Positions 1-64,000 of a stretch of 64,000 nt of DNA are shown here, piece by piece. The notes beneath the pieces were generated by a model. It saw only the letters and a list, made by a program, of their open reading frames with translations. It was not told the DNA's origin and ran no database searches. The number at the start of each line of letters is the position of its first letter. Within the stretch, counting starts at the first letter, position 1. The stretch comes from Polytrichum commune (taxonomy: Eukaryota > Streptophyta > Polytrichopsida > Polytrichales > Polytrichaceae), in contig OX485804.1 of the NCBI GenBank assembly GCA_950295325.1, positions 8,308,001 through 8,372,000 of the forward strand, read 5' to 3'. Both the position numbers and the translations under genes were made by a program.

Positions 1-59
1 AACTTGCCATCTAGGGGATACAATCATATACATAAATTCAATTAACAAAATATCTACTA

Positions 60-470
60 CAAACACATATACTAGCAATCTTTAAACATTTGAAATTGTG
101 GACAACTAGAAGAGACAACCCTTTGACCTATTTTTAACAATCTGCCTTGGAAAAATTAATGTTGGACAATAATATTAAAATAACCATGACAAGCAACAAT
201 AGTTGTTTGATTCTCATGGTGTGCCATAATTTTGTTAGGTCTACCTCTTTGAGGTGGGTTTGATGTAAATTTCTGGCAAACCATAAAACCTTATTTATAG
301 TCTGCTATGTAGGACTTCATACAGATTTTTCATTCATGAAATTTTTTTTGGACCTTTAGGGTTTCACCTTCTAGTGTGAAGTGAACTTGGACAATCTCAA
401 CCTTGTCAACCAACGAGAGCTCTTAGATTGCAATGGTCGCGGTCCTTCAATCTTGTGTGTGAAATGACCC
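60..470 (+). repeat. Dispersed repeat family I, copy 1
   Basis: The stretch carries the shared landmarks of this family: a GTTAGGTCTACC-type segment followed about 140 bp later by AGTGTGAAGTGAAC and a run reading CCAACGAGAGCTCTTAGA. The same order is seen at 29865-30200 and 32040-32445. Ends are approximate and no terminal repeats could be fixed. Confidence 0.45.
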
Positions 471-514
471 TAACATGGAGGCTGTCCCAACATGTGAACC
501 CTAAGAAATCACTA

Positions 515-805
515 ATATGTGGTTAATTATCATTATAATCGGATCTTGATTATTTTATGCAAAAATATTCACGGGACTTGGATTGAGACTTGGATCTTGA
601 TTTTTGCTCGACCCAACTCACAACATAAAGTTTCAAGCCTCACCTCCAAAAAATGTTGCCATCTAGGCATCCATGCCATAGTTGGGACTTAGGACTTGGG
701 TCCATGTGTGAAGTGGTAATTCCCACTTCAATGCTCTCAGCGGTTGAGATTGTACAGATTGACCTCATGTGACCTGGGACCCGGTGTGAATTGGTAGACG
801 TTAAA
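515..805 (+). mobile_element. MITE-like family A, truncated copy
   Basis: This segment shares the order of landmarks of family A (TTGATTATTTTATGCAAAAA, CTCGACCCAACTC, TAGGCATCCATG, GGGACTTAGGACTTGGG, ATTGACCTCA, GTGTGAATTGG) with the copies at 29360-29720 and 61708-63109. The left terminus is missing or too diverged to recognise. No coding capacity is visible, as expected of a non-autonomous element. Confidence 0.6.
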
Positions 806-1902
806 CCTCCCCCTATGAATTTAAGTGTAAATTTGTGAATTGAAGCCTAAACAAGTGTATTTAAGCACATCATTCCGCATCCATGATTTAAATCATGATT
901 AATTCCAGTAAGTACATATTATAATTAATTAGGCTTTCTTAATTTGGCAAGCATACTTTCTGATTTAAGCGGGCTTAATCAGAATTAATCAGACTTAATT
1001 ACATTCAATCAGACTTAATTAGTTTAGATGTGTATGAATACTTTGTGAAAGTAGAAGGTATTAACTAAACTATAATATTTAACATACTAAAAAGAGTAAC
1101 TGTAGTTGCATTCTAGAATGACAAAGACCCTTTCAATGGTAAGTCACAAAAATCATAACCTCAGTGTTAACGAGGGTTTTGTAATAATTTTGACTTCCAA
1201 GCTAATTGCATGCTTTATTGACGGTTTCATTATGAAACAAAATCCCAATCAATTGTTTATTTGCTTAAAGGAAGTGAACAAGGAAACGGTAGAACCGTGA
1301 GGCTATGTCCTTTCTTATGAAAGACTACAATTGTAATTGTCTAGTTTGCTCATTCCAGTCCATGGCTATTTTCTATATCTTTAACCAAAACTTTCTTGAA
1401 TGTTGTGCATCATTTTCTCAAATGTAGGTCAACGATTGAAGCTACCAAAATAACTATACTTAACTAGGAGTTTTTCAATACATTTTAGGAGAAATTATAA
1501 TTAACTATATCTATATATATAACACTATAGTTAACATCCACATTAAATAAAACGGACCAAAAATAGCAAGGACAAGAAACGTCCAAGTGTGAACGCAAAG
1601 TGGTTAGGAAATTTGCTCTTGAAACAGAAAAGTCGATGCATAGTCTCTATCCTATAGACAGAGCCAACAAAAATATTGAACTTTGGACCTTGAAGGTGAA
1701 GTGCATTCAATATGGGAGTTGTGGATAAGTGGCCTTCAAGAATGCAAGGGCAATGGTTTTTTCAAACTCAGGCGGGCGGGCAGAAGTTTTCGGTCAGGTC
1801 CAGAGAATCTGGATTTCTTTCTGGGGGCTGCCCCTGCACGAATATTCCTCCCCCGAAAAGTTCGTAAGGGGGGTTTAACGTTCACCGTGTGAACGGGCCC
1901 TC

Positions 1903-2115
1903 AGTAGCAATAAGCATGTGGAGCTCGTGCATGATAGGGCCTACCAAATGAATGTCACAGGAAGTGGTCTCCGGTTCGAATCCCAACTTTAACACCAAGA
2001 CCGAAGGCCCACCGTCGTCGTCATGCCTCTGTTTGCAGTGGAAAGCGCGGCATACCCGCCATAGCCACATGAATATCCACATTCGCGCATGTACCAGGGT
2101 GGAGATTGAGTTCAC
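1903..2115 (+). mobile_element. Candidate tRNA-derived SINE upstream of the EIPR1-like gene
   Basis: A perfect Pol III B-box-like GGTTCGAATCC lies at about 1973-1983, preceded by an A-box-like TAGCAATAAGCATGTGG at about 1905. The spacing of roughly 65-70 bp is long, and the sequence does not fold as a clean tRNA, so a degenerate SINE fits better than a functional tRNA. The GC-rich body ends about 80 bp before the ATG of the next gene, so it lies in that gene's promoter or 5' UTR. No poly(A) tail or target duplication was identified. Confidence 0.45.
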
Positions 2116-2196
2116 GAGGCTATAGAATTTGGTGTCTTTTCTTTCTGATTCGAAGATTCGTTGTGGAAACAGTGAGTGGAATTTGAGGGATTAGGA

Positions 2197-5100
2197 ATGC
2201 AGGTACCAACCAGGGTTAAGGGTGCTTACGCACTCAATTCCCAGGTAAATGTGATGAACGAAGAATTGTAATTCAGAATGATTCAATGTACTGGCATTGA
2301 AGCCCTTCCATTCGATTCATGGAATGGTTTTTACCTACAGCCCATTTTAGGCGCGGGTCCAGATGAACTTGAGTGCATCCAATTTTGACACCAACTGCAT
2401 GATGAGGTGATGTAGTCTTTGTGAAACTTGCCATGGGTTTTCAACAGATGTTTAATATGGAGTGTGTAATTGTCTTCTTACAGGCCAGATGTATTGCTGG
2501 ACAACAAGGGGATGTGGAGAGCAGCCGGTGGCTGGTGGGCACCTTGAGTGTGCGTGAGGAAAATGAGGTAGGAATTCCATTAACATGTGTTTGGCACGGT
2601 GGCAACATCCAAACCTCTAAAAATCACAGATCCATACTGAATTCACATTGATTCAATTACATCAAAGTACACCACTGAAATAACGCCTACCAAACACAGG
2701 GTTGCAGTTTTAATCTCTTCTTCTATGTTTTAGAATTGCAAGACCTAAAAGGATGAACTATGAGTTGAATCAATATTGAATATCTCATTAGCTAGATGTT
2801 GAGTTAGCACTGAAAAGTTATTAAACCCTAAAGGGTATGTATCGATACTGACTCAACATACTCTGGTCACTTGCATTTTGAGATGAAGACTATTTCGCAT
2901 GCTTCTGTCATGCAACGTGTTTTATAAAGTCCACGGCCACACGGGCTATGGGGAAAGCGAGTGGAATTGGGTTATATTAAGGTCATGGAGGTAATGTAAG
3001 TCAATTTTTGCTGGCTAATGATCGAATTATTATTAGCTTGTTGAAATTGCACATTTTCAATCTGTGCTCGGGGCATGTGAGTTCTTTCAGGTTCATCTGG
3101 TTCAGCTTAACGAAAATAATGCCGAACTTATCTGTAAAGGCTTGTACCCGCACCAGAATGAGATATGGGACCTTGCCGCTTGTCCGTTCGAATCATCATT
3201 CTTCTCAACGGTTTACGCCAAGGGTACATTGCCGCCTGTCTGTTTGAATCATTATTCTTCTCAACTGCCAGAAACAATGCCCTTGTCACATACACTTTGG
3301 CAGTGGAAGTTTTAGGTCACTTAGTCTGTAGATAAATGTAGACTGCATAGTGTCAAAGCTGTACACAAAGTGGTACTAGTATATGCTGTAATGTTGAGAT
3401 TCCTGTGTACTGATTGTAGTCTCAGTGGAGCATATTCGTCATGGACAGAGAGGCCAAGAGTTGCAGTAAAATAAAGGATATGTCCAAAGTAGGAGGGTTG
3501 CAATTTCAGAAAGTGCATGCTGATTTGAGGGGAGTATTTGATGGGTCATTAGGTATTGAGACAGGAACAACGGTGTGGAAAATACCTGAGCAACGAGGAG
3601 GAGGTCTAAACCCTGGATTGTCACTGCAGAACGTTTCCTCTTTACCAGGTCAATCGCAAAGATTAAAGTGGTGAGTCCTCTCTTTGACTAGGCCTGGATC
3701 TTTAAAATGCTAGTGAGGAATAATGAGTCGGGACTAAAGTTACTCTGGGTTCTTCAAAAATAAACTTTGCAAATTCCACGAGTCCAGGGACTTGCAGTGT
3801 ATAAAGCAAGCCTGAAATGTCTGCCACTGAGAACTTGAGCGAGTATGCTGCACCATTCAGCTCCCTCTTTGAGAGCTGGATAGCTCCAAGCTCGTAGCCA
3901 ACCTGAGTGAGTATATAGTCGGCAGTGGAGATTGAGTATACCTGTCCATTGATCCGGAATTGGTGTATGAGAGGATGTTTTGCCTTGGTGACATTGGGGA
4001 CATTATTTGAGAATTCTAGAAGGGACTCTATTATACCAGGGTTGGAAAGGTTTGACGGTTTGTCCACAGTGTGTCTTGAATTCCTTACACTGCAGTTTGA
4101 GACCCTCATAGTTCCTGTTCTTAGAATTCATGCCATTTTCATGGCTTATTGTATGTAGAAAGCTCTCTGAGACTAGTAGGAAGGTTGATAAGGTGACCTT
4201 TGGTTAATTTCTTTGTAGAGGGATGCTATTGTTGCTATCATACTTTAATTGGTCAGCTTGGGATGCACGTTTGCAGTACACTCTGGTGGCCATCGGGAAA
4301 ACACCGTCATCTTGTGAGTGTGGGGGGCGAGACTCTGATAATGTGGGATATAGGTGCTCCCCAGAAATTTTTTCAGGTTGTTTGCCCCTCAACTCATCTG
4401 GAACATGTACTTTGTATGAATTTTCTTTCATTTGTGGTGGAAGTTGTGCTTAGTCTCATCTGCTTACATCCTTTGTTCCTAGAAGTTATCATATGTTTTC
4501 TTTGTTAAAGTTATTCTCCTTTATGATGCTGTCTACAAACTCTACAAACTCTAGAAATTATCAGGAGTTATATTCAAAAATCTTACAAGTGGCTTCCTGT
4601 GGATAATGATCTCTTGGAGCAGGGTAGGCAGCATGGCAAGGCTCTGACAATTCGGGCATGATTTGTTAGTACTTTGCAGGCTTCACTACGAGAACCTACT
4701 CGCATGGAAGTGGGGTGCTGGGATCCTCATGACGTCACCAGGCTTGCAACAGCTACGGATGTATCGGTACATTGCTGGGACCTGCGTTCAATGAGGTACT
4801 TCTCCCTTTACCAATGGCAGAGTCACCTTGCAGCTTTCTATGGTGAATTCCATGACAGTTATAGTTGCTACTATTCCAGTTGTGTACCCATGATAAATGT
4901 GATTGAATTACCAACCCTCAAATGTGTGGGATTAAGGGTTTTAGATATAGGTGTTTCTTACTCAGTTCCTTTGCTTGATAACCTCAATGTCTTGAAGGTA
5001 CAATGCACCTTGAGTTGAATATAATGATAGTAGTGTTTTGAACGTGGTGAACAGCACTTGAGGAATATTGCTGTCAGATGCCATTGATCACAGACATCAC

Positions 5101-7863
5101 ATATTCACCTGAAAGTAATCTATTTTGTAGAGCCAATAGATTGTTCATCAAGTGTCATAAAGAACAGTTTCAATCAGTATCAAATCACTTGATTAATGAG
5201 GTGGAATATTTTCATCGTGTGTCATGCTTCATTGTTGCATACAGCCCAACCATGAAGATTGAGCAAGCACATAGCATTCAACTGCACCACATGGATTTCA
5301 ACCCAAAGAAGCAACACCTCATTGTATGGTTATCATCATACAGCTCATCTGTAGCCTATTCTACATGTTTTTGGAGGGCTTCAAAAGCTCTGCTGTTGGA
5401 ATCTCGCCAGTCTATATATTGCAGTTTGCTTGCCTTATTTTGTATGTATATACATGAATATCTTGTCATTGTCTTATGATTCTGTGTGGTCATAGATTAG
5501 CCAAGTATGAATTCCATTGCTTTTCCACCATCAGGTTTTAAGGCATTTCTAAACAACAAAAGATTTTTATGTCCTTCTATCCAAGTTCTCTGATAATTGT
5601 ATCACCTGAGGCAGGCTACCGCAGGGGATGATTCTAGAATCTGCATATGGGACCTTAAGATGCCAAATCATCCCCTGCAAGAATTGCGTGGGCATCATCA
5701 CTGGTAAACCGGGACTGGAATTGTATTACCTGCTCTTGTTTGTATTGCCATAAATTGGATAAGTAAAACTGAAATTGGATAAGTAAGTACACAGTGTATT
5801 GCACTCCTATTGGATTGTTAGATTGCCTCTCATACCTCAAAATGGCAAATGTAATTTAGAGCATATAAATTTTCCTGAAGCAAATTATTCATAATGTTCC
5901 TTTGATATCCCTTCACAAATTACATCTTCGAGTGGGATATGCCTGTTATCAATTTGCTTGCAGCTTTCTTGATACCTCCAGTTACCTTGTTAAGAAAAGT
6001 TGAGGAAATGCATTATGATTGTAGGGCAGTGCAAGTCCGGTATAATTCAACGTATGATGAGCTGCTTCTGGTAAGGGTACCTTGTAACTCTTCCTCTTTT
6101 CTTTGGGTGGAGTAGCAGCTTAATGCTCTTTTTCAATATACAAGAGCAATGTCTTGTGGATGCAATTAGTGAGCTGATTGGTCAATTCCATGTTCCTCTC
6201 TGTAACACGACCTATTGTGTCATAGGCTCTAAATTGATGTCATTACTTAGTACTGCAAAATCCTTCATGCGGCCATAAAAATTAACATTAAGTTGTCTAA
6301 TCCTTCAACAGTGGTTCTTGTCCGACCTGTCCCCACCCCATTTCTCACACTGCTCTTGAATTCCATGCTTTTCTCCTTCCCCTTGGTCTTGTTTTCACAA
6401 GAAACAATGACTGAGAAGCCAAGATGCACAGATGAACAACCATATAGTGAATGCTTTTTGTTGCTCATGTAAGGTGGAGCTAGCTAGTGCTAGAAGCATC
6501 TGACTTGAAGACTTGACAAGTATGAAACCCTTGAGATGTTCCAATTACCCACATCTATTGGCTCTCAATTTTATGAGTAGCTCTCTAACCTGCTACGCAT
6601 TAGTCCTTGTGGGCTTAGTCAGGTTGCTAAATGGCAGCAATCATATGGTTAGTCGAAGGTCAATGTCACCTTTATTTTATATGGTTTTGTTGCATAGAGC
6701 TCAGGCACAGACAACATGGTGAATTTGTGGCGTGTCAGGAATGAATCGGAATCCAAAAGGTCTGCCGTCCCTTAAAGTTGTACTTAGTGAGCCTTTTAAA
6801 GTTGTAAATACAGTATCTGCTAAGGATAAGATAATCCAACCAAAGTCGCTGATGATGCTGGGCCTCCTCAACACTTTGGACCTCCATGTGCATTTGCAAA
6901 ATTGTCTCCTGCAGTTGAATTTCTATGTTTTTCAGTGCAGTTGGTAATCTTTATCTTAAGCTCTCTCATTTGAGATCACCTACTTTCTCTTGCAGTGCAC
7001 CTGCATCCCCAAGGCCCTTTCGAGATGGGTCCCTCTTGCGTTCGTACATTGAATATGAAGACAGTGTCTATGGTATGTGTTTGTAATGCATATTATCCAT
7101 AGTTGTTATGGGTAGACCGCCTACTAGATGAAGACAAGATGACACCTGAATATTTCTAGAAGTGGACTAACTCATGTTCACCTCTCAAATAAAGTATTGC
7201 GCAGTTTAAAATAGGATTGTCATCTTTCAAGATTCTCAACCGAAATGTAGACAAGATGTTTGTCCAGCCAGGATGATATCCCAAAAGTCATGAAGTGTAA
7301 ATTTTGGCTGTCTCTGTCATTTACCAACTTCTCAGGATTACACTGGATTGGGTGGACTTATTTTGTCTATGTCACATCTCAATTGCTGAATTCTTGAGTG
7401 TTTTCCACCTCTTTGTAGGAGTATGAACTGAAGGATGCTTATTCAAGAATTTAATATCCTCGAGTCCTAATGTGAATGTGAACTTTGATAAAAAAATGCG
7501 GTTTTTGTAACCAACTGAATTGCTAAGGTACTTGTAGCAGAAAATTGTCTGATTTGTTTGTTGGATTGTGGCGTCATAGATGTGCAGAACTTACCTTGCA
7601 AGTAGTCCATGACTTCCATGTGTGAGCTGCCTGGCTGAGGTTCTTGTGATAAGCAGGAATTGCATGGAGTACCCGAGACCCATGGATCTTTGCTAGCGTT
7701 TGCTACAATGGAAGAGTAAGTCCTATCTGTGGTTTAGGGTTTAGGGTTTAAGCCTCTTCTTAACTGGTTCCATTGTTGTTGGGTGCACTGCTAATTCAGT
7801 CATGATGTGCAGGTTCTGGTCGATTCTGTGCCTAAGGCAGTACGTACAAAAGTGCAAAAATGA
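2197..7863 (+). CDS. EIPR1/TSSC1-like WD40-repeat protein
   Basis: Thirteen exons: 2197-2244, 2484-2567, 3091-3223, 3553-3670, 4277-4376, 4680-4795, 5245-5323, 5615-5703, 6025-6070, 6698-6759, 6996-7072, 7657-7715, 7813-7863. They give 353 aa with every junction in phase. Diagnostic stretches in order are ARCIAGQQGD, NEIWDLAACPF, TVWKIPEQ, LWWPSGKH, VHCWDLRSM, MDFNPKKQH, TAGDDSRICIWDLKMP, VRYNSTYDELLL, SSGTDNMVNLW, YIEYEDSVYGIAWSTRDPW and FASVCYNGR; they match the EARP-interacting protein 1 (TSSC1) family from end to end. Human EIPR1 is about 387 aa and binds the GARP/EARP tethering complexes in endosome recycling; a plant role is inferred. The ATG at 2197 was chosen because its 16-codon exon joins in phase to the conserved ARC segment. 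The least certain borders are the acceptor at 3553 and the weak donor after 6759. Confidence 0.9.
2690..2900 (+). repeat. Dispersed repeat shared with GRDP intron 5
   Basis: This part of intron 2 of the EIPR1-like gene resembles 22375-22735. Shared landmarks are AGGGTTGCAGTTTTAATC, a GAATCAATATTGAAT-type block, GCTAGATGTTGAGTTAGCAC and GGTCACTTGCATTTTGAG. It is non-coding and of unknown class. Confidence 0.5.
3702..4109 (-). other. Antisense 135-codon reading frame inside intron 4 of the EIPR1-like gene
   Basis: An ATG-started frame runs antisense through nearly the whole 606-bp intron 4. Its predicted product has a balanced composition (for example INGQVYSISTADYILTQVGY) rather than the low-complexity look of chance frames here. 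I do not recognise a domain. It could be a captured gene fragment, a decayed transposon frame or chance. No promoter or splice structure supports expression. Confidence 0.25.
7731..7750 (+). repeat. Short interstitial telomere-type repeat
   Basis: About two and a half copies of the plant telomere unit TTTAGGG lie in the last intron of the EIPR1-like gene, 15 bp after the exon 12 donor. Such short runs are common in plant genes and do not imply a telomere. Confidence 0.8.
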
Positions 7864-10541
7864 CCATTAGTTGCAGTTGCAACTCTTCTCGAGGTGAGAT
7901 GCTTCTAGCCCACTGCATAAAGGCTTGCCAGCAATTTTGGTTACTATCCTCAAAGCTTGGCAGGTGTTGAAGGCGTTGGTAGGTATTCTTCAAGGATGCC
8001 ATGTTTGCTGAATAGAACCGGAGTAGGAGTGCTTATACACATTGAATTAGCAACAATTGTAAAGTGATTTGCATTAACTCGGCTCTCAAGGACCATGTAA
8101 ACAACAAGAGATCTGTAACCACCTCAAAACTTTCTAGCTAGCCCTGGGTGTTTTGCTGCAGATCCAAGCAGTATGTCAAGAATGAAGCTAGAATAACCTC
8201 TAGCTGAAGGATAAGTGACACCACCAAGTTTGTAATCAATTCATCCCAACTAGGTTGCACTTGGTTGAATCTGGGTCTCTGATGTTAGTTCTGGTGATCA
8301 ATTGCGTTAAATTTCCAGCCTCTCAACAGTGCATTGCGTTTTCACCTTCTGGATAAATGTTAATCCGCAGCGACACCCAAACACTGGCCTCCTCCTTCAT
8401 CATCACTACTCTTGTTTACAAAACCACCTGTAGCATTGAAGCCGTAAAATGTGAAGTCAATGTTGGCATTTGCAACCTCTGAACCCTGGACAACTATAAT
8501 TGACTTTTATCAAGCGCACAAACATCACAATCCAAAGAGATTCTAATTTCTGGTCTTTCTCCATCTCAATTTGCACATATCTGTGAAAACATGAATAGAA
8601 TAATGTCAATGAATTATTTAAGCTTTATATGTACTAAACACAAGAACAACCATAGGACTCACCCAAGGTAACGATCATTGTTGGGCTGCTCAACCCTAGT
8701 ATTGTGAATGTGAAGTCGTAGTCACCTCTTGAGTATACATGAGGCATTATAGTTGTGGACAGTTGTCACGTTTAGGGTTTTAAAAGTTGGGGCTGGTAGT
8801 GAAAATCTTGTTTTCTTGGTAGTTTTAAATGACGGGATAGATGTGGACCCAGCAATCGAATAGAGACACATGTATTAATTTGGAATACAAACAATGCGAG
8901 AATTAAAATTTCAAATTTTGGAGTTCATGTCCCTTTTGCATAGGTGGTCAAAGTTCATTTCCTGGATGATGTCTTACATATTGGTCTTTGATAGCCATCT
9001 TTTAAGCATGTTTTGTCATCTTTGAAGCATCTTTGATAGCCATCTTTGGGGTGTTGCCCAAATTGCTAAATGTAATTGTTCCTTAGAACGGGTAACAAAT
9101 ATTGCCTCCTTGCCAAATCTTAGGTCAAGTTCCATGAAGTGAACTCGGCAACAAGGTCCAAAATGCTCTTTTAACTTTATGGGTGAGGACATGGTCATTA
9201 AGGTGCATTAAAGGGCTTTATTGAGGTCCATAACTTTGGCCACATTGTACATATTTTGAATCTTTCTCATGGAAACATCTTGAGAGCTTGTGAGATCATG
9301 GATAGGAAGGGAGGGGGGGGGAGAGGAGGGGGAGGATAATGGAAGGGAACATTTGTGAGCATACAAAAATGCTTGTCACCCTTCCGATGATCAAATTTAC
9401 TTTGACCCAACATTGTATTTCTTCAAATAAAGTTGGACTCGAATGGGACTACATAACATTATTCAACCTCTTATTAGAATTTTGTGGGGCCATGGATTTG
9501 GATGAGTTATTCTTGAATAATTTTCACGGGATCCATTGTAGATGTAGTTTATGCCAATTTTGATATTGGGTTGGGTGTAAAATATTGCCAACTATGATGA
9601 GTTGGAGGTGGGGTAGTGGTGACATCGGGTATCCGTTAGTACATTGTGCCAAGAATGGCAAGGTGTGGCCAAGCCATTATATTAAAGACATGAAATTTTG
9701 GTGGGTGTAGTGTTGTCCACTTTGACAATTAAGGGAGTCACAAGTTTGTGTTGTAAGAAATGAGAACTCAAATATGCAAGTTGATTAATGTTATGTTGCA
9801 CCTATCCATTCCTAATATATGTAAGAATCGCCATGCCAAGTGGAAGGTTTGGGTGGTGATGTGAGGTGGCAATCTTGAATACTCTTCCGGCAAAGGAAGA
9901 CCCCTTGGGTCATTGGGGGCAAAGAAGGTTCAATTAGGTGAGAAATATTACTTTCCCTTAGCACCATAGTGCATACCTACACTTTATATTCGTTTCCAGA
10001 GTTTGCTTGGTGATGTTCATTTTGTGTGGATTGTAAACATGAAATTCATAGTCCAAGATTGCAAACAAAAAGCATACTTTGACACGTCAACCACATGAAC
10101 ACACAACCAATGAAAATAGATGTAAGAGTATATGGGTTTAAGAATCAACATCCTCTCTTTTAAGTTAATTCTACATTTACACCATGGAGTAAGTGCATAC
10201 TCATGGTGGCCATCTTCTTGCTTGATAAAGTTATGTGGGGCCTTACATGGTCACTATCCTTGATTGGATACCTATATGTGAGTGGTATATTGCAAGTTTT
10301 GTAGTCTTATGATGAGATTGCATTATGTGCTAAAATTAAAACTCAAATTTTAAGTTATATTCATTATATCCATCATATTCATTATATTCAACAATGAATG
10401 TAATGGGAGGGTCATCCATGCAAATTGAAATAAAAATCATTGTTATTGGTACCACAATGGGTAAATTCTTGGGCCGATTCAACTATCTGGTGTTGGAATT
10501 GCCAACAACAGGGTTGCATGCCTTGTTGCATACCTTGTTAC
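7864..10541. other. Intergenic stretch without recognisable genes
   Basis: The stretch follows the stop codon of the EIPR1-like gene and must begin with its 3' UTR. No exon-like segment was found. It includes a purine run at 9306-9336; I could assign nothing else. Confidence 0.5.
9306..9336 (+). repeat. Polypurine G-rich run
   Basis: An uninterrupted purine tract contains a nine-G run and several GGG/GGGG runs separated by single A or AGA. It could form a G-quadruplex or triplex on the + strand. It lies between genes and no function can be assigned. Confidence 0.6.
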
Positions 10542-11518
10542 CTAAATGACCATTGTATTGATATTTAAAAAAATTATATTGATCAAAAAATAAAATGTAT
10601 ATGGCAATGTTTTAGAACTTCTTTCATGACAATAATTTATTTGAAAATGTTCCACCTCTATAATACATCCAAATTAAAGTAAATAAGTATGTAACATTAT
10701 CTTCTTATTGATTTTTAAAGTAATTACATGTTGGTATAGTCGAACCTCGTTTATACAACACCCTCAATATTACGACACATTTTTATGAGACCAAACTTTT
10801 TAGTTCAAAACTCCCTCTTTTATACGACTACAACACTCGATAATGCAACATATAGAATCTCCGTGTTGTCATATTAAAGAGGTAGTTAATGCTAGAATCC
10901 CTTTCATCTATACAATGTACATCTAAACTACATCCATTTTCACTTGGGAACCATTTGGGAACTTCACTTATTGTTGGGAACTTAATGGTAATTAGGGTTA
11001 CTAGTGTAGAATGGACATAGTTAGGGTGAGAGTGGGCTCCTGCCTAGTATGTTGCCTTGTACACGGGTGATATAACTTAGTATCACTAGTATCTTGATGC
11101 TAAACGTCATGCATCATTGTTATCTAGTTTCTTATTAGAGAACTCTTTATATTTTGGTGTTAATGAAATTATTAGTTTCCAAAAGTTAGATAGGAATTTA
11201 GATAAGATGACACTTGCTTACTTGGGTAGGCAAGTTGGCAACACCAAAGATCTTTGGACTCTTATTTTAAGAGTTTTTGGGAATATTTGTAATTGTTTGG
11301 AGTTATAAGTTATTATTTCATACCATCTATATTGTTTAAACTTGTTGTATATATTTTTAAGCTCATGTTACTTATGTTTTCATATTCCTCAATAATATGA
11401 CAACTTTACGTAATTTTCCATATTAATGAGAAGACGACAACTCAATGATACGACTTTTTTGTATTTCCCAAAAATGTCATACTAAAGAGGGAGAAAAATA
11501 ATGCAAAGATTTCTCTCG
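10542..11518 (+). mobile_element. Left arm of a large foldback element
   Basis: This stretch of nearly 1 kb reappears as its reverse complement at 12270-13265 with only scattered differences; both arms even keep a 63-codon frame that is almost identical (11117-11308 + and 12485-12676 -). Inside the arm, from about 10738, the sequence GTCGAACCTCGTTTATACAA followed by ATGAGACCAAACTTTTTAG recalls pogo/Emigrant-type terminal repeats, from memory only. No transposase was recognised. Confidence 0.8.
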
Positions 11519-11925
11519 GGCCATCACACCCCCTTGCGTTTTATAACTACATGTGATAAAAGTTTGCTACCCTATATTATATGTCACATATAAATTTAAA
11601 ATTTATGAAAGTTTTTCTACATATGCATAACCATTGATAATATATATTTTTTATATATTTTTGGAATTTTTAGGCATCTTAATTTTTGTAGTAATTGTTT
11701 CAATTCAATTTTGCGTCATTCTAGTTAGAAATGGTATGTTTATTTTAATTTTAAAAAAACATCAAATTTGGTTACCATTTTCTACTATGTAATAGACACC
11801 GTGCATATGTACTCATGAAAAACAATTGATAAAATTTGAACCCATTTTGTTGATGCTATATGTAAAAAGTAGATTTGTTTTATCGCACGTGGTGTTCAAC
11901 TTGACAATGGTATGCTCCCCCCGAG
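11513..11925 (-). mobile_element. MITE family C, copy 1 (in foldback spacer)
   Basis: The reverse complement matches 42850-43200 and 46462-46870 over most of its length. One terminus reads GCACGTGGTGTTCAACTTGA, the inverted form of the terminus at 46475-46500. The body is AT-rich and non-coding. It lies between the two arms of the foldback element. Confidence 0.7.
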
Positions 11926-11992
11926 AGACTTCTTTAAGGAAGAAATATTTTATTGAAGTTGGAGTTCTCCGGAGGCCAAGTTTCTTGTCCGA

Positions 11993-12208
11993 GGCTTTGA
12001 GGTTGCCCGAGAAACTTGACCTCTGGAGAACTCCCCTTGGAAAAAATGTCGCCATGTCATTATTTCATCCATGTACAAAGTTCTCCACCAAAGGACTCTT
12101 GGCCGTAGTGTAAACCACCACCGGACAAGAGTGTCACTCTTGGCCAATCAAATTTTAGATTTCCCCTAGAATTCTTGACCGGAGGACTTCTCCACCGTAG
12201 TGTTAAGC
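11993..12208 (+). repeat. Direct repeat J, copy 1
   Basis: The segment from GGCTTTGAGGTTGCCC to CTTCTCCACCGTAGTGT recurs in the same orientation at 13526-13753 with moderate divergence. The two copies flank the right arm of the foldback element. It is GC-richer than its surroundings, with repeated motifs of the type ACTTCTCCACC.GTAGTGTAAA. No coding function was recognised. Confidence 0.75.
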
Positions 12209-12269
12209 TAGCAGACCTCATATGAGAAACTTAGCCTCCGGAGAACTCCAGCTTAAATAAATTTTTTTT

Positions 12270-13265
12270 CCTTAGAGAAGTCTTTGCACTATTGTTCTCC
12301 CTCTTTTGTATGACACTTTTGGGAAATACAAAAAAAGTCGTATTATCAAGGTGTCATCCTCTTAGTAATATGACAAATGGCATAAAGTTGTAGTATTATT
12401 GAGAGAATACAAAAAACATAAGTATCATGAGCTTAAAAATATACACAACAAGTTTAAACAATATAGATGGTATGAAATAATAACTTATAACTCCAAACAA
12501 TTACAAATATTCCCAAAAACTCTTAAAATAAGAGTCCAAAGATCTTTGGTGTTGCCAACTTGCCTACCCAAGTAAGCAAGTGTCATCTTATCTAAATTCC
12601 TATCTAACTTTTGGAAACTAATAATTTCATTAACACCAAAATATAAAGAGTCCTCTAATAAGAAACTAGATAACAATGATGCATGACGTTTAGCATCAAG
12701 ATACTAGTGATACTATATCACCCGTGTACAAGGCAACATACTAGGTAGGAGGCCACTCTCACCCTAACTATGTCCATTCTACACTAGTAACCCTAATTAC
12801 CATTAAGTTCCCAACAATAAGTGAAGTTCCCAAGTGGTTCCCAAATGAAAATGGATGTAGTTTAGATGTACATTGTATAGATGAAAGGGATTCTAGCATT
12901 AACTACCTCATTAATATGACAACACGGAGATTCTATATGTTGTATTATCGAGTGTTGTACGTAGTCGTATAAAAGAGGGAGTTTTGAACTAAAAAGTTTG
13001 GTCTCATAAAAATGTGTCGTAATATTGAGGGTGTCGTATAAACGAGTGTTGTATTAACGAGGTTGGACTATACCAACATGTAATTACTTAAAAAATCAAG
13101 AAGAAGATAATGTTACCTACTTATATACCTTAATTTGGATGTATTATAGAGGTGGAACATTTTCAAATAAATTATTGTCATGAAAGAAGTTCTAAAACAT
13201 TGCCTTCTACATTTTATTTATGTATCAGTATAATTTCTTAAAATATCAATACAATGGTCATTTAG
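12270..13265 (-). mobile_element. Right arm of a large foldback element
   Basis: This is the inverted counterpart of 10542-11518. Matching ends are CTAAATGACCATTGTATTGA at the outer left and its reverse complement finishing at 13265. The arms could pair as a hairpin around a spacer of about 750 bp. The low divergence suggests a recent origin or gene conversion between the arms. Confidence 0.8.
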
Positions 13266-13274
13266 GGGGTAAGG

Positions 13275-13753
13275 TTTCTACTACGGCCGGCTTTGACCAT
13301 TTCATGAAGTAGTCCGGTGGACTTCTCCTCTTGGTGAAGTTGTCCAATACACTTCTCCTTTAGGCGGTTACACTACAGCTGGTCAAGTCTTCGATCGTAA
13401 GGCATTATTTTATTGTCTTTTCATCTTCTCCGGCATACCATCCCTCGCCTCAAACATTCATGTCTTGGGCAAAAATTCTTGACCGACGGGTGCACTTCTC
13501 CACCCGTAGTGTAAAGCGGCCCTGAGGCTTTGAGGTTGCCCAAGAAACTTGATCTCCATAGAACTCCCCTTTGAAAAAGTGTTGCCATGTTGACATGCAT
13601 GTCATTTTTTCATCCATGTACAAAGATCTCCACCAAAGGACTGTTGACCGTAGTGTAAACCACCACCAGACAAGAGTATCACTCTCGACCAAGCAAATTA
13701 TAGAATTCCTCTAGAATTCATGACTGGAGGACTTCTCCACCGTAGTGTAAAGC
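13275..13753 (+). repeat. Direct repeat J region, copy 2 (core 13526-13753)
   Basis: The core 13526-13753 repeats 11993-12208 in direct orientation. Upstream, 13280-13500 has more copies of the short motif ACTTCTCC with TTACACTAC and CCGTAGTGTAAAG, which suggests an internally repetitive element. It ends about 850 bp before the GRDP start codon. Confidence 0.6.
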
Positions 13754-13756
13754 GGC

Positions 13757-14300
13757 CCTGAGTCTTGTCGTGGGAAGCAAGAAAGGTATAGTTCGTGATC
13801 TGCTGCTTATATCCTTCAAGCATCCCCATTTCGTTCAAATTTCTGGGACAATCCCAGTACGATTCTCCCGGCACCATGTGCTTCAGGTTTGTAGGCGACG
13901 CATCGATTTGGCTCGGTGGGAGTTGCGAAACAACTTGATTGAGGATCCATCCAGGTATGACACAACTGACATGTTGGCAACATTGTGGTCCATTGGGGTC
14001 TCACTGGCTGGGAATGAATGTGCGGTAGACAGATCGAGCATCTGAATTTTCTTTGATTGATTTGAGTCTCCCAAGTGCAAATGAAACATTCGCAATTGTG
14101 AAGCCCATCCCTAATTGTCTTCTCTCGTATTCGTCATCTGCCTCGAAGATATATATTAGTGGAGAGTGTTTGCTCCCACGCCCATGAATTACAGTTTTAT
14201 TGCTTTCGGGAAACAAGAAAAGAGATTCTCCATTAGGATTCTGAAGGTGACGGGCCACATCATTGTTAGGTTAATTTCACGAGCGTGTTCCAAGAGACCC
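13757..14300. other. Unassigned coding-like stretch upstream of GRDP
   Basis: Base composition is less AT-rich than the flanks and overlapping frames are open on both strands. The most protein-like is on the minus strand at 14001-14258, with NPNGESLFLFPESNKTVI and FEADDEYERRQLGMGF. I recognise no family and see no clear splice partners. It may be a pseudogene fragment, a captured exon or part of the GRDP promoter. Confidence 0.25.
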
Positions 14301-14607
14301 AGAATCAGTAATCAGGTACGACAATTAATTTTGCAAACTTAAGGCTTCATCCGAGAATGTGTGAAGGAATTTTCCCTTTAAAGATAGGCTTAGAATGAGG
14401 TGAGGACTAGTAGAAGCTTACCACTTGACTAGGTATCCTCGGCATGCATTCAATCCTAGATCTGACTCGGACCCAATTCTTGAGATTAAGTAGAAAAGGG
14501 AAGGAGCTCACAAGTGTTATGGCAGGACCACAGTACGATGCTGCTTTTGTATTAAGTTGATTCCAAGCTTCTCAAAAATGTGGTGGGGTTTAAGCAGAGA
14601 ATGCGCA

Positions 14608-17600
14608 ATGGGATCCAAGGAGAAAGAGGGACTGGGTTTCTACAGCAGCAGCAGCAGCAGCAGCGAAGCAGCTACTTTTGTCGACACGGCAAGGGAATGG
14701 AGGAATGCGCAAGCCATTCCCCTCAGTGTCACACCGGACATGGTGAGTGCTGCCAAGCTGCACCTTCAATTCCTTGCCGACGTTCACAATGTGTCTTCCT
14801 CCGCCCTTCTGCAAGCAGGCGCTACCCTTGACCGCGCCATTGCAAGGTATGATGACAACCTCCACCTCATGAATATGGAAGACAACTAATCGTCTGGATG
14901 CGAGATGAGGGTTTTTGTTCATGAAAATGGGGCACCCGAAGCGGACAAGAGGCCAATCTCCGAATGTGGGATGAGGGGGTTTTGGAAGTGGAGAAGAAGA
15001 AATGAAAGACGACTCCGATGTGCCACCGGCATGAAACATGGTGTTGCTTCATTTTTAAGTTGGTTCAAATCTATATCGAATCTTGAATCGGGCATTATAA
15101 GAATGAGAGGGTCCTCCATGACTACTGCCTCCTTTCGAAGGTGAGCACCTTGAACGGTTGTGGACGAGTCATCCAACACCTATCTCCCCCACGGGCAAGC
15201 CCCTAGATTCCCACATGCTCGGTTGAAAATATCCAGTTCACTCGTATACCCCCACGATCATTGGATGGAAGAAAGGTCACCCATCCGAATACTACTCCAG
15301 CCTTAGGTGGCTTAACCTTGAAGTTCGCAAGGGATCCGAGTTGGGTTTAATCCACCCTTGGAAGCAAAGAAAACTAGATCTCTTATTGGTTGTTGGTTCA
15401 TTAAATCATGTGAACCGTCACAAGGCAAGTGTCGCTTGCAGGTGAACTTGAATTACCAACATATGGACAATTGTTTGTAGCGAGTGGGGGAGATGACCCC
15501 GAAGTGAGTCATTGTAACACTCAGATGCTTGAGAATGGAAGGTGGTTATATGCACACTCATAACACAGCAACCTTCATCAAGAGGACTTCTTCATTGCAA
15601 GTCTAATGAAATCAGCACAAGGTTGCACTCAAGCCATGTGGCTGGGAATTTCTCTACTTGTCTCACGATGCGGATCCTTTCTAAGATTTCCTTTTTGCTA
15701 AATCTTTTTGGCATGGGAGAAGGGGTACTAGTACTAATGAGTCAAGTTTTGCCCAACAAACCAAAAACAAGGTTCCATGGTGATCCAAACGTTGTCCTTT
15801 TTGTCTTGATAACATGTTCTTTGTGGATCCAGTATGTAGGAATAAATGACTTGTTTTCTCATGTACCAGTTTCAATCAGCTGTGATTCTAGTTAATCAAC
15901 ATCACATGGAACTATGTGCTTAACACAATAAAATGACTTGATAACATGTTATGTCATTTAGTGCGAGTAAAGTTGCTTAAAGTGGGTCGTATTTTGATGC
16001 ATAATAGGCATGAGAACTGTCTGCTACCATTGTTGGCAAGCAAACTAAAGGGAATCAAATCACTTGTTTTTGTAATGTATCAGTTTCAGTAGGATGCGAA
16101 TTTAGTTCAACAACTTCACATGGATAACAACTTCACAGTAACCTACGTGCTCTGGACAGCAATTATGGCTTGATAATTAATAGGATGTCATGTCATTTTA
16201 ATGCCCACCAAGTTCCTTAGAGTGGGTTTAATGGTTAACAGGTACCATAACTGTTGGCTTCCAATGCTGGCAAGCGAAGGGAATACAAATGCGTCTTTCC
16301 TAGTGCCTCCCTTGGACTGTGCCTGGGTGTGGCATTGCCACAGACTTAATCCTGTAAGGACCATAAAACCTCCCATCTATGACATGTAATGTTGCAACAA
16401 TTTTGTACCAACTTCTCATTATGCTTGTGTGCATCATCTAGCATGAAGTGAACTAGTAAACTAGTACTACAATAAAACAATTTCTCTGATCTCAAATTAT
16501 GTAACAATACTGCATTTCTAGAGGAGAATGTGTGGTTCGAACCAGTCTTGGTCTGGTATAGTCTCTTTTTCATAACATTCGGGTAGTTATAAAGGGGAAT
16601 TCACATTTTCTTGAAACCGATAGGGAATGGGTATTTCACGGTATTTTTGTTTTCTATACCATTCAGGTCCATGTACCTGGCAAGAAGGCAAACTAAAAGG
16701 TTCTTTGCTAACAATGTTGATGCTGATTATGATACCATGCATTCACCTTTATGCTAGACCAACATTCGTATGAACTATTCAATTATGAGCTATAAACTAG
16801 GTAATGTATGGGAGGAGTTCTGCAATGGGCTGTAGTAGGCCTGCAACCTATCGAGCCTCGGTAGCGGCAAGGTGAGTGTTGGGTGTCTATTCAACAGCCA
16901 ATGGCATGGCGACAAGTGTCCATTACTGTATGTAGTGGTCATGTCATGAAAATGTTGTGAACTGCCGGTGATATTGTGTTGCATATCCAATTGGAACTAA
17001 TCACGCCAACAAAATTGCTTGGCCTGACCACTACAGAGAGGAGGCTTGTTAACAAGCATCATGGAGAATTGCTCCCCTCCTCTCCTCTTTTATGACTCCC
17101 CTCATGTCTGAAGTTTCTATTCCAGATTAGAGAGTTCCTCCATCCCATTCACATTGGACTACTCGTAGGTATTTTAGATCAACCCCAATCACATGGAAGC
17201 TGTGGACGTTTCTGAAAATCTCTTCATCCAGATGGACACAACATCACAATGTTTACGTCTTCATTCTGAGCCTTATATCCATTTCGAGCTTGTACTCAAT
17301 TTGATGTTGTTTCCGGATTTCTCCCATGTACAGATACGGTATGCGGAAGACTGTAAGTGTCAATATGGCAGGTTGTTGGGTAGCCATTACATTGAACCAA
17401 GCAGACTTGCAGAGGCCACTAAGAAGACCAAGGATCTTTGGATGCAACGTTACCCCAATGAAGAGTATTGTTTGCAGCTCTCTTGGACACCACAACCTGG
17501 AGCTGAAGATGAGTTGGGAACAAAAGAAAGGTGTATGGAGTATGACCTCACAGGAGCTGTCATAAGGCAAAGCTCTTTCTATTATCAGGTGTGTTCATGA

Positions 17601-20600
17601 CTCTTCTTCTCTGGTGCTAGAAGCTAGTTTTCATTTAATGGTCCATAGAATTCAAATTAGATCTAAGACAACCTCTACAAAGAGGAAGTGCAAATGCAGT
17701 TATGTGCAAACAACGGGGACCTATTATATCCAAATAACTTCACATTTCTCTTTGTGTTTCTTTTTCATACATGTAGTAGTCCAATTGGAGGAATGCAGCT
17801 GATAAACTACACCAAAGATTGTATTTAGTGTCACCAAATCTATTTGTCTTGGTCAGTACTGATTGTAAGCCGCCTGTGTAGTGTCACTAACATTAAATGT
17901 ACACCTAACAGTATTTGTTATTCCTTGTGAGAACATTTTGGGCATTATAGATTTACAATGTTGTAGTTCTACCACTTACTAAGTGATCTTTCATCCGAAT
18001 TTCAATCATCTATGACAATAGTTTATTACAGATTTGTTTTGATGCAGAATATACCATACTTGTGAAGCTGGGATGACAATACTTAAAAACTTATTCATAA
18101 GAAGTGCCATTAGAAAAGTTACCACAGTGACATAAAGTACCATATGACACTAAATGCAATACTTAGCGTAGTTAATTTATGATGGGTCAATTTTGACATC
18201 ATCAGTGTTTTTATTTTTACGTGTTAGGTAGCCTCAAACATCTCCATATGATGCCTTCAGGCCCTAAATCAACTTGACAAAATCATGAGCATGACACACA
18301 ACAGAGCATTTATTTGTCGCTCACTCGATGTATACTGAGTTGATGCCAATTTCTCTTCCAACAAGTGCCACAAGTCTAAAATAAGAATCCCCTATGAACA
18401 CCCTGACCAGGCTATTAACCTCAACCTTTCTGCAACCCTCAGAGTACCCATCAGTCTGTCCAAAAATTGAGGTTAATGGATACCTAGCTGTCTTTCATGG
18501 AGATTCAATGGTTATTTTTTCAGGAAGAAAATATCGCAATACACAATGCAGGCATGTAAGGTACTTGGTTCGTAAGTGGCCTATTTTCTTAATTGGACCC
18601 CTATGTTTGATTAGTATGTGGTTCAGTGAGGATCGAAGAGCAAACATCATAAAGACACATGATTAAAAGAGATTGGACTATGTCATCAATTATTAACAAC
18701 TACTTTACACTCAACAGTGAACACAATTGGGAGGACTTATGCATCCACTTAAGAAATCAACAAACATGCACTTCCAATAATCATAAATAAATTAGAGGAG
18801 GTCCAATTTTCGATCCGGTTTTTGCAAATGCTTTATCATAATTTGCTAGTGCAGCGTGAGCTTGTTGTGTATATCTAATCAGTCGAAGTTAGAGAGAACA
18901 TGAAAAGAGGAAACAAATAAATCCCACATACCTTATACGATGACGATGTGGTTTCTCGTTTCCCTTGAAGGTTTCTGAACCCTACGTGACGGAAGACAGC
19001 TATTTGCACTCAGCCGAGCAAAGATACAAGGGCTTTCTATACCTCTTTGCGAAATTTGGAGGGCAAGGCATTTTCCTTGTGCCCACATATGACATCGACC
19101 TTATGTGGCACACTCACCAACTCGACCCCCTCGCGTACAATAGAGACCTCCTTACACTCACCGCCAAACTTTTACCCCACGACGACACAGATGATAACCG
19201 AGAAGAGGGGGCAAAGCTCACGACCGGGTTTCGAGACACCCGAAAGCTATGGGAGGAGACGTTTGGCAGCCCGTACGAGAAAGCCGGTGCAATGTATCGA
19301 GGTCCAACACCCTCCTCGGTTGCGGAATATAATAGGACGTCCCCATGCGTGCCTGAAAATGTGATGTTTGGGAGCACTTACTTGAAGCTCCGAGAAGACC
19401 AGCGACAATACTTGTTTGAGCGAGAATCTGTACAGGTAAAGTTATCAGTACCCCTCGTCTACCCAAAAGAAAAGTCTCGTTGAGACGCAGATTAAGGTGC
19501 ATAGCTATGTCCGGGCAGAACTGGCGGTTAGTTACAGATGAACCGGTTGAGATTGAGAAATAACCGGTTGAAGTTGGAGACTTCAGGAGAATTACCGTTC
19601 ATTTTAGAGAAACCTATAGGATATACCTCGAATGAATGAAAGCAAAACTGGAAGAAGATGTCAACATGTAACCGGCTGGATTTAGAATCACTCGGATCTT
19701 GACCGACTATGCCCAAAAACTTCCCGGGCACTGGTGCATAGCATTAGGTATTTGATCAACTATAATATCTAGTGCTCCATGCAAAGCTGATCTGGAATAT
19801 TTTAGGGAACTAGGCAAACGAGATTACGTCAACAAATAGTAACCCACATCATCGGATACATTGGGGTGTTGTCTGGTTGGACACAGACACGTCTTAGTTT
19901 GGGGAGAAATTTGCCACATGTTGTATCCACATTGGTCAAGACCATGTTCAATCCAACGTGGAAATCAGTTAAGTTGGGCACTCAACATGTTGAACCAGAC
20001 AACACTCTACAGTAACAACATTAAATAAACGTATGTCCGTGTTATTATTTACAAGCAGTGGTGAGTTCTTTCAACCCTGCAACCCTGTCTTGTTGATTAC
20101 TGCAATGCGCAAGTATGTGTTGCTAAGATAGGTGGGCCTCAAAGTATAGTTCTCTTTTTATTTTAAACAGTCAATTTGTTCAAGATGGTTAGCAAATACA
20201 AATATAGGCCGTAACGATTTTCCTCGTGACATTTTGACATTTGTAGCGATATCTTATTCATCAACAAAGTGAAGAATCTTTTCTCTTCTTGAACAATCAT
20301 ATAGGTCAGTAAATTATGTTCACATGAACCCATAATAGTAAACAATTGTTGATCACGCAGTCCAATCTCTTCCGAACATGTGTCTTTTTTGGTGTCTGTT
20401 CTCAGATCCACCACCTAACCGCATACCACTCAAATGTAGATGTCCAAATAAGAGAAGTACCCGAACTAGACCCGCTCATCCCCGTCTCCATGTCTGATGC
20501 AAAGTGCCCGATATACATGCAGCTCTGTGTGAATGTGCTGGGCGTGAGGAATTTGCCGGCCAACAAATCAGGCTGCCATGTGTTTGTCTGCATGAAAGGA

Positions 20601-23600
20601 ATGAGGAATTGTGGTGATTTCCAGTTGACCACCTCTGCATTCGACAGTGATGCAATTGCGAGCCATTGGATGATGCACTGTGAGAAGTCGACCGAGGGAG
20701 TGGTTTTCGAGCTCCGGTCTCATCCGACGGGCCTTCTCAAGAGCTTCACGGGAAGCAAGCTTCTCGGGGAAGTTCGCATCGCGTTTGCCACCCTTCTTGC
20801 GTCGCCAACCTTGGCAATCCAAGGATGGTATGCCGTGTCCAAGAAGGCGGGTGGGAATCCCATATTATACGATTTGGATAACAAACCCCCCGGGCTGTTG
20901 TTGGCGGCCTCAATCACGCCGCTGGTCTCGTCACCTTACCTCTTGAGGGCTGTGAATGGGAAGGTGCAAAGCGACATTTTCGACCGAGTGAAAGAATCGA
21001 AAAGGGCGTGGCATACAGGCCGGTGGATGACAAGGATCGTATTGGACCACCGTTCCGAAGAGAAGTACCTTGTGCGCGTGCGGTATGCTTCTTCTTCTTC
21101 TTCTTCTTCCTCCTCCAATTTAAGTATAAGGTACTGTAGCGTTCTAGCAGCTTGGGCAGAAAATAATTGATTTTAAAGGTGCCTGTATTTTTGGGAAATG
21201 AATTTCGTTGAGCGTCCCCCCCAAAAAGGAAATAACATTCAAAGAGTGTCTAAAATCATACTAACGGAACTGACATTTGTTGGAATTCAACAAAGTAGCA
21301 TCAAATAACTTCAACAGTGTCTTCACACGGCATCAATCTCACTCATGGTCTAAAAACAATTCAAGCATGACTTTGCTCCACAAGCCATGCTAACACACTA
21401 CCCTAAAAACGGGATCAAGACACGAAAACGAGAATGAATGTCTAATTTATTTTAAGTTACTTTTTTACTCTGCCTTTTTTTAGAGTATTATTTTCCGGGT
21501 TGCCTAACTTACTATCACACTTTGTTTAATTATTAGGCAGGATGGTGCCCGAGCTGCTAGAGAGCTATGGTAGACATGCTTTAGATGGATACTGGTCTCT
21601 TTGCACCCACTTCTCGTAAAACATGAACCATGCAATGAGTGGAAGATGATTAGGAAATACAAATCATGTGCATAACCATTTGCCTCATCATTTTCGGCAC
21701 TCGTATGAATATCTTATTAATTATCAAAGTGGAAATTCTCTCAATCATTAAGTGGTCATATAGGTTCCCTCTAATCATGTGACCACTTATGATTGAGAGA
21801 AACTTCAATCATTGTGCCTAGAATGGTTAGCGTATTTGGAGCACATGGGCCAATTGACATCTAAACACATGTCCATTGGTGCTAGTTCTTAGATCCACAC
21901 CTAACCACATACCACTCAAATACAGGTGTTCAGATTGCTATTGTGTTCAATTTAGGCTTGTCTACCTAATATCCACATAAGGCCGTATAAACATGTGTGC
22001 ACAAGCTTTCGCCCTTGAAGTTTGTTGTCTATGTAGTGGTCATACCAAGCAATTTTTGTTGATGTGTCATATCCTAATTGAATACAAGGAGACACATAAT
22101 TATAACCCATAATTAATGGCCCTACCATAGCATGATCACTACATCATGTATTGGACACGTGTCATCCCACCATTGGATGTGGTAGGCACCCAATACCAAC
22201 CTCGTGACTTGTAGGGTGGGTGTCTACTACAACCCATAGCAGAGGACCTTGCATCTATTACCTAGTTCATATTCCCCCTCCTCCATATCACTCATCTATA
22301 ACTATCTCTCTAACGCCTTGCAAAGGTGTGGCCTTTGCACAAGGATGACCCCCATCCCAAACATCTCAAACATAGGGTTGCAATTTTAATCTTATAGTGT
22401 TTCTACGGCATATAGTTCACTTCAAAGTTCAAGCATATGAGTCCGAGACCATTGACCTACGTCACTAGAAACTTGTCATATGTAACTGGAAATTTTGCAA
22501 ATCTAGCACAATGATAGATTTGCATTGTTCTTTCATTGGCATGGGAAGATTGATTACGTAAGACTCATATGCTAGTAGTGGTTGCACAATTTAAGGTTGT
22601 AGTTGAACCAATGTTGAATGACTTGTCAGCTAGATCTCAAGTTAGCACTGACAAGATATTGAAATTCTGAAGGGTAGGTATTGTATCAACACCTACTCAC
22701 ATTAAAAAGCTAGTCACTTGCAATTTGAGGTGCCCTGCTTATCTCCTGCACTTGCGCGATTGCAGGAAAATGAAAGGACGAATGCGGGACTGTGTTCCTG
22801 TGGAGGAAAATGAAAAGGAGGTGCAAGTTTTCCAACTGGATCCCAATATGATGAAGTCGAAGCCTTGGACTTTTAAATCGGGTCAGCTACCATGTCTTTT
22901 TGTTACGTATGGTGTTTGTGTATGCTTTGTGAGTACCACCATCTCCGGATGTTGCTAAGTGTTCAAGTCGAGATAGCCATTAGTCACTTCACTAATCTCC
23001 ACTAGAGAAGTGATATGGAAGAACTTCTCCAAGAATGTTAATGACTACTGGCCATTGGTAGAAGCCCAACAAGTAATGGGTCACACCTTCGAGTTCAATT
23101 GTGGACTCTTAACACCTGTAGGGATCGCTTTTCTTACTGCTATCGGAATGTACATTAAATAATCCTATTATTGTGGGCCACACTAGTTTTCTACAACCCA
23201 TGCTACTTCCATTCAATGAGGATTACTGTTGGCCACATTGATTTGCAAACCACAGTAAATTTTTAGTAGAAAAAATAGCGTGAGTCACATCAGTATTGTT
23301 TTCGAGAAAATTAATGTGAGTGATCATTCGATTTTGTGCTACTTTTGTCTTAGAACTACTATTCAATGTGTTGGTGAGAAGTTTTCATGAAGACTTAGGA
23401 GAAGCCCCCTGGATCTTAGACCCATGTTAGTTCCACATTGACTAGACAATTAATGTAGCTCACGCTGATTTCTCGCTCACACTAGCAGGATTATTGAGTG
23501 TAGTGTCCATGGGGGATTCACATGAGTCTCAACCGATGTAGGAATGGCATGTGGCACGCGTTTTTTGGAGGATAAAAACAATCCTTTGAGTCATAGTGGA

Positions 23601-26600
23601 AGAGCCCTAGATGTGGATAGGCTTCAAATTTTCCAACACCCTGAAGCAAATCAAGTGCAAGCTATCACCATTCTGGTGCACGATTGACAGTTTTTCTTTG
23701 TTGCCTTTCTTGTTGGTGGAAATTTCCAGTGGTGTTTGCAGCATCCGCCCATCAGATTATGAACACAGAAACACAGAAGGATATTGCAAATGTTCAACGA
23801 GAGTGGTGTCTACTAGACAAAACAACGCACTTCACAGTGACGAAACCCCACGACCCCCAGTGGGATGGCCACCTCGAATTCGAGCTGACGGGAAGCATCG
23901 GATATCCTGTACGATTTCTGAACCGATCCTAAATTGTGATGATTCCAACGAGAGCTGTGGCAGTTTCTTTCACAAACAGAATCACAGTACCCAAAATCAA
24001 CATAGTTATATTTTTGAATCTTCGAAATGATACTTGAAGGAGCTACAAATCCTTGAAATGTGTGAATCGGTGGAGTTTCCTACCAACTTCCTCCAAAACC
24101 AGTCAACTGAGTATTCAAAACACTCCAGTCTAACATGTGGTTAGCGTCAATTGGACAGAACACATGACTCCATATTTTGGTAATCGGTTACTAGGTCATC
24201 AGTGTTCTTCAGTTTAGCGTTCTTCAGATGCACAAATCATGAAGTTATTCCTCGTCTGAATTAGGAAGTAAGAGGTTGCTCCGCACTGGAGTTGCTTATC
24301 TAGTAAAACATGAGTAAAATAATGTTCAGACTTGAGACTCCACAAATTTTCATGTGGGAAATTTGGTTTTGACCATGATTTATCATTGTGGTCGTGTAGG
24401 CTAAGTTGCTCTCAGGCAGGTGGCTCCAATACCAAGTGCATAATGCCAAGCCGGAGGATGAAAGTGGATTTGTGACGCTTATTCGATACACTCCTGAATG
24501 CTCGACCGGCAAGGCAACTGCCCTTTTCAATTGGAAGGCCGCTATCATGCAGGTAAACTATCCATTTTGAATATATATATATGTGTTTTTTCCACTCAAT
24601 AAATGCTCGTTTGTTTGTGCATGCCATTGTAAGGGTGGGTTTACACTAATGTTGGACTGGTATGTAGGTGCATGTATGTTATTCATCATCAACACTAATA
24701 GTGGTATTAAATAATTAACATGTGGGTATCATAATTACAATTACATCAGTCGTTGAATATTGATATTTGGTGGGTATCTTGTGGTGAGAGAATCTTCGTG
24801 TATCCGAGTCATTGTTTGGGTCGATACCATTGTAAACCATATTGATATTAGGGTGATGTTACTTGGGTATGAAGCTTCTTGCATGGTATATAGGCCCAAA
24901 TGATATCGAAAAGAAAAATACACTAGAATACTAATATCATTCAGGTTTCAAAAAATGTGAAATCCTCATTTATGATACCCGAATGGTATTTTAAAATAAT
25001 AAACAAATAAAATGTTACTAGTCCAACATTGGTTCACCCTAGGAAATCGAGCCCAAAGGAACTCTAAAACCAAGCAATTATGTTGGTCAAGAGCAAATAT
25101 TTGGACCCGAGGAGTTTATTGGGTCCGAGTCATAAGTATGAGAAAAAAAAAGGAGAGTGACGCTAATGTTGCACCACTTTCCCACCAAATCTTGGTTGTC
25201 CCAACCCAAGAAAATACTCCACCCAAGCTTCAAGCTTCAAGTTGAGGCCCAAACTTCAAGCTTGGGTCCAACCTGAGTCCAAAAGTAAGGTCCATGAAAG
25301 GGTGTTTCAGAACCCAAGTTCCTTGGACCAGGATCCTAATGGAAACCAGCCCTAAGAATGCTCGTTTTTGCCATGTTTTTAACGAGTTTGGCATGTGTTG
25401 TACCCACACATGGCCCATGTGTATGATTTATGAAGTCGGTATGATTTGCTAGCTAACGTGTACACTAGAAGGTTGATTTAGTGTGGCCCATACTATTCCA
25501 CTTCGAGTTCATGTTAATTATCTTGCACTCACTACATGGCAACTAGAGAAGGTGGTATGGGACACTTGGTGCTACATGACAAGTCATGAAGTCCACTCTA
25601 ATGAACATGCCACACTAAATTAAATACATAGTGTAGTTGTTTTCAACAAATTTGTAGCTTGGCTTGTGCAGGTGGCATATGCATACCCATAATAAAATAC
25701 ATAAGTATGTACTTATGTGAGTGGATAGGTGGGATGGCTCAGTTCGTGGTAATATGCACATTGCCACAAGTTGTTTGTTGGGCTGCCACATATTGCTCAC
25801 TTAGACAAACCCTACGCTCATCATATAAGAGATCCCTCTGACCCATGTTGTCCTAGTCCATTGCACCTTTCAGAACAATGGGAAGACAACCTCACCACCA
25901 CCATGTTGTCCGTTGTATAATAGGTGTCCTTCAATGTGTGTCATGTTTTTGCCTGAAGATCTATAAAACCTAATGGCTTGCCAATATTGATTTGATGGCA
26001 TTTGCAATATCTTGTAGGTGAGTGTGGAAGAGAATGTGATGTTGGTGATTCTACTATCCACCATTACAGCTTTGGTGGTTAACGATCTGCTAGGCACAAC
26101 AAGGACAAAGATTGTCAAAGCAACAAAAAAGAAACATTTTCCTGGAGCTGCTCAATGGGGTACGCCACTTCTACATTTTCTTATGGAACCTCTAAGTGAC
26201 CTCTATCTCTATTGAGAATCACCCTATGCTTAGGTCAAGTTAGGCATAAATCAAGGGAATTGTTAAATCGACCACACACCAGTTAAATGACCACAAAGGC
26301 GGTCACTTATAGGCCACATGCTTTGACTTGTCAATCAAGTTGGTCAAGTTTGTTAGTTTGAATACAAAGTTGAATCATATCTTGCTCTTTTCCATGTGTG
26401 CGATGAAAAATCAAATTTCTGACAGGTTTTGTGCCCGCAAAATGTGACTTTATGATTGTTTTAACAAACTATGTGGTCGATTTCATAATCCTCAAAATCA
26501 ATTATGTTTCAGTTGTTGAGTTTTTCGGCATAATTTCACGAGTTCTTTGGAATTCTGGATGATGAGAGAACGATCTTGCCCAAACTTCATGATTCAAAGA

Positions 26601-27075
26601 ATGCTTGAAGTGCTGAAATATACTGATTTTTATTTATTTTTTGAGGTTCACTTGTCCAAATTTTTGGGTATTCTAAACGAGACACCTAAATCACACAAGT
26701 TTCAAGAAACCGAATCGAAGGCCGAAACCTTCTCAATATGACCTAAATGTGCATTAATCGACTTGACCACATGATGAAATGTTGATTTTACTTGACAAAT
26801 TGTTGCTTGAAGGTGCGGTGATCATGGATAGACGGTTTGGGACCAATGTCATGCCGGCCTCCACATTGATTTACAACAACTGGTGGGTGGATCCAAATGC
26901 ATGGGCCAAAGAGGTATATGCATCCGAAGGAAGAGGTTATAGAGGTGGGAGTGGGTGTGGTGGTGGAGGATGCGGAGGAGCTGTTTGTGCAGGTGGATGT
27001 ATGGGTGATAATGGTGGCGGTCCATACAAAGACATGCTTTCATTTTCGGCTGACCTAAAGGCCCCTAAAAAATAA
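14608..27075 (+). CDS. GRDP: Glycine-rich domain-containing protein (GRDP, DUF1399)
   Basis: Ten exons: 14608-14846, 16242-16353, 17334-17588, 18971-19435, 20406-21082, 22766-22881, 23742-23908, 24400-24552, 26018-26159, 26813-27075; 862 aa. The DUF1399 hallmarks are VPPLDCAWVWHCHRLNP (about 101-117) and VPTYDIDLMWHTHQLDP (about 240-255). A C2-like segment starts near residue 392 (CPIYMQLCVNVLGVRNLP). The C-terminus has a Gly/Cys-rich tract (about 815-845), as in Arabidopsis GRDP1/2, which are linked to ABA, salt stress and development. Residues 10-16 are a Ser run from AGC repeats. An in-frame ATG at 14578 would add 10 residues. The exon 7 acceptor may instead be at 23730 (four more residues). 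Exons 6 and 7 are supported mainly by phase and are the least certain. Introns carry many MITEs. Confidence 0.92.
14643..14664 (+). repeat. AGC trinucleotide run in GRDP exon 1
   Basis: About seven consecutive AGC codons encode a Ser run near the N-terminus of GRDP. Being a coding microsatellite, it is likely to vary in length between individuals. Confidence 0.85.
16790..17060 (+). repeat. Inverted-repeat element family K, copy 1 (GRDP intron 2)
   Basis: The segment resembles the reverse complement of 22010-22270 in GRDP intron 5. Shared landmarks include AACTAGGTAATGTATG, TGGGTGTCTA, GACAAGTGTCC, the order ATATCCAATTGG then CCAACAAAATTGCTTGG, and a GTAGTGGTCAT-type motif. It is non-coding. 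Confidence 0.5.
17806..18180 (+). mobile_element. MITE family G, copy 1 (GRDP intron 3)
   Basis: It resembles 27706-28102 along its length: GTATTTAGTGTCACCAA near the left end, then TACTGATTGTAA, TGTAGTGTCAC, ACTTACTAAGTGAT and an inverted terminus with ACACTAAATG and CTTAGCGTAGTTAA. Its termini are more diverged than those of the other copy. Confidence 0.65.
18590..18945 (+). mobile_element. Dispersed element family R1, copy in GRDP intron 3
   Basis: This copy resembles 48985-49330 and, at its left end, 33690-33950. Shared landmarks are CCTATGTTTGATTAGTA, AAAAGAGATTGGACTATG, AACACAATTGGGAGGAC, AATCATAAATA and CAAATAA.TCCCACATACCTTA. It ends about 25 bp before the acceptor of GRDP exon 4. 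Confidence 0.55.
19508..19735 (+). repeat. Dispersed repeat family E, copy 1 (GRDP intron 4)
   Basis: It is closely similar to 56594-56878 and 57246-57483: AACCGGTTGAAGTTGGAGAC, AATGAATGAAAGCAAAAC, ATGTCAACATGTAACCGGCT and GCCCAAAAACTTCCC occur in the same order. On the minus strand a frame containing GKFLGIVGQDPSDSKSS stays open in more than one copy; I recognise no protein family in it. Confidence 0.75.
20160..20450 (-). mobile_element. Element family R1 whose end overlaps GRDP exon 5
   Basis: The segment resembles 21640-21960 and 50090-50420. Shared landmarks in order are ATATCTTATT..TCAACAAAGTGA, CATATAGGTC, ACACATGTCTTTTTTGGTG, TTCTCAGATCCAC, CTAACCGCATACCACTCAAA and TGTAGATGTCC. The last 45 bases (20406-20450) are the first 15 codons of GRDP exon 5, and the acceptor AG sits inside the element. 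Confidence 0.7.
21128..21571 (+). mobile_element. MITE family B, copy 1 (GRDP intron 5)
   Basis: The inverted termini read TGTAGCGTTCTAGCAGCTTG and CTGCTAGAGAGCTATGGTAG. The body matches the copies at 28488-28978 and 47588-48062 (ATTGATTTTAAAGGTGCCT, TTGCCTAACTTACTATCACA, TAATTATTAGGCAG). It starts only about 45 bp after the GRDP exon 5 donor. Confidence 0.8.
21640..21960 (-). mobile_element. Element family R1, copy in GRDP intron 5
   Basis: Reference copy for the exonised element at 20160-20450. It includes TGAATATCTTATTAATTATC, TAAACACATGTCCATTGGTG and AGATCCACACCTAACCACAT followed by ACCACTCAAATACAGGTGTT. Here the block lies entirely in intron, which shows that it belongs to a repeat and not to GRDP. 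Confidence 0.65.
22010..22270 (-). repeat. Inverted-repeat element family K, copy 2 (GRDP intron 5)
   Basis: It resembles the reverse complement of 16790-17060, with GTAGTGGTCATACCAAGCAA, ATATCCTAATTGAAT, GGACACGTGTC, GGGTGTCTACTACAACCCAT and TTACCTAGTTC as shared landmarks. It is non-coding. Confidence 0.5.
22375..22735 (+). repeat. Dispersed repeat shared with EIPR1-like intron 2
   Basis: It resembles 2690-2900 in the first gene: ATAGGGTTGCAATTTTAATC at the left and CAGCTAGATCTCAAGTTAGC, then CTAGTCACTTGCAATTTGAG, at the right. Its right limit is about 30 bp before the acceptor of GRDP exon 6. Confidence 0.5.
25020..25340 (+). repeat. Dispersed repeat shared with gene 3 intron 4
   Basis: Motifs of the type TTTGGACCCGAGGAGTTTA, GGGTCCGAGTCATAAGTATG and a GGTCCAAGGAA-type motif on the other strand recur at 35335-35460. 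It lies in GRDP intron 8; ends and class are uncertain. Confidence 0.4.
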
Positions 27076-27348
27076 TGTCAACGGAAACTCAACAATGGTT
27101 TGTAGTCAAGCAATTGTTATTTAGCTGACCTAAAGAGCCTATAAAAAATAATGTTGACGGAAACCCAACAATGGTTTGTAATCAAGCAATTGTTGTTCAG
27201 CTAACCTCAAGGGTCTGTAAGAAATAATGTTGATGGAAACTCAACAATGGTTTGTAGTCAAGCAATTGTTATTCATCTAACCTAAAGGGTCTGTAAAAAT
27301 TAATGTTGATGGAAACTCAACAATGGTTTGTAGTCAAGCAATTGTTAA
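27049..27348 (+). repeat. Minisatellite of four 75-76 bp units overlapping the GRDP stop codon
   Basis: Units begin near 27049, 27124, 27200 and 27276, each with GCTGACCTAAAG (or a close variant), then AATAATGTTGATGGAAAC, TCAACAATGGTTTGTAGTC and AAGCAATTGTT. The first unit encodes the last nine residues of GRDP plus the TAA; the other three lie in the 3' UTR. Units differ by a few substitutions and 1-bp shifts. Confidence 0.9.
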
Positions 27349-27705
27349 CGATTTTGTAGTCAACTAAGTTGGGTCATGCCACACTAGCACGTGTCCCCCA
27401 TTCATCTGAATGAAAAATTGCTTAAAGATTTGAAGTCTAATGTGATATGTGTAGGAGTGTGACCTATGTCTAACCTCCCCCACTATAGCTGCTCCCCACC
27501 GTGTTTGGACCCATCATGCCTTAACCCAAACCTATTATTTGATCACGAGATGCCCACACGGCCGCTAAATCTCATATTCATTTTTATAGAACACATTAGA
27601 AACTTGGCTTCCATGCGCATTTTGTTAGTTTGATTTTGATTGGGTCATTGAGCACTTTTGGCACCATCTTCTACAAATGTTCATCAACTTGTGTTGAGGT
27701 TTGAA

Positions 27706-28102
27706 CCACACTAAGTATATGGTATTTAGTGTCACCAATTCTAATTGTTTTGCTCAATACTAATTGTAAACCGTGGTATAGTGTCACCAATACTAAATGA
27801 TAACCCAACATAATATGTCACTCCTTGTAATTTTGGGGGGGATTATATATTTATAGTGTTGCATTTACTATCACTTACCAAGTGATTTTTCAGCCAAATT
27901 TCAGTCATCCATGACAATATATTTCAGCACAAGTTGTTGACAAGAGAAGGGAGGGTTTTAGCCAATGGATGAAGTCATCCATCAACCATGACAATATTTG
28001 TTCACTTCTTCATAAGGAGTTTCACCCGAAATTTTTTTTAATTAGTATTGAGCAAACAATTAGAATTGGCAACACTAAATAACATATTTAGTGTAGCTAC
28101 TC
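27706..28102 (+). mobile_element. MITE family G, copy 2 (best preserved)
   Basis: Long terminal inverted repeats of roughly 60 bp are visible. The left end reads GGTATTTAGTGTCACCAATT then CTAATTGTTTTGCTCAATAC. The right end reads GTATTGAGCAAACAATTAGA then ATTGGCAACACTAAATAAC and TATTTAGTGTAGCTA. The body is non-coding. Confidence 0.85.
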
Positions 28103-28487
28103 TCATCTTCTCAAATCCAGGCCCATCTACTAACCTCCTCCTCTAGATTACCAAAAGGACGGAATTCTCGAGCATCAGTCTTCAAATCCTTCGGTGACCT
28201 GCACTTGTAGGTTGGTGCTTTCTTATCTACATGAGAACATCTCCAACCCATGATTATCTAGAATCTAGTGGGTGAGCAACCTACATGGAAACTTACCCTT
28301 AACGAATGTGGATAATTTGGAATGCAACATGGCATACCTACAAGACCAAATCATACCCGTGTCAAGCTCACACCTAAACAAAAGTGATCCAAAAAGAAAT
28401 TTGATTGAAAGTTCAAATGTTTGGGTGTAAAGAGGGCCCAAGTTGCAAGAGATCAATGCAAGACTTGTCTCACCTACTCTTACTCAA

Positions 28488-28978
28488 AACTATTACTGCA
28501 ATTCTCTAGCAACTTGGGCACCTTTCTGCCTAATAATTAATCGAAGTGTGAAAGTAAGTTAGGCGACCTAGAAAATAATATTATAAAATTGGGCAGCTTC
28601 AAATACTAATTTAAAATAAGTTAGATGTTCATCCAAGTCATTTCTATAATTCATGAACAATTTTCCTAATTTCATCTATGATGGCTACAATTAACCTAAA
28701 CACTTCCCTTAACCAACATTCCTTCCCCTAAAGTTTGTCTTTTACTTGTATCTTAGGGTTTGGCTTGGCAACATATTTTGCTTTGTGTGAGAGCTATACA
28801 GAGTGGTCTTTGTGAGAGACTATGTTGTTACGATGTTTGTGAGAGATCATTGTAACTTTAGGCACTCTTTGAATGTTATTTCTTTTTTTTGGATACTCAA
28901 CAAATTTAATTTCCCATAAATTTAGGCACCTTTAAAATCAATTATTTTCTTCCCAAGTTGCTAGAGAGCTACGGTATT
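28488..28978 (+). mobile_element. MITE family B, copy 2
   Basis: The terminal inverted repeats are CAATTCTCTAGCAACTTGGG at the left and CCCAAGTTGCTAGAGAGCTA at the right. The sub-terminal motif GCACCTTTCTGCCTAATAAT and the motif GTGTGAAAGTAAGTTAGGCG match the other copies. Confidence 0.85.
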
Positions 28979-29359
28979 AAGTTATTTCCACAGCAACCAG
29001 TGTCGTGCTAGATTTGACGACCCAACCCATACACTCGTTCCTTGTTGGATGCCTAAACCCTTGCCTCCAAGGAACCAGGGTTGGTTCGCCCCAGCATGTA
29101 GTCCTACCACTGATGTGCCAAACTACTCCACCACCACTAACTTAGACATGGCATGAGCGTTGCAGGTGCGTGAAATCACCAAACAAATAATCGGATAAAT
29201 AATTGAACAATGTAGTAGGTCACAAGGGCAATAAACTCTACTATTCATAAAGGATGCTTTACCCCAAAAATTATATAATAATGTTCATTTTTGGACCAGA
29301 TGTTGATTTGCACACATCAAACGTTGTGGACTGAGGGACATAAACAACCCTCATTGTAA

Positions 29360-29720
29360 GGGCCAATTCCACATAAAGTCCCAAGTATCAAGTCCCAAGT
29401 CCCACTCATGTCAACAAGTCTCAGCTTTGAGCCTCATGAAACCATTAAAGTATAAATTCTTATCCATTAAAGTCAATTCTTGATTATTTTATGCCAAAAA
29501 GTTTTCATGATTTGTGGTGCGAGTTGGGTCTAACTTTTTGCTCGACCCAACTCTTAAGACAAGCTTACGCTTCACCTTCAAAAAATGTTGGCATGTAGGC
29601 ATCCATGCCATACTTGGGACTTAGGACTTGGGTTGCATGTGAAGTGGTGAGCCCCAACTTCCACACTCTTAGCGGTTGAGAATATACGGATTGACTTGGA
29701 ACCCTGTGTGAACCAACCCT
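29360..29720 (+). mobile_element. MITE-like family A, solitary copy
   Basis: It begins with AAGGGCCAATTCCACATAAA and ends near ACCCTGTGTGAACCAACCCT, and carries the family landmarks TTGATTATTTTATGCC, CTCGACCCAACTC and GTAGGCATCCATGCCATACT. It is the same family as the cluster at 61708-63109. Confidence 0.75.
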
Positions 29721-29864
29721 ACGGGCCACTTCAGTCACGAGCCAAGAGCCATGACAATGAAATTGTGAGAGCCCAAAAGAAGTGTCCAAAGGCTGTCCAA
29801 GACACTTTCCAAAATCATGTGGTGTGGTCACATGCCCTTAAGTGTAGCGTGAAGTCATATGTGA

Positions 29865-30200
29865 CCGGACCCTCAACCTAATGCTATTCCAATAAATCTC
29901 TAGTCATGCAAGCTCCTCGCAAACGATGAATTATAATAAATTAACGGTTGTGAGATTTCGAAGTGCTATTGTCTCCCGGTTTTGTGTTAGGTCTACCGTC
30001 AAACCATGGTTTTTGAAAATAGTCCAAGTGACCATGAAATATGATCCATTTGACGCCAGGTAGGAGTTCGCGTAGACTCTACATCCTTCTTGCATTCACT
30101 TACTCCATTGGTCCCTCAAGTGTAGTGTGAAGTGAACGTGAACCAGCTCTGCCATTTCAACCAATGAGAGTGCTTGAAGCGCGATGGGTCACAAGTCCTC
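29865..30200 (+). repeat. Dispersed repeat family I, copy 2
   Basis: It shares with 60-470 and 32040-32445 the motifs TGTTAGGTCTACC, AGTGTGAAGTGAACGTG and CAACCAATGAGAG. The ends were not resolved. Confidence 0.5.
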
Positions 30201-30208
30201 AAGGGTTG

Positions 30209-30501
30209 TTTATACCATGGACCATGAAGTCGTCCCAAGGCCCTATAAAGTATGTGATTGGATGTTGAACTCATCTTGAGACCACTTTGATTTACACTGA
30301 GGGAAAAGTGTCAGAGTGACCATGGAGTTCGACGTCCCAAAAGGACATATTTTAAGGCCTACGTTATCCACTGACATGGTCCAACGGGATTTGTGGTGGG
30401 AGAGGCAAAAAGGTGCTCTAGTAGGGGGGGTTACTATCACACCAAAACCCATGGCTGAGAAATGTTGTTATAATAGTTGTTTTGATGGTCCATGGTGTAA
30501 A
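30209..30501 (+). mobile_element. MITE family D, copy 1
   Basis: The left terminus TTTATACCATGGACCATGAA pairs with the right terminus GGTCCATGGTGTAAA in inverted orientation. The body (CATATTTTAAGGCCTAC, CCACTGACATGGTCCAAC, AGGTGCTCTAGTAG) matches the copy at 43531-44013. Confidence 0.8.
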
Positions 30502-32039
30502 CCAACGCTTACTATCAAACGGATATCAAACCTAGGTTCACATCTAGGTAACCAATACACCATTCAAATGTAGTTGTCCATGTTATTGCTATGTTGATTT
30601 TGGGCATGTCTACCTTTACCACAACCTTAAGGTAGAAGGGTCTTAAACGGTTAACTTTTTTTTTTTTCCGACTGGCTCACTTCTTTTTGCGTGGCGAGCT
30701 GAAGTGGTGGCAGTAGTTTTAAATTGCACTTTCGTCAATCTGCACGACAACACCACCAGGCCCTGTAATAGAGAAAGTTACAGCTTGATTCCAGGGAAAT
30801 TGTAGTAAATTGAGCTTATAAATGCTTCATATATTGGTCACATGGATTTCCTGAAAGGCCCGAGGGTCTCAAGTTATTAAGGCTTGTTTAGACTTGGGGC
30901 CAGGGCCAATATGAACGAAGGCCAATATGTCCCATGTGGCATGCAAATGGGCCCCCAAGGCCATTAATAAGAAAGTAACTTAACTCCATTCATTGCTTTC
31001 ATGTGTAAACCTATTTAGGTGGGGTTGGGGCCATTTGGAGGCTGCAATTATGAGAGGGCTCCAACATACTCATGAACTATTCTATGGATAATGATTAAAG
31101 TATAATAAATTTAGAATTTCTCCCCTCCTATTCAATGCTCAAAGAATAAACTACTACAAGCAAATAAAAGCTCTGACAATGGCCTCAACTAGAGGGAAAG
31201 AGTCCACAAGGTTGGGAGCTCTCTTTTCCAAGGCTTGAGGCCATTGTCATGATGAATAAAATAATTTATTTGTTAATTGGCCCCAACTCATGATGTAAAC
31301 TTGAAGAGGCGAGTCCCAACCTCTTTACCAATGAGAGGAGTGGATTTCTTGCACCCCAGCCCATTTTTGAGCCCTGACTCAAAGTCTAAACCCGCCCTTA
31401 CACAATACCTACAAGTCCTCTACACATCTTCAAAGCCTGATTTAAAAATTTATTGGTTTAAACTTTATTTAGCACGTTATTTTATGTTCAAGGGAAAATT
31501 GTATATATGTGTACTCGGTTGTGTCAATGATGATCAATTGTTGAGTATGTTCTTTGCATCCACAGGCACTCATGTCGTGTATTTGAACCCAAACCTTTAA
31601 TCACATCAAGGTATTTATTTTTATTCAATTTAGTGCATGTTTATTGATGAGTTGACTTTGGATAGAGATATTTTTGACACAATCAACTGATAATCAATTT
31701 AGTATGCATGGACACTTAGGATGCTTAGAGCATCTAACATGAAGGACCATCTCCAATAAAGAGATCAACAAAGCCTTTGATTTGAGAGCTCCTGGTAGAG
31801 TGGAAGTGGGTGATCAAATTTAGTGTTAGAAGCTCCTCCTTGCGAATGACGCTATGTGACGCATTGCTATAAGCAGTCAAATCGAAGGTTTTGTTGAGCT
31901 CTCAAATTGAAGTGCCCATAAGAAATGCATTGAGCAATCATTAGCCACACCTTTTCTTTCAAATTGTGTAGGATGCATAAAATGGTTGCCACTAACTTAA
32001 AAGCCTTTGAACCTTGAAATCAAATTGGAATGTACAAAT

Positions 32040-32445
32040 ATCTCTTTACAATTGAACTTTGATGATCACATGCCTTCAAGTGTATTGTAAAGACATACAT
32101 GACCCAATTCTTCACCAAATGCTATTTTTTCAGCATCCGCTATATATTGTATGGACCCTTCCACAACATACATCATATAAAAAATCAAGGATTCAAACAT
32201 TTTCAAATGTCATAGTTTCTTGGTTTGTGTTAAATCCACCACTTTGAGATGCACCATGAAACATTATCCATTATATGCCTTGTAGAATTTCATCTAAATT
32301 TTTAATCCATTGAAAATTCCTTGGTCCCTTACAGCCGCAAGCTGTGGAACAAATCGAAGTGGACGGTCCAGGCCTTTTCCACCAATGAGAGATTTTGGAT
32401 TTATATAGTCACGGGCTCTCAAGCTCTAGTGGAAAGTGTCCCTAA
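32040..32445 (+). repeat. Dispersed repeat family I, copy 3
   Basis: Landmarks shared with 29865-30200 include TTGGTTTGTGTTAAATCCAC, CCTTGGTCCCTTACAG and CCACCAATGAGAG. It ends about 60 bp upstream of the telo-box of gene 3 and so may contribute to that promoter. Confidence 0.45.
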
Positions 32446-32506
32446 ACCCTGAGATCCCAAAGATGTTCCCACAATTGGGAACACGAGAATAACATCCTCG
32501 TCCCTT

Positions 32507-32520
32507 AAACCCTAAACCCC
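32507..32520 (+). promoter_or_regulatory. Telo-box-like motif upstream of gene 3
   Basis: AAACCCTAAACCCC lies about 95 bp before the ATG of gene 3. AAACCCTA motifs near plant transcription starts are associated with genes of translation, organelle biogenesis and cell cycling. Function here is inferred. Confidence 0.5.
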
Positions 32521-32613
32521 TCATCCTCTCCTACACTTCTACAGAGGACGTCGCCTGTATTGTATTGTTTCTGCAATTAGAGAATATTCAACGTGTTCCA
32601 TCGAACACAAGCA

Positions 32614-35600
32614 ATGGAGGCAACTCCTTTCTCATCTCTGCTTCACTCTCACAACCCACAAACTCAAATTATCACACTCTCATTCTCACATTCCAAACGC
32701 CAATCCTATCTGCCATCATCTCCACGTAGAATTTCAGGCGCCATATGCCATATGCGCAAATTGGTAAGTAAGGGGGATAGCAAAGTGTCAGAATTGCAGT
32801 GGGGTTGGCAGAGAGGGAATTGGAGGGAAGGAGGGAAGAAAAGAACACAGCGTCGAGCGCAGGCTGGGAAAGAGGATGAGGCGGGTGAGAAGATGGATTA
32901 CAAGTCATACGAGGCGTTGATGCGGGGCGGTGAAGAAGTAATTTCGATGATGAAGGAAATGTTGGAGCTTGTAAGATTGCAATTCTCTACTACTTGCATG
33001 TCTTTGAATTGACTTCCACTTTTAAAGTTAACCATGCCATGTTTGCTTTTTTATCATCAGAACTTGTCTATGTGTGTTTCTCCTTGGGTTGGTCACGGAG
33101 GATGTAAGGATTGTTTTAAAGTGTAAACTAGTCATCCAAGTATTGTAGTCCGTTACAATTTCACATTTAATTGTAGAAACCACGTTGAAGTGATTTCGAT
33201 GATGAAGGAAATGTTGGAGCTTGTAAACTTGCACATCTACTACCTGCATGTGATTTTCCCTGTCAAAGTAAACCACGTTGTGATGGCCTTTTTAATGTCA
33301 AATCCTATTTGTGTGTAGTTCCCCTTGGCTTGGTCACTGAGCATGTAAGGATCAAGGGTCCCATTTTCTAAGAGTATATCTATCCTGCAATTACTCTATA
33401 TTAATTTACATATATTTTAGAAACTGAATATTCTCCAATGGCATCACCAAGCATTCAGGTTTCAGATGGAGATTGAGTAAGTTTACCTTGCGATGCAGAA
33501 ACTTCAGTCTTAGGTGGTTGATGATGCATGGAGAGATAGTGAAAGAAAAGCTGCCTAAAATTCATGTTGTCTGATGCCAACTGCGTGCTATCAAGAAAGT
33601 AGGATATGGAAATTCAATGTCCAAAGTCAATGTGGATTTTCAGCCTAAGGTATATGAGCCTTATGGGGTCACTCCTTTTCAGCAGACACCTATGTTTGAT
33701 TAGTAAATGGCATGGCTCGGAGTTAAGAACGGACACCAAAATGACATGTGGGACAGTGAGATTGGACTATGTGCTCAAAATATAGACCTCGTTCTAGGTT
33801 CGATAATGAACACAATTGGAGGGTCTGTGTAATTGTTTCAAGAGAATGAGAAACTTCACTTTGGACTCTTATAACTTTTGCATCTGAACCCAATTCTGCA
33901 ACTTGAAATGACAATTTTTGGTGTATGCAATTACTAACCGAATAAGGCAATTTTGATTCGATCCAACAGCCAATTCTGTTTGTGGAGGTGTGACTAAGTG
34001 GAGCAATATCTAGTCACTTCCAATGTATGTTCCATGCACCCAGTCTGTTGTGAACAGGATAATGTTATGGTGAAATCTGAAACCTTGTATTGGTTTAACA
34101 GCTGGAAGACATAACAGGATTGGGATCAGAGGCAGAGGAAGTTGCAGTGGAGATGGCAGCCACAGGAGCAGTTGGTCAGCGGCTCGATAAACTTGATGAA
34201 AGCTTTCTCCTGGCCCTGGACTTCATGATCAAGCAGGCGGATCGGGATGATAAGGTACTTGTCTGTGTCTTGCTTCAACACTTTGAGTGCCAAAAGCTAA
34301 TTTTCACGTTGGATTGAACATGGTCTTGACGGATGTGGATACAGCACGTGGCAAATTTCTTCCAATTTTTATCTATTTTGGGTTGAACCGGACAGCACTC
34401 TAGAGTAGTTAAATTAGCACAACATATTTCTGATGCTTTCTTATTCAGACCCTTAGATTCATAGCCAGTACATCTCTGGGAAATTACATGGATCCTCCGA
34501 ACTGCAGGAATTTTATAGTTACAACACATCTGCATGCTATATCATACTATCACAAAATATCTATGTATAGACTAACTACACCATTTACGGGTAGTTATGT
34601 GGCCATTACTTTTTGAAATTACACAGTGCTATAACTATTATGCAATGTAGTTGTGTAGTATTTTCTTTTTTGAATGTGAATGCCATCAATTTTATCTGGA
34701 ATGTGGTTACAATCATATTGGTGAGATCTCTGGACATGTAATGTTGACAGAAACTGATCTTGAGCACCTGGTAGTGTGTCCTTGTTACAGCAACGATGGC
34801 TGCTTGGGGTAATTAAGGATACTGTTCTTGCACAACTGGCACAGAAATTTCCATCTCAGGTGAGACAACACTGGTTCCCACTATTTGATTTCAAGACTTA
34901 TCAAGATGTCATTCCATATCTACCATGTCCACTACGCCCTTTCGTTTGACTTATGAATTGAGGCAATACTGTCTAATGTAGGAGGGTATCAAATGTCTTT
35001 GTTGTCATTTTGTTTACTGAATAAGGCTTGTAGTTGATAGCTTATGCAAACTAATATCTATTTAATGTGGTTGAATAGGTGCAAATAGTAGGCATATTGT
35101 GTCGTACCCCAGACAAAGATGCTCGCCAAGAAGTTTTAAGGCGATGTGCTGGAGGGGGTGGTACATTTGATAAAACTGGAGGGGGCAAGATTGAACTTCC
35201 TGCAGTCAACCTCCAAGATGTTGCAAATCAAGCAGAAGAAGTGATTATGGTTGAACCTCCAGACTTCTCAGACTTGTCATTTTATATTGTTTTACAATGT
35301 AGTTTTATTCCTGGACTGTCTTTGTGAACTGTGAGATGGGTTTATAGTAGGGTCCAAGGAAAATCTAAAATTGAGTGATCCTTTTGGTTGAGAGAAAGAT
35401 TTTGGACCCAAGGAGTTTACATTAGGGTCTGGGTCCAAGATATGAAAAAACCAGGTAGAAGTTGGTCATTCTTTCCTGCCATAGTAGAGTTATTATAACT
35501 CAATGGGACGTTTGTTGGGAGTTGGCCATTATGAGTTTCCATTGGTTGTTTTGCATGCAATATCAGTAACTTCTTTCCAACCGTGGTGCATGCACGGAGG

Positions 35601-37420
35601 TAGTGTTTGAATTTGAATGAAGAGCAATCTATTTCGGTTCGTTAAGGGCCAAACTCATACTAGCACCTCTTGCCATGCCAAAATGAGTTTGACCCTCAAT
35701 TAACCAATATAGAATGTTCTTCATTCCAACCTCCACAATACCTCCAACTATGTGTTTCCATGTCTGCAAAACATTGCATCATCTTCAGTTTTTGTGTATT
35801 CACTCTGATTTGTGATCGCTTGGAGGACTTCTGTCCAATTCAGTTTTCTTTCAAAACTTGTAGTAAATACCATGTATCTTAACCATTTGTTTCCGTGCTG
35901 GTGATGTTTAACAAGATGGACCACATCAATTTCTTAGCCCAGATTCTCGGTTATTTTGTTGACAGAATATGGAGGAGAAAGCTAAAGTGGTGGATAGGCG
36001 GCTTCTTGCAAGGCTTGTGCTAGTAAGGGAGGAGGCTTATGGTCTCCTGAGTGGTGGCCTTCAAGATGAACGCAATGAAAGGATAAAACTTAAAAATCTA
36101 CCTGAACCAGAGGTGAGCATTCAATTTCTAAACAAACCAAAAGATCTGCAATACTGAGTCATGGATTGCTAGAATGTGCACTTTTCTGCATATTTTGTTT
36201 GTTATCACGAAGAAGATGCTTAAAGATACCAATCTAGCTGGAAGGCACTTGGACGTGTGCATGTGTAATTTGAGCACATTGTTCCGCATTAGCTCACCAT
36301 GCAATTGAAAGATCTGGTAAACAAGCATTCACATGGTTGTTGATTCAGAAGTTCTCACTTGTAAGTTTGGTTTGCAGGTGAATTTCTTGACTTCAATTGT
36401 TGGGTTGAAACCAGGTGCCCAGTTGCACAAAAAGCTGGCCAATGTTATGGGAGGACTAGAAGAGGGTGCCGATCTTGAAATTGATGAGAAGGCCACAGGT
36501 CACTCTCATGGTGTTGCCAGAGCCAAGGTAAGAACCCTGGTTGTTTTGTAAACAAAATCATTAATTTTTTTTCCATTTGTGGTGCATGCTTGGAGGAGGT
36601 AGTGTGTGAATCTGAATGAAGCACAACCTATTTTGGTTTACTGAGGGCCAAACTCATTTTAGCACCTTGTAGCAGGCCAAATTGAGTTTGACCCTCAATG
36701 AACCATTCTAATATGTTCTTCATTGAAACCTCCACATTGTCTCTGAGCATCCATTGAACATTTACCGAACATGGAAGGTGTTGTATGCAAAACAACCAAC
36801 TCCCAACCAAAAGCCACTTGAGTTAAATAATTACTCTATGGTATGGATTGAGTCAGGTGTCTTTTGTCGCTTACTTGGACTCCTTGTCCTGCAAAATAGG
36901 GAAGCAAAAAGGAGCGGCCTACAGCGGTTCTTCCAGTTCGCCCAGGCATGTTCTTAGAGACAATTAATAAAGTATGTATCACAACCCCTTAACTCCTAAC
37001 ATTTCCTACAAAAGCTTGACCATTGTTGAGCACTAGTAACTGTATGTGGGAAAATCCTGCACTGAATCAGTTGTGAAATTTGGTTTGGAAGTTGTTGGAC
37101 TTGAGTGGAACAAATTTAACGTCTAGTTATTGCATCAGGTTCTTGGAGGAATGTACGAAACAAATGCAGCCGGTGGTGTCACCGTTCAACAAATAGAATG
37201 GGTGAGTCCATGCTTTTTATTGCTCCGACATGCAATTTCATAGATCTGGTGGCAAGTGTGATGGGTGGACTAATAATGTATCTCAGATACGCAACTAGTT
37301 TTGATGTCAAGTACATGTTCTTTGTCACTTGTTGGAATTGACTTACTTTTTTATGTTTTCAATCAACAGATATACAAGGAGACCATGAGGATCCTACAGG
37401 AAATGGCGTATTCTAACTAG
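32614..37420 (+). CDS. Conserved plant protein of unknown function, probably plastid-targeted
   Basis: Nine exons: 32614-32970, 34102-34254, 34791-34859, 35079-35240, 35966-36112, 36378-36527, 36900-36971, 37139-37201, 37370-37420; 407 aa, all junctions phase 0. The first ~50 residues are Ser/Arg-rich with almost no acidic residues, like a chloroplast transit peptide; a charged Lys/Arg region follows. Conserved-looking segments are KLDESFLLALDFMIKQA, QIVGILCRTPDKDARQEVL, DRRLLARLVLVREEAYGLL, NFLTSIVGLKPGAQL, LPVRPGMFLETINKVLGGMY and VTVQQIEWIYKETMRIL. From memory this resembles a family of unnamed chloroplast proteins that may include Arabidopsis At1g36320; I assign no activity. The ATG at 32614 is the first in frame after the leader. 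The donor of exon 4 may instead be after 35249 (three more residues). Confidence 0.85.
33186..33356 (+). repeat. Partial tandem duplication of the exon 1 end and donor of gene 3
   Basis: The segment repeats 32934-33110 about 250 bp downstream. It includes the last exon 1 codons (GATTTCGATGATGAAGGAAA then TGTTGGAGCTT), a GT donor at 33223, and then intron sequence such as CTACCTGCATGTGATTTTCC and TTGGTCACTGAGCATGTAAG. It lies inside intron 1. An AG acceptor at 33175-33176 would define a 46-nt cryptic exon that breaks the frame. Confidence 0.8.
33690..33950 (+). mobile_element. Element family R1, copy in gene 3 intron 1
   Basis: Landmarks CACCTATGTTTGATTAGTAA, GGACACCAAAATGACATGTG, GAGATTGGACTATGTGCTCA and AACACAATTGGAGGGTC match other R1 copies at 18590, 39390 and 45490, and the inverse of the block at 20405-20450. 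Confidence 0.5.
35480..35790 (+). mobile_element. Intronic repeat family L, copy 1 (gene 3 intron 4)
   Basis: It resembles 36575-36820 in intron 6 of the same gene: GTGGTGCATGCACGGAGGTA, AAGGGCCAAACTCATACTAG, GAGTTTGACCCTCAATTAAC and TGTTCTTCATTCCAACCTCC. Its left end GGGAGTTGGCCATT..GTTGTTTTGCATGC is the inverse of TGCAAAACAACCAACTCCC at the right end of the second copy, so this looks like a MITE with terminal inverted repeats. Confidence 0.65.
36575..36820 (+). mobile_element. Intronic repeat family L, copy 2 (gene 3 intron 6)
   Basis: Second copy of the element at 35480-35790 in the same orientation, with GTGGTGCATGCTTGGAGGAG, GAGGGCCAAACTCATTTTAG, GAGTTTGACCCTCAATGAAC and a right terminus with TGTATGCAAAACAACCAACT. 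The left terminus is lost. Two copies within one gene suggest local transposition. Confidence 0.65.
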
Positions 37421-40400
37421 ACCTTTTGTGAGTGCAATTTACTTGTTGGAGGTCAATTTAGAGTGGCCACTTCAAAGCCTTCCAATGAAGGATAGTAGCA
37501 ATACTACTGTTGTAAAATTTCCATTGGATTATTGAACTTCCCCTTGATGTCTTTGGGAGTCCCTCTCCACAATAGATGCATAACGTGTGGGCTATTTTAG
37601 TCAAGTTGGATCAGGTGCATTGTCCATTGCTTGTTTTTAAGTGTTAGAATTGTGTTTGTTGCTACGGTACTTGCAATCGAGGAATAGCCAGTTGTGATAA
37701 CTGGAATTTTTTGTTCCTCTTTGACATTGTTGAACAGTCTTTGTGATATTTTTGTTGGTGATTGCAGAAGATTTTGGCTTCATCAAGTTTCAAATCTATG
37801 AACTAAAGAAACTTATTCTAAGAGCTCATCACCTTTCCCTTTTGCTCTACTGATGCTGAAGGTAAGTGGGTTGTAAATGGACACTTTTCTCACTACACCC
37901 ACTTCTTGGAGGATAATAAACATGCAATTCGTGGGAGATGAAGAGCAAATCCAAAATCATGCCCGTAGCTGCTTCCTTCGTAATTTTGGGAGCTTGTATA
38001 AAGAATCTCCATGCTATTAAGTGATGATAGAGGTCCTCCAATTTTTATTGAATATTGCATCTGGAATGGCAATAAAATTTTGAGCACATAATCCAATCTT
38101 AATAACATAAAGCTGTTGTATAACCATAAACAGCAGGTACACAATTATGAAAGTTAGGCCAATTGTTAGGATCTACAATCTTTCAAACATAAAGTTGTTC
38201 ACCACTGCACACCTTATTCTTTGATAATTAATATTTGCAAAAAGGATGTGACAATATATGAACAAGGTTTGAATCGCAAATCTTATGGTGTCCAGGAACC
38301 AACCCCTAACTTTTTGCACCAAAAAACGTAGCACATTCTGGCCTTGTGTGATGCATGCACAAGCTCATCAAGAAAAACTACAAATATAGACTTCATTTTC
38401 CTGAAATGTGAGTGACGTGAGACAATTGTCTTCATTGGTTATACAACACCTCCAGCTAGTAGTTTGCAAGAATCTTCATGAGGAAAGTGATATGTCTCTG
38501 CACTAGATAATTTGCACAAGTCTGCACAACATTATTCAAATCATTTTTAGTTTAATATTTTAATGCTTGATGACAATTTGTGACTTATTTCAGCCCCTAG
38601 AAAATTGGGAAACCAAAACATGTTTTCAATTATTTTTATAAACTTGCATAGAGATTAGATTGATTTTATTTTTATTTCTTCCTCTCATAACATGCCCTCA
38701 TTCATATTAATGTTTAAGCGCCAATTTATTTCTTTATTTCTTATGGAAAAAACCCCCCAAAAAAGGAACAGAGTTGCTAAAGGGCAAGAAAATATCCATG
38801 TAGATAGCAAAACTTTCAAATGAAACAAGGTATGGCCCAAGTCATATGCTTCCAATCAACTTATGACTTAGCCCATAAGCTTCCACAAGGCTCTATTTGA
38901 CACGTGCTTGAGCCATACACTTCCATTTTTGGTTGATTGTGTCAAAAGTAACCTTATCTAAATATAATTCATACATTAAGTACGTTAGTTGAATTGGTTA
39001 ACACTTCCGTGTTATTGGAGATTTGGATTCAAATGCACAACCATGGTGTCTTTTGATGAAATTGCAAGTATTTAGGGTTAGTTTCCATGTAGGTCCCTTA
39101 CCCACCAGATTCTAGTGGAAATGTAAATTCTATCAAGTGGAATCTACATTTTCGCTAGAATTAGGTGTGCAAGCATCCTACATGGAAATTAACCCTTACT
39201 ACACTCATCATCAACATCACAAAGTCATATGCCTATATATTATTTCATCCTTCACATAAGATAATATACTAAAAATAACTTCGAACCCATCAATCTTACT
39301 TTCAAAATACTTTCAAAACTCGATGAGACGTCACAAAACTTGTGGATAAGAATAGACATCCCCCATTTAGCGACCTGTCTTATTAGAACACTTATATTTC
39401 AGTGGTATGTGGTTTGGTGTGGCTCCAAGGAAAAATACCAAAAAAACACGTGCTCAATAGGAGGTTACACTGCGTGGGCAATATATGACAACCATTCTTA
39501 ACACATGCAATTGAGGAAGCGTATATAACTATTTAATAAACACAAGAATCTTCACTTTGATAATGAAAGAGATATTCATACGAGCGAGTCAACAAAAGTA
39601 ACCATTTCATACCCAACAGTCCTCCAAATAACTCGATCCAATTGGAAGCAAATCTTGTGTCACTTCACACACAACCAAGATTCATGTCAACGTATCTAGT
39701 ATCCCACATCTTAGCTTCCACAAAGCGCGACAAAACGCACATGCTCTGAGGAAGAACTTTGAATGCATCATTTACTAGGTCGAATGCCGATCGCTTGGAG
39801 GATGCCTGTCCTTTCAATCGGTTGAAAGTATGCCCTCAAATTTACCCGACAAAACTGAAATCTGTCAATTCAACGTCACATTCATAAGATTGGCAGTTAT
39901 AAGATTGATGGAATTTCACTGGCCTCCACAAAGTGCGCATCTACGATGATCGTTTGTGGATGATGCAACTGCTTGTAACTAACGGCGGCGGTCTTTGATA
40001 CAGACAATGACCTTCAACGGATTCTAATGTATAACGTATCTAATCCCAGTGCCGGCATTTGCAGATAATTTTGGCCTTTGTGTCGAATCGTGATTGTCTC
40101 ATCCGGGTCGGCATTGCGAATCACGCATATTGTGTTTTTCAAGTTTTTAAATTGGAGTTCAGATGCAAAAGTTATGGAAGGTCAAACTAAGTTTTTTTTT
40201 TGTTTTTTTTTCCCATCATGAGTCCACATGTTGACATGAAGATGGCCCATTAACCATTTTCGTTTCATTTCTATGAGGAAATGAGAAGAAGTGGATGGTG
40301 TGATGTTTATAGATTTGGCAGTGTGAATCAAGCATATTATGCTTTTTAAGTTTCTTTGATTGGAGTTGAGATGCAAAAGTTATGGAAGGTCAAACCGAGT

Positions 40401-41630
40401 GTTTTTTCTTTTTCTTTTTCTTTGTCACGAGTCCACATGTTGACATACCTATAAGCATTACACCATCCTCTCTTTTTTAATTTCCTTATAGAAATGTAAC
40501 GAAGATACTGAATGGGGCCATCTTTATGTCAAGTACACCAACATTTCTTTTTTCTTTTTTTTCTACTTTTAAGTTAGCATATGGGTCCTTCTAATTGTAA
40601 AATGAATTGAGCATGTAATGGTTGGTATATTTGGAGCACATATTCCAATCACATAGCACACTATCTCTTTCTGGTGTCCATTCTTGATTATACACTTGCA
40701 TTAATTTTATTTCTTTGCCATTTGTTGTTTGCTACCTTATACTACTTGGTTTCACAAGGTTCAAATCTAGGTATGTCCACAAATGTATATGCAGAACTAG
40801 GATCAATACCATATAAAGGTTTGAAGCTAATATCAAGTTTCATGCAATATCAAAGTCCAATGGCAATGAGCCATAAGAAGACCACATAGTCCCCCCCCAA
40901 GCAAATGTTGACTATTGAACATGAATTGGTTCAGAAATTTTAGACACGTAGTCCAATCTTTTTTAAACACATTTTTTCGGGCACATGTTTCTAAAAGGGC
41001 GTAGACCTTTTAGTGGCATAAACCAACTAAGTTAGACCCAAAACTAGGTGTCACAATCACTTGCAATAATTAAATTAGGTCCATCTACCAAACAATTTGC
41101 ATTCAAATGGAGGTGTCTAATATAATGGAGAATGACCACATAAAGCCCACATGAATTACATACATATTTAAGTTTGACATGTACGTACTTGGATGAAAAC
41201 CATTTTGAGACATCTATGAGCAACACTTCAACAATTCAGGAGTGAAAGTAAGCCAACCAATTGGTATGAATGTTGATTCGACCTCATGACATGTTGGTGA
41301 GATAATGTGTAAAACCTTAAGAAGAAAAAATTGTCACATATTGTTGCTTAGGTAATTGTTCCATATGCAATCAAAATATTGTTGTTGCATAGTGAAACAC
41401 CCAGTTGAGACAACACCACATGCTGTAGAGGGCGCTCTATTTCATCTTTAACAAAGCTGAAATGTAGTTTCCACGTGGGATTCAAATGGTCTCAACCAAT
41501 GTGGATTGACATGCGGCAACATTTGAGGGAGGCATGATCGATTTTAGTTGGAATAAACCTCAGTTAGTGTGGGCCGCACTAGTCAATGAGGTCTTAAGTG
41601 TCATATTAAATTGTAAAGGGAACTCTATTT
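37421..41630. other. Intergenic stretch downstream of gene 3
   Basis: It begins with the gene 3 3' UTR. Fragments of family R1 occur near 39390-39640. The block 40130-40200 recurs at 40325-40400 (GCAAAAGTTATGGAAGGTCA in both), each followed by a T-rich run and GAGTCCACATGTTGACAT: a short direct duplication with a period of about 205 bp. Apart from these repeats I see nothing. Confidence 0.5.
40130..40445 (+). repeat. Two-unit direct repeat, period about 205 bp
   Basis: Both units contain TTTTTAAGTTT, GATGCAAAAGTTATGGAAGG, a T-rich tract and GAGTCCACATGTTGACAT. The T-rich tracts differ in length and interruption. It is non-coding. Confidence 0.65.
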
Positions 41631-41639
41631 TATCTTTAC

Positions 41640-41872
41640 ATTAATTTTGTATTTAGCGTCTCTTAACCATACAAAATTATGCAATGATATAACTATTTAC
41701 TATATATCAATGTTTTTGCCAACAAAGGTCATGTTGATTGTTTGGATATTATATAACATTAACATCTTTACTTGGTATAACATTACATTAATAGCAAAAA
41801 GATGTAGCATTGTGTAACTCAAAATAGTAAGTGACACAAAATACAATATTTAATGTAGTGTTGAAATGTAGT
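41640..41872 (+). mobile_element. Possible MITE family G, copy 3 (degenerate)
   Basis: The ends ATTTTGTATTTAGCGTCTCT and CAATATTTAATGTAGTGTTG, and the internal phrase AGTAAGTGACAC, recall the family G copies at 17806 and 27706. Divergence is high. Confidence 0.35.
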
Positions 41873-42236
41873 ACCACACTAACATGTGTGTTTGGTATCA
41901 TTGGATCATTGATGAAAATTAAAGAGGACTCACTTGAGATATTATGCATAGATGTCACTTGGTATCTTCACTATTCATTCTCTCATTCATATCTCGATAA
42001 GTAGATGAACTTTGGATTCTAGTTTCTTATTAAGACGCCATTTGTTTCAATTAGTGTGGAATACCATTCGGAAACACACATAGTCAAAACTTCTTAGAAA
42101 GAATGCACGTTTTGAATAACACTAACATGTATTCTATATAATGGAGCCTCATAAAAAGAGTTATGAGCTTTGAGATTGGAATGGACATGTCCAATACCAG
42201 AACTTAGACTTGCACCAATTTGATGCAAAAGATTAG

Positions 42237-42612
42237 ATGAATTATCAAAAAAGTTCACATGAAGTGCTCAAAATGCTAGTTGTGCCTTTGTTCTATGATT
42301 TTTACCCCACCATAGCATCAAAGTTTCCAATGTCCGCTCCGCAAACCATAGACTTGCAATTGAAACTGGACAGTGGTCAATTATCCCTATCTCTAGAGAT
42401 AAAAGACTATGCCACTTTTGACATTTACAATGCAATTAAAAACGAGGCACACTTTGTGTTGGAGTGTCCCCTACATAACCCCAAATAGAGATAAATTCCA
42501 GTCAATATTTGAGAATGTAGTATCAGGGAGCCTCAAACTTGTCTTTCAATTGGAACATCGAGTTGACGTCAATCTCTACCTCATCAAGGCTACCAACATT
42601 CCACCAATCTAG
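42237..42612 (+). pseudogene. Fragment resembling a non-LTR retrotransposon C-terminus
   Basis: The segment encodes IKNEAHFVLECPLHNP and, after a frameshift near 42480, a continuation with RDKFQSIFENVV and LEHRVDVNLYL. The pattern E-x-H-F-x(3)-C-P-x(2)-N-P-x-R-D is typical of the zinc-binding region at the end of retrotransposon reverse transcriptases. It is broken by the frameshift and has no upstream catalytic domain. Confidence 0.5.
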
Positions 42613-42849
42613 AGAATTAGCCAGTGTGAAACCATCGTGATGTACTTTTAGTCCCAGTAACGTTGTGACCTTCGGGAATCTAAAATCAATTTCATTTCAT
42701 TGTTGGTAGTTAGATCAAATTGTTTTGTTGCGTTGATAATGTGTCTATACAATTATCCTAACTATAAACTATACATTTTGCATCTTTTATTTTCTCGTTG
42801 GTGTTAGACATATTTCTACATAAGTGTTGGATTCTAGAAACGGAATCTC

Positions 42850-43200
42850 AGGGGGTGCACTCCATTGTCAAGTTGAACACAATGTGCGATTAAAAATAAA
42901 AATAAAAATTACATAAAGCATCACCAAAATGAGTCAAAATTTGATTTGACCCCACCAGATTTGATTTTTTTTAAAACATATTGTTTCTAACTAGAAAGAC
43001 GTAGAATTGAACTAAAAACATTACTACAAAAATGAAGATGACTAAAAATTTCAAAAAATTATACAAAAAATATTATCAATGATTATGTATATGCAAAAAA
43101 ATATATCATGATTTTTAAAATTGTCTATGGCATATAACATAGGATAGCAAAATTCTATCGCACATGGTTATGAAACGTAAGGGGGTGTGATCGCCCTGAG
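42850..43200 (+). mobile_element. MITE family C, copy 2
   Basis: It is similar to 46462-46870 and to the reverse complement of 11513-11925. Landmarks are CTCCATTGTCAAGTTGAACA at the left, GATGACTAAAAATTTCAAAA and TATCAATGATTATGTATATG in the body, and GCATATAACATAGGATAGCA and GGGGGTGTGATCGCCCTGAG at the right. Confidence 0.75.
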
Positions 43201-43530
43201 AACGGAATGCTTATATAACTCCATGACCAAGAAAATCACTTGAAATTCATGTGAATATCTATTTATTTATCTATTCATTCAAACATAAATCCAACCAATA
43301 AGGATCTTTCTTGAATAGGTCCAAAAGTAAATGCATTTCAACCTATAAGACAATGCCAATTTGTAATGTACATATTTATATATTTTTTATAATTACACAA
43401 TTGCTTATAAGTTTACTAAACATAGTCAATCACCGAACTATAAAGCTGGTTGTGGAAGTCTTATTGTAAAATTTCATCATATCACCATCTTATTGATTGT
43501 TGTTAACAACATGTGTGTATTACAGATTGT

Positions 43531-44013
43531 TTACACCATGGACCATGAAGTCGTCCCAAGGCCATGTAAGAGCGTTGATTGGTTGTTGAACTTGTCCCCG
43601 GGTCACTTCGGTTTACACCAAGGAAAAAATGTCACAGTGACCATGGAGTTTGAGGTCCCCTAAAGACATATTTTAAGGCCTACAATATCCACTGACATGG
43701 TCCAACATGTTTTGCGGTGGGACAGGCAAAGAGGTGCTCTGGTAGAAAAAGGCAAGGGCCCATGGCAAAGAAATATTGGGGGGGGGGAGAGAGAAGATGA
43801 AGACAAGAGAATGATCAAACTTTATTTTTATTTTTATTTTTTTCAACATTGCCATTTTTGGTGCATGATCATTCCTCTTGTCCACATTTTGGTTTACACC
43901 TAGTGAGGGGCCTAAAGGCTTTATAAAATGATTTTTTAATAAATCGGACCATCAAGTCGGACCATGGAAAAATACCATCTTCGATAGTCAGACTTCATGG
44001 TCCTTGGTGTAAA
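43531..44013 (+). mobile_element. MITE family D, copy 2
   Basis: The terminal inverted repeats are TTTACACCATGGACCATGAA (left) and TTCATGGTCCTTGGTGTAAA (right), differing at one position. The body matches 30209-30501, with an extra AT-rich segment in the right half. Adjacent purine runs include GGGGGGGGGAGAGAGAAGA near 43780. Confidence 0.85.
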
Positions 44014-45221
44014 CCGGCCCCTAGTTATATGATTCAAGAAACACCATAATTGCCAGAGTACATGTATAGTCTAATCCGAATCGATACAATGACCAAGAAT
44101 TATGAATATTTTTGGTTATCTTCTCTAGTTTCTAGATTATGCATATATCTAAAAGGTATAAAGGAGGTTTTCAAAAAACAAGTAGATATTTGGTAGGAAG
44201 AAGCATAAAAAAAAGTCGTAAATGTTTCTATAAATATTTGTTCATCGTTAAATTGGATGATAATACAATAATTCAAATAAAATTTATTTTTTACAACACT
44301 CGAGATAAATCTAAAGAACATACAAAAATGTCTACATTATTTATATATTTATATGCAATATACTTGATCATTATAGTCACATATGCATGTGTTTATGTTC
44401 ATTATTTGTGACACATTGTGTTGAATATAGGTTGAAAATCATCTATAGAAAATACACATTTTTTGAGTCACATGTCAATAAGTTATAGCTTGTTTGCAGA
44501 ATATGTTGACGACATACACACAAACTTGATGTTCTTCCTATAACACTTTAGATGAATTCAGAGACAATATGTATGTGTTGATGTTAATTTATTTCCATGA
44601 ATAATATATTTTGAAGTTGTTGTCATGAGCATGTTTTTTAATTTGTTTTATGTTCATCTACTAAGAAACTAGAAAGTTTCCTAGTACTTGAACATAGTTT
44701 CTTTGCATCACATACATGTCTACAATTATTTAGTGCATGGATGTTGATTTTATGTGAGTTCAAATAATGCATTTTTGGGAATAAGAACAAATTGGGTTAA
44801 GAAAAAATTTGAGCATTTCATCTTACACCATGAGATTTAAAAACAACTCAACCATGAAGGAGCAAAGCTGACTTTTACGCCTCTCAACCAATGAGCTTAA
44901 TTTCATGACCTTCAAATACTTTAATCATAGGAATACACAGTTGCTTACTTTGGGCCACAAAATAAGCATCAAAATTGGATCACTACCGGAATTAAGCACT
45001 TCTATTTTACCATTCCTCAACCTACAAAGAACTTAGCCCAATTCCGCCTCTCATCATTTAAGCTTATAGGGTGTCTCAACTCTCAATCGTCAATCAATGT
45101 TATAAATTACGTGTTCTTATTGTTAGTTCAAATATTAAAATTCTCAATTGAATATCAATTCATCTTTCATTTGCATTCTTTCGATCGAGACACAATAAAT
45201 ATGAGAAAATATAATAAAATA

Positions 45222-45230
<9 letters not shown>

Positions 45231-45258
<28 letters not shown>
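45231..45258. repeat. TA dinucleotide microsatellite
   Basis: About 14 uninterrupted TA units, preceded by a short GTGTGTGTC run. Confidence 0.95.
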
Positions 45259-45259
<1 letters not shown>

Positions 45260-46273
45260 TTGCAGAGGACTTGCATCAAGTATCACATAGGGATAAGAAA
45301 TTATACCAACACCTTTAAGGGTTCAATTTTATTTTTATTTTTTTTAAAAAAAAATCGATGTTTTTTGTTGGAGGAAGATGCGGACTGACCACTTAAAATT
45401 CAACTATGTTTCAAAGTGCCATGACAACCCTTGAAGATATATGAAAACTCACTAAATCGCAAACATGTGAATGATCTAAGTTAAGGTAGAGGACCTTTGA
45501 TTCGGTTACTTTTCTTATTAGGACACCAAATTTGAGTGGTATGTGGTTAGATGTGCCACCAGGAACGGATACCAAAAAAACATGTGTTTAAAAGATAATG
45601 AATTGTGTACTCAAACTATAATAGTTATTCTAGAATCTATAGCCAACCCAATTTGGGGGACCTTATAAGCACTTAATAAACACAAAAATCTTCACTTTGA
45701 CAATGTTTAAGACATTCATTTGAATTCCAAAATGTACAAGGAAAGTGGTTTTGAAATTTGAATCCAAGTTTTGGAGATGTTTCATAATACTCTATGGGAA
45801 ATTGCATGAAATGCCATTGTTTGGGAATACAATTGAATTCGAAAGCCCAATCAAAGTCTTGTATCATAACATCTAACATGCAAATTGTCAAATAAGTGTG
45901 GGTTACTAGTTGGAGTTACGTATTGCTATAACATCTTTTACCAAGGGTATGAATTTTTACTTAAACTTCATAAATAGTTTGTATGCACAAAAATGAACAT
46001 GATACAACTCACTTGGTTAAAAAAAAGGATATCATCATAAAAAAAAACTTATAGTAACACGTAACTCCAACTGATAACCCACACTAATAATACAATTGCA
46101 GTGTACACCTTCTATACCTACTATTGTGGTCCACAATAATTTTCTCATACTGCAATAATTATGGTCAATGTATCTTTTTCGGACCCCCATCATTTGTCCA
46201 CAATATCATATGTTGAAAACTAATAATATAGAATTATGTTATTTACATAAATAATAATTAATATGGGTGGAAC

Positions 46274-46296
46274 ATATATATATATATATATATATA
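46274..46296. repeat. AT dinucleotide microsatellite
   Basis: About 11 AT units in an AT-rich intergenic region. Confidence 0.95.
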
Positions 46297-46461
46297 ACCA
46301 TTGTTATACCAATAATATCATTACCTTGTTAATATTATGTCATTTATATTGGAATAGTTATACATTTTATTATGTATAAGCCACCACACTTAAAATATAA
46401 TGGGCCACAATTTTTTCTATTCACGCTAACTTTCACCTCGTAATTTTAAGGTACAAGTGCC

Positions 46462-46870
46462 CACGGGTAGATCACTCCATTGTCAAGTTGAACACCACGT
46501 GCGACCAAAAAAAATCTTCTTTTGGTAAGTTGCACCACCAAGATGGGTCAAATTTTTATCAATCTTTTTTCATGAGTAGATATACACAGTACCTATGACA
46601 TAGTCAAAAGTGGTAACTAAATTTGATGATTTGTTTTTTTCATAAAACATACCATTTCTAACTAGAATGACACAGAATTGAACTAAAACAATTACTAAAA
46701 AAAATAAAGATGACTAAAAATTTCAAAATAGTATTCAAAAGATACTATCAATGGTTATGTATATGTAGAAATAATATCATAAATTTTTAAACTATATATG
46801 GCATGTAATATAGGGGTAGCAAACTTTGTCCGCACGTGGTGTCAACTTGACAATGAAGTGACCTCCCCGT
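46462..46870 (+). mobile_element. MITE family C, copy 3 (both ends intact)
   Basis: The left end ATTGTCAAGTTGAACACCAC followed by GTGCGA pairs with the right end GCACGTGGTGTCAACTTGAC followed by AAT as a terminal inverted repeat of about 25 bp. Both termini contain the palindrome CACGTG. The body matches the copies at 11513-11925 and 42850-43200, with an extra internal segment around 46560-46620. Confidence 0.85.
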
Positions 46871-46934
46871 GCAAGTGCCTTAAAGTAACATCTTCCTTTT
46901 GGCAACACCTATTTTTCATCCTTTTGTTTGGGGG

Positions 46935-47075
46935 GGGAACACTAGAGCCGTGTGGCCACCTAGCTAGTTTTATTGTGTCAAGTAGAGAGAAGATTTCATA
47001 GCTAGGAATCAAACCATCAACCACTCCAGTCAGTTTTGAGTACCTCTCCACTATCGTCTAGTAGTTTAGGGTCAT
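46935..47075 (-). mobile_element. Candidate tRNA-derived SINE or retroelement fragment
   Basis: On the minus strand, TAGACGATAGTGGAGAGG (A-box-like) is followed about 35 bp later by GGTTTGATTCC (B-box-like), then GC-richer sequence and a run of Cs. The layout fits a Pol III-type SINE head. No tail or target duplication was found. Confidence 0.35.
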
Positions 47076-47377
47076 CTTGGACCTACCTAGTTTTCATCCT
47101 TAAGCCATCAACGAGTGAGTGCAACGGTGCCAATGAGTAATTGGTTATTAAACCGATTAATCATATGCGGCATCATGTATAATATGAACCCCTTTGACCA
47201 TTCATGGTAGTGGTGTAAGAAGTATGCAAGAACGCTTTAAGAAGAGCACCACCTTTGATAAATCACAATGACTAAAATCCACAAAAGGGGGAACAACACT
47301 GTCATTTAATAGAAGACTCACCTGCAATCAAGTTGATTTTGTGATGATTCTCACCCTGTTATCCAATATCAATGGAG

Positions 47378-47392
47378 CCCCCCCCCCCCCCA
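47378..47392. repeat. Poly-C run
   Basis: About 14 consecutive C bases, a likely slippage site. Confidence 0.9.
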
Positions 47393-47587
47393 GAGGGAGG
47401 AAAAGGATCATTTCTTAAATCAAGTTTGCCAATTCATCTAGGTTTCATATGAGTTTATTATTTTTTAGTTTTGTTTTTGTAAATGAACTTGTAGGAAATA
47501 GATTTTTTTTTTCCTCAAAGTGTTGCTTTTGGGCTCAACTACCTTAGGTGCAAATGGTATACTACCAAAAATTCACCTTTTACATTC

Positions 47588-48062
47588 AATATTGTAGTTC
47601 TCTAACAATTTGGGCACCTTTCTGCCTAAATAATTATTTTTGTGTGAAAGTAAGTTAGGCAACCCATAAATTCATATTCTAAGATTGGGCAAATTCAAAA
47701 AGCAGTTTAAAAAAAGTTAGATATTCATCTAAATCATTTCTATAATTCATGGATGATTTTCCTAATTTCATCCATGGCGGCTACAATTAACCTAAACACT
47801 TTCCTTAACCAACATTCCTTACCCTAAAGTTTGTCTTTTACTTGTATGTCATGGTTTTGCTTGGTAACATATTTTGATTTTAGGCACTCTTTTACTTGTA
47901 TGTCAGGGTTTTGCTTGCCAACAAATTTTATTGTGATTTTAGGCTCTTTTTTTAATGTTATTTCTTTTTTGGGGACACTCAATGAAATTAATTTTCCATA
48001 AATTTAGGCACCTTTAAAATTAATTACTTTCTACCCAAGTTGCTAGAGAGCTATGGTAGTAA
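47588..48062 (+). mobile_element. MITE family B, copy 3
   Basis: The termini TGTAGTTCTCTAACAATTTG and CCAAGTTGCTAGAGAGCTAT are inverted repeats of the family. The sub-terminal motif GGGCACCTTTCTGCCTAA and the body (GTGTGAAAGTAAGTTAGGCA, CATGGCGGCTACAATTAACC) match the copy at 28488. An internal direct duplication (CTTTTACTTGTATGTCA twice, near 47840-47910) is specific to this copy. Confidence 0.85.
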
Positions 48063-48344
48063 ATCTAGTGGGCATGATTCTTAATTCATGCACTTTCAAT
48101 GCAGTTTGTGGATCATTCGGAATAAGTCTTACACACCGATGGCATGCTTGGGGAGGGTTTTGCTTAGGTTTAGGATTCATGACACCCATGTTGGGAGTCC
48201 AGTAAAAACCCAATCTCTATATCATTCATTCATTCCAACTTAATCTCGATAAAAAAAAGTTAGGCTCTTGTGTTTATTCAAGGGTCAAGCTTAGAATTCT
48301 ATACTATAAGGGATTTTCAAAAAAATTGGCCTTCAACTTACATG

Positions 48345-48560
48345 ATTGTCACAATCTTCGTGATTTGACTTGGGGGGTCAAAGGTCTTATTGTGACCTGT
48401 AAGAACTTAGTCGTTGCTTGGAAGGATAGGCCTCATATGAGCATTATTTTTTATTTCTACTCGGGTTGTGTTGTTTCAACCGGGTTAATTGTATTTTAAG
48501 TTCTCTCTGCAATTGAATTTTCAATTTGTGAAAAAAAAAAAAAAAATTGTCACAATCTTC
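48345..48560 (+). mobile_element. Short poly(A)-tailed retro-insertion with 15-bp target duplication
   Basis: ATTGTCACAATCTTC occurs at 48345-48359 and again at 48546-48560. Between them lies an insert of about 186 bp that ends in a run of about 15 A (48531-48545). These are hallmarks of LINE-type target-primed insertion. The insert has an open stretch (DLTWGVKGLIVTCKNLVVAW) that I do not recognise; it could be a 5'-truncated LINE end or a processed transcript piece. Confidence 0.85.
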
Positions 48561-50089
48561 AACCATTTATTTAAAGAGTTTATGAAGAATAGGAAAATTA
48601 TTTTATCATCATTTATCTTTAGGAGTTCACACTATCTATGGGGGTTCACTAATAGTTTACATTTGAGAGTGTTTTATGGGGGTTTGTAACATAACATATT
48701 ACATAAATATTGCATTTGATTAGATGTTATAACTAGAATAATCTAATGATGTTATTTAAGTCATCTTCGAGACACCTAGTGTAATTTGTAACCTCCTTCA
48801 TCACAATGTTGGCGTGAGTAAGTCATTCTACATTTTTTTTTTTGAGCACCATGTGCGGCTAAGGGCTATTTGTGTGAGGACTATACACCTCCATGACATG
48901 ATCTAAAAGCACCCTTTACTCAATTCTCTAAAATGGCCTTTATATTCCATCCTACCATGAGTTGTATTGCCAATGCTCAACTAGTGTGTGTGTCTAGGTG
49001 AAGATCAAATAACAAACACCTTGAAATGTTTAAAAGATATTAGACTATGGCTACAATAAGTATTAACTATTCCACACTCAGTAGATAACACACTTGGAAG
49101 GATCACTTGTATTCAATTAAGGAATCAACGAACTTGCAATTCTCATAATCATAAATACACCAAGAAAAGTTTGATTTTCAATCCAATTTTTGATGATGGT
49201 TCCTCATAGATTTGCCATTACAACACAAGTTTCCTCACATAAATATGATTGATGGAAGTTGGAGAACATAAAAAAAAAAAACCAAATAACACCCACATAC
49301 GTTACTCGATCACCAAAGTTGGTCATCTTTGATGGAATGTGGAAAGGAAAGCTCAAATAAGAGTGCATATCATACACGGAAAGCATAGTTGTTTGTGTCA
49401 CGTACCTAAAGTTGGTGTAAGTAGGTAAGAGAGTGACCCCCGAGCTTTGGCTTGTTGCACCTTACTACTACCTTTTCTAAAGCTCTTTACTCTTTGTTGA
49501 GACCCTTTTATGCAACCCATTGAGTCACTAAGGTAGACGTGTCTTGAATGGATACTTTCCTATGCGCACTACCTCTCATAGGATATGACTAGTGTTGCCT
49601 TTTTTTATTCTAGAGGTTGGAAGCGGCATTATAGATTTTTTTTAATATTTTTAATATTTTTAAATTGAAAAACATTGAAGACATCAATCCATGAGGTCCT
49701 TTATGATAAATCATTGTCGAAAACATTTCCCTCTTTTAAGATCACTTCTTCGAGCTCTTCTCCGTCCAAGTATTGATCCAAGAATGAAGACATTTGCAAA
49801 TGCAACCAATCATTCAATACTTGTCTAGTGTGCTTGTAGTGCGTTATGTATTCCAATATTTGTTTGTTCGTGTGGCAACACTCAAGGCTCAAACACTGCC
49901 AGTGAGTTTGAATGTATTAATGCTATATGGTAATATGGAACAATTGGCAAAGTTGAGTGTGTCTATATTTGCCCTACTGGCCTAGACTTATTGTAGTCGT
50001 GAATTTATAATAAAAACCATAAAAAAATGCCTCAAAATTTGCCGAGTGTTTTTAAATGTTTATTCTAAACTAAATTAAAAAGAAATGCA

Positions 50090-50420
50090 CCACTAGATAT
50101 GACACTCGAAATTAGTGTAAGGGATTAGCGAATCCAAATCATGCCCAAAGCCGTTCACATCGTAGTTTGTAGAGGTTATACCAAATATCTTGTTCACTGT
50201 CAAAGTGAAGCTTATTGTGCTCATCAAGTGGTTAGATTCGTCCCCCCAAGCATGTTGAGTATTGCGTCCAGCATATATTTTGAGCACATAGTCATGTCTC
50301 TTTGAAACACATGCTTTTCAATGCCAATTCTTAGGTCCACGATTCCACACTTCACCACATATCACTCAAATGTAGGTGTCCATATTATTGTTGTGTTCGA
50401 TTTAGACATGTCTATCTCAT
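50090..50420 (-). mobile_element. Element family R1, intergenic copy
   Basis: It shares with 20160-20450 and 21640-21960 the blocks AAATATCTTGTTCACTGTCA, AAACACATGCTTTTCAATGC, TTCTTAGGTCCACGATTCCA, CACCACATATCACTCAAATG and TAGGTGTCCATATTATTGTT. It helps define the consensus of the element that overlaps GRDP exon 5. Confidence 0.6.
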
Positions 50421-51879
50421 GTACCACAACATTAGATCCAGAAAAAAAATCCCAAATCTAGGGACCACCAACATTTTCAATCTACCAAAATGTTGGATTT
50501 CCATTCATTTTTTCAGTGATACAAGACGTGTTGTGTGGGACTTGTACAGTGGTAGTGTTTCATTGATGGGTCAGACTGAAGATGATGGTTGAATCAAGTT
50601 CATCCTTGTAACCATACTTTAAAGATGAAGCAATGCACTTATCATCAACAATATTAATTATCTCCAACCGAATTTTTTGCACGAGGCATGCATTTACAAG
50701 TGAAGAATGCAACGTTGTCTCTTGAGAAAATGGAAGCCTCTTTTCAAAGGAACACATTAAGTTCACTTCACCAAACTTTCAAAAGCAAAACATTGTTTTA
50801 AACATCAATAGAAAACTATGTCCAAAAATACTGCAGTCAACATCGGCTACGGTTCTTTTGACCAGCCTTATCTATAATTGCTAAACGACTACGGATTTTT
50901 TTTTCTAATTAAACATGCATAGTTTTCTACTGGTGAAAACAATAAAATGTTGAAATACTTTTAATATCAAAGTTTTAGTTAACTTGTAAAATTGTATTAT
51001 TTTCTTATTTTGTTCTTCTATGTGTTGTGTTGTGTGAGTTCACGTATTCTATAAATATTTACATTGTACACTACCCATTGAGAAATTGCAATGCATAAGC
51101 ATATGCAAGGCAACCAAAGCTTTGCAATGAGTTTGTCATAAAGGACACATGCAAAAGGGAATCGTCGCATGTGAGGGTACCTCTCATCCATCCAAAATAG
51201 AAACTTGATCTCCTATATGTTTGTGGTTGATTCATCTCGAGTGACTTGAAGTAGACTAATTCAAGGTTTTGGAAGCTCATTCCAGTGTGTTATCAACTAA
51301 ACAAGAAGTGATCTACGGACTCTATACTATTTCAAGGCTTTTATGTTTGAATGAATCATGAGAGGTATGTTCATATGCGATAATTTTCTCTTGCCAATAA
51401 CATATGATGATCTAAGGATGATTTAGCCGCAATCAAACCAATTTAAGTTATATAGTTAGAATTATGAATGTCTAGAAATGGCTCAAGGTTAACAATGACA
51501 TGGTCAAATTTTTGCATTGGCAACAACATGCTTGTAACTAGGATATGATTGTTTTTGGATAATTTCAACTACCAATATGACGTACACTACAATCCCAAAA
51601 CTACACGAATATGGGGGTTGGCGAACATGAAATACAAAACATTCAAAAGTTGTGGTTGCTATGTTGTTGCTTTTGTTGTTGTCATTGATGTTTTTGTCCC
51701 CACAAGTGCACGTCCCCTATTACTTTTGAACAAGTGGTTTGACCAAATATACTTAATTGTCAATTTTGTGATGTGCAAGAAAATGACATTCAAAGAACTT
51801 TGTTGGTTAAAGCCAAGTCTTCCCGAGGTCCAAGATAACTTGAATCATCAATAAACTTTTGTGGTCACTTTATAGAGCA

Positions 51880-52090
51880 TGAGTTGGGCCCTCGTCCCCT
51901 GATATACACATTATGTGATTGGTCTAGTTGTTGAAGATGGTCCAAGTTTTGTCTACACTAGATCTTGAGGGCCTAAGGGACCAAGAAAAATCGAATAGAT
52001 AAAGCATCTACAAGTAAGTTAGCGTGGTAGAAAGTGAATAATGTTTCATGGTCCACTGGATATTACATTGAGCCCATCAAGAAGAGGTGG
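51880..52090 (-). repeat. Dispersed repeat family I, inverted copy
   Basis: GATCTTGAGGGCCTAAGGGA followed by CCAAG, and motifs upstream (TGTGATTGGTCTAGTTGTTG), resemble the reverse complement of family I copies near 30110-30190 and the segment at 58570-58850. Confidence 0.4.
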
Positions 52091-52139
52091 GTCTGACATC
52101 AAACTAAAACCCCTCGAATTCACTAAGGTTGCCATTGGC

Positions 52140-52255
52140 TTCTAGTTATATATTTTATTGTGTTGGTGGGAACCCACACTCAAGACCTCATAATATCATC
52201 GAACACCTCTAAAGAGTAAGCCTTAGGCTAGACCACCAAGCCACTTTCTTGCATG
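52140..52255 (-). mobile_element. Candidate tRNA-derived SINE fragment
   Basis: On the minus strand TGGCTTGGTGGTCTAGCC (A-box-like) is followed about 50 bp later by GTGTGGGTTCCC (weak B-box-like). The head resembles that of the SINE-like unit at 57050-57240 (TTGGCTTGGTGGTTAGGGCT). Confidence 0.4.
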
Positions 52256-53403
52256 TTGACAAGGACCTTGATGAAACTATCCTTACCCCTAAAGTAGCTT
52301 GCCTTCTTATGTCCAATATGTTATCCTTTTGTATTTAGTGCATACTCGAAGGTTTATAGAGTTTGTTGGGGTAAAAAGCAAAAGAAAAGAAAGGTTCTCA
52401 AAGGTAATCTATATTGTCATTTTAAGATCTTCGTTACGAATTTATCATGTTTGAGCTGCTATTTTTATGTAGGAATGAACATGGATTAACTCACAATGTC
52501 CCTTATCAAAGTAGCAATTTTGGAGGGGTGGGTGGGGATACGATTGAAACCACTATATTCAAAATAAAATTGTGGAAATGCATGGTATATGTATCTACTT
52601 GTGAGAAGAAGAAAAAAAAAAGCATTGAGAATCCCATCAAGAGCAATTATTTGTATTCAATCAAAAGTCATAAATATACTCAAAACTTATGTATAACAAA
52701 TGCAATGCAAACACAAAAACTTTGAGAAGAAAATCCTTAGATGGATATACTAGCAAGCATTTCTCACAATATTTTTAAACTCTAAGTAGCCTTGCAACCT
52801 TCTTCTTATAGCAAATGAACGACATCTGTTACTATGTGAATAAAGCTTGGGGCCTTTAGAGGTTAAACTCCATGACCAAATGTTTTAAATTCTTCTTAGT
52901 GTTTGCATATTGCATGTCGCACAAGCATCTGCAAACACCGAGACAAACCATAAGATAAATAAATAAACAAAACCTTTCCCTTCTCCCATGTCGATCTATT
53001 ATGGTTTCTTTGCTCGCAATGAAGAATACAAAGAGGAAGATAGAAGCTAGAAAACACTCAAATATATGAAAAAAATCTTATATTATGCGTAAAAGGCAAG
53101 AAGTTACAGAGATACAAGGACTGCCATTTTGGAGTGTGCATGCAATATGTTGCGGACCCTCAACATGGTGTGTTCTCACTTTCTGCTAAGCTTGAGGGCC
53201 CATCAATTGCAAACTTGGATATTTATTTCCTAGGGTACGACTTTTGGATGAGTTTCAAGAACCCTTAGAATTTCATGGTCACATCTTTTGGTACATCTGT
53301 ACATCGTCCCTTATATAGTCCCATTAAAATAAATCATGATCTATGAAGTTGATCCCGATCTTCAATTAATTTAATTTAAGTGTTCAATTTTAGGAGTTCC
53401 AAC

Positions 53404-53472
53404 TTACATAACATTACTCAACTTAGCCATGGTCCACACGACACCATGGATAAGTTGAGTAATGTTATGTAA
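53404..53472. repeat. Near-perfect hairpin (inverted repeat)
   Basis: TTACATAACATTACTCAACT followed by TA at 53404-53425 is the exact reverse complement of 53451-53472. Inside it CCATGGT (53427-53433) pairs with ACCATGG (53443-53449). Only one mismatched base pair (53426/53450) and a 9-nt loop interrupt about 30 bp of stem. Confidence 0.95.
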
Positions 53473-53534
53473 ACAATGCTCACTACATTCTTGTTCTTCA
53501 ATAATGGACTTACATAAGTCACTACTACACGCCG

Positions 53535-55480
53535 TAGTTTGATGGCCTTTTTCAAACATCATTGTGTCCATAACACAATTCAACCCAATACTTGTTCTAA
53601 ATACCTACACAAACACAAGCACTCATACACCTACATCCTTTGTATACACAACCAATGCACTCTCCCAATCACACCCGAAGCAATAAACGCACGAACAAAT
53701 GATATCCTAGCCCTATATGACATAGACATAAAAGTTAACACCATAGGTGGCACACCTCTTAACCACAAAGTCGAACTCTCCAAGGCCAACATGTTACCCC
53801 AACAAACACCTACATAACAAGTGACCACCCCTTCCCCCCCCCCTCCACTACCGACCAACTTATACAACGTAAACCTCCTCAAATACAACTCACGACGTGT
53901 CTACATGGATGACTCATTCAACCCCCCCCTCCAAATGAACATGGAACATGCAATACAACTGGATCTGGAAAATACATCCCAGCCAACAACCTTTGTAGTG
54001 AAGATGGCCTCCCTGGCCTCCAAAATATGCTCCAAGCATGACTATATGCCTTATTACTCGTAGTAACCACAACAAGCTACCACCCACATGATTTTCATAT
54101 ATTCTCATCAACATCTACTTATTGAATACCACATCCAACACCCATTATCGCAACATAATCACCCAAACAAACTACTCATCTTTGTCATAACTACCGGTAG
54201 TCAAATCAAGTGGTCTTCACACAAAATAACTATTCAAAAAGTTAGAGCCCACACCACCATAACATGCAATAAAATAGCCAACAAACTAGCAACTTACAGG
54301 ACCACCCTTACCAAATTGACACCAACACCCCACATCATGTCACACACACATTACCATATTGGCTAAATGGAGGACCGACTAGTGAATGCTAAGGTGAAAT
54401 TCAAAAGTTGTTTTCCTACATAAGCATGGAACACAACGAAACCGGACTCATGATTGATACAACCAAAATCCCCTCTGTCAAAAAGATGGCTTTTCACTGA
54501 CCGATTTTACCACACAATCTCAAATTGTTTATGGAATACACCAGGCGTCTTGGATGCACAAATATCGCAAACATTCAGAAAATTGTTGCACCCAATACAT
54601 GGGCAACCACATGAAAAATGTTGTTATGGCCCACCACATATCCAAACCCAAAGTGCACCCTATGCCCACTGAACACACTTGATACCTAGCCACACCTACT
54701 CTCCACATGAACTAACAAGCACATAAACGGATTATGCATTGTGTGCCACAACCACACCATCCACCAAATTCCACATACATACTCCAATCCCATAAACACA
54801 CCATATTCTTTACCCTTTTAACGCTAGTAACTGAACATCTAGACCCTGAGACATCACAGTCCCAAATTGGTTATTCCAATGTACATGCACCACTAGCCCA
54901 TGCTCATGCCAAGCCCGCCTAAGACCATGTATATTGTGTATCCTATGTGCCCACAATAATTGCCAACCACCCATCCACGCATCTTTGTCCCATGCCCTAC
55001 AATTCATATAATTTACCTATTGCCATAACATATTTCCCACCAATGCCACCCAAGAAAAACTAGATAAATACAACCCACTAATATACACACTCAGTGACAC
55101 GGGCTAGAAAGTCAACTCCCTTGTAACCATTACAGCATGCGTAAGAGGGGCCCTACATGAACAATCGATTAAGGCCTTACAACACCTTAAAATCCCACTA
55201 CCAACCATTTAAAAACTCGTGACACAAATATGCCAAATATCCGCCATATACCTTAATTGTCTCATACTCAACAAGAGAGAGCTAAGTAACAAATAAGCCC
55301 CAATTGACTACCCTAAGGGATGCCTACCTCACACTAATATTAAATATGCTACCAAAAAGAGCCCCCCCCCGAAAGAATGGAACTAACCTTATCTCGACGC
55401 CTGGTAAAACACGATCAAGATACAAAAAACATACTCACATTCACGTCAAGATTCAAACACACCAATGTTATTTTTATTTT
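53535..55480 (+). pseudogene. LINE-like element remnant, copy A
   Basis: Several broken frames follow one another with a strongly G-poor coding strand. Visible landmarks are CIHNQCTLP near 53630, an RNase H-like KVRAHTTITCNKIANKLA (54238-54291), a decayed zinc motif CTLC..DT*PHLLST* near 54650, and C-terminal VRGALHEQSIKALQHLKIP (about 55142-55200). The same order occurs on the minus strand at 59870-61500, where the zinc motif is intact. Stops in copy A replace a Trp and a Cys of that motif. Confidence 0.7.
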
Positions 55481-56593
55481 TACATTGATTCTTAAACGAA
55501 CATTGACCTTTTAGTGGCATAAACCAACTAACAATCAAATCCAAAAGCATGTGTCCAAATAATCGTAGTAACTTGAATTATGCCTATCTGTCTTAGTGTT
55601 TCACAAGCTACGTCAATGCATCGCATGCAGTCTGCCCTTTATATGTGTTAACGATGGGGAGTGAAGATTTTCTTAACACATATAGAATGTTTACATTTCA
55701 ACAAATAGGGAGTTTAACAAACAAGAAGATAACACCTATAATGTAATGCAAGTAAAATATTGTTGTAACATTATATGAAGTTTCACTTCTCCATTTGCAT
55801 TCCTCTAGGATGGAGGAAGGCATCTATGGAGTAAGGTATGTTAGAGTTCATTCACATGGGAGAGATCAATCTCATTCTTAACAAAATATCTTTCTTCTAA
55901 GCCAAACTAAACTTTGAAGTCTTTCCCATCTCTACTGCCCCTAATTTCAATTGGAAAGATATTTGTCTAATTGACCCTCAACCACATAGATGCAAAGTCT
56001 ATTTGCTAAACTTAAAACATCACCTCAAAATTCCAAAGACAAAACTTGCGGCTACCGCAAAAGACTTGGAAGGCAAATTTCAAACAAGCATAACTCACTC
56101 GTGAGATGTCGGAATTCAACATAAATTACCACCGCTAGAATTGTCTTTTCAAATAGCTTTCTAATGGTATGCAACTTGACCTACAAACCTAAAAGTCAAA
56201 AGCAACATTCTCAAGATTTCAAGCATTGGTATACTATGGTTCAAGTAACTAGGGTTGACTTCGCCATTTCTAATTGAGTGCTTATTTGAAGTTCCATGTG
56301 ATAAGTTATCTTGTATGATAGAATGTAATATAATAAGAAGTTAACATATATAGAGAAAAAATATACAAAGAGGGAAGTAGACATTCAAGTAACACTTAAC
56401 ACTTATCGTCTTTGTAGTCTCCCAAGTAAGGAATAGGAAAAAAATGTTAACACTTATAGAGGTAACAAATATAAAAAAACAAACTACTATTTTTTTTTCA
56501 AATCCTAAATTATCCTCAGATCTTGATGGGGTTTGACACTTTTTCAGCTCAACCTTATGTAAATATGACAGTGGCCATACATGCCCTTGTTAC

Positions 56594-56878
56594 CATGTCC
56601 GGGAAGAACCGGTTGAGTTTGAGAAATAACTGGTTGAAGTTGGAGACTTGAGGAGAATTACCGATCATTTTAGAGGAATCTATCGAAGAATATACCTCAA
56701 ATGAATGAAAGCAAAACCGGAAGATGTCAACATGTAACCGGCTGGATTTAGAATCACTAGGATCTTGACCAACTATGCCCAAAAACTTCCCAGCCACTGC
56801 ATTGTTACTTTTGAGAAGGCCAATTAATTTCATGTCAATATCATAACTGCGAATGTTGTCGGGTAATTATTTTCCTAG
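56594..56878 (+). repeat. Dispersed repeat family E, copy 2
   Basis: It matches 19508-19735 and continues with ACTGCATTGTTACTTTTGAG and AAGGCCAATTAATTTCATGT up to GGTAATTATTTTCCT. The last 235 bp are repeated almost exactly at 57246-57483. Confidence 0.8.
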
Positions 56879-57049
56879 ATAGATAGAAACTCCGGTCCCT
56901 TTTTAGCAAGGGCCTGGCGTGAATAAAGTGTCCGTTCGTAATGTCAATGACCCGATGCCCACCGGACAAGGGGACATTGGGACAATACTACTCTCCCCTT
57001 TCGAGGATGGACACTATAGTGACACACTATACTAGTTCCTAGCTAGCCA

Positions 57050-57240
57050 CTAGTGCCTTGAAGATACCGGACATGGTATCCCCCCAAAGGGCTTTGAGGT
57101 ACCCATACAACAAGGTCCAAGGACCCCCCACCATAGTTGGGTGGACCAAGGTGGTGAGCACCACGCCGGCATGGGGAATAGAACCCACAACCTCCTCGTT
57201 GGGGGCCATGAGCCCTAACCACCAAGCCAAGGCCCGTGGT
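57050..57240 (-). mobile_element. tRNA-derived SINE-like unit
   Basis: Read on the minus strand it begins with GGCACCACGGGCCTTGGCTT then GGTGGTTAGGGCT (A-box-like), followed about 40 bp later by GTGGGTTCTATTCCCC (B-box-like) and a GC-rich body with CACCTTGGTCCACCCAAC. It sits exactly between the two copies of a duplicated family E block. Confidence 0.6.
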
Positions 57241-57245
57241 GCCTA

Positions 57246-57483
57246 AATTGGAGACTTCAGGAGAATTACCGATCATTTTAGAGGAATCTATCGAAGAATA
57301 TACCTCAAATGAATGAAAGCAAAACCGGAAGATGTCAACATGTAACCGGCTAGATTTAGAATCACTAGGATTTTGACCAACTATGCTCAAAAACTTCCCA
57401 GCCACTGCATTGTTACTTTTGAGAAGGCCAATTAATTTCATGTCAATATCATAAATGTGAATGTTGTCGGGTAATTATTTTCC
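57246..57483 (+). repeat. Dispersed repeat family E, copy 3 (5'-truncated)
   Basis: It is nearly identical to 56640-56878, differing at only a few positions, and lacks the left end with AACCGGTTGAG. High identity suggests a recent local duplication. Confidence 0.85.
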
Positions 57484-57756
57484 TATAAAGAGCGGGCATG
57501 TTTCAAAGAGACAGGCACCCAATGGCATTTGAGCTTCAACCTTAGTACACCCTAAACTCTGTAATATCAATTTCCATAATGTCACTCACTCTCTAATATC
57601 CCAAAATCCTAGGGAACGGATGCTCATAGTTCAGATCTCACTCCTTATTGTCACATTTCTCTCCCTTATATCATGAATTTTGTCATTAATGCAAACCACC
57701 AATGAAATCAACCCACACCTCGCATTGCGCCATGTGTCAATATGTGGAGTGTCACC

Positions 57757-57785
57757 TTCTTATTCTTCTTCTTCTTCTTCTTCTT
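57757..57785 (+). repeat. TTC trinucleotide microsatellite
   Basis: About eight TTC/CTT units with one interruption near the left end. Confidence 0.9.
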
Positions 57786-58569
57786 ATGCCACTTGTTGAA
57801 TGTTGATGCATGCATATGCCACATCGTCTGTGAAGGCCAAGTGGAGTGGACCACACCACAACATTAGATGTTTCACTTTGTGTTATTCCATAGTGTCACA
57901 TGCTAAACTAATTCTATGGTATCACACATCCATGTTAACACTACAAAACTCTGTAATATCATGTGCACTTTGATTGCCATGGGTGTGATACTATGGAATT
58001 TAGAGTGTACTATTGTAGTGGACCAAAATGGACCCACAAGCACAAAACAAAACAAAATTGCAAAATACATTTTGACAAGATGTGCAGGTGAAGTGAAGAT
58101 GACATATCACTTCAAAACATCATCGGATGTGAAATGAATGAGGGCGAGGAGGAGTTCTTGCATAAGGGGCACTTTACACTACGGTATGCGGGTGTTATTT
58201 GGTTAGTTTTTTCTTGATATCCGGCTTCTACCGATCATACTTACATCTTCAATCACGTGTTGCATTAGAACATCTATGATATAACATTGACAAAAAAAAA
58301 AAATTAAAAATCACATTGAAATTTGGATCTTTCCAATATAGTTGTATGTATTGGAAGTGATTGTTTGTAACTTTTTTGAAAGAACACACAAGTTCTTCTT
58401 AATTAAGTTCACTTTTGAGTGTGAAATAGTGTGGCTTAATCTGAAGACATTGTCTAATGTTATTTGATTTACGTCATTGTAGTGTTTGTTCTTTGATCCT
58501 CACCTAATGCAAGAGCAATTGTATCTAGGTGTTCAATTAAGAAAAAATAACCGAATAACATCCGCATAC

Positions 58570-58850
58570 CTTATGGCTTGAGGGCATGTGACTGTTGAAA
58601 TCTTGAACCTCTCATTGGTTGGGAAGGCCAAGACTCTCCTAATTCACTTTACATTGAAGCTCGAGGGCCTAAGAGACCAAGGGAGTTTGAATGGAAGAAA
58701 AACCTACGTGAGTGAAGCCTACCTCAAAGAGGACATAGCGTGTGATGAATATTCTTTCATGGTTTGTTGGATTTTGTGTGAAGCCTACCTCAAAGAGTTG
58801 GGTCTAACACAAAACCAGGAGTACATGCTACCTCAAAATCTCACAACCCT
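58570..58850 (-). repeat. Dispersed repeat family I, inverted copy 2
   Basis: GAACCTCTCATTGGTTGGGA, AATTCACTTTACATTGAAGC and TCGAGGGCCTAAGAGACCAA recall, in reverse orientation, the family I landmarks near 30110-30190. A 92-codon frame (58588-58866) runs through it without a recognisable family and is probably incidental. Confidence 0.4.
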
Positions 58851-59869
58851 TTATTTGCTACATTGATTATTCCAATCAATGTGTGTTATTATTTGGAGGT
58901 ATGCAATGCAATGACATCTTACTCAGGGGTTCGAACATTATAAGACACAAATGACTTTGCTTGGTAGAGTTTTACATTCTCATAAAACAATTATAGCAAT
59001 GTGACACTTTGAATAGTGACACACGCCAATTGGGATAATCAATGTAGTTACCGTGTAGAAAAGTCCACACAAGTAGGATGGTAACAAAATAGCATTTGGT
59101 TGAGAACCAAATATGCGCATGTCTTTACACTACAACTCATAGCATGTGATTAAGCAAAATTCAATGCCAATTTTCTGTTGGTACAACCTTCATATGAATT
59201 TCAAGGACCCTCATAATCTTGTGGTCATGGCCCTTGGCCATTGTGTAGAGTAACCCTAAGAGTGTGCCTCCAAATTAACCGACAAGTGCATCCTAAAATA
59301 TTTTTATTTTATTTTTAAATGCTTATCTAGTTAGCTTCAAAGACCCCAAATTAGCCTAGTATTTAAGGCTCAAGTTGAGACATATCAACCACAAACCTAT
59401 AGGGGTAGGATTCTATATATGGATGGTTGGAAATGAATTTGATGATGAGCAAATATGGTGCTTACTTTGTGACAACAATACTATATGTTTGACCAATGAA
59501 CAAAACCTTTACCTCTTTGTCTAACTTTTTACTAGGAGAGGTTTGGTTGATGGCCTTGCCAAAAATGTATGATTTCGTAGTCAAATCATACTAGGAAAAA
59601 CATGTTGGACACTCTATTATATGGGTCTCATGCCCCTATACTAAAATAAGACAAGATAAAATACCATCAGTGTTTTCTATTTGCACTGGCATGAATAGGA
59701 GCATGTTTTTCCTTATCTTGATCATGGTTTACGAGGTGACATGGTAGGCATACTTCCTAGCTTCCAAGAGGTGGGCTTCTTCAAATAATAATTTCAAAGA
59801 GGGGGGAGGGATGTGTCATTTGTGAGTCTTTGATTAATTAGGTGTGGGGTGTTTGGGCTCATGGGGGCA

Positions 59870-61500
59870 AAATCAACTGGGGCTTGGTTGTTATGGAGTT
59901 TATTTCTATTTAGGACAAGGTCTGTGAGGTATTTTGTGGCTATTTGATGTATGTGTTTCATGATTTTTTTGACTTCTCAAAGGGGTATTTTGAGTTTTTT
60001 TCTAGGGCTTTGAGTGATTGTTTGTGGATGGCTCCTCGTACCTTTGTTGTGATGGTAATAAGGGGGTTAACACTCCATCCTACAATTTTTAACATTTGAA
60101 TGAGAGGATCGTATTTGGTTTTTTGTTTTGTCCCTCCTATGTCAGTAATTGGGAATCTATCATGGTAGTAGGTGAATTCTATGAATTGTATGGTGTTTGA
60201 TGATTGGGGCGATGTGTGTATGGCTATATATGGGCCCCCCCTAGTATATGTAATATGTCGGGTCTTAGCATGGCCATGCATGTGCATGTGTTGGGGAGGC
60301 ATGTGCATTGTATTAACCATTCCAGGATTGTGATGTCTTAGGGGTGGTTGTGTTGGTTGTTGGCATTTACTAGGGTATAGCACTGTGTGTGTTTGTTGGA
60401 TTGGAGTGTGTGAGCTATTTGGCATATTGCTTAGTTGTGTTGGGCTATGCAGATGCCTTTTATGTGTAGGTGGGTGCAAGTGGAGAGTAGGTGTGGCCAT
60501 GTGTCAATTTCGTGGTTTGGGCAAAGTGTGCAGTTGGGGTTGGGATATGTTAGCGGTCCGAAGTTGTTCTTTTGGTGGTTCCCCATGTATTGGGCGTATC
60601 ATAATTTGAAGGTTTGTGTAATTTATGCATCAAATTTGCCTTAGGCTTTCCAAAAGTGGTTTGGGAGTTTTTGATTGATTTTCTCGTTAGACACCCATTT
60701 GTCAACGTATGTGAATCTGGATCTTGCAATTCATAGTTTTTGTTTGCAGTGATATTTTTTTATGTATGTTTGGAGGTTGCGGATTTCTTTGTGATGTCCG
60801 CTTGTTGGGATTCCGTTGAGCCAATAAGGTATGGTGTGTGTGTTGTGTATGTAAGGTTGATGGATGGCTTTTGGGGTTGCTCGCCATAGTTTTGTGAATT
60901 TGACTATGTAATCTACGGGTGAGGGTTGTTTGGGGTTGGTTTTCACATGTGTGTTGTAAAGTTCCAAAATTTTGGCTATGAGGTTTTGAATTGGTTGTTG
61001 GTTTCCTTAAGGGGTGCTTTAGTTGTGGATGCAAGTTATTGATATGTATTGGTTTTTGTGTTGGTGTAGGTATTGGGGCCATTTGGGTGTGGGGTTGTAT
61101 TCTAAAGTGTTTTTTTTTTGGGGGGGGGGGGGGGTTTAGGGGGGATAGTGAGGACTGAGTGCATATCTTTGTGTGTTTCTAGGATTTTTGGGGTGTGGTG
61201 TGGTGGAGGGGTCTTCTCTTGTTGCCATTTTTACCCAAATGGATAGTTTCTAGGTTGGATTTATGGTTTGGTGGGTGTGCTATTCAAACACCCATCCATT
61301 TTGAGGATTTTGCTAGTCCATGTGCACTCAAGATTATGTCGCAATTGTGTGGCGAGTTGTGTTGGGCACGCGAGTGGTGAGGACTTGTACGATTGTGTGA
61401 TTTGGTATGCCTTTATTAGTATGTTTAATATAGATGGGATGGAGTGTTTAGTTGTTGTTATTGGGGTTGCGCTTTTTTGATTTCTTCTTTGGTAAGATTG
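59870..61500 (-). pseudogene. LINE-like element remnant, copy B
   Basis: On the minus strand the order is IPYWLNGIPTSGHHKEIRNL (near 60850), DKWVSNEKINQKL, the zinc motif CTLCPNHEIDTWPHLLSTC (near 60500), FIEFTYYHDRFPITDIG, KYDPLIQMLKIVGWSVNPLI, VRGAIHKQS (near 60050) and a terminal MKHIHQIATKYLTDLVLN (near 59950). It is interrupted by stops and frameshifts and lacks a reverse transcriptase core. The family resemblance is to the RNase H plus zinc-finger end of plant LINEs. The 5' limit is unclear; homopolymer runs lie at 61110-61134. Confidence 0.7.
61110..61134. repeat. Poly-T/poly-G run
   Basis: About 10 T are followed directly by about 15 G. It lies inside LINE-like copy B. Confidence 0.9.
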
Positions 61501-61670
61501 TGACATATCTTTGAATTAGCTAAAGTATTTCGGTGGCAAAGTCTTGTGAGGGTGATTGGAGGAAGCTAGCCATATGACGTGTTTTGATTTGTGTGAATCT
61601 CTCCCACAATCACTAGAGTCTTGTGAGTGGGATGGGAACACATGCTCATATGCGATATGATAATTCCCTC

Positions 61671-61703
61671 TCACCACATCACCACATCACCACATCACCA
61701 CAT
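61671..61703 (+). repeat. 8-bp tandem repeat TCACCACA
   Basis: Four consecutive copies, ending a few bases before the first family A element of the cluster. Confidence 0.95.
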
Positions 61704-61707
61704 TCTA

Positions 61708-62076
61708 AGGGCCAATTCACATGGGGGTCTCAAGGCCCAAGTCCCACTCATATTAGCAAGTCCCAACTTTTGAGCCTCAAGAAACTATTAAAACATGGTC
61801 TATTATCATTAAAACTGGATCTTGATTATTTTATGCAAAAATATTTGTGGGACTTGTGTTGCGGGGTGGGTCTAGCTTTTTTCTCGACCCAACTCTCAGC
61901 ACAAGTCCTGAGGCCTCACTTCCAAAAGGTGCTACCATGTAGGCATCCATGTCATACTTGGGACTTGGGACTCCATGTGAAGTGATAATTCCCAACTTCC
62001 ATGCTCTCAACAATTGAGATCGCACGGATTGACCTCAAGTGACTTGGGAACTGTGTGAATTGGCCTTAGCTTAAGT
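61708..62076 (+). mobile_element. MITE-like family A, cluster copy 1
   Basis: It starts AAGGGCCAATTCACATGGGG and ends CTGTGTGAATTGGCCTTAG, forming terminal inverted repeats of about 20 bp. Internal landmarks are CCCAAGTCCCACTCATATTA, TTGATTATTTTATGCAAAAA, CTCGACCCAACTC and GTAGGCATCCATGTCATACT. First of four elements in the same orientation. Confidence 0.85.
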
Positions 62077-62093
62077 AGCAACAAGTCAAGTAA

Positions 62094-62427
62094 GGGCCAA
62101 TTCATATGGGGTCCCAAGTCTCAACTTTTGAGCCACAAGAAAGCATTACAATATGGTTCATTATCAATAATTTTACCACTAGTCCCGAATATATTTTTGC
62201 ATTAAATAATCAAGATCCGAGTTATTTGCAGGGTCAAACCCTCAACACAAGTCCCAAGTCTCATCTCCAAAAAATGTTGTCATGTAGGCATCCAAATCAC
62301 ACTTGGGACTTAGGACTTGGGATCATGTGTGAAGTGGTAATTCCCAACTGCCATGCGCTCTCAACACCAGAGATCACACGGATTGACCTCAAGTGACTTG
62401 GGATCCCGTGTGAACTGGCCCTAACTT
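62094..62427 (+). mobile_element. MITE-like family A, cluster copy 2
   Basis: It starts AAGGGCCAATTCATATGGGG and ends CCCGTGTGAACTGGCCCTAA. The middle is partly rearranged relative to copy 1: AATAATCAAGATCCGAGTT appears inverted, followed by a shortened CAACACAAGTCCCAAGTC block. Confidence 0.85.
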
Positions 62428-62445
62428 AAGTAGGCAACATGTTAG

Positions 62446-62793
62446 GTAAGGGTTGGTTCACGTGGGGTCCCAAGTCCCACTCATGTTAGCAAGTCCCAAC
62501 TTTTGAGCTCCAAGAAACCATTAAAACCGGATCTAAATTACTTTATGCAAACAAAAAAATGTGCAGACTAGTATTGAGAGTTGGTTCTAGCTTTTTGCTG
62601 AACCCAATCCTCAACACAAGTCCCAAGTCCCACCTCCACTAAATGTTACCATGTAGGCATCCATATCATACTTGGGACTTAGGACATGGGATCCCGTGTG
62701 AAGTGATAATTCCCAACTGCCATGCTCTCAATAGTCGAGGTTGCATGGATTGACCTCAAGTGACTTGGAACCCCGTGTGAAGCGGCCCTAACG
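62446..62793 (+). mobile_element. MITE-like family A, cluster copy 3
   Basis: It starts TAAGGGTTGGTTCACGTGGG and ends CCCGTGTGAAGCGGCCCTAA. The internal order is as in copy 1, with TTACTTTATGCAAACAAAAA replacing the usual TTGATTATTTTATG block. Confidence 0.85.
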
Positions 62794-62811
62794 TAAGTAT
62801 CAACAGGTCAT

Positions 62812-63109
62812 ACAAGCGCTGGTTCACATGGGATCCCAAGTCCCAACTTTTGAGCCGCATTACAATATGGTTAATCATCATTGAAATCGGATGTGGTGTT
62901 GAAAGTTGGGTCCAACTTTTTGCTGGACCCAACCATGAACACAAGTCCCAAGTCTCACCTCCACTAACTGTTGCCATGTAGGCGTCCATGTCATACTTGG
63001 GACTTAGGACATGGGATCCCGTGTGCAACTTCCATGCACTCTCGACGGCGGAGATTGCACGGATCGACCTCAAGTGACATGACATGGGAGCCCATGTGAA
63101 GTGGCCCTA
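62812..63109 (+). mobile_element. MITE-like family A, cluster copy 4
   Basis: It starts GCGCTGGTTCACATGGGATC and ends CCATGTGAAGTGGCCCTACG. It is shorter than the others because the stretch after CGGATGTGG is deleted. It ends about 660 bp before the start codon of gene 4. Confidence 0.85.
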
Positions 63110-63129
63110 CGTCATGTACCATGGGAAGC

Positions 63130-63155
63130 CTCACCTCACCTCACCTCACCTCACC
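63130..63155 (+). repeat. 5-bp tandem repeat CTCAC
   Basis: About five copies of CTCAC lie between the family A cluster and the GC-rich leader of gene 4. Confidence 0.9.
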
Positions 63156-63330
63156 ACCAGCGTCGCGTGACGACTCTCAAGAACAACAAACAAAGGAGCC
63201 AGCCATTCCCTCTACTTACAGTGCCCTACTGTAACAAGAGTACCGGAGCACCCAAGGTTACGTATTCTGCACCGGTTTCCGTTTCCTCCCCGTTCCGCTC
63301 CGCTTTCATCCTCTGCTCCCTTCGCACTTC

Positions 63331-63340
63331 CTAGGGTTTT
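63331..63340 (-). promoter_or_regulatory. Telo-box-like motif in the leader region of gene 4
   Basis: CTAGGGTTTT, the reverse of the AAACCCTA telo-box, lies in a pyrimidine-rich region (CCGTTCCGCTCCGCTTTCAT and neighbours) typical of plant 5' leaders, about 430 bp before the proposed ATG. Confidence 0.5.
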
Positions 63341-63587
63341 GCGGACTTACCTCCCTCAGTCGCTTTCTGTTTCCACCGGTGGGAACACGCACACTTTAAC
63401 AGTCTCCACTCTCTCTCCCGTGGCCGCGGAGGTGGGATCGGGTCCCGCTTGTTGGGTGCTGCTTTTGGTTGTTGGTTTTTGGTTCTGGAGCTCCGCAGCA
63501 AGTGTGGGAGGAGATCTAGAGGGAGGGTTTTGGAGGTTCGATTCTACTCGGGACCGGGAGAAGGTAATTTTGCAGAGCGGATCTGGT

Positions 63588-63692
63588 ATGCTGGTTGTGG
63601 CAACAGGGGTTTTTGGTTTGAGTCGGGCAGCGGAGGAGGGTTTGGCTCTGGCAGGGCAGAGCAGGGCAGAGCAGGCGGTTCGTAGAGGATAG
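63588..63692 (+). other. Short upstream reading frame in the 5' leader of gene 4
   Basis: An ATG opens 34 codons ending in TAG, 75 bp before the proposed start of gene 4. It might damp translation if retained in the mRNA. A GGTAATTT donor-like site at about 63563 could instead begin a leader intron that removes it. Confidence 0.35.
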
Positions 63693-63766
63693 AGGTGTTG
63701 GAGCAGCATTTTGCGGTGCCTGTGGGAGGCAGCAGCAGCAGCTGAGAGGGAGAGAATAGAGAGAGG

Positions 63767-63922
63767 ATGATGAACGGGGAGGTGGAATCGTCCAATGGCA
63801 CGGTGACGGATCTGCCCTCGGAAGTAGTGGAGAAGAGCAACAAGGAGGGTTTGGTGTCCGCCACCCAGGAAGAAGAGTCCTCGCATGAGGAGGCCTTGGC
63901 GACTCCGGATGATCAAATGCTG
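63767..63922 (+). CDS. First coding exon of an unidentified gene (continues beyond the window)
   Basis: ATGATGAAC opens a 52-codon frame that meets a strong donor (CTG|GTAAGT) at 63923 in phase 0. The peptide begins MMNGEVESSNGTVTDLPSEV and is acidic and Ser/Glu-rich with ATQEEESSHEEA; it has no recognisable domain and is probably a disordered N-terminus. The context supports a real gene: GC content rises sharply after 63200, with a pyrimidine-rich leader, a telo-box-like motif and a consensus splice donor. The rest of the gene lies past position 64000, so the family cannot be determined. Confidence 0.65.
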
Positions 63923-64000
63923 GTAAGTTGATGAGGCGCTGGTTCGGGTTCTTCTGGATGTCAGTGTAAATTGTTCGCCCTCGTGTGCTAATGTGTGTGT

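Follow-up and report, generated by a model that had tools for sequence, protein, structure and literature searches.

Exon 5 of a GRDP gene in Polytrichum commune has probably gained a second acceptor from an old transposable element in intron 4; the sequence comparisons on which this reading is based suggest that the element's acceptor, ending at position 20405, finds some use, partial or full, in competition with the ancestral acceptor ending at 20522. The exonization is described as a competition between two acceptors because the ancestral site is intact and in phase; the two sites share the same phase and lie 117 nt apart. All positions refer to the window, the whole stretch of 64,000 nucleotides analyzed here (contig OX485804.1, positions 8,308,001 to 8,372,000).

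The GRDP Gene and Its Ancestral Junction

The genome searched comprises 408 Mb in 64 contigs, seven of them large (42–78 Mb); the window is part of contig C2. Its gene is a GRDP gene, with a GRDP-like domain (PF07173) followed by C2_GRDP (PF25334), both above the Pfam cut-offs; the joined exon 4–exon 5 protein in its short form, with exon 5 starting at 20523, scored 79.6 bits for PF07173 and 37.0 bits for PF25334. Exon 4 (18971–19435, forward strand) carries the PF07173 match, the end of the GRDP-like/DUF1399 domain, and a linker, and ends in phase 0 with RESVQ followed by gtaaag; the conserved part of exon 5 (20523–21083, forward strand) carries the C2_GRDP domain, with the PF25334 match and the five paralog matches. 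A PF07173 search of the genome yielded 12 exon matches, which were grouped into six GRDP genes including that of the window, and the exon 5 protein found six matches, one per GRDP gene; its conserved part is 28–44% identical to the five paralogs.

The five paralogs were assembled from their genomic loci for a comparison of junctions, and protein homology, in part judged by eye, defined the exons and junctions of all GRDP genes. All six GRDP genes of the genome close exon 4 in phase 0 with R[EHR][STIV][VL]Q before a gt donor, and this common donor rules out a shifted exon 4 donor in the window gene. Exon 5 starts with cag/GTN (the slash marks the splice site) in 5/5 paralogs, at the place that corresponds by protein homology to window position 20523. 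Since all five paralogs start exon 5 there, and the end of exon 4 has phase 0 in 6/6 genes, the ancestral junction is placed at 19435–20523, which in turn puts the landing site of the element 41 nt upstream of the ancestral acceptor.

Several further features were observed in this gene family and around the gene. In the paralog C7b (L017, contig C7 near 19570312), exon 5 is preceded by two cag/gtttct acceptors with a spacing of 18 nt (ttgcag gtttctgtacatgcag gtttct), which may act as tandem alternatives at the junction that corresponds to that of the window gene. A second repeat family occupies 21132–21567 in intron 5 of the window gene and recurs inverted at 28503–28976 and 47595–48058. A tandem array of 76-nt period at 27057–27346, its copies 86–87% alike, lies at and just past the close of an open frame whose last part is rich in glycine; this frame is possibly the end of the window GRDP gene. 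An inverted duplication of about 1 kb (10541–11516 vs. 12274–13266, 93% identical, arms about 0.76 kb apart) bears matching ORF fragments on opposite strands.

A Large Family of Elements with Terminal Inverted Repeats

The element in intron 4 is an old, MITE-like copy with terminal inverted repeats (TIRs) that extends over about 20126–20481 on the forward strand, as delimited by a 42-copy alignment, the family consensus and genome searches; its left arm is shortened, the TA to its left (20124–20125) is kept, and the TA to its right has decayed to CC (20482–20483). The first-pass annotation had given the block as 20160–20450, with 15 codons reaching into exon 5; since the element runs over about 20126–20481, the number of element-derived codons rises from 15 to about 25. 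The recurrence of the block within the window was seen correctly: copies were found at 21581–21929 and 50096–50381 (both forward) and in part at 33863–33646 (reverse), besides nine further BLAST pieces. The family consensus, searched against the window, recovered the 20126–20481 copy itself and 12 further pieces, and the reversed-sequence control recovered none. One of the sense copies lies in intron 5 of the same gene (21581–21965, ends approximate). An antisense partial copy occurs in intron 3 (18584–18740); with the copies at exon 5 and in intron 5, it makes three in one GRDP gene.

In the genome, 39 of the 40 scored matches to 20160–20450 (the best 40 of about 2100 candidates) lay elsewhere, at 71–75% identity; when flanks were added to the query, the matches extended to about 20150 leftward and about 20480 rightward. 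One 19-base core sequence of the family has 962 exact occurrences in the genome (489 + 473), against zero for a control pattern; the genome-wide copies and the controls rule out a chance similarity. The alignment, of 39 fetched copies and three from the window, shows a drop of conservation at both ends. The element ends, TA-AGGTAAGYGGGCCT and AGGCCCRCTTACCT-TA, are mutual inverted repeats, and the consensus likewise has terminal inverted repeats (TAAGGTAARYGGGYCT... / ...AGGCCCRYTTACCTTA). Both ends were recognizable by a fuzzy pattern in 21 of the 42 copies, with a median length of 375 bp, and the other 21 had no recognized end pair. Among the two-ended copies, TA was counted by eye at the left end in 18/21 and at the right end in 15/21, the picking of ends having partly presupposed an adjacent A or T. 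The collection of genomic copies as a means of setting the ends, proposed in the first-pass annotation, gave TIR ends that mostly adjoin a TA and a length of about 375 bp.

Direct repeats of 2, 3, 4, 5, 8, or 9 bp at the ends were not enriched over permuted pairing, in a test that is blind to an invariant TA. Harbinger, hAT, and Mutator elements have target duplications of 3, 8, and 9 bp, respectively; target duplications of these sizes were rejected for the window family, as they were not enriched. We take the family to be a MITE-like element of Tc1/mariner type, being short, of high copy number and bounded by TIRs, with the superfamily unproven. In its consensus, TTAG comes directly after a tract rich in T, some 75 nt away from the right end.

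Candidate Acceptors of Exon 5

The interval between the exon 4 donor and exon 5 contains 67 AGs, and only four exon starts, 20361, 20406, 20505, and 20523, are both in phase and open. The candidate element-derived acceptor (AG 20404–20405, forward strand; tgttctcag/ATCC) is in phase 0 with exon 4 and lies inside the element. It is followed on the same strand by an open, element-derived stretch of 25 codons plus 1 nt (20406–20481), which would be coding if 20405 were used, and by a remnant of the original intron 4 (20482–20522) between the element and the ancestral acceptor, with a branch-point-like CTGAT (A at 20497). The ancestral acceptor (AG 20521–20522, forward strand; catgcag/CTC) is in phase 0 and homologous to the acceptors of the paralogs. 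As a whole, 20406–20522 forms 39 codons without a stop that run open into exon 5.

The earlier annotation had regarded 20405 as the acceptor of exon 5. The AG and the codons 20406–20450, rightly read as IHHLTAYHSNVDVQI, do fall inside the repeated block, and the site is in phase, but its standing as the one acceptor was an assumption, given four in-phase open starts and paralogs that splice at 20523. A check of all AGs bore out the statement that none between 20405 and 20454 is compatible with the exon 4 phase. Likewise, the proposal that a MITE-like element donated the splice site is sound insofar as an element with an in-phase acceptor is real, but the ancestral acceptor at 20522, beyond 20454, is also intact and in phase.

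An acceptor PWM was built from 29 homology-defined acceptors of the six GRDP genes, three of the 29 coming from the window gene. The scores were 7.85 for 20405 (mid-range), 5.41 for 20522, 1.70 for 20360, and −6.72 for 20504, against a leave-one-out range of 1.1 to 14.1; both 20405 and 20522 can be regarded as normal acceptors because their scores fall within the range of the 29. The sites at 20504 and 20360, despite their open, in-phase starts, were rejected on their scores; a CTCAT occurs 25 nt upstream of the AG at 20504. In the 20 bases that precede the AG, the T content amounts to 0.60 for 20405, with 0/29 acceptors higher, and to 0.20 for 20522, with 2/29 as low or lower. GC upstream of the 20522 AG, over 41, 61, or 115 bases, is above that of all 29, and GC of the last 20 bases is ordinary (13/29 as high or higher); the T-poor, GC-rich stretch above 20522 is in part the element end's own composition. 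The CTGAT lies 24 nt before the 20522 AG, and the sole yTnAy found for 20405 sits 52 nt upstream; these branch-point matches are weak evidence.

The Window Copy Compared with Other Copies

The copy in intron 4 was compared with two sets of other copies, both of them biased. One set of 41 consists of 39 of the 42 non-self matches (the other three lay beside fetched ones) and two window copies, chosen by similarity; a further set of 60 was drawn from the first 62 places listed for the 19-mer on contig C1 (100 listed, 962 counted), from which one place already in the 41-copy set (L048) and one that stood in the earlier genome match list, though not among the fetched copies, were dropped. Among the 41 copies, the AG was present in 24, the frame was open to the element end in one, and both features occurred together in one; among the 60, the AG was present in 16, the frame open in five, and both in one. 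When the sets are pooled, 40/101 copies retain the AG, 6/101 have an open frame (stops in 95/101, one frame translated, for the right part in the phase of 20406), and 2/101 have both. The 40 AG-bearing copies, the only ones that can be scored, reach at best 5.23 with the PWM, so that none attains the 5.41 of the ancestral site, against 7.85 for the window copy; the AG of the sense copy in intron 5 scores only 0.1, and its frame contains stops. Relative to the consensus, the window copy has CTCAG for TTAG, an additional, frame-shifting base, and GAA for an in-frame TAA. By its AG score and its open frame, the window copy therefore stands out in both features that exonization needs.

As a caveat, the open frame of 20406–20481 is weak as proof of coding, because the element part stays open in 6–14% of neutral-decay simulations, or in 23–25% on the assumption that the parent copy already had the one-base insertion, and the case was noticed because its frame was open, a selection after the fact. 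Identity to the consensus is 0.755 for the intronic part of the element here, vs. a mean of 0.841 in other copies, and 0.813 for the exon part, vs. 0.82.

Coding Signal and Effect on the Protein

A coding score from the codon frequencies of the five paralogs was compared with that of intron slices (overlapping) and exon slices; 11% of the intron slices of 117-nt length are open at all. The stretch 20406–20522 scored 0.051 per codon; 2.2% of open intron slices score at least as high, and among exon slices the value falls at the 26th percentile. Taken separately, neither the element part (20406–20480; reached by 12.5% of open intron slices) nor the 15 codons 20406–20450 (41.9%) are distinctive, and the intron remnant after the element is borderline (5.4%); the most coding-like stretch, 20460–20522 (0.5%), was picked post hoc and is not leaned on. 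The end of exon 4 scored 0.168 (0.2% of open intron slices as high) and the first 117 nt of conserved exon 5 scored −0.063 (15.1%); the test has little power, since these conserved 117 nt score below the candidate stretch. Constraint on the exonized segment, examined through its substitution spectrum and divergence from the consensus, was not significant (Fisher p 0.33, 0.50, 0.15).

If 20405 is used, the insert would comprise 39 residues, about 25 from the element and 13–14 from the old intron. The C2_GRDP match of the short form begins at profile position 2 (37.0 bits) and that of the long form at position 4 (35.8 bits), so the splice junction coincides with the beginning of the C2 match; the insert would sit there, and not in a spacer between the DUF1399 and C2-like regions as first annotated. 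In the long form, ...IYMQ-LCVNVLG replaces ...ESVQ-LCVNVLG, and the profile accepts it nearly as well; a 39-residue insertion at the start of C2_GRDP may be tolerated.

Which Acceptor Is Used

The course of events that we favor begins with a TA-flanked TIR element of a large, old family, which, as the alignment shows, inserted in sense into GRDP intron 4. Comparison with the consensus shows that TTAG turned into CTCAG in this copy, that the frame was set by a one-base insertion, and that GAA stands in place of the in-frame TAA. The insertion parted the old upstream intron from the ancestral AG, leaving a tract whose T-poor composition is evident and whose effect on splicing is presumed. As the ancestral AG was left with this T-poor tract, and a stronger in-phase site lies upstream, the spliceosome probably splices some or all of the transcripts to the element's acceptor; these would add the 39 residues right where the C2_GRDP domain begins, and transcripts spliced at 20522 would yield the ancestral protein. 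The higher PWM score of 20405, its T-rich tract and the rarity of AG plus open frame among copies lean towards its use; the splicing of 5/5 paralogs at the 20522 place, the kept CAG, phase 0 and CTGAT, and a 20522 score within range are points against it, as are the non-significant constraint tests, the low power of the coding test and the neutral odds of an open frame.

The element could instead be purely intronic, with intron 4 spliced from 19435 to 20522 as in the five paralogs and the AG at 20405 an unused, chance cryptic site; this is a serious alternative, to which we give less credence than to some use of 20405. It has on its side the homologous junction in 5/5 paralogs with CAG and phase preserved in the window, a 20522 score within range, the short form's match to C2_GRDP over nearly its full length, and the probability that the element part would be open under neutrality (6/101 observed, 6–14% or up to 25% simulated). 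It has to contend with the T-poor, GC-rich stretch above 20522, even if scarcity of T is native to the element end, and with a stronger in-phase acceptor upstream, whose score is equaled by 0/40 AG-bearing copies. At the opposite extreme, within the favored reading, only 20405 would be used, every product would carry the 39-residue insert, and 20522 would be dead. The evidence for competing acceptors serves this extreme form as well, but the CAG at 20520–20522 and the branch-like CTGAT are intact, and a PWM score of 5.41 is normal for GRDP genes of this genome; we regard it as unlikely. A fuller version is slightly more doubtful still: the MITE would have disabled the ancestral acceptor context and its own AG taken over, all proteins of the gene would carry the 39-residue element-plus-intron peptide, which would replace the residues leading into the first conserved C2 stretch, and the family would hold in store further exon extensions in sense. 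The family could be seen as a standing reservoir of this kind because the T tract and AG carried by 40/101 copies, mostly as TTAG, are one base from CAG. Some other structure, through splicing to the AG of 20360 or 20504, a further micro-exon that is not listed, a retained intron or a gene that is not expressed, is very improbable; the starts 20361 and 20505 are likewise in phase and open, but their acceptors score 1.70 and −6.72, the domains of exons 4 and 5 are intact and above Pfam cut-offs, and the donor is kept in 6/6 genes.

Significance and Comparison with Known Systems

If the acceptor at 20405 is used, the state before the event (five paralogs), the family that supplied the site (hundreds of recognizable copies), and the changes by which the site became fit for an exon would all be readable in one genome, and the order of the steps by which an exon is born (a stronger acceptor, a set frame, a lost stop) would become testable. 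If it is unused, the case warns that gene models choosing the best upstream acceptor can invent TE-derived peptides.

TE-derived splice sites in plant genes are a kind of event already known. Stowaway-like MITEs of the Tc1/mariner type are by definition short elements of high copy number, with TIRs and TA flanks, and the window family is like them in size, copy number and TIRs, with a TA next to most of the recognized ends; its terminal sequence, AGGTAAGYGGGCC, differs from the Stowaway terminus. Alu sequences are retroelements and usually exonized in antisense, unlike the window element, which is of DNA type, lies in sense and would extend an existing exon. The likeness to Alu exonization in primates is that of an element family with members taken up into mRNA as exons (PMC2394776). 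For the gene itself, AtGRDP2 is described with five exons, and the excerpted account mentions no TE-derived exon (PMC4299439).

In mulberry, parts of MITEs are kept in mRNA by way of splice-site-like motifs, alternative 5′ and 3′ sites being the predominant MITE-related modes (PMC6593561). The mulberry MITEs were analyzed from transcripts (PMC6593561) and a study of Arabidopsis rests on long-read RNA (PMC10241880), whereas the window case is drawn from genomic sequence; it is also unlike mulberry in that the old acceptor is known from five paralogs and the two sites share their phase. In Arabidopsis, a TE located within a gene gives rise to an alternative acceptor, and with it to a chimeric gene–TE transcript (PMC10241880), and the window case is alike in that a TE inside a gene offers an alternative 3′ site.
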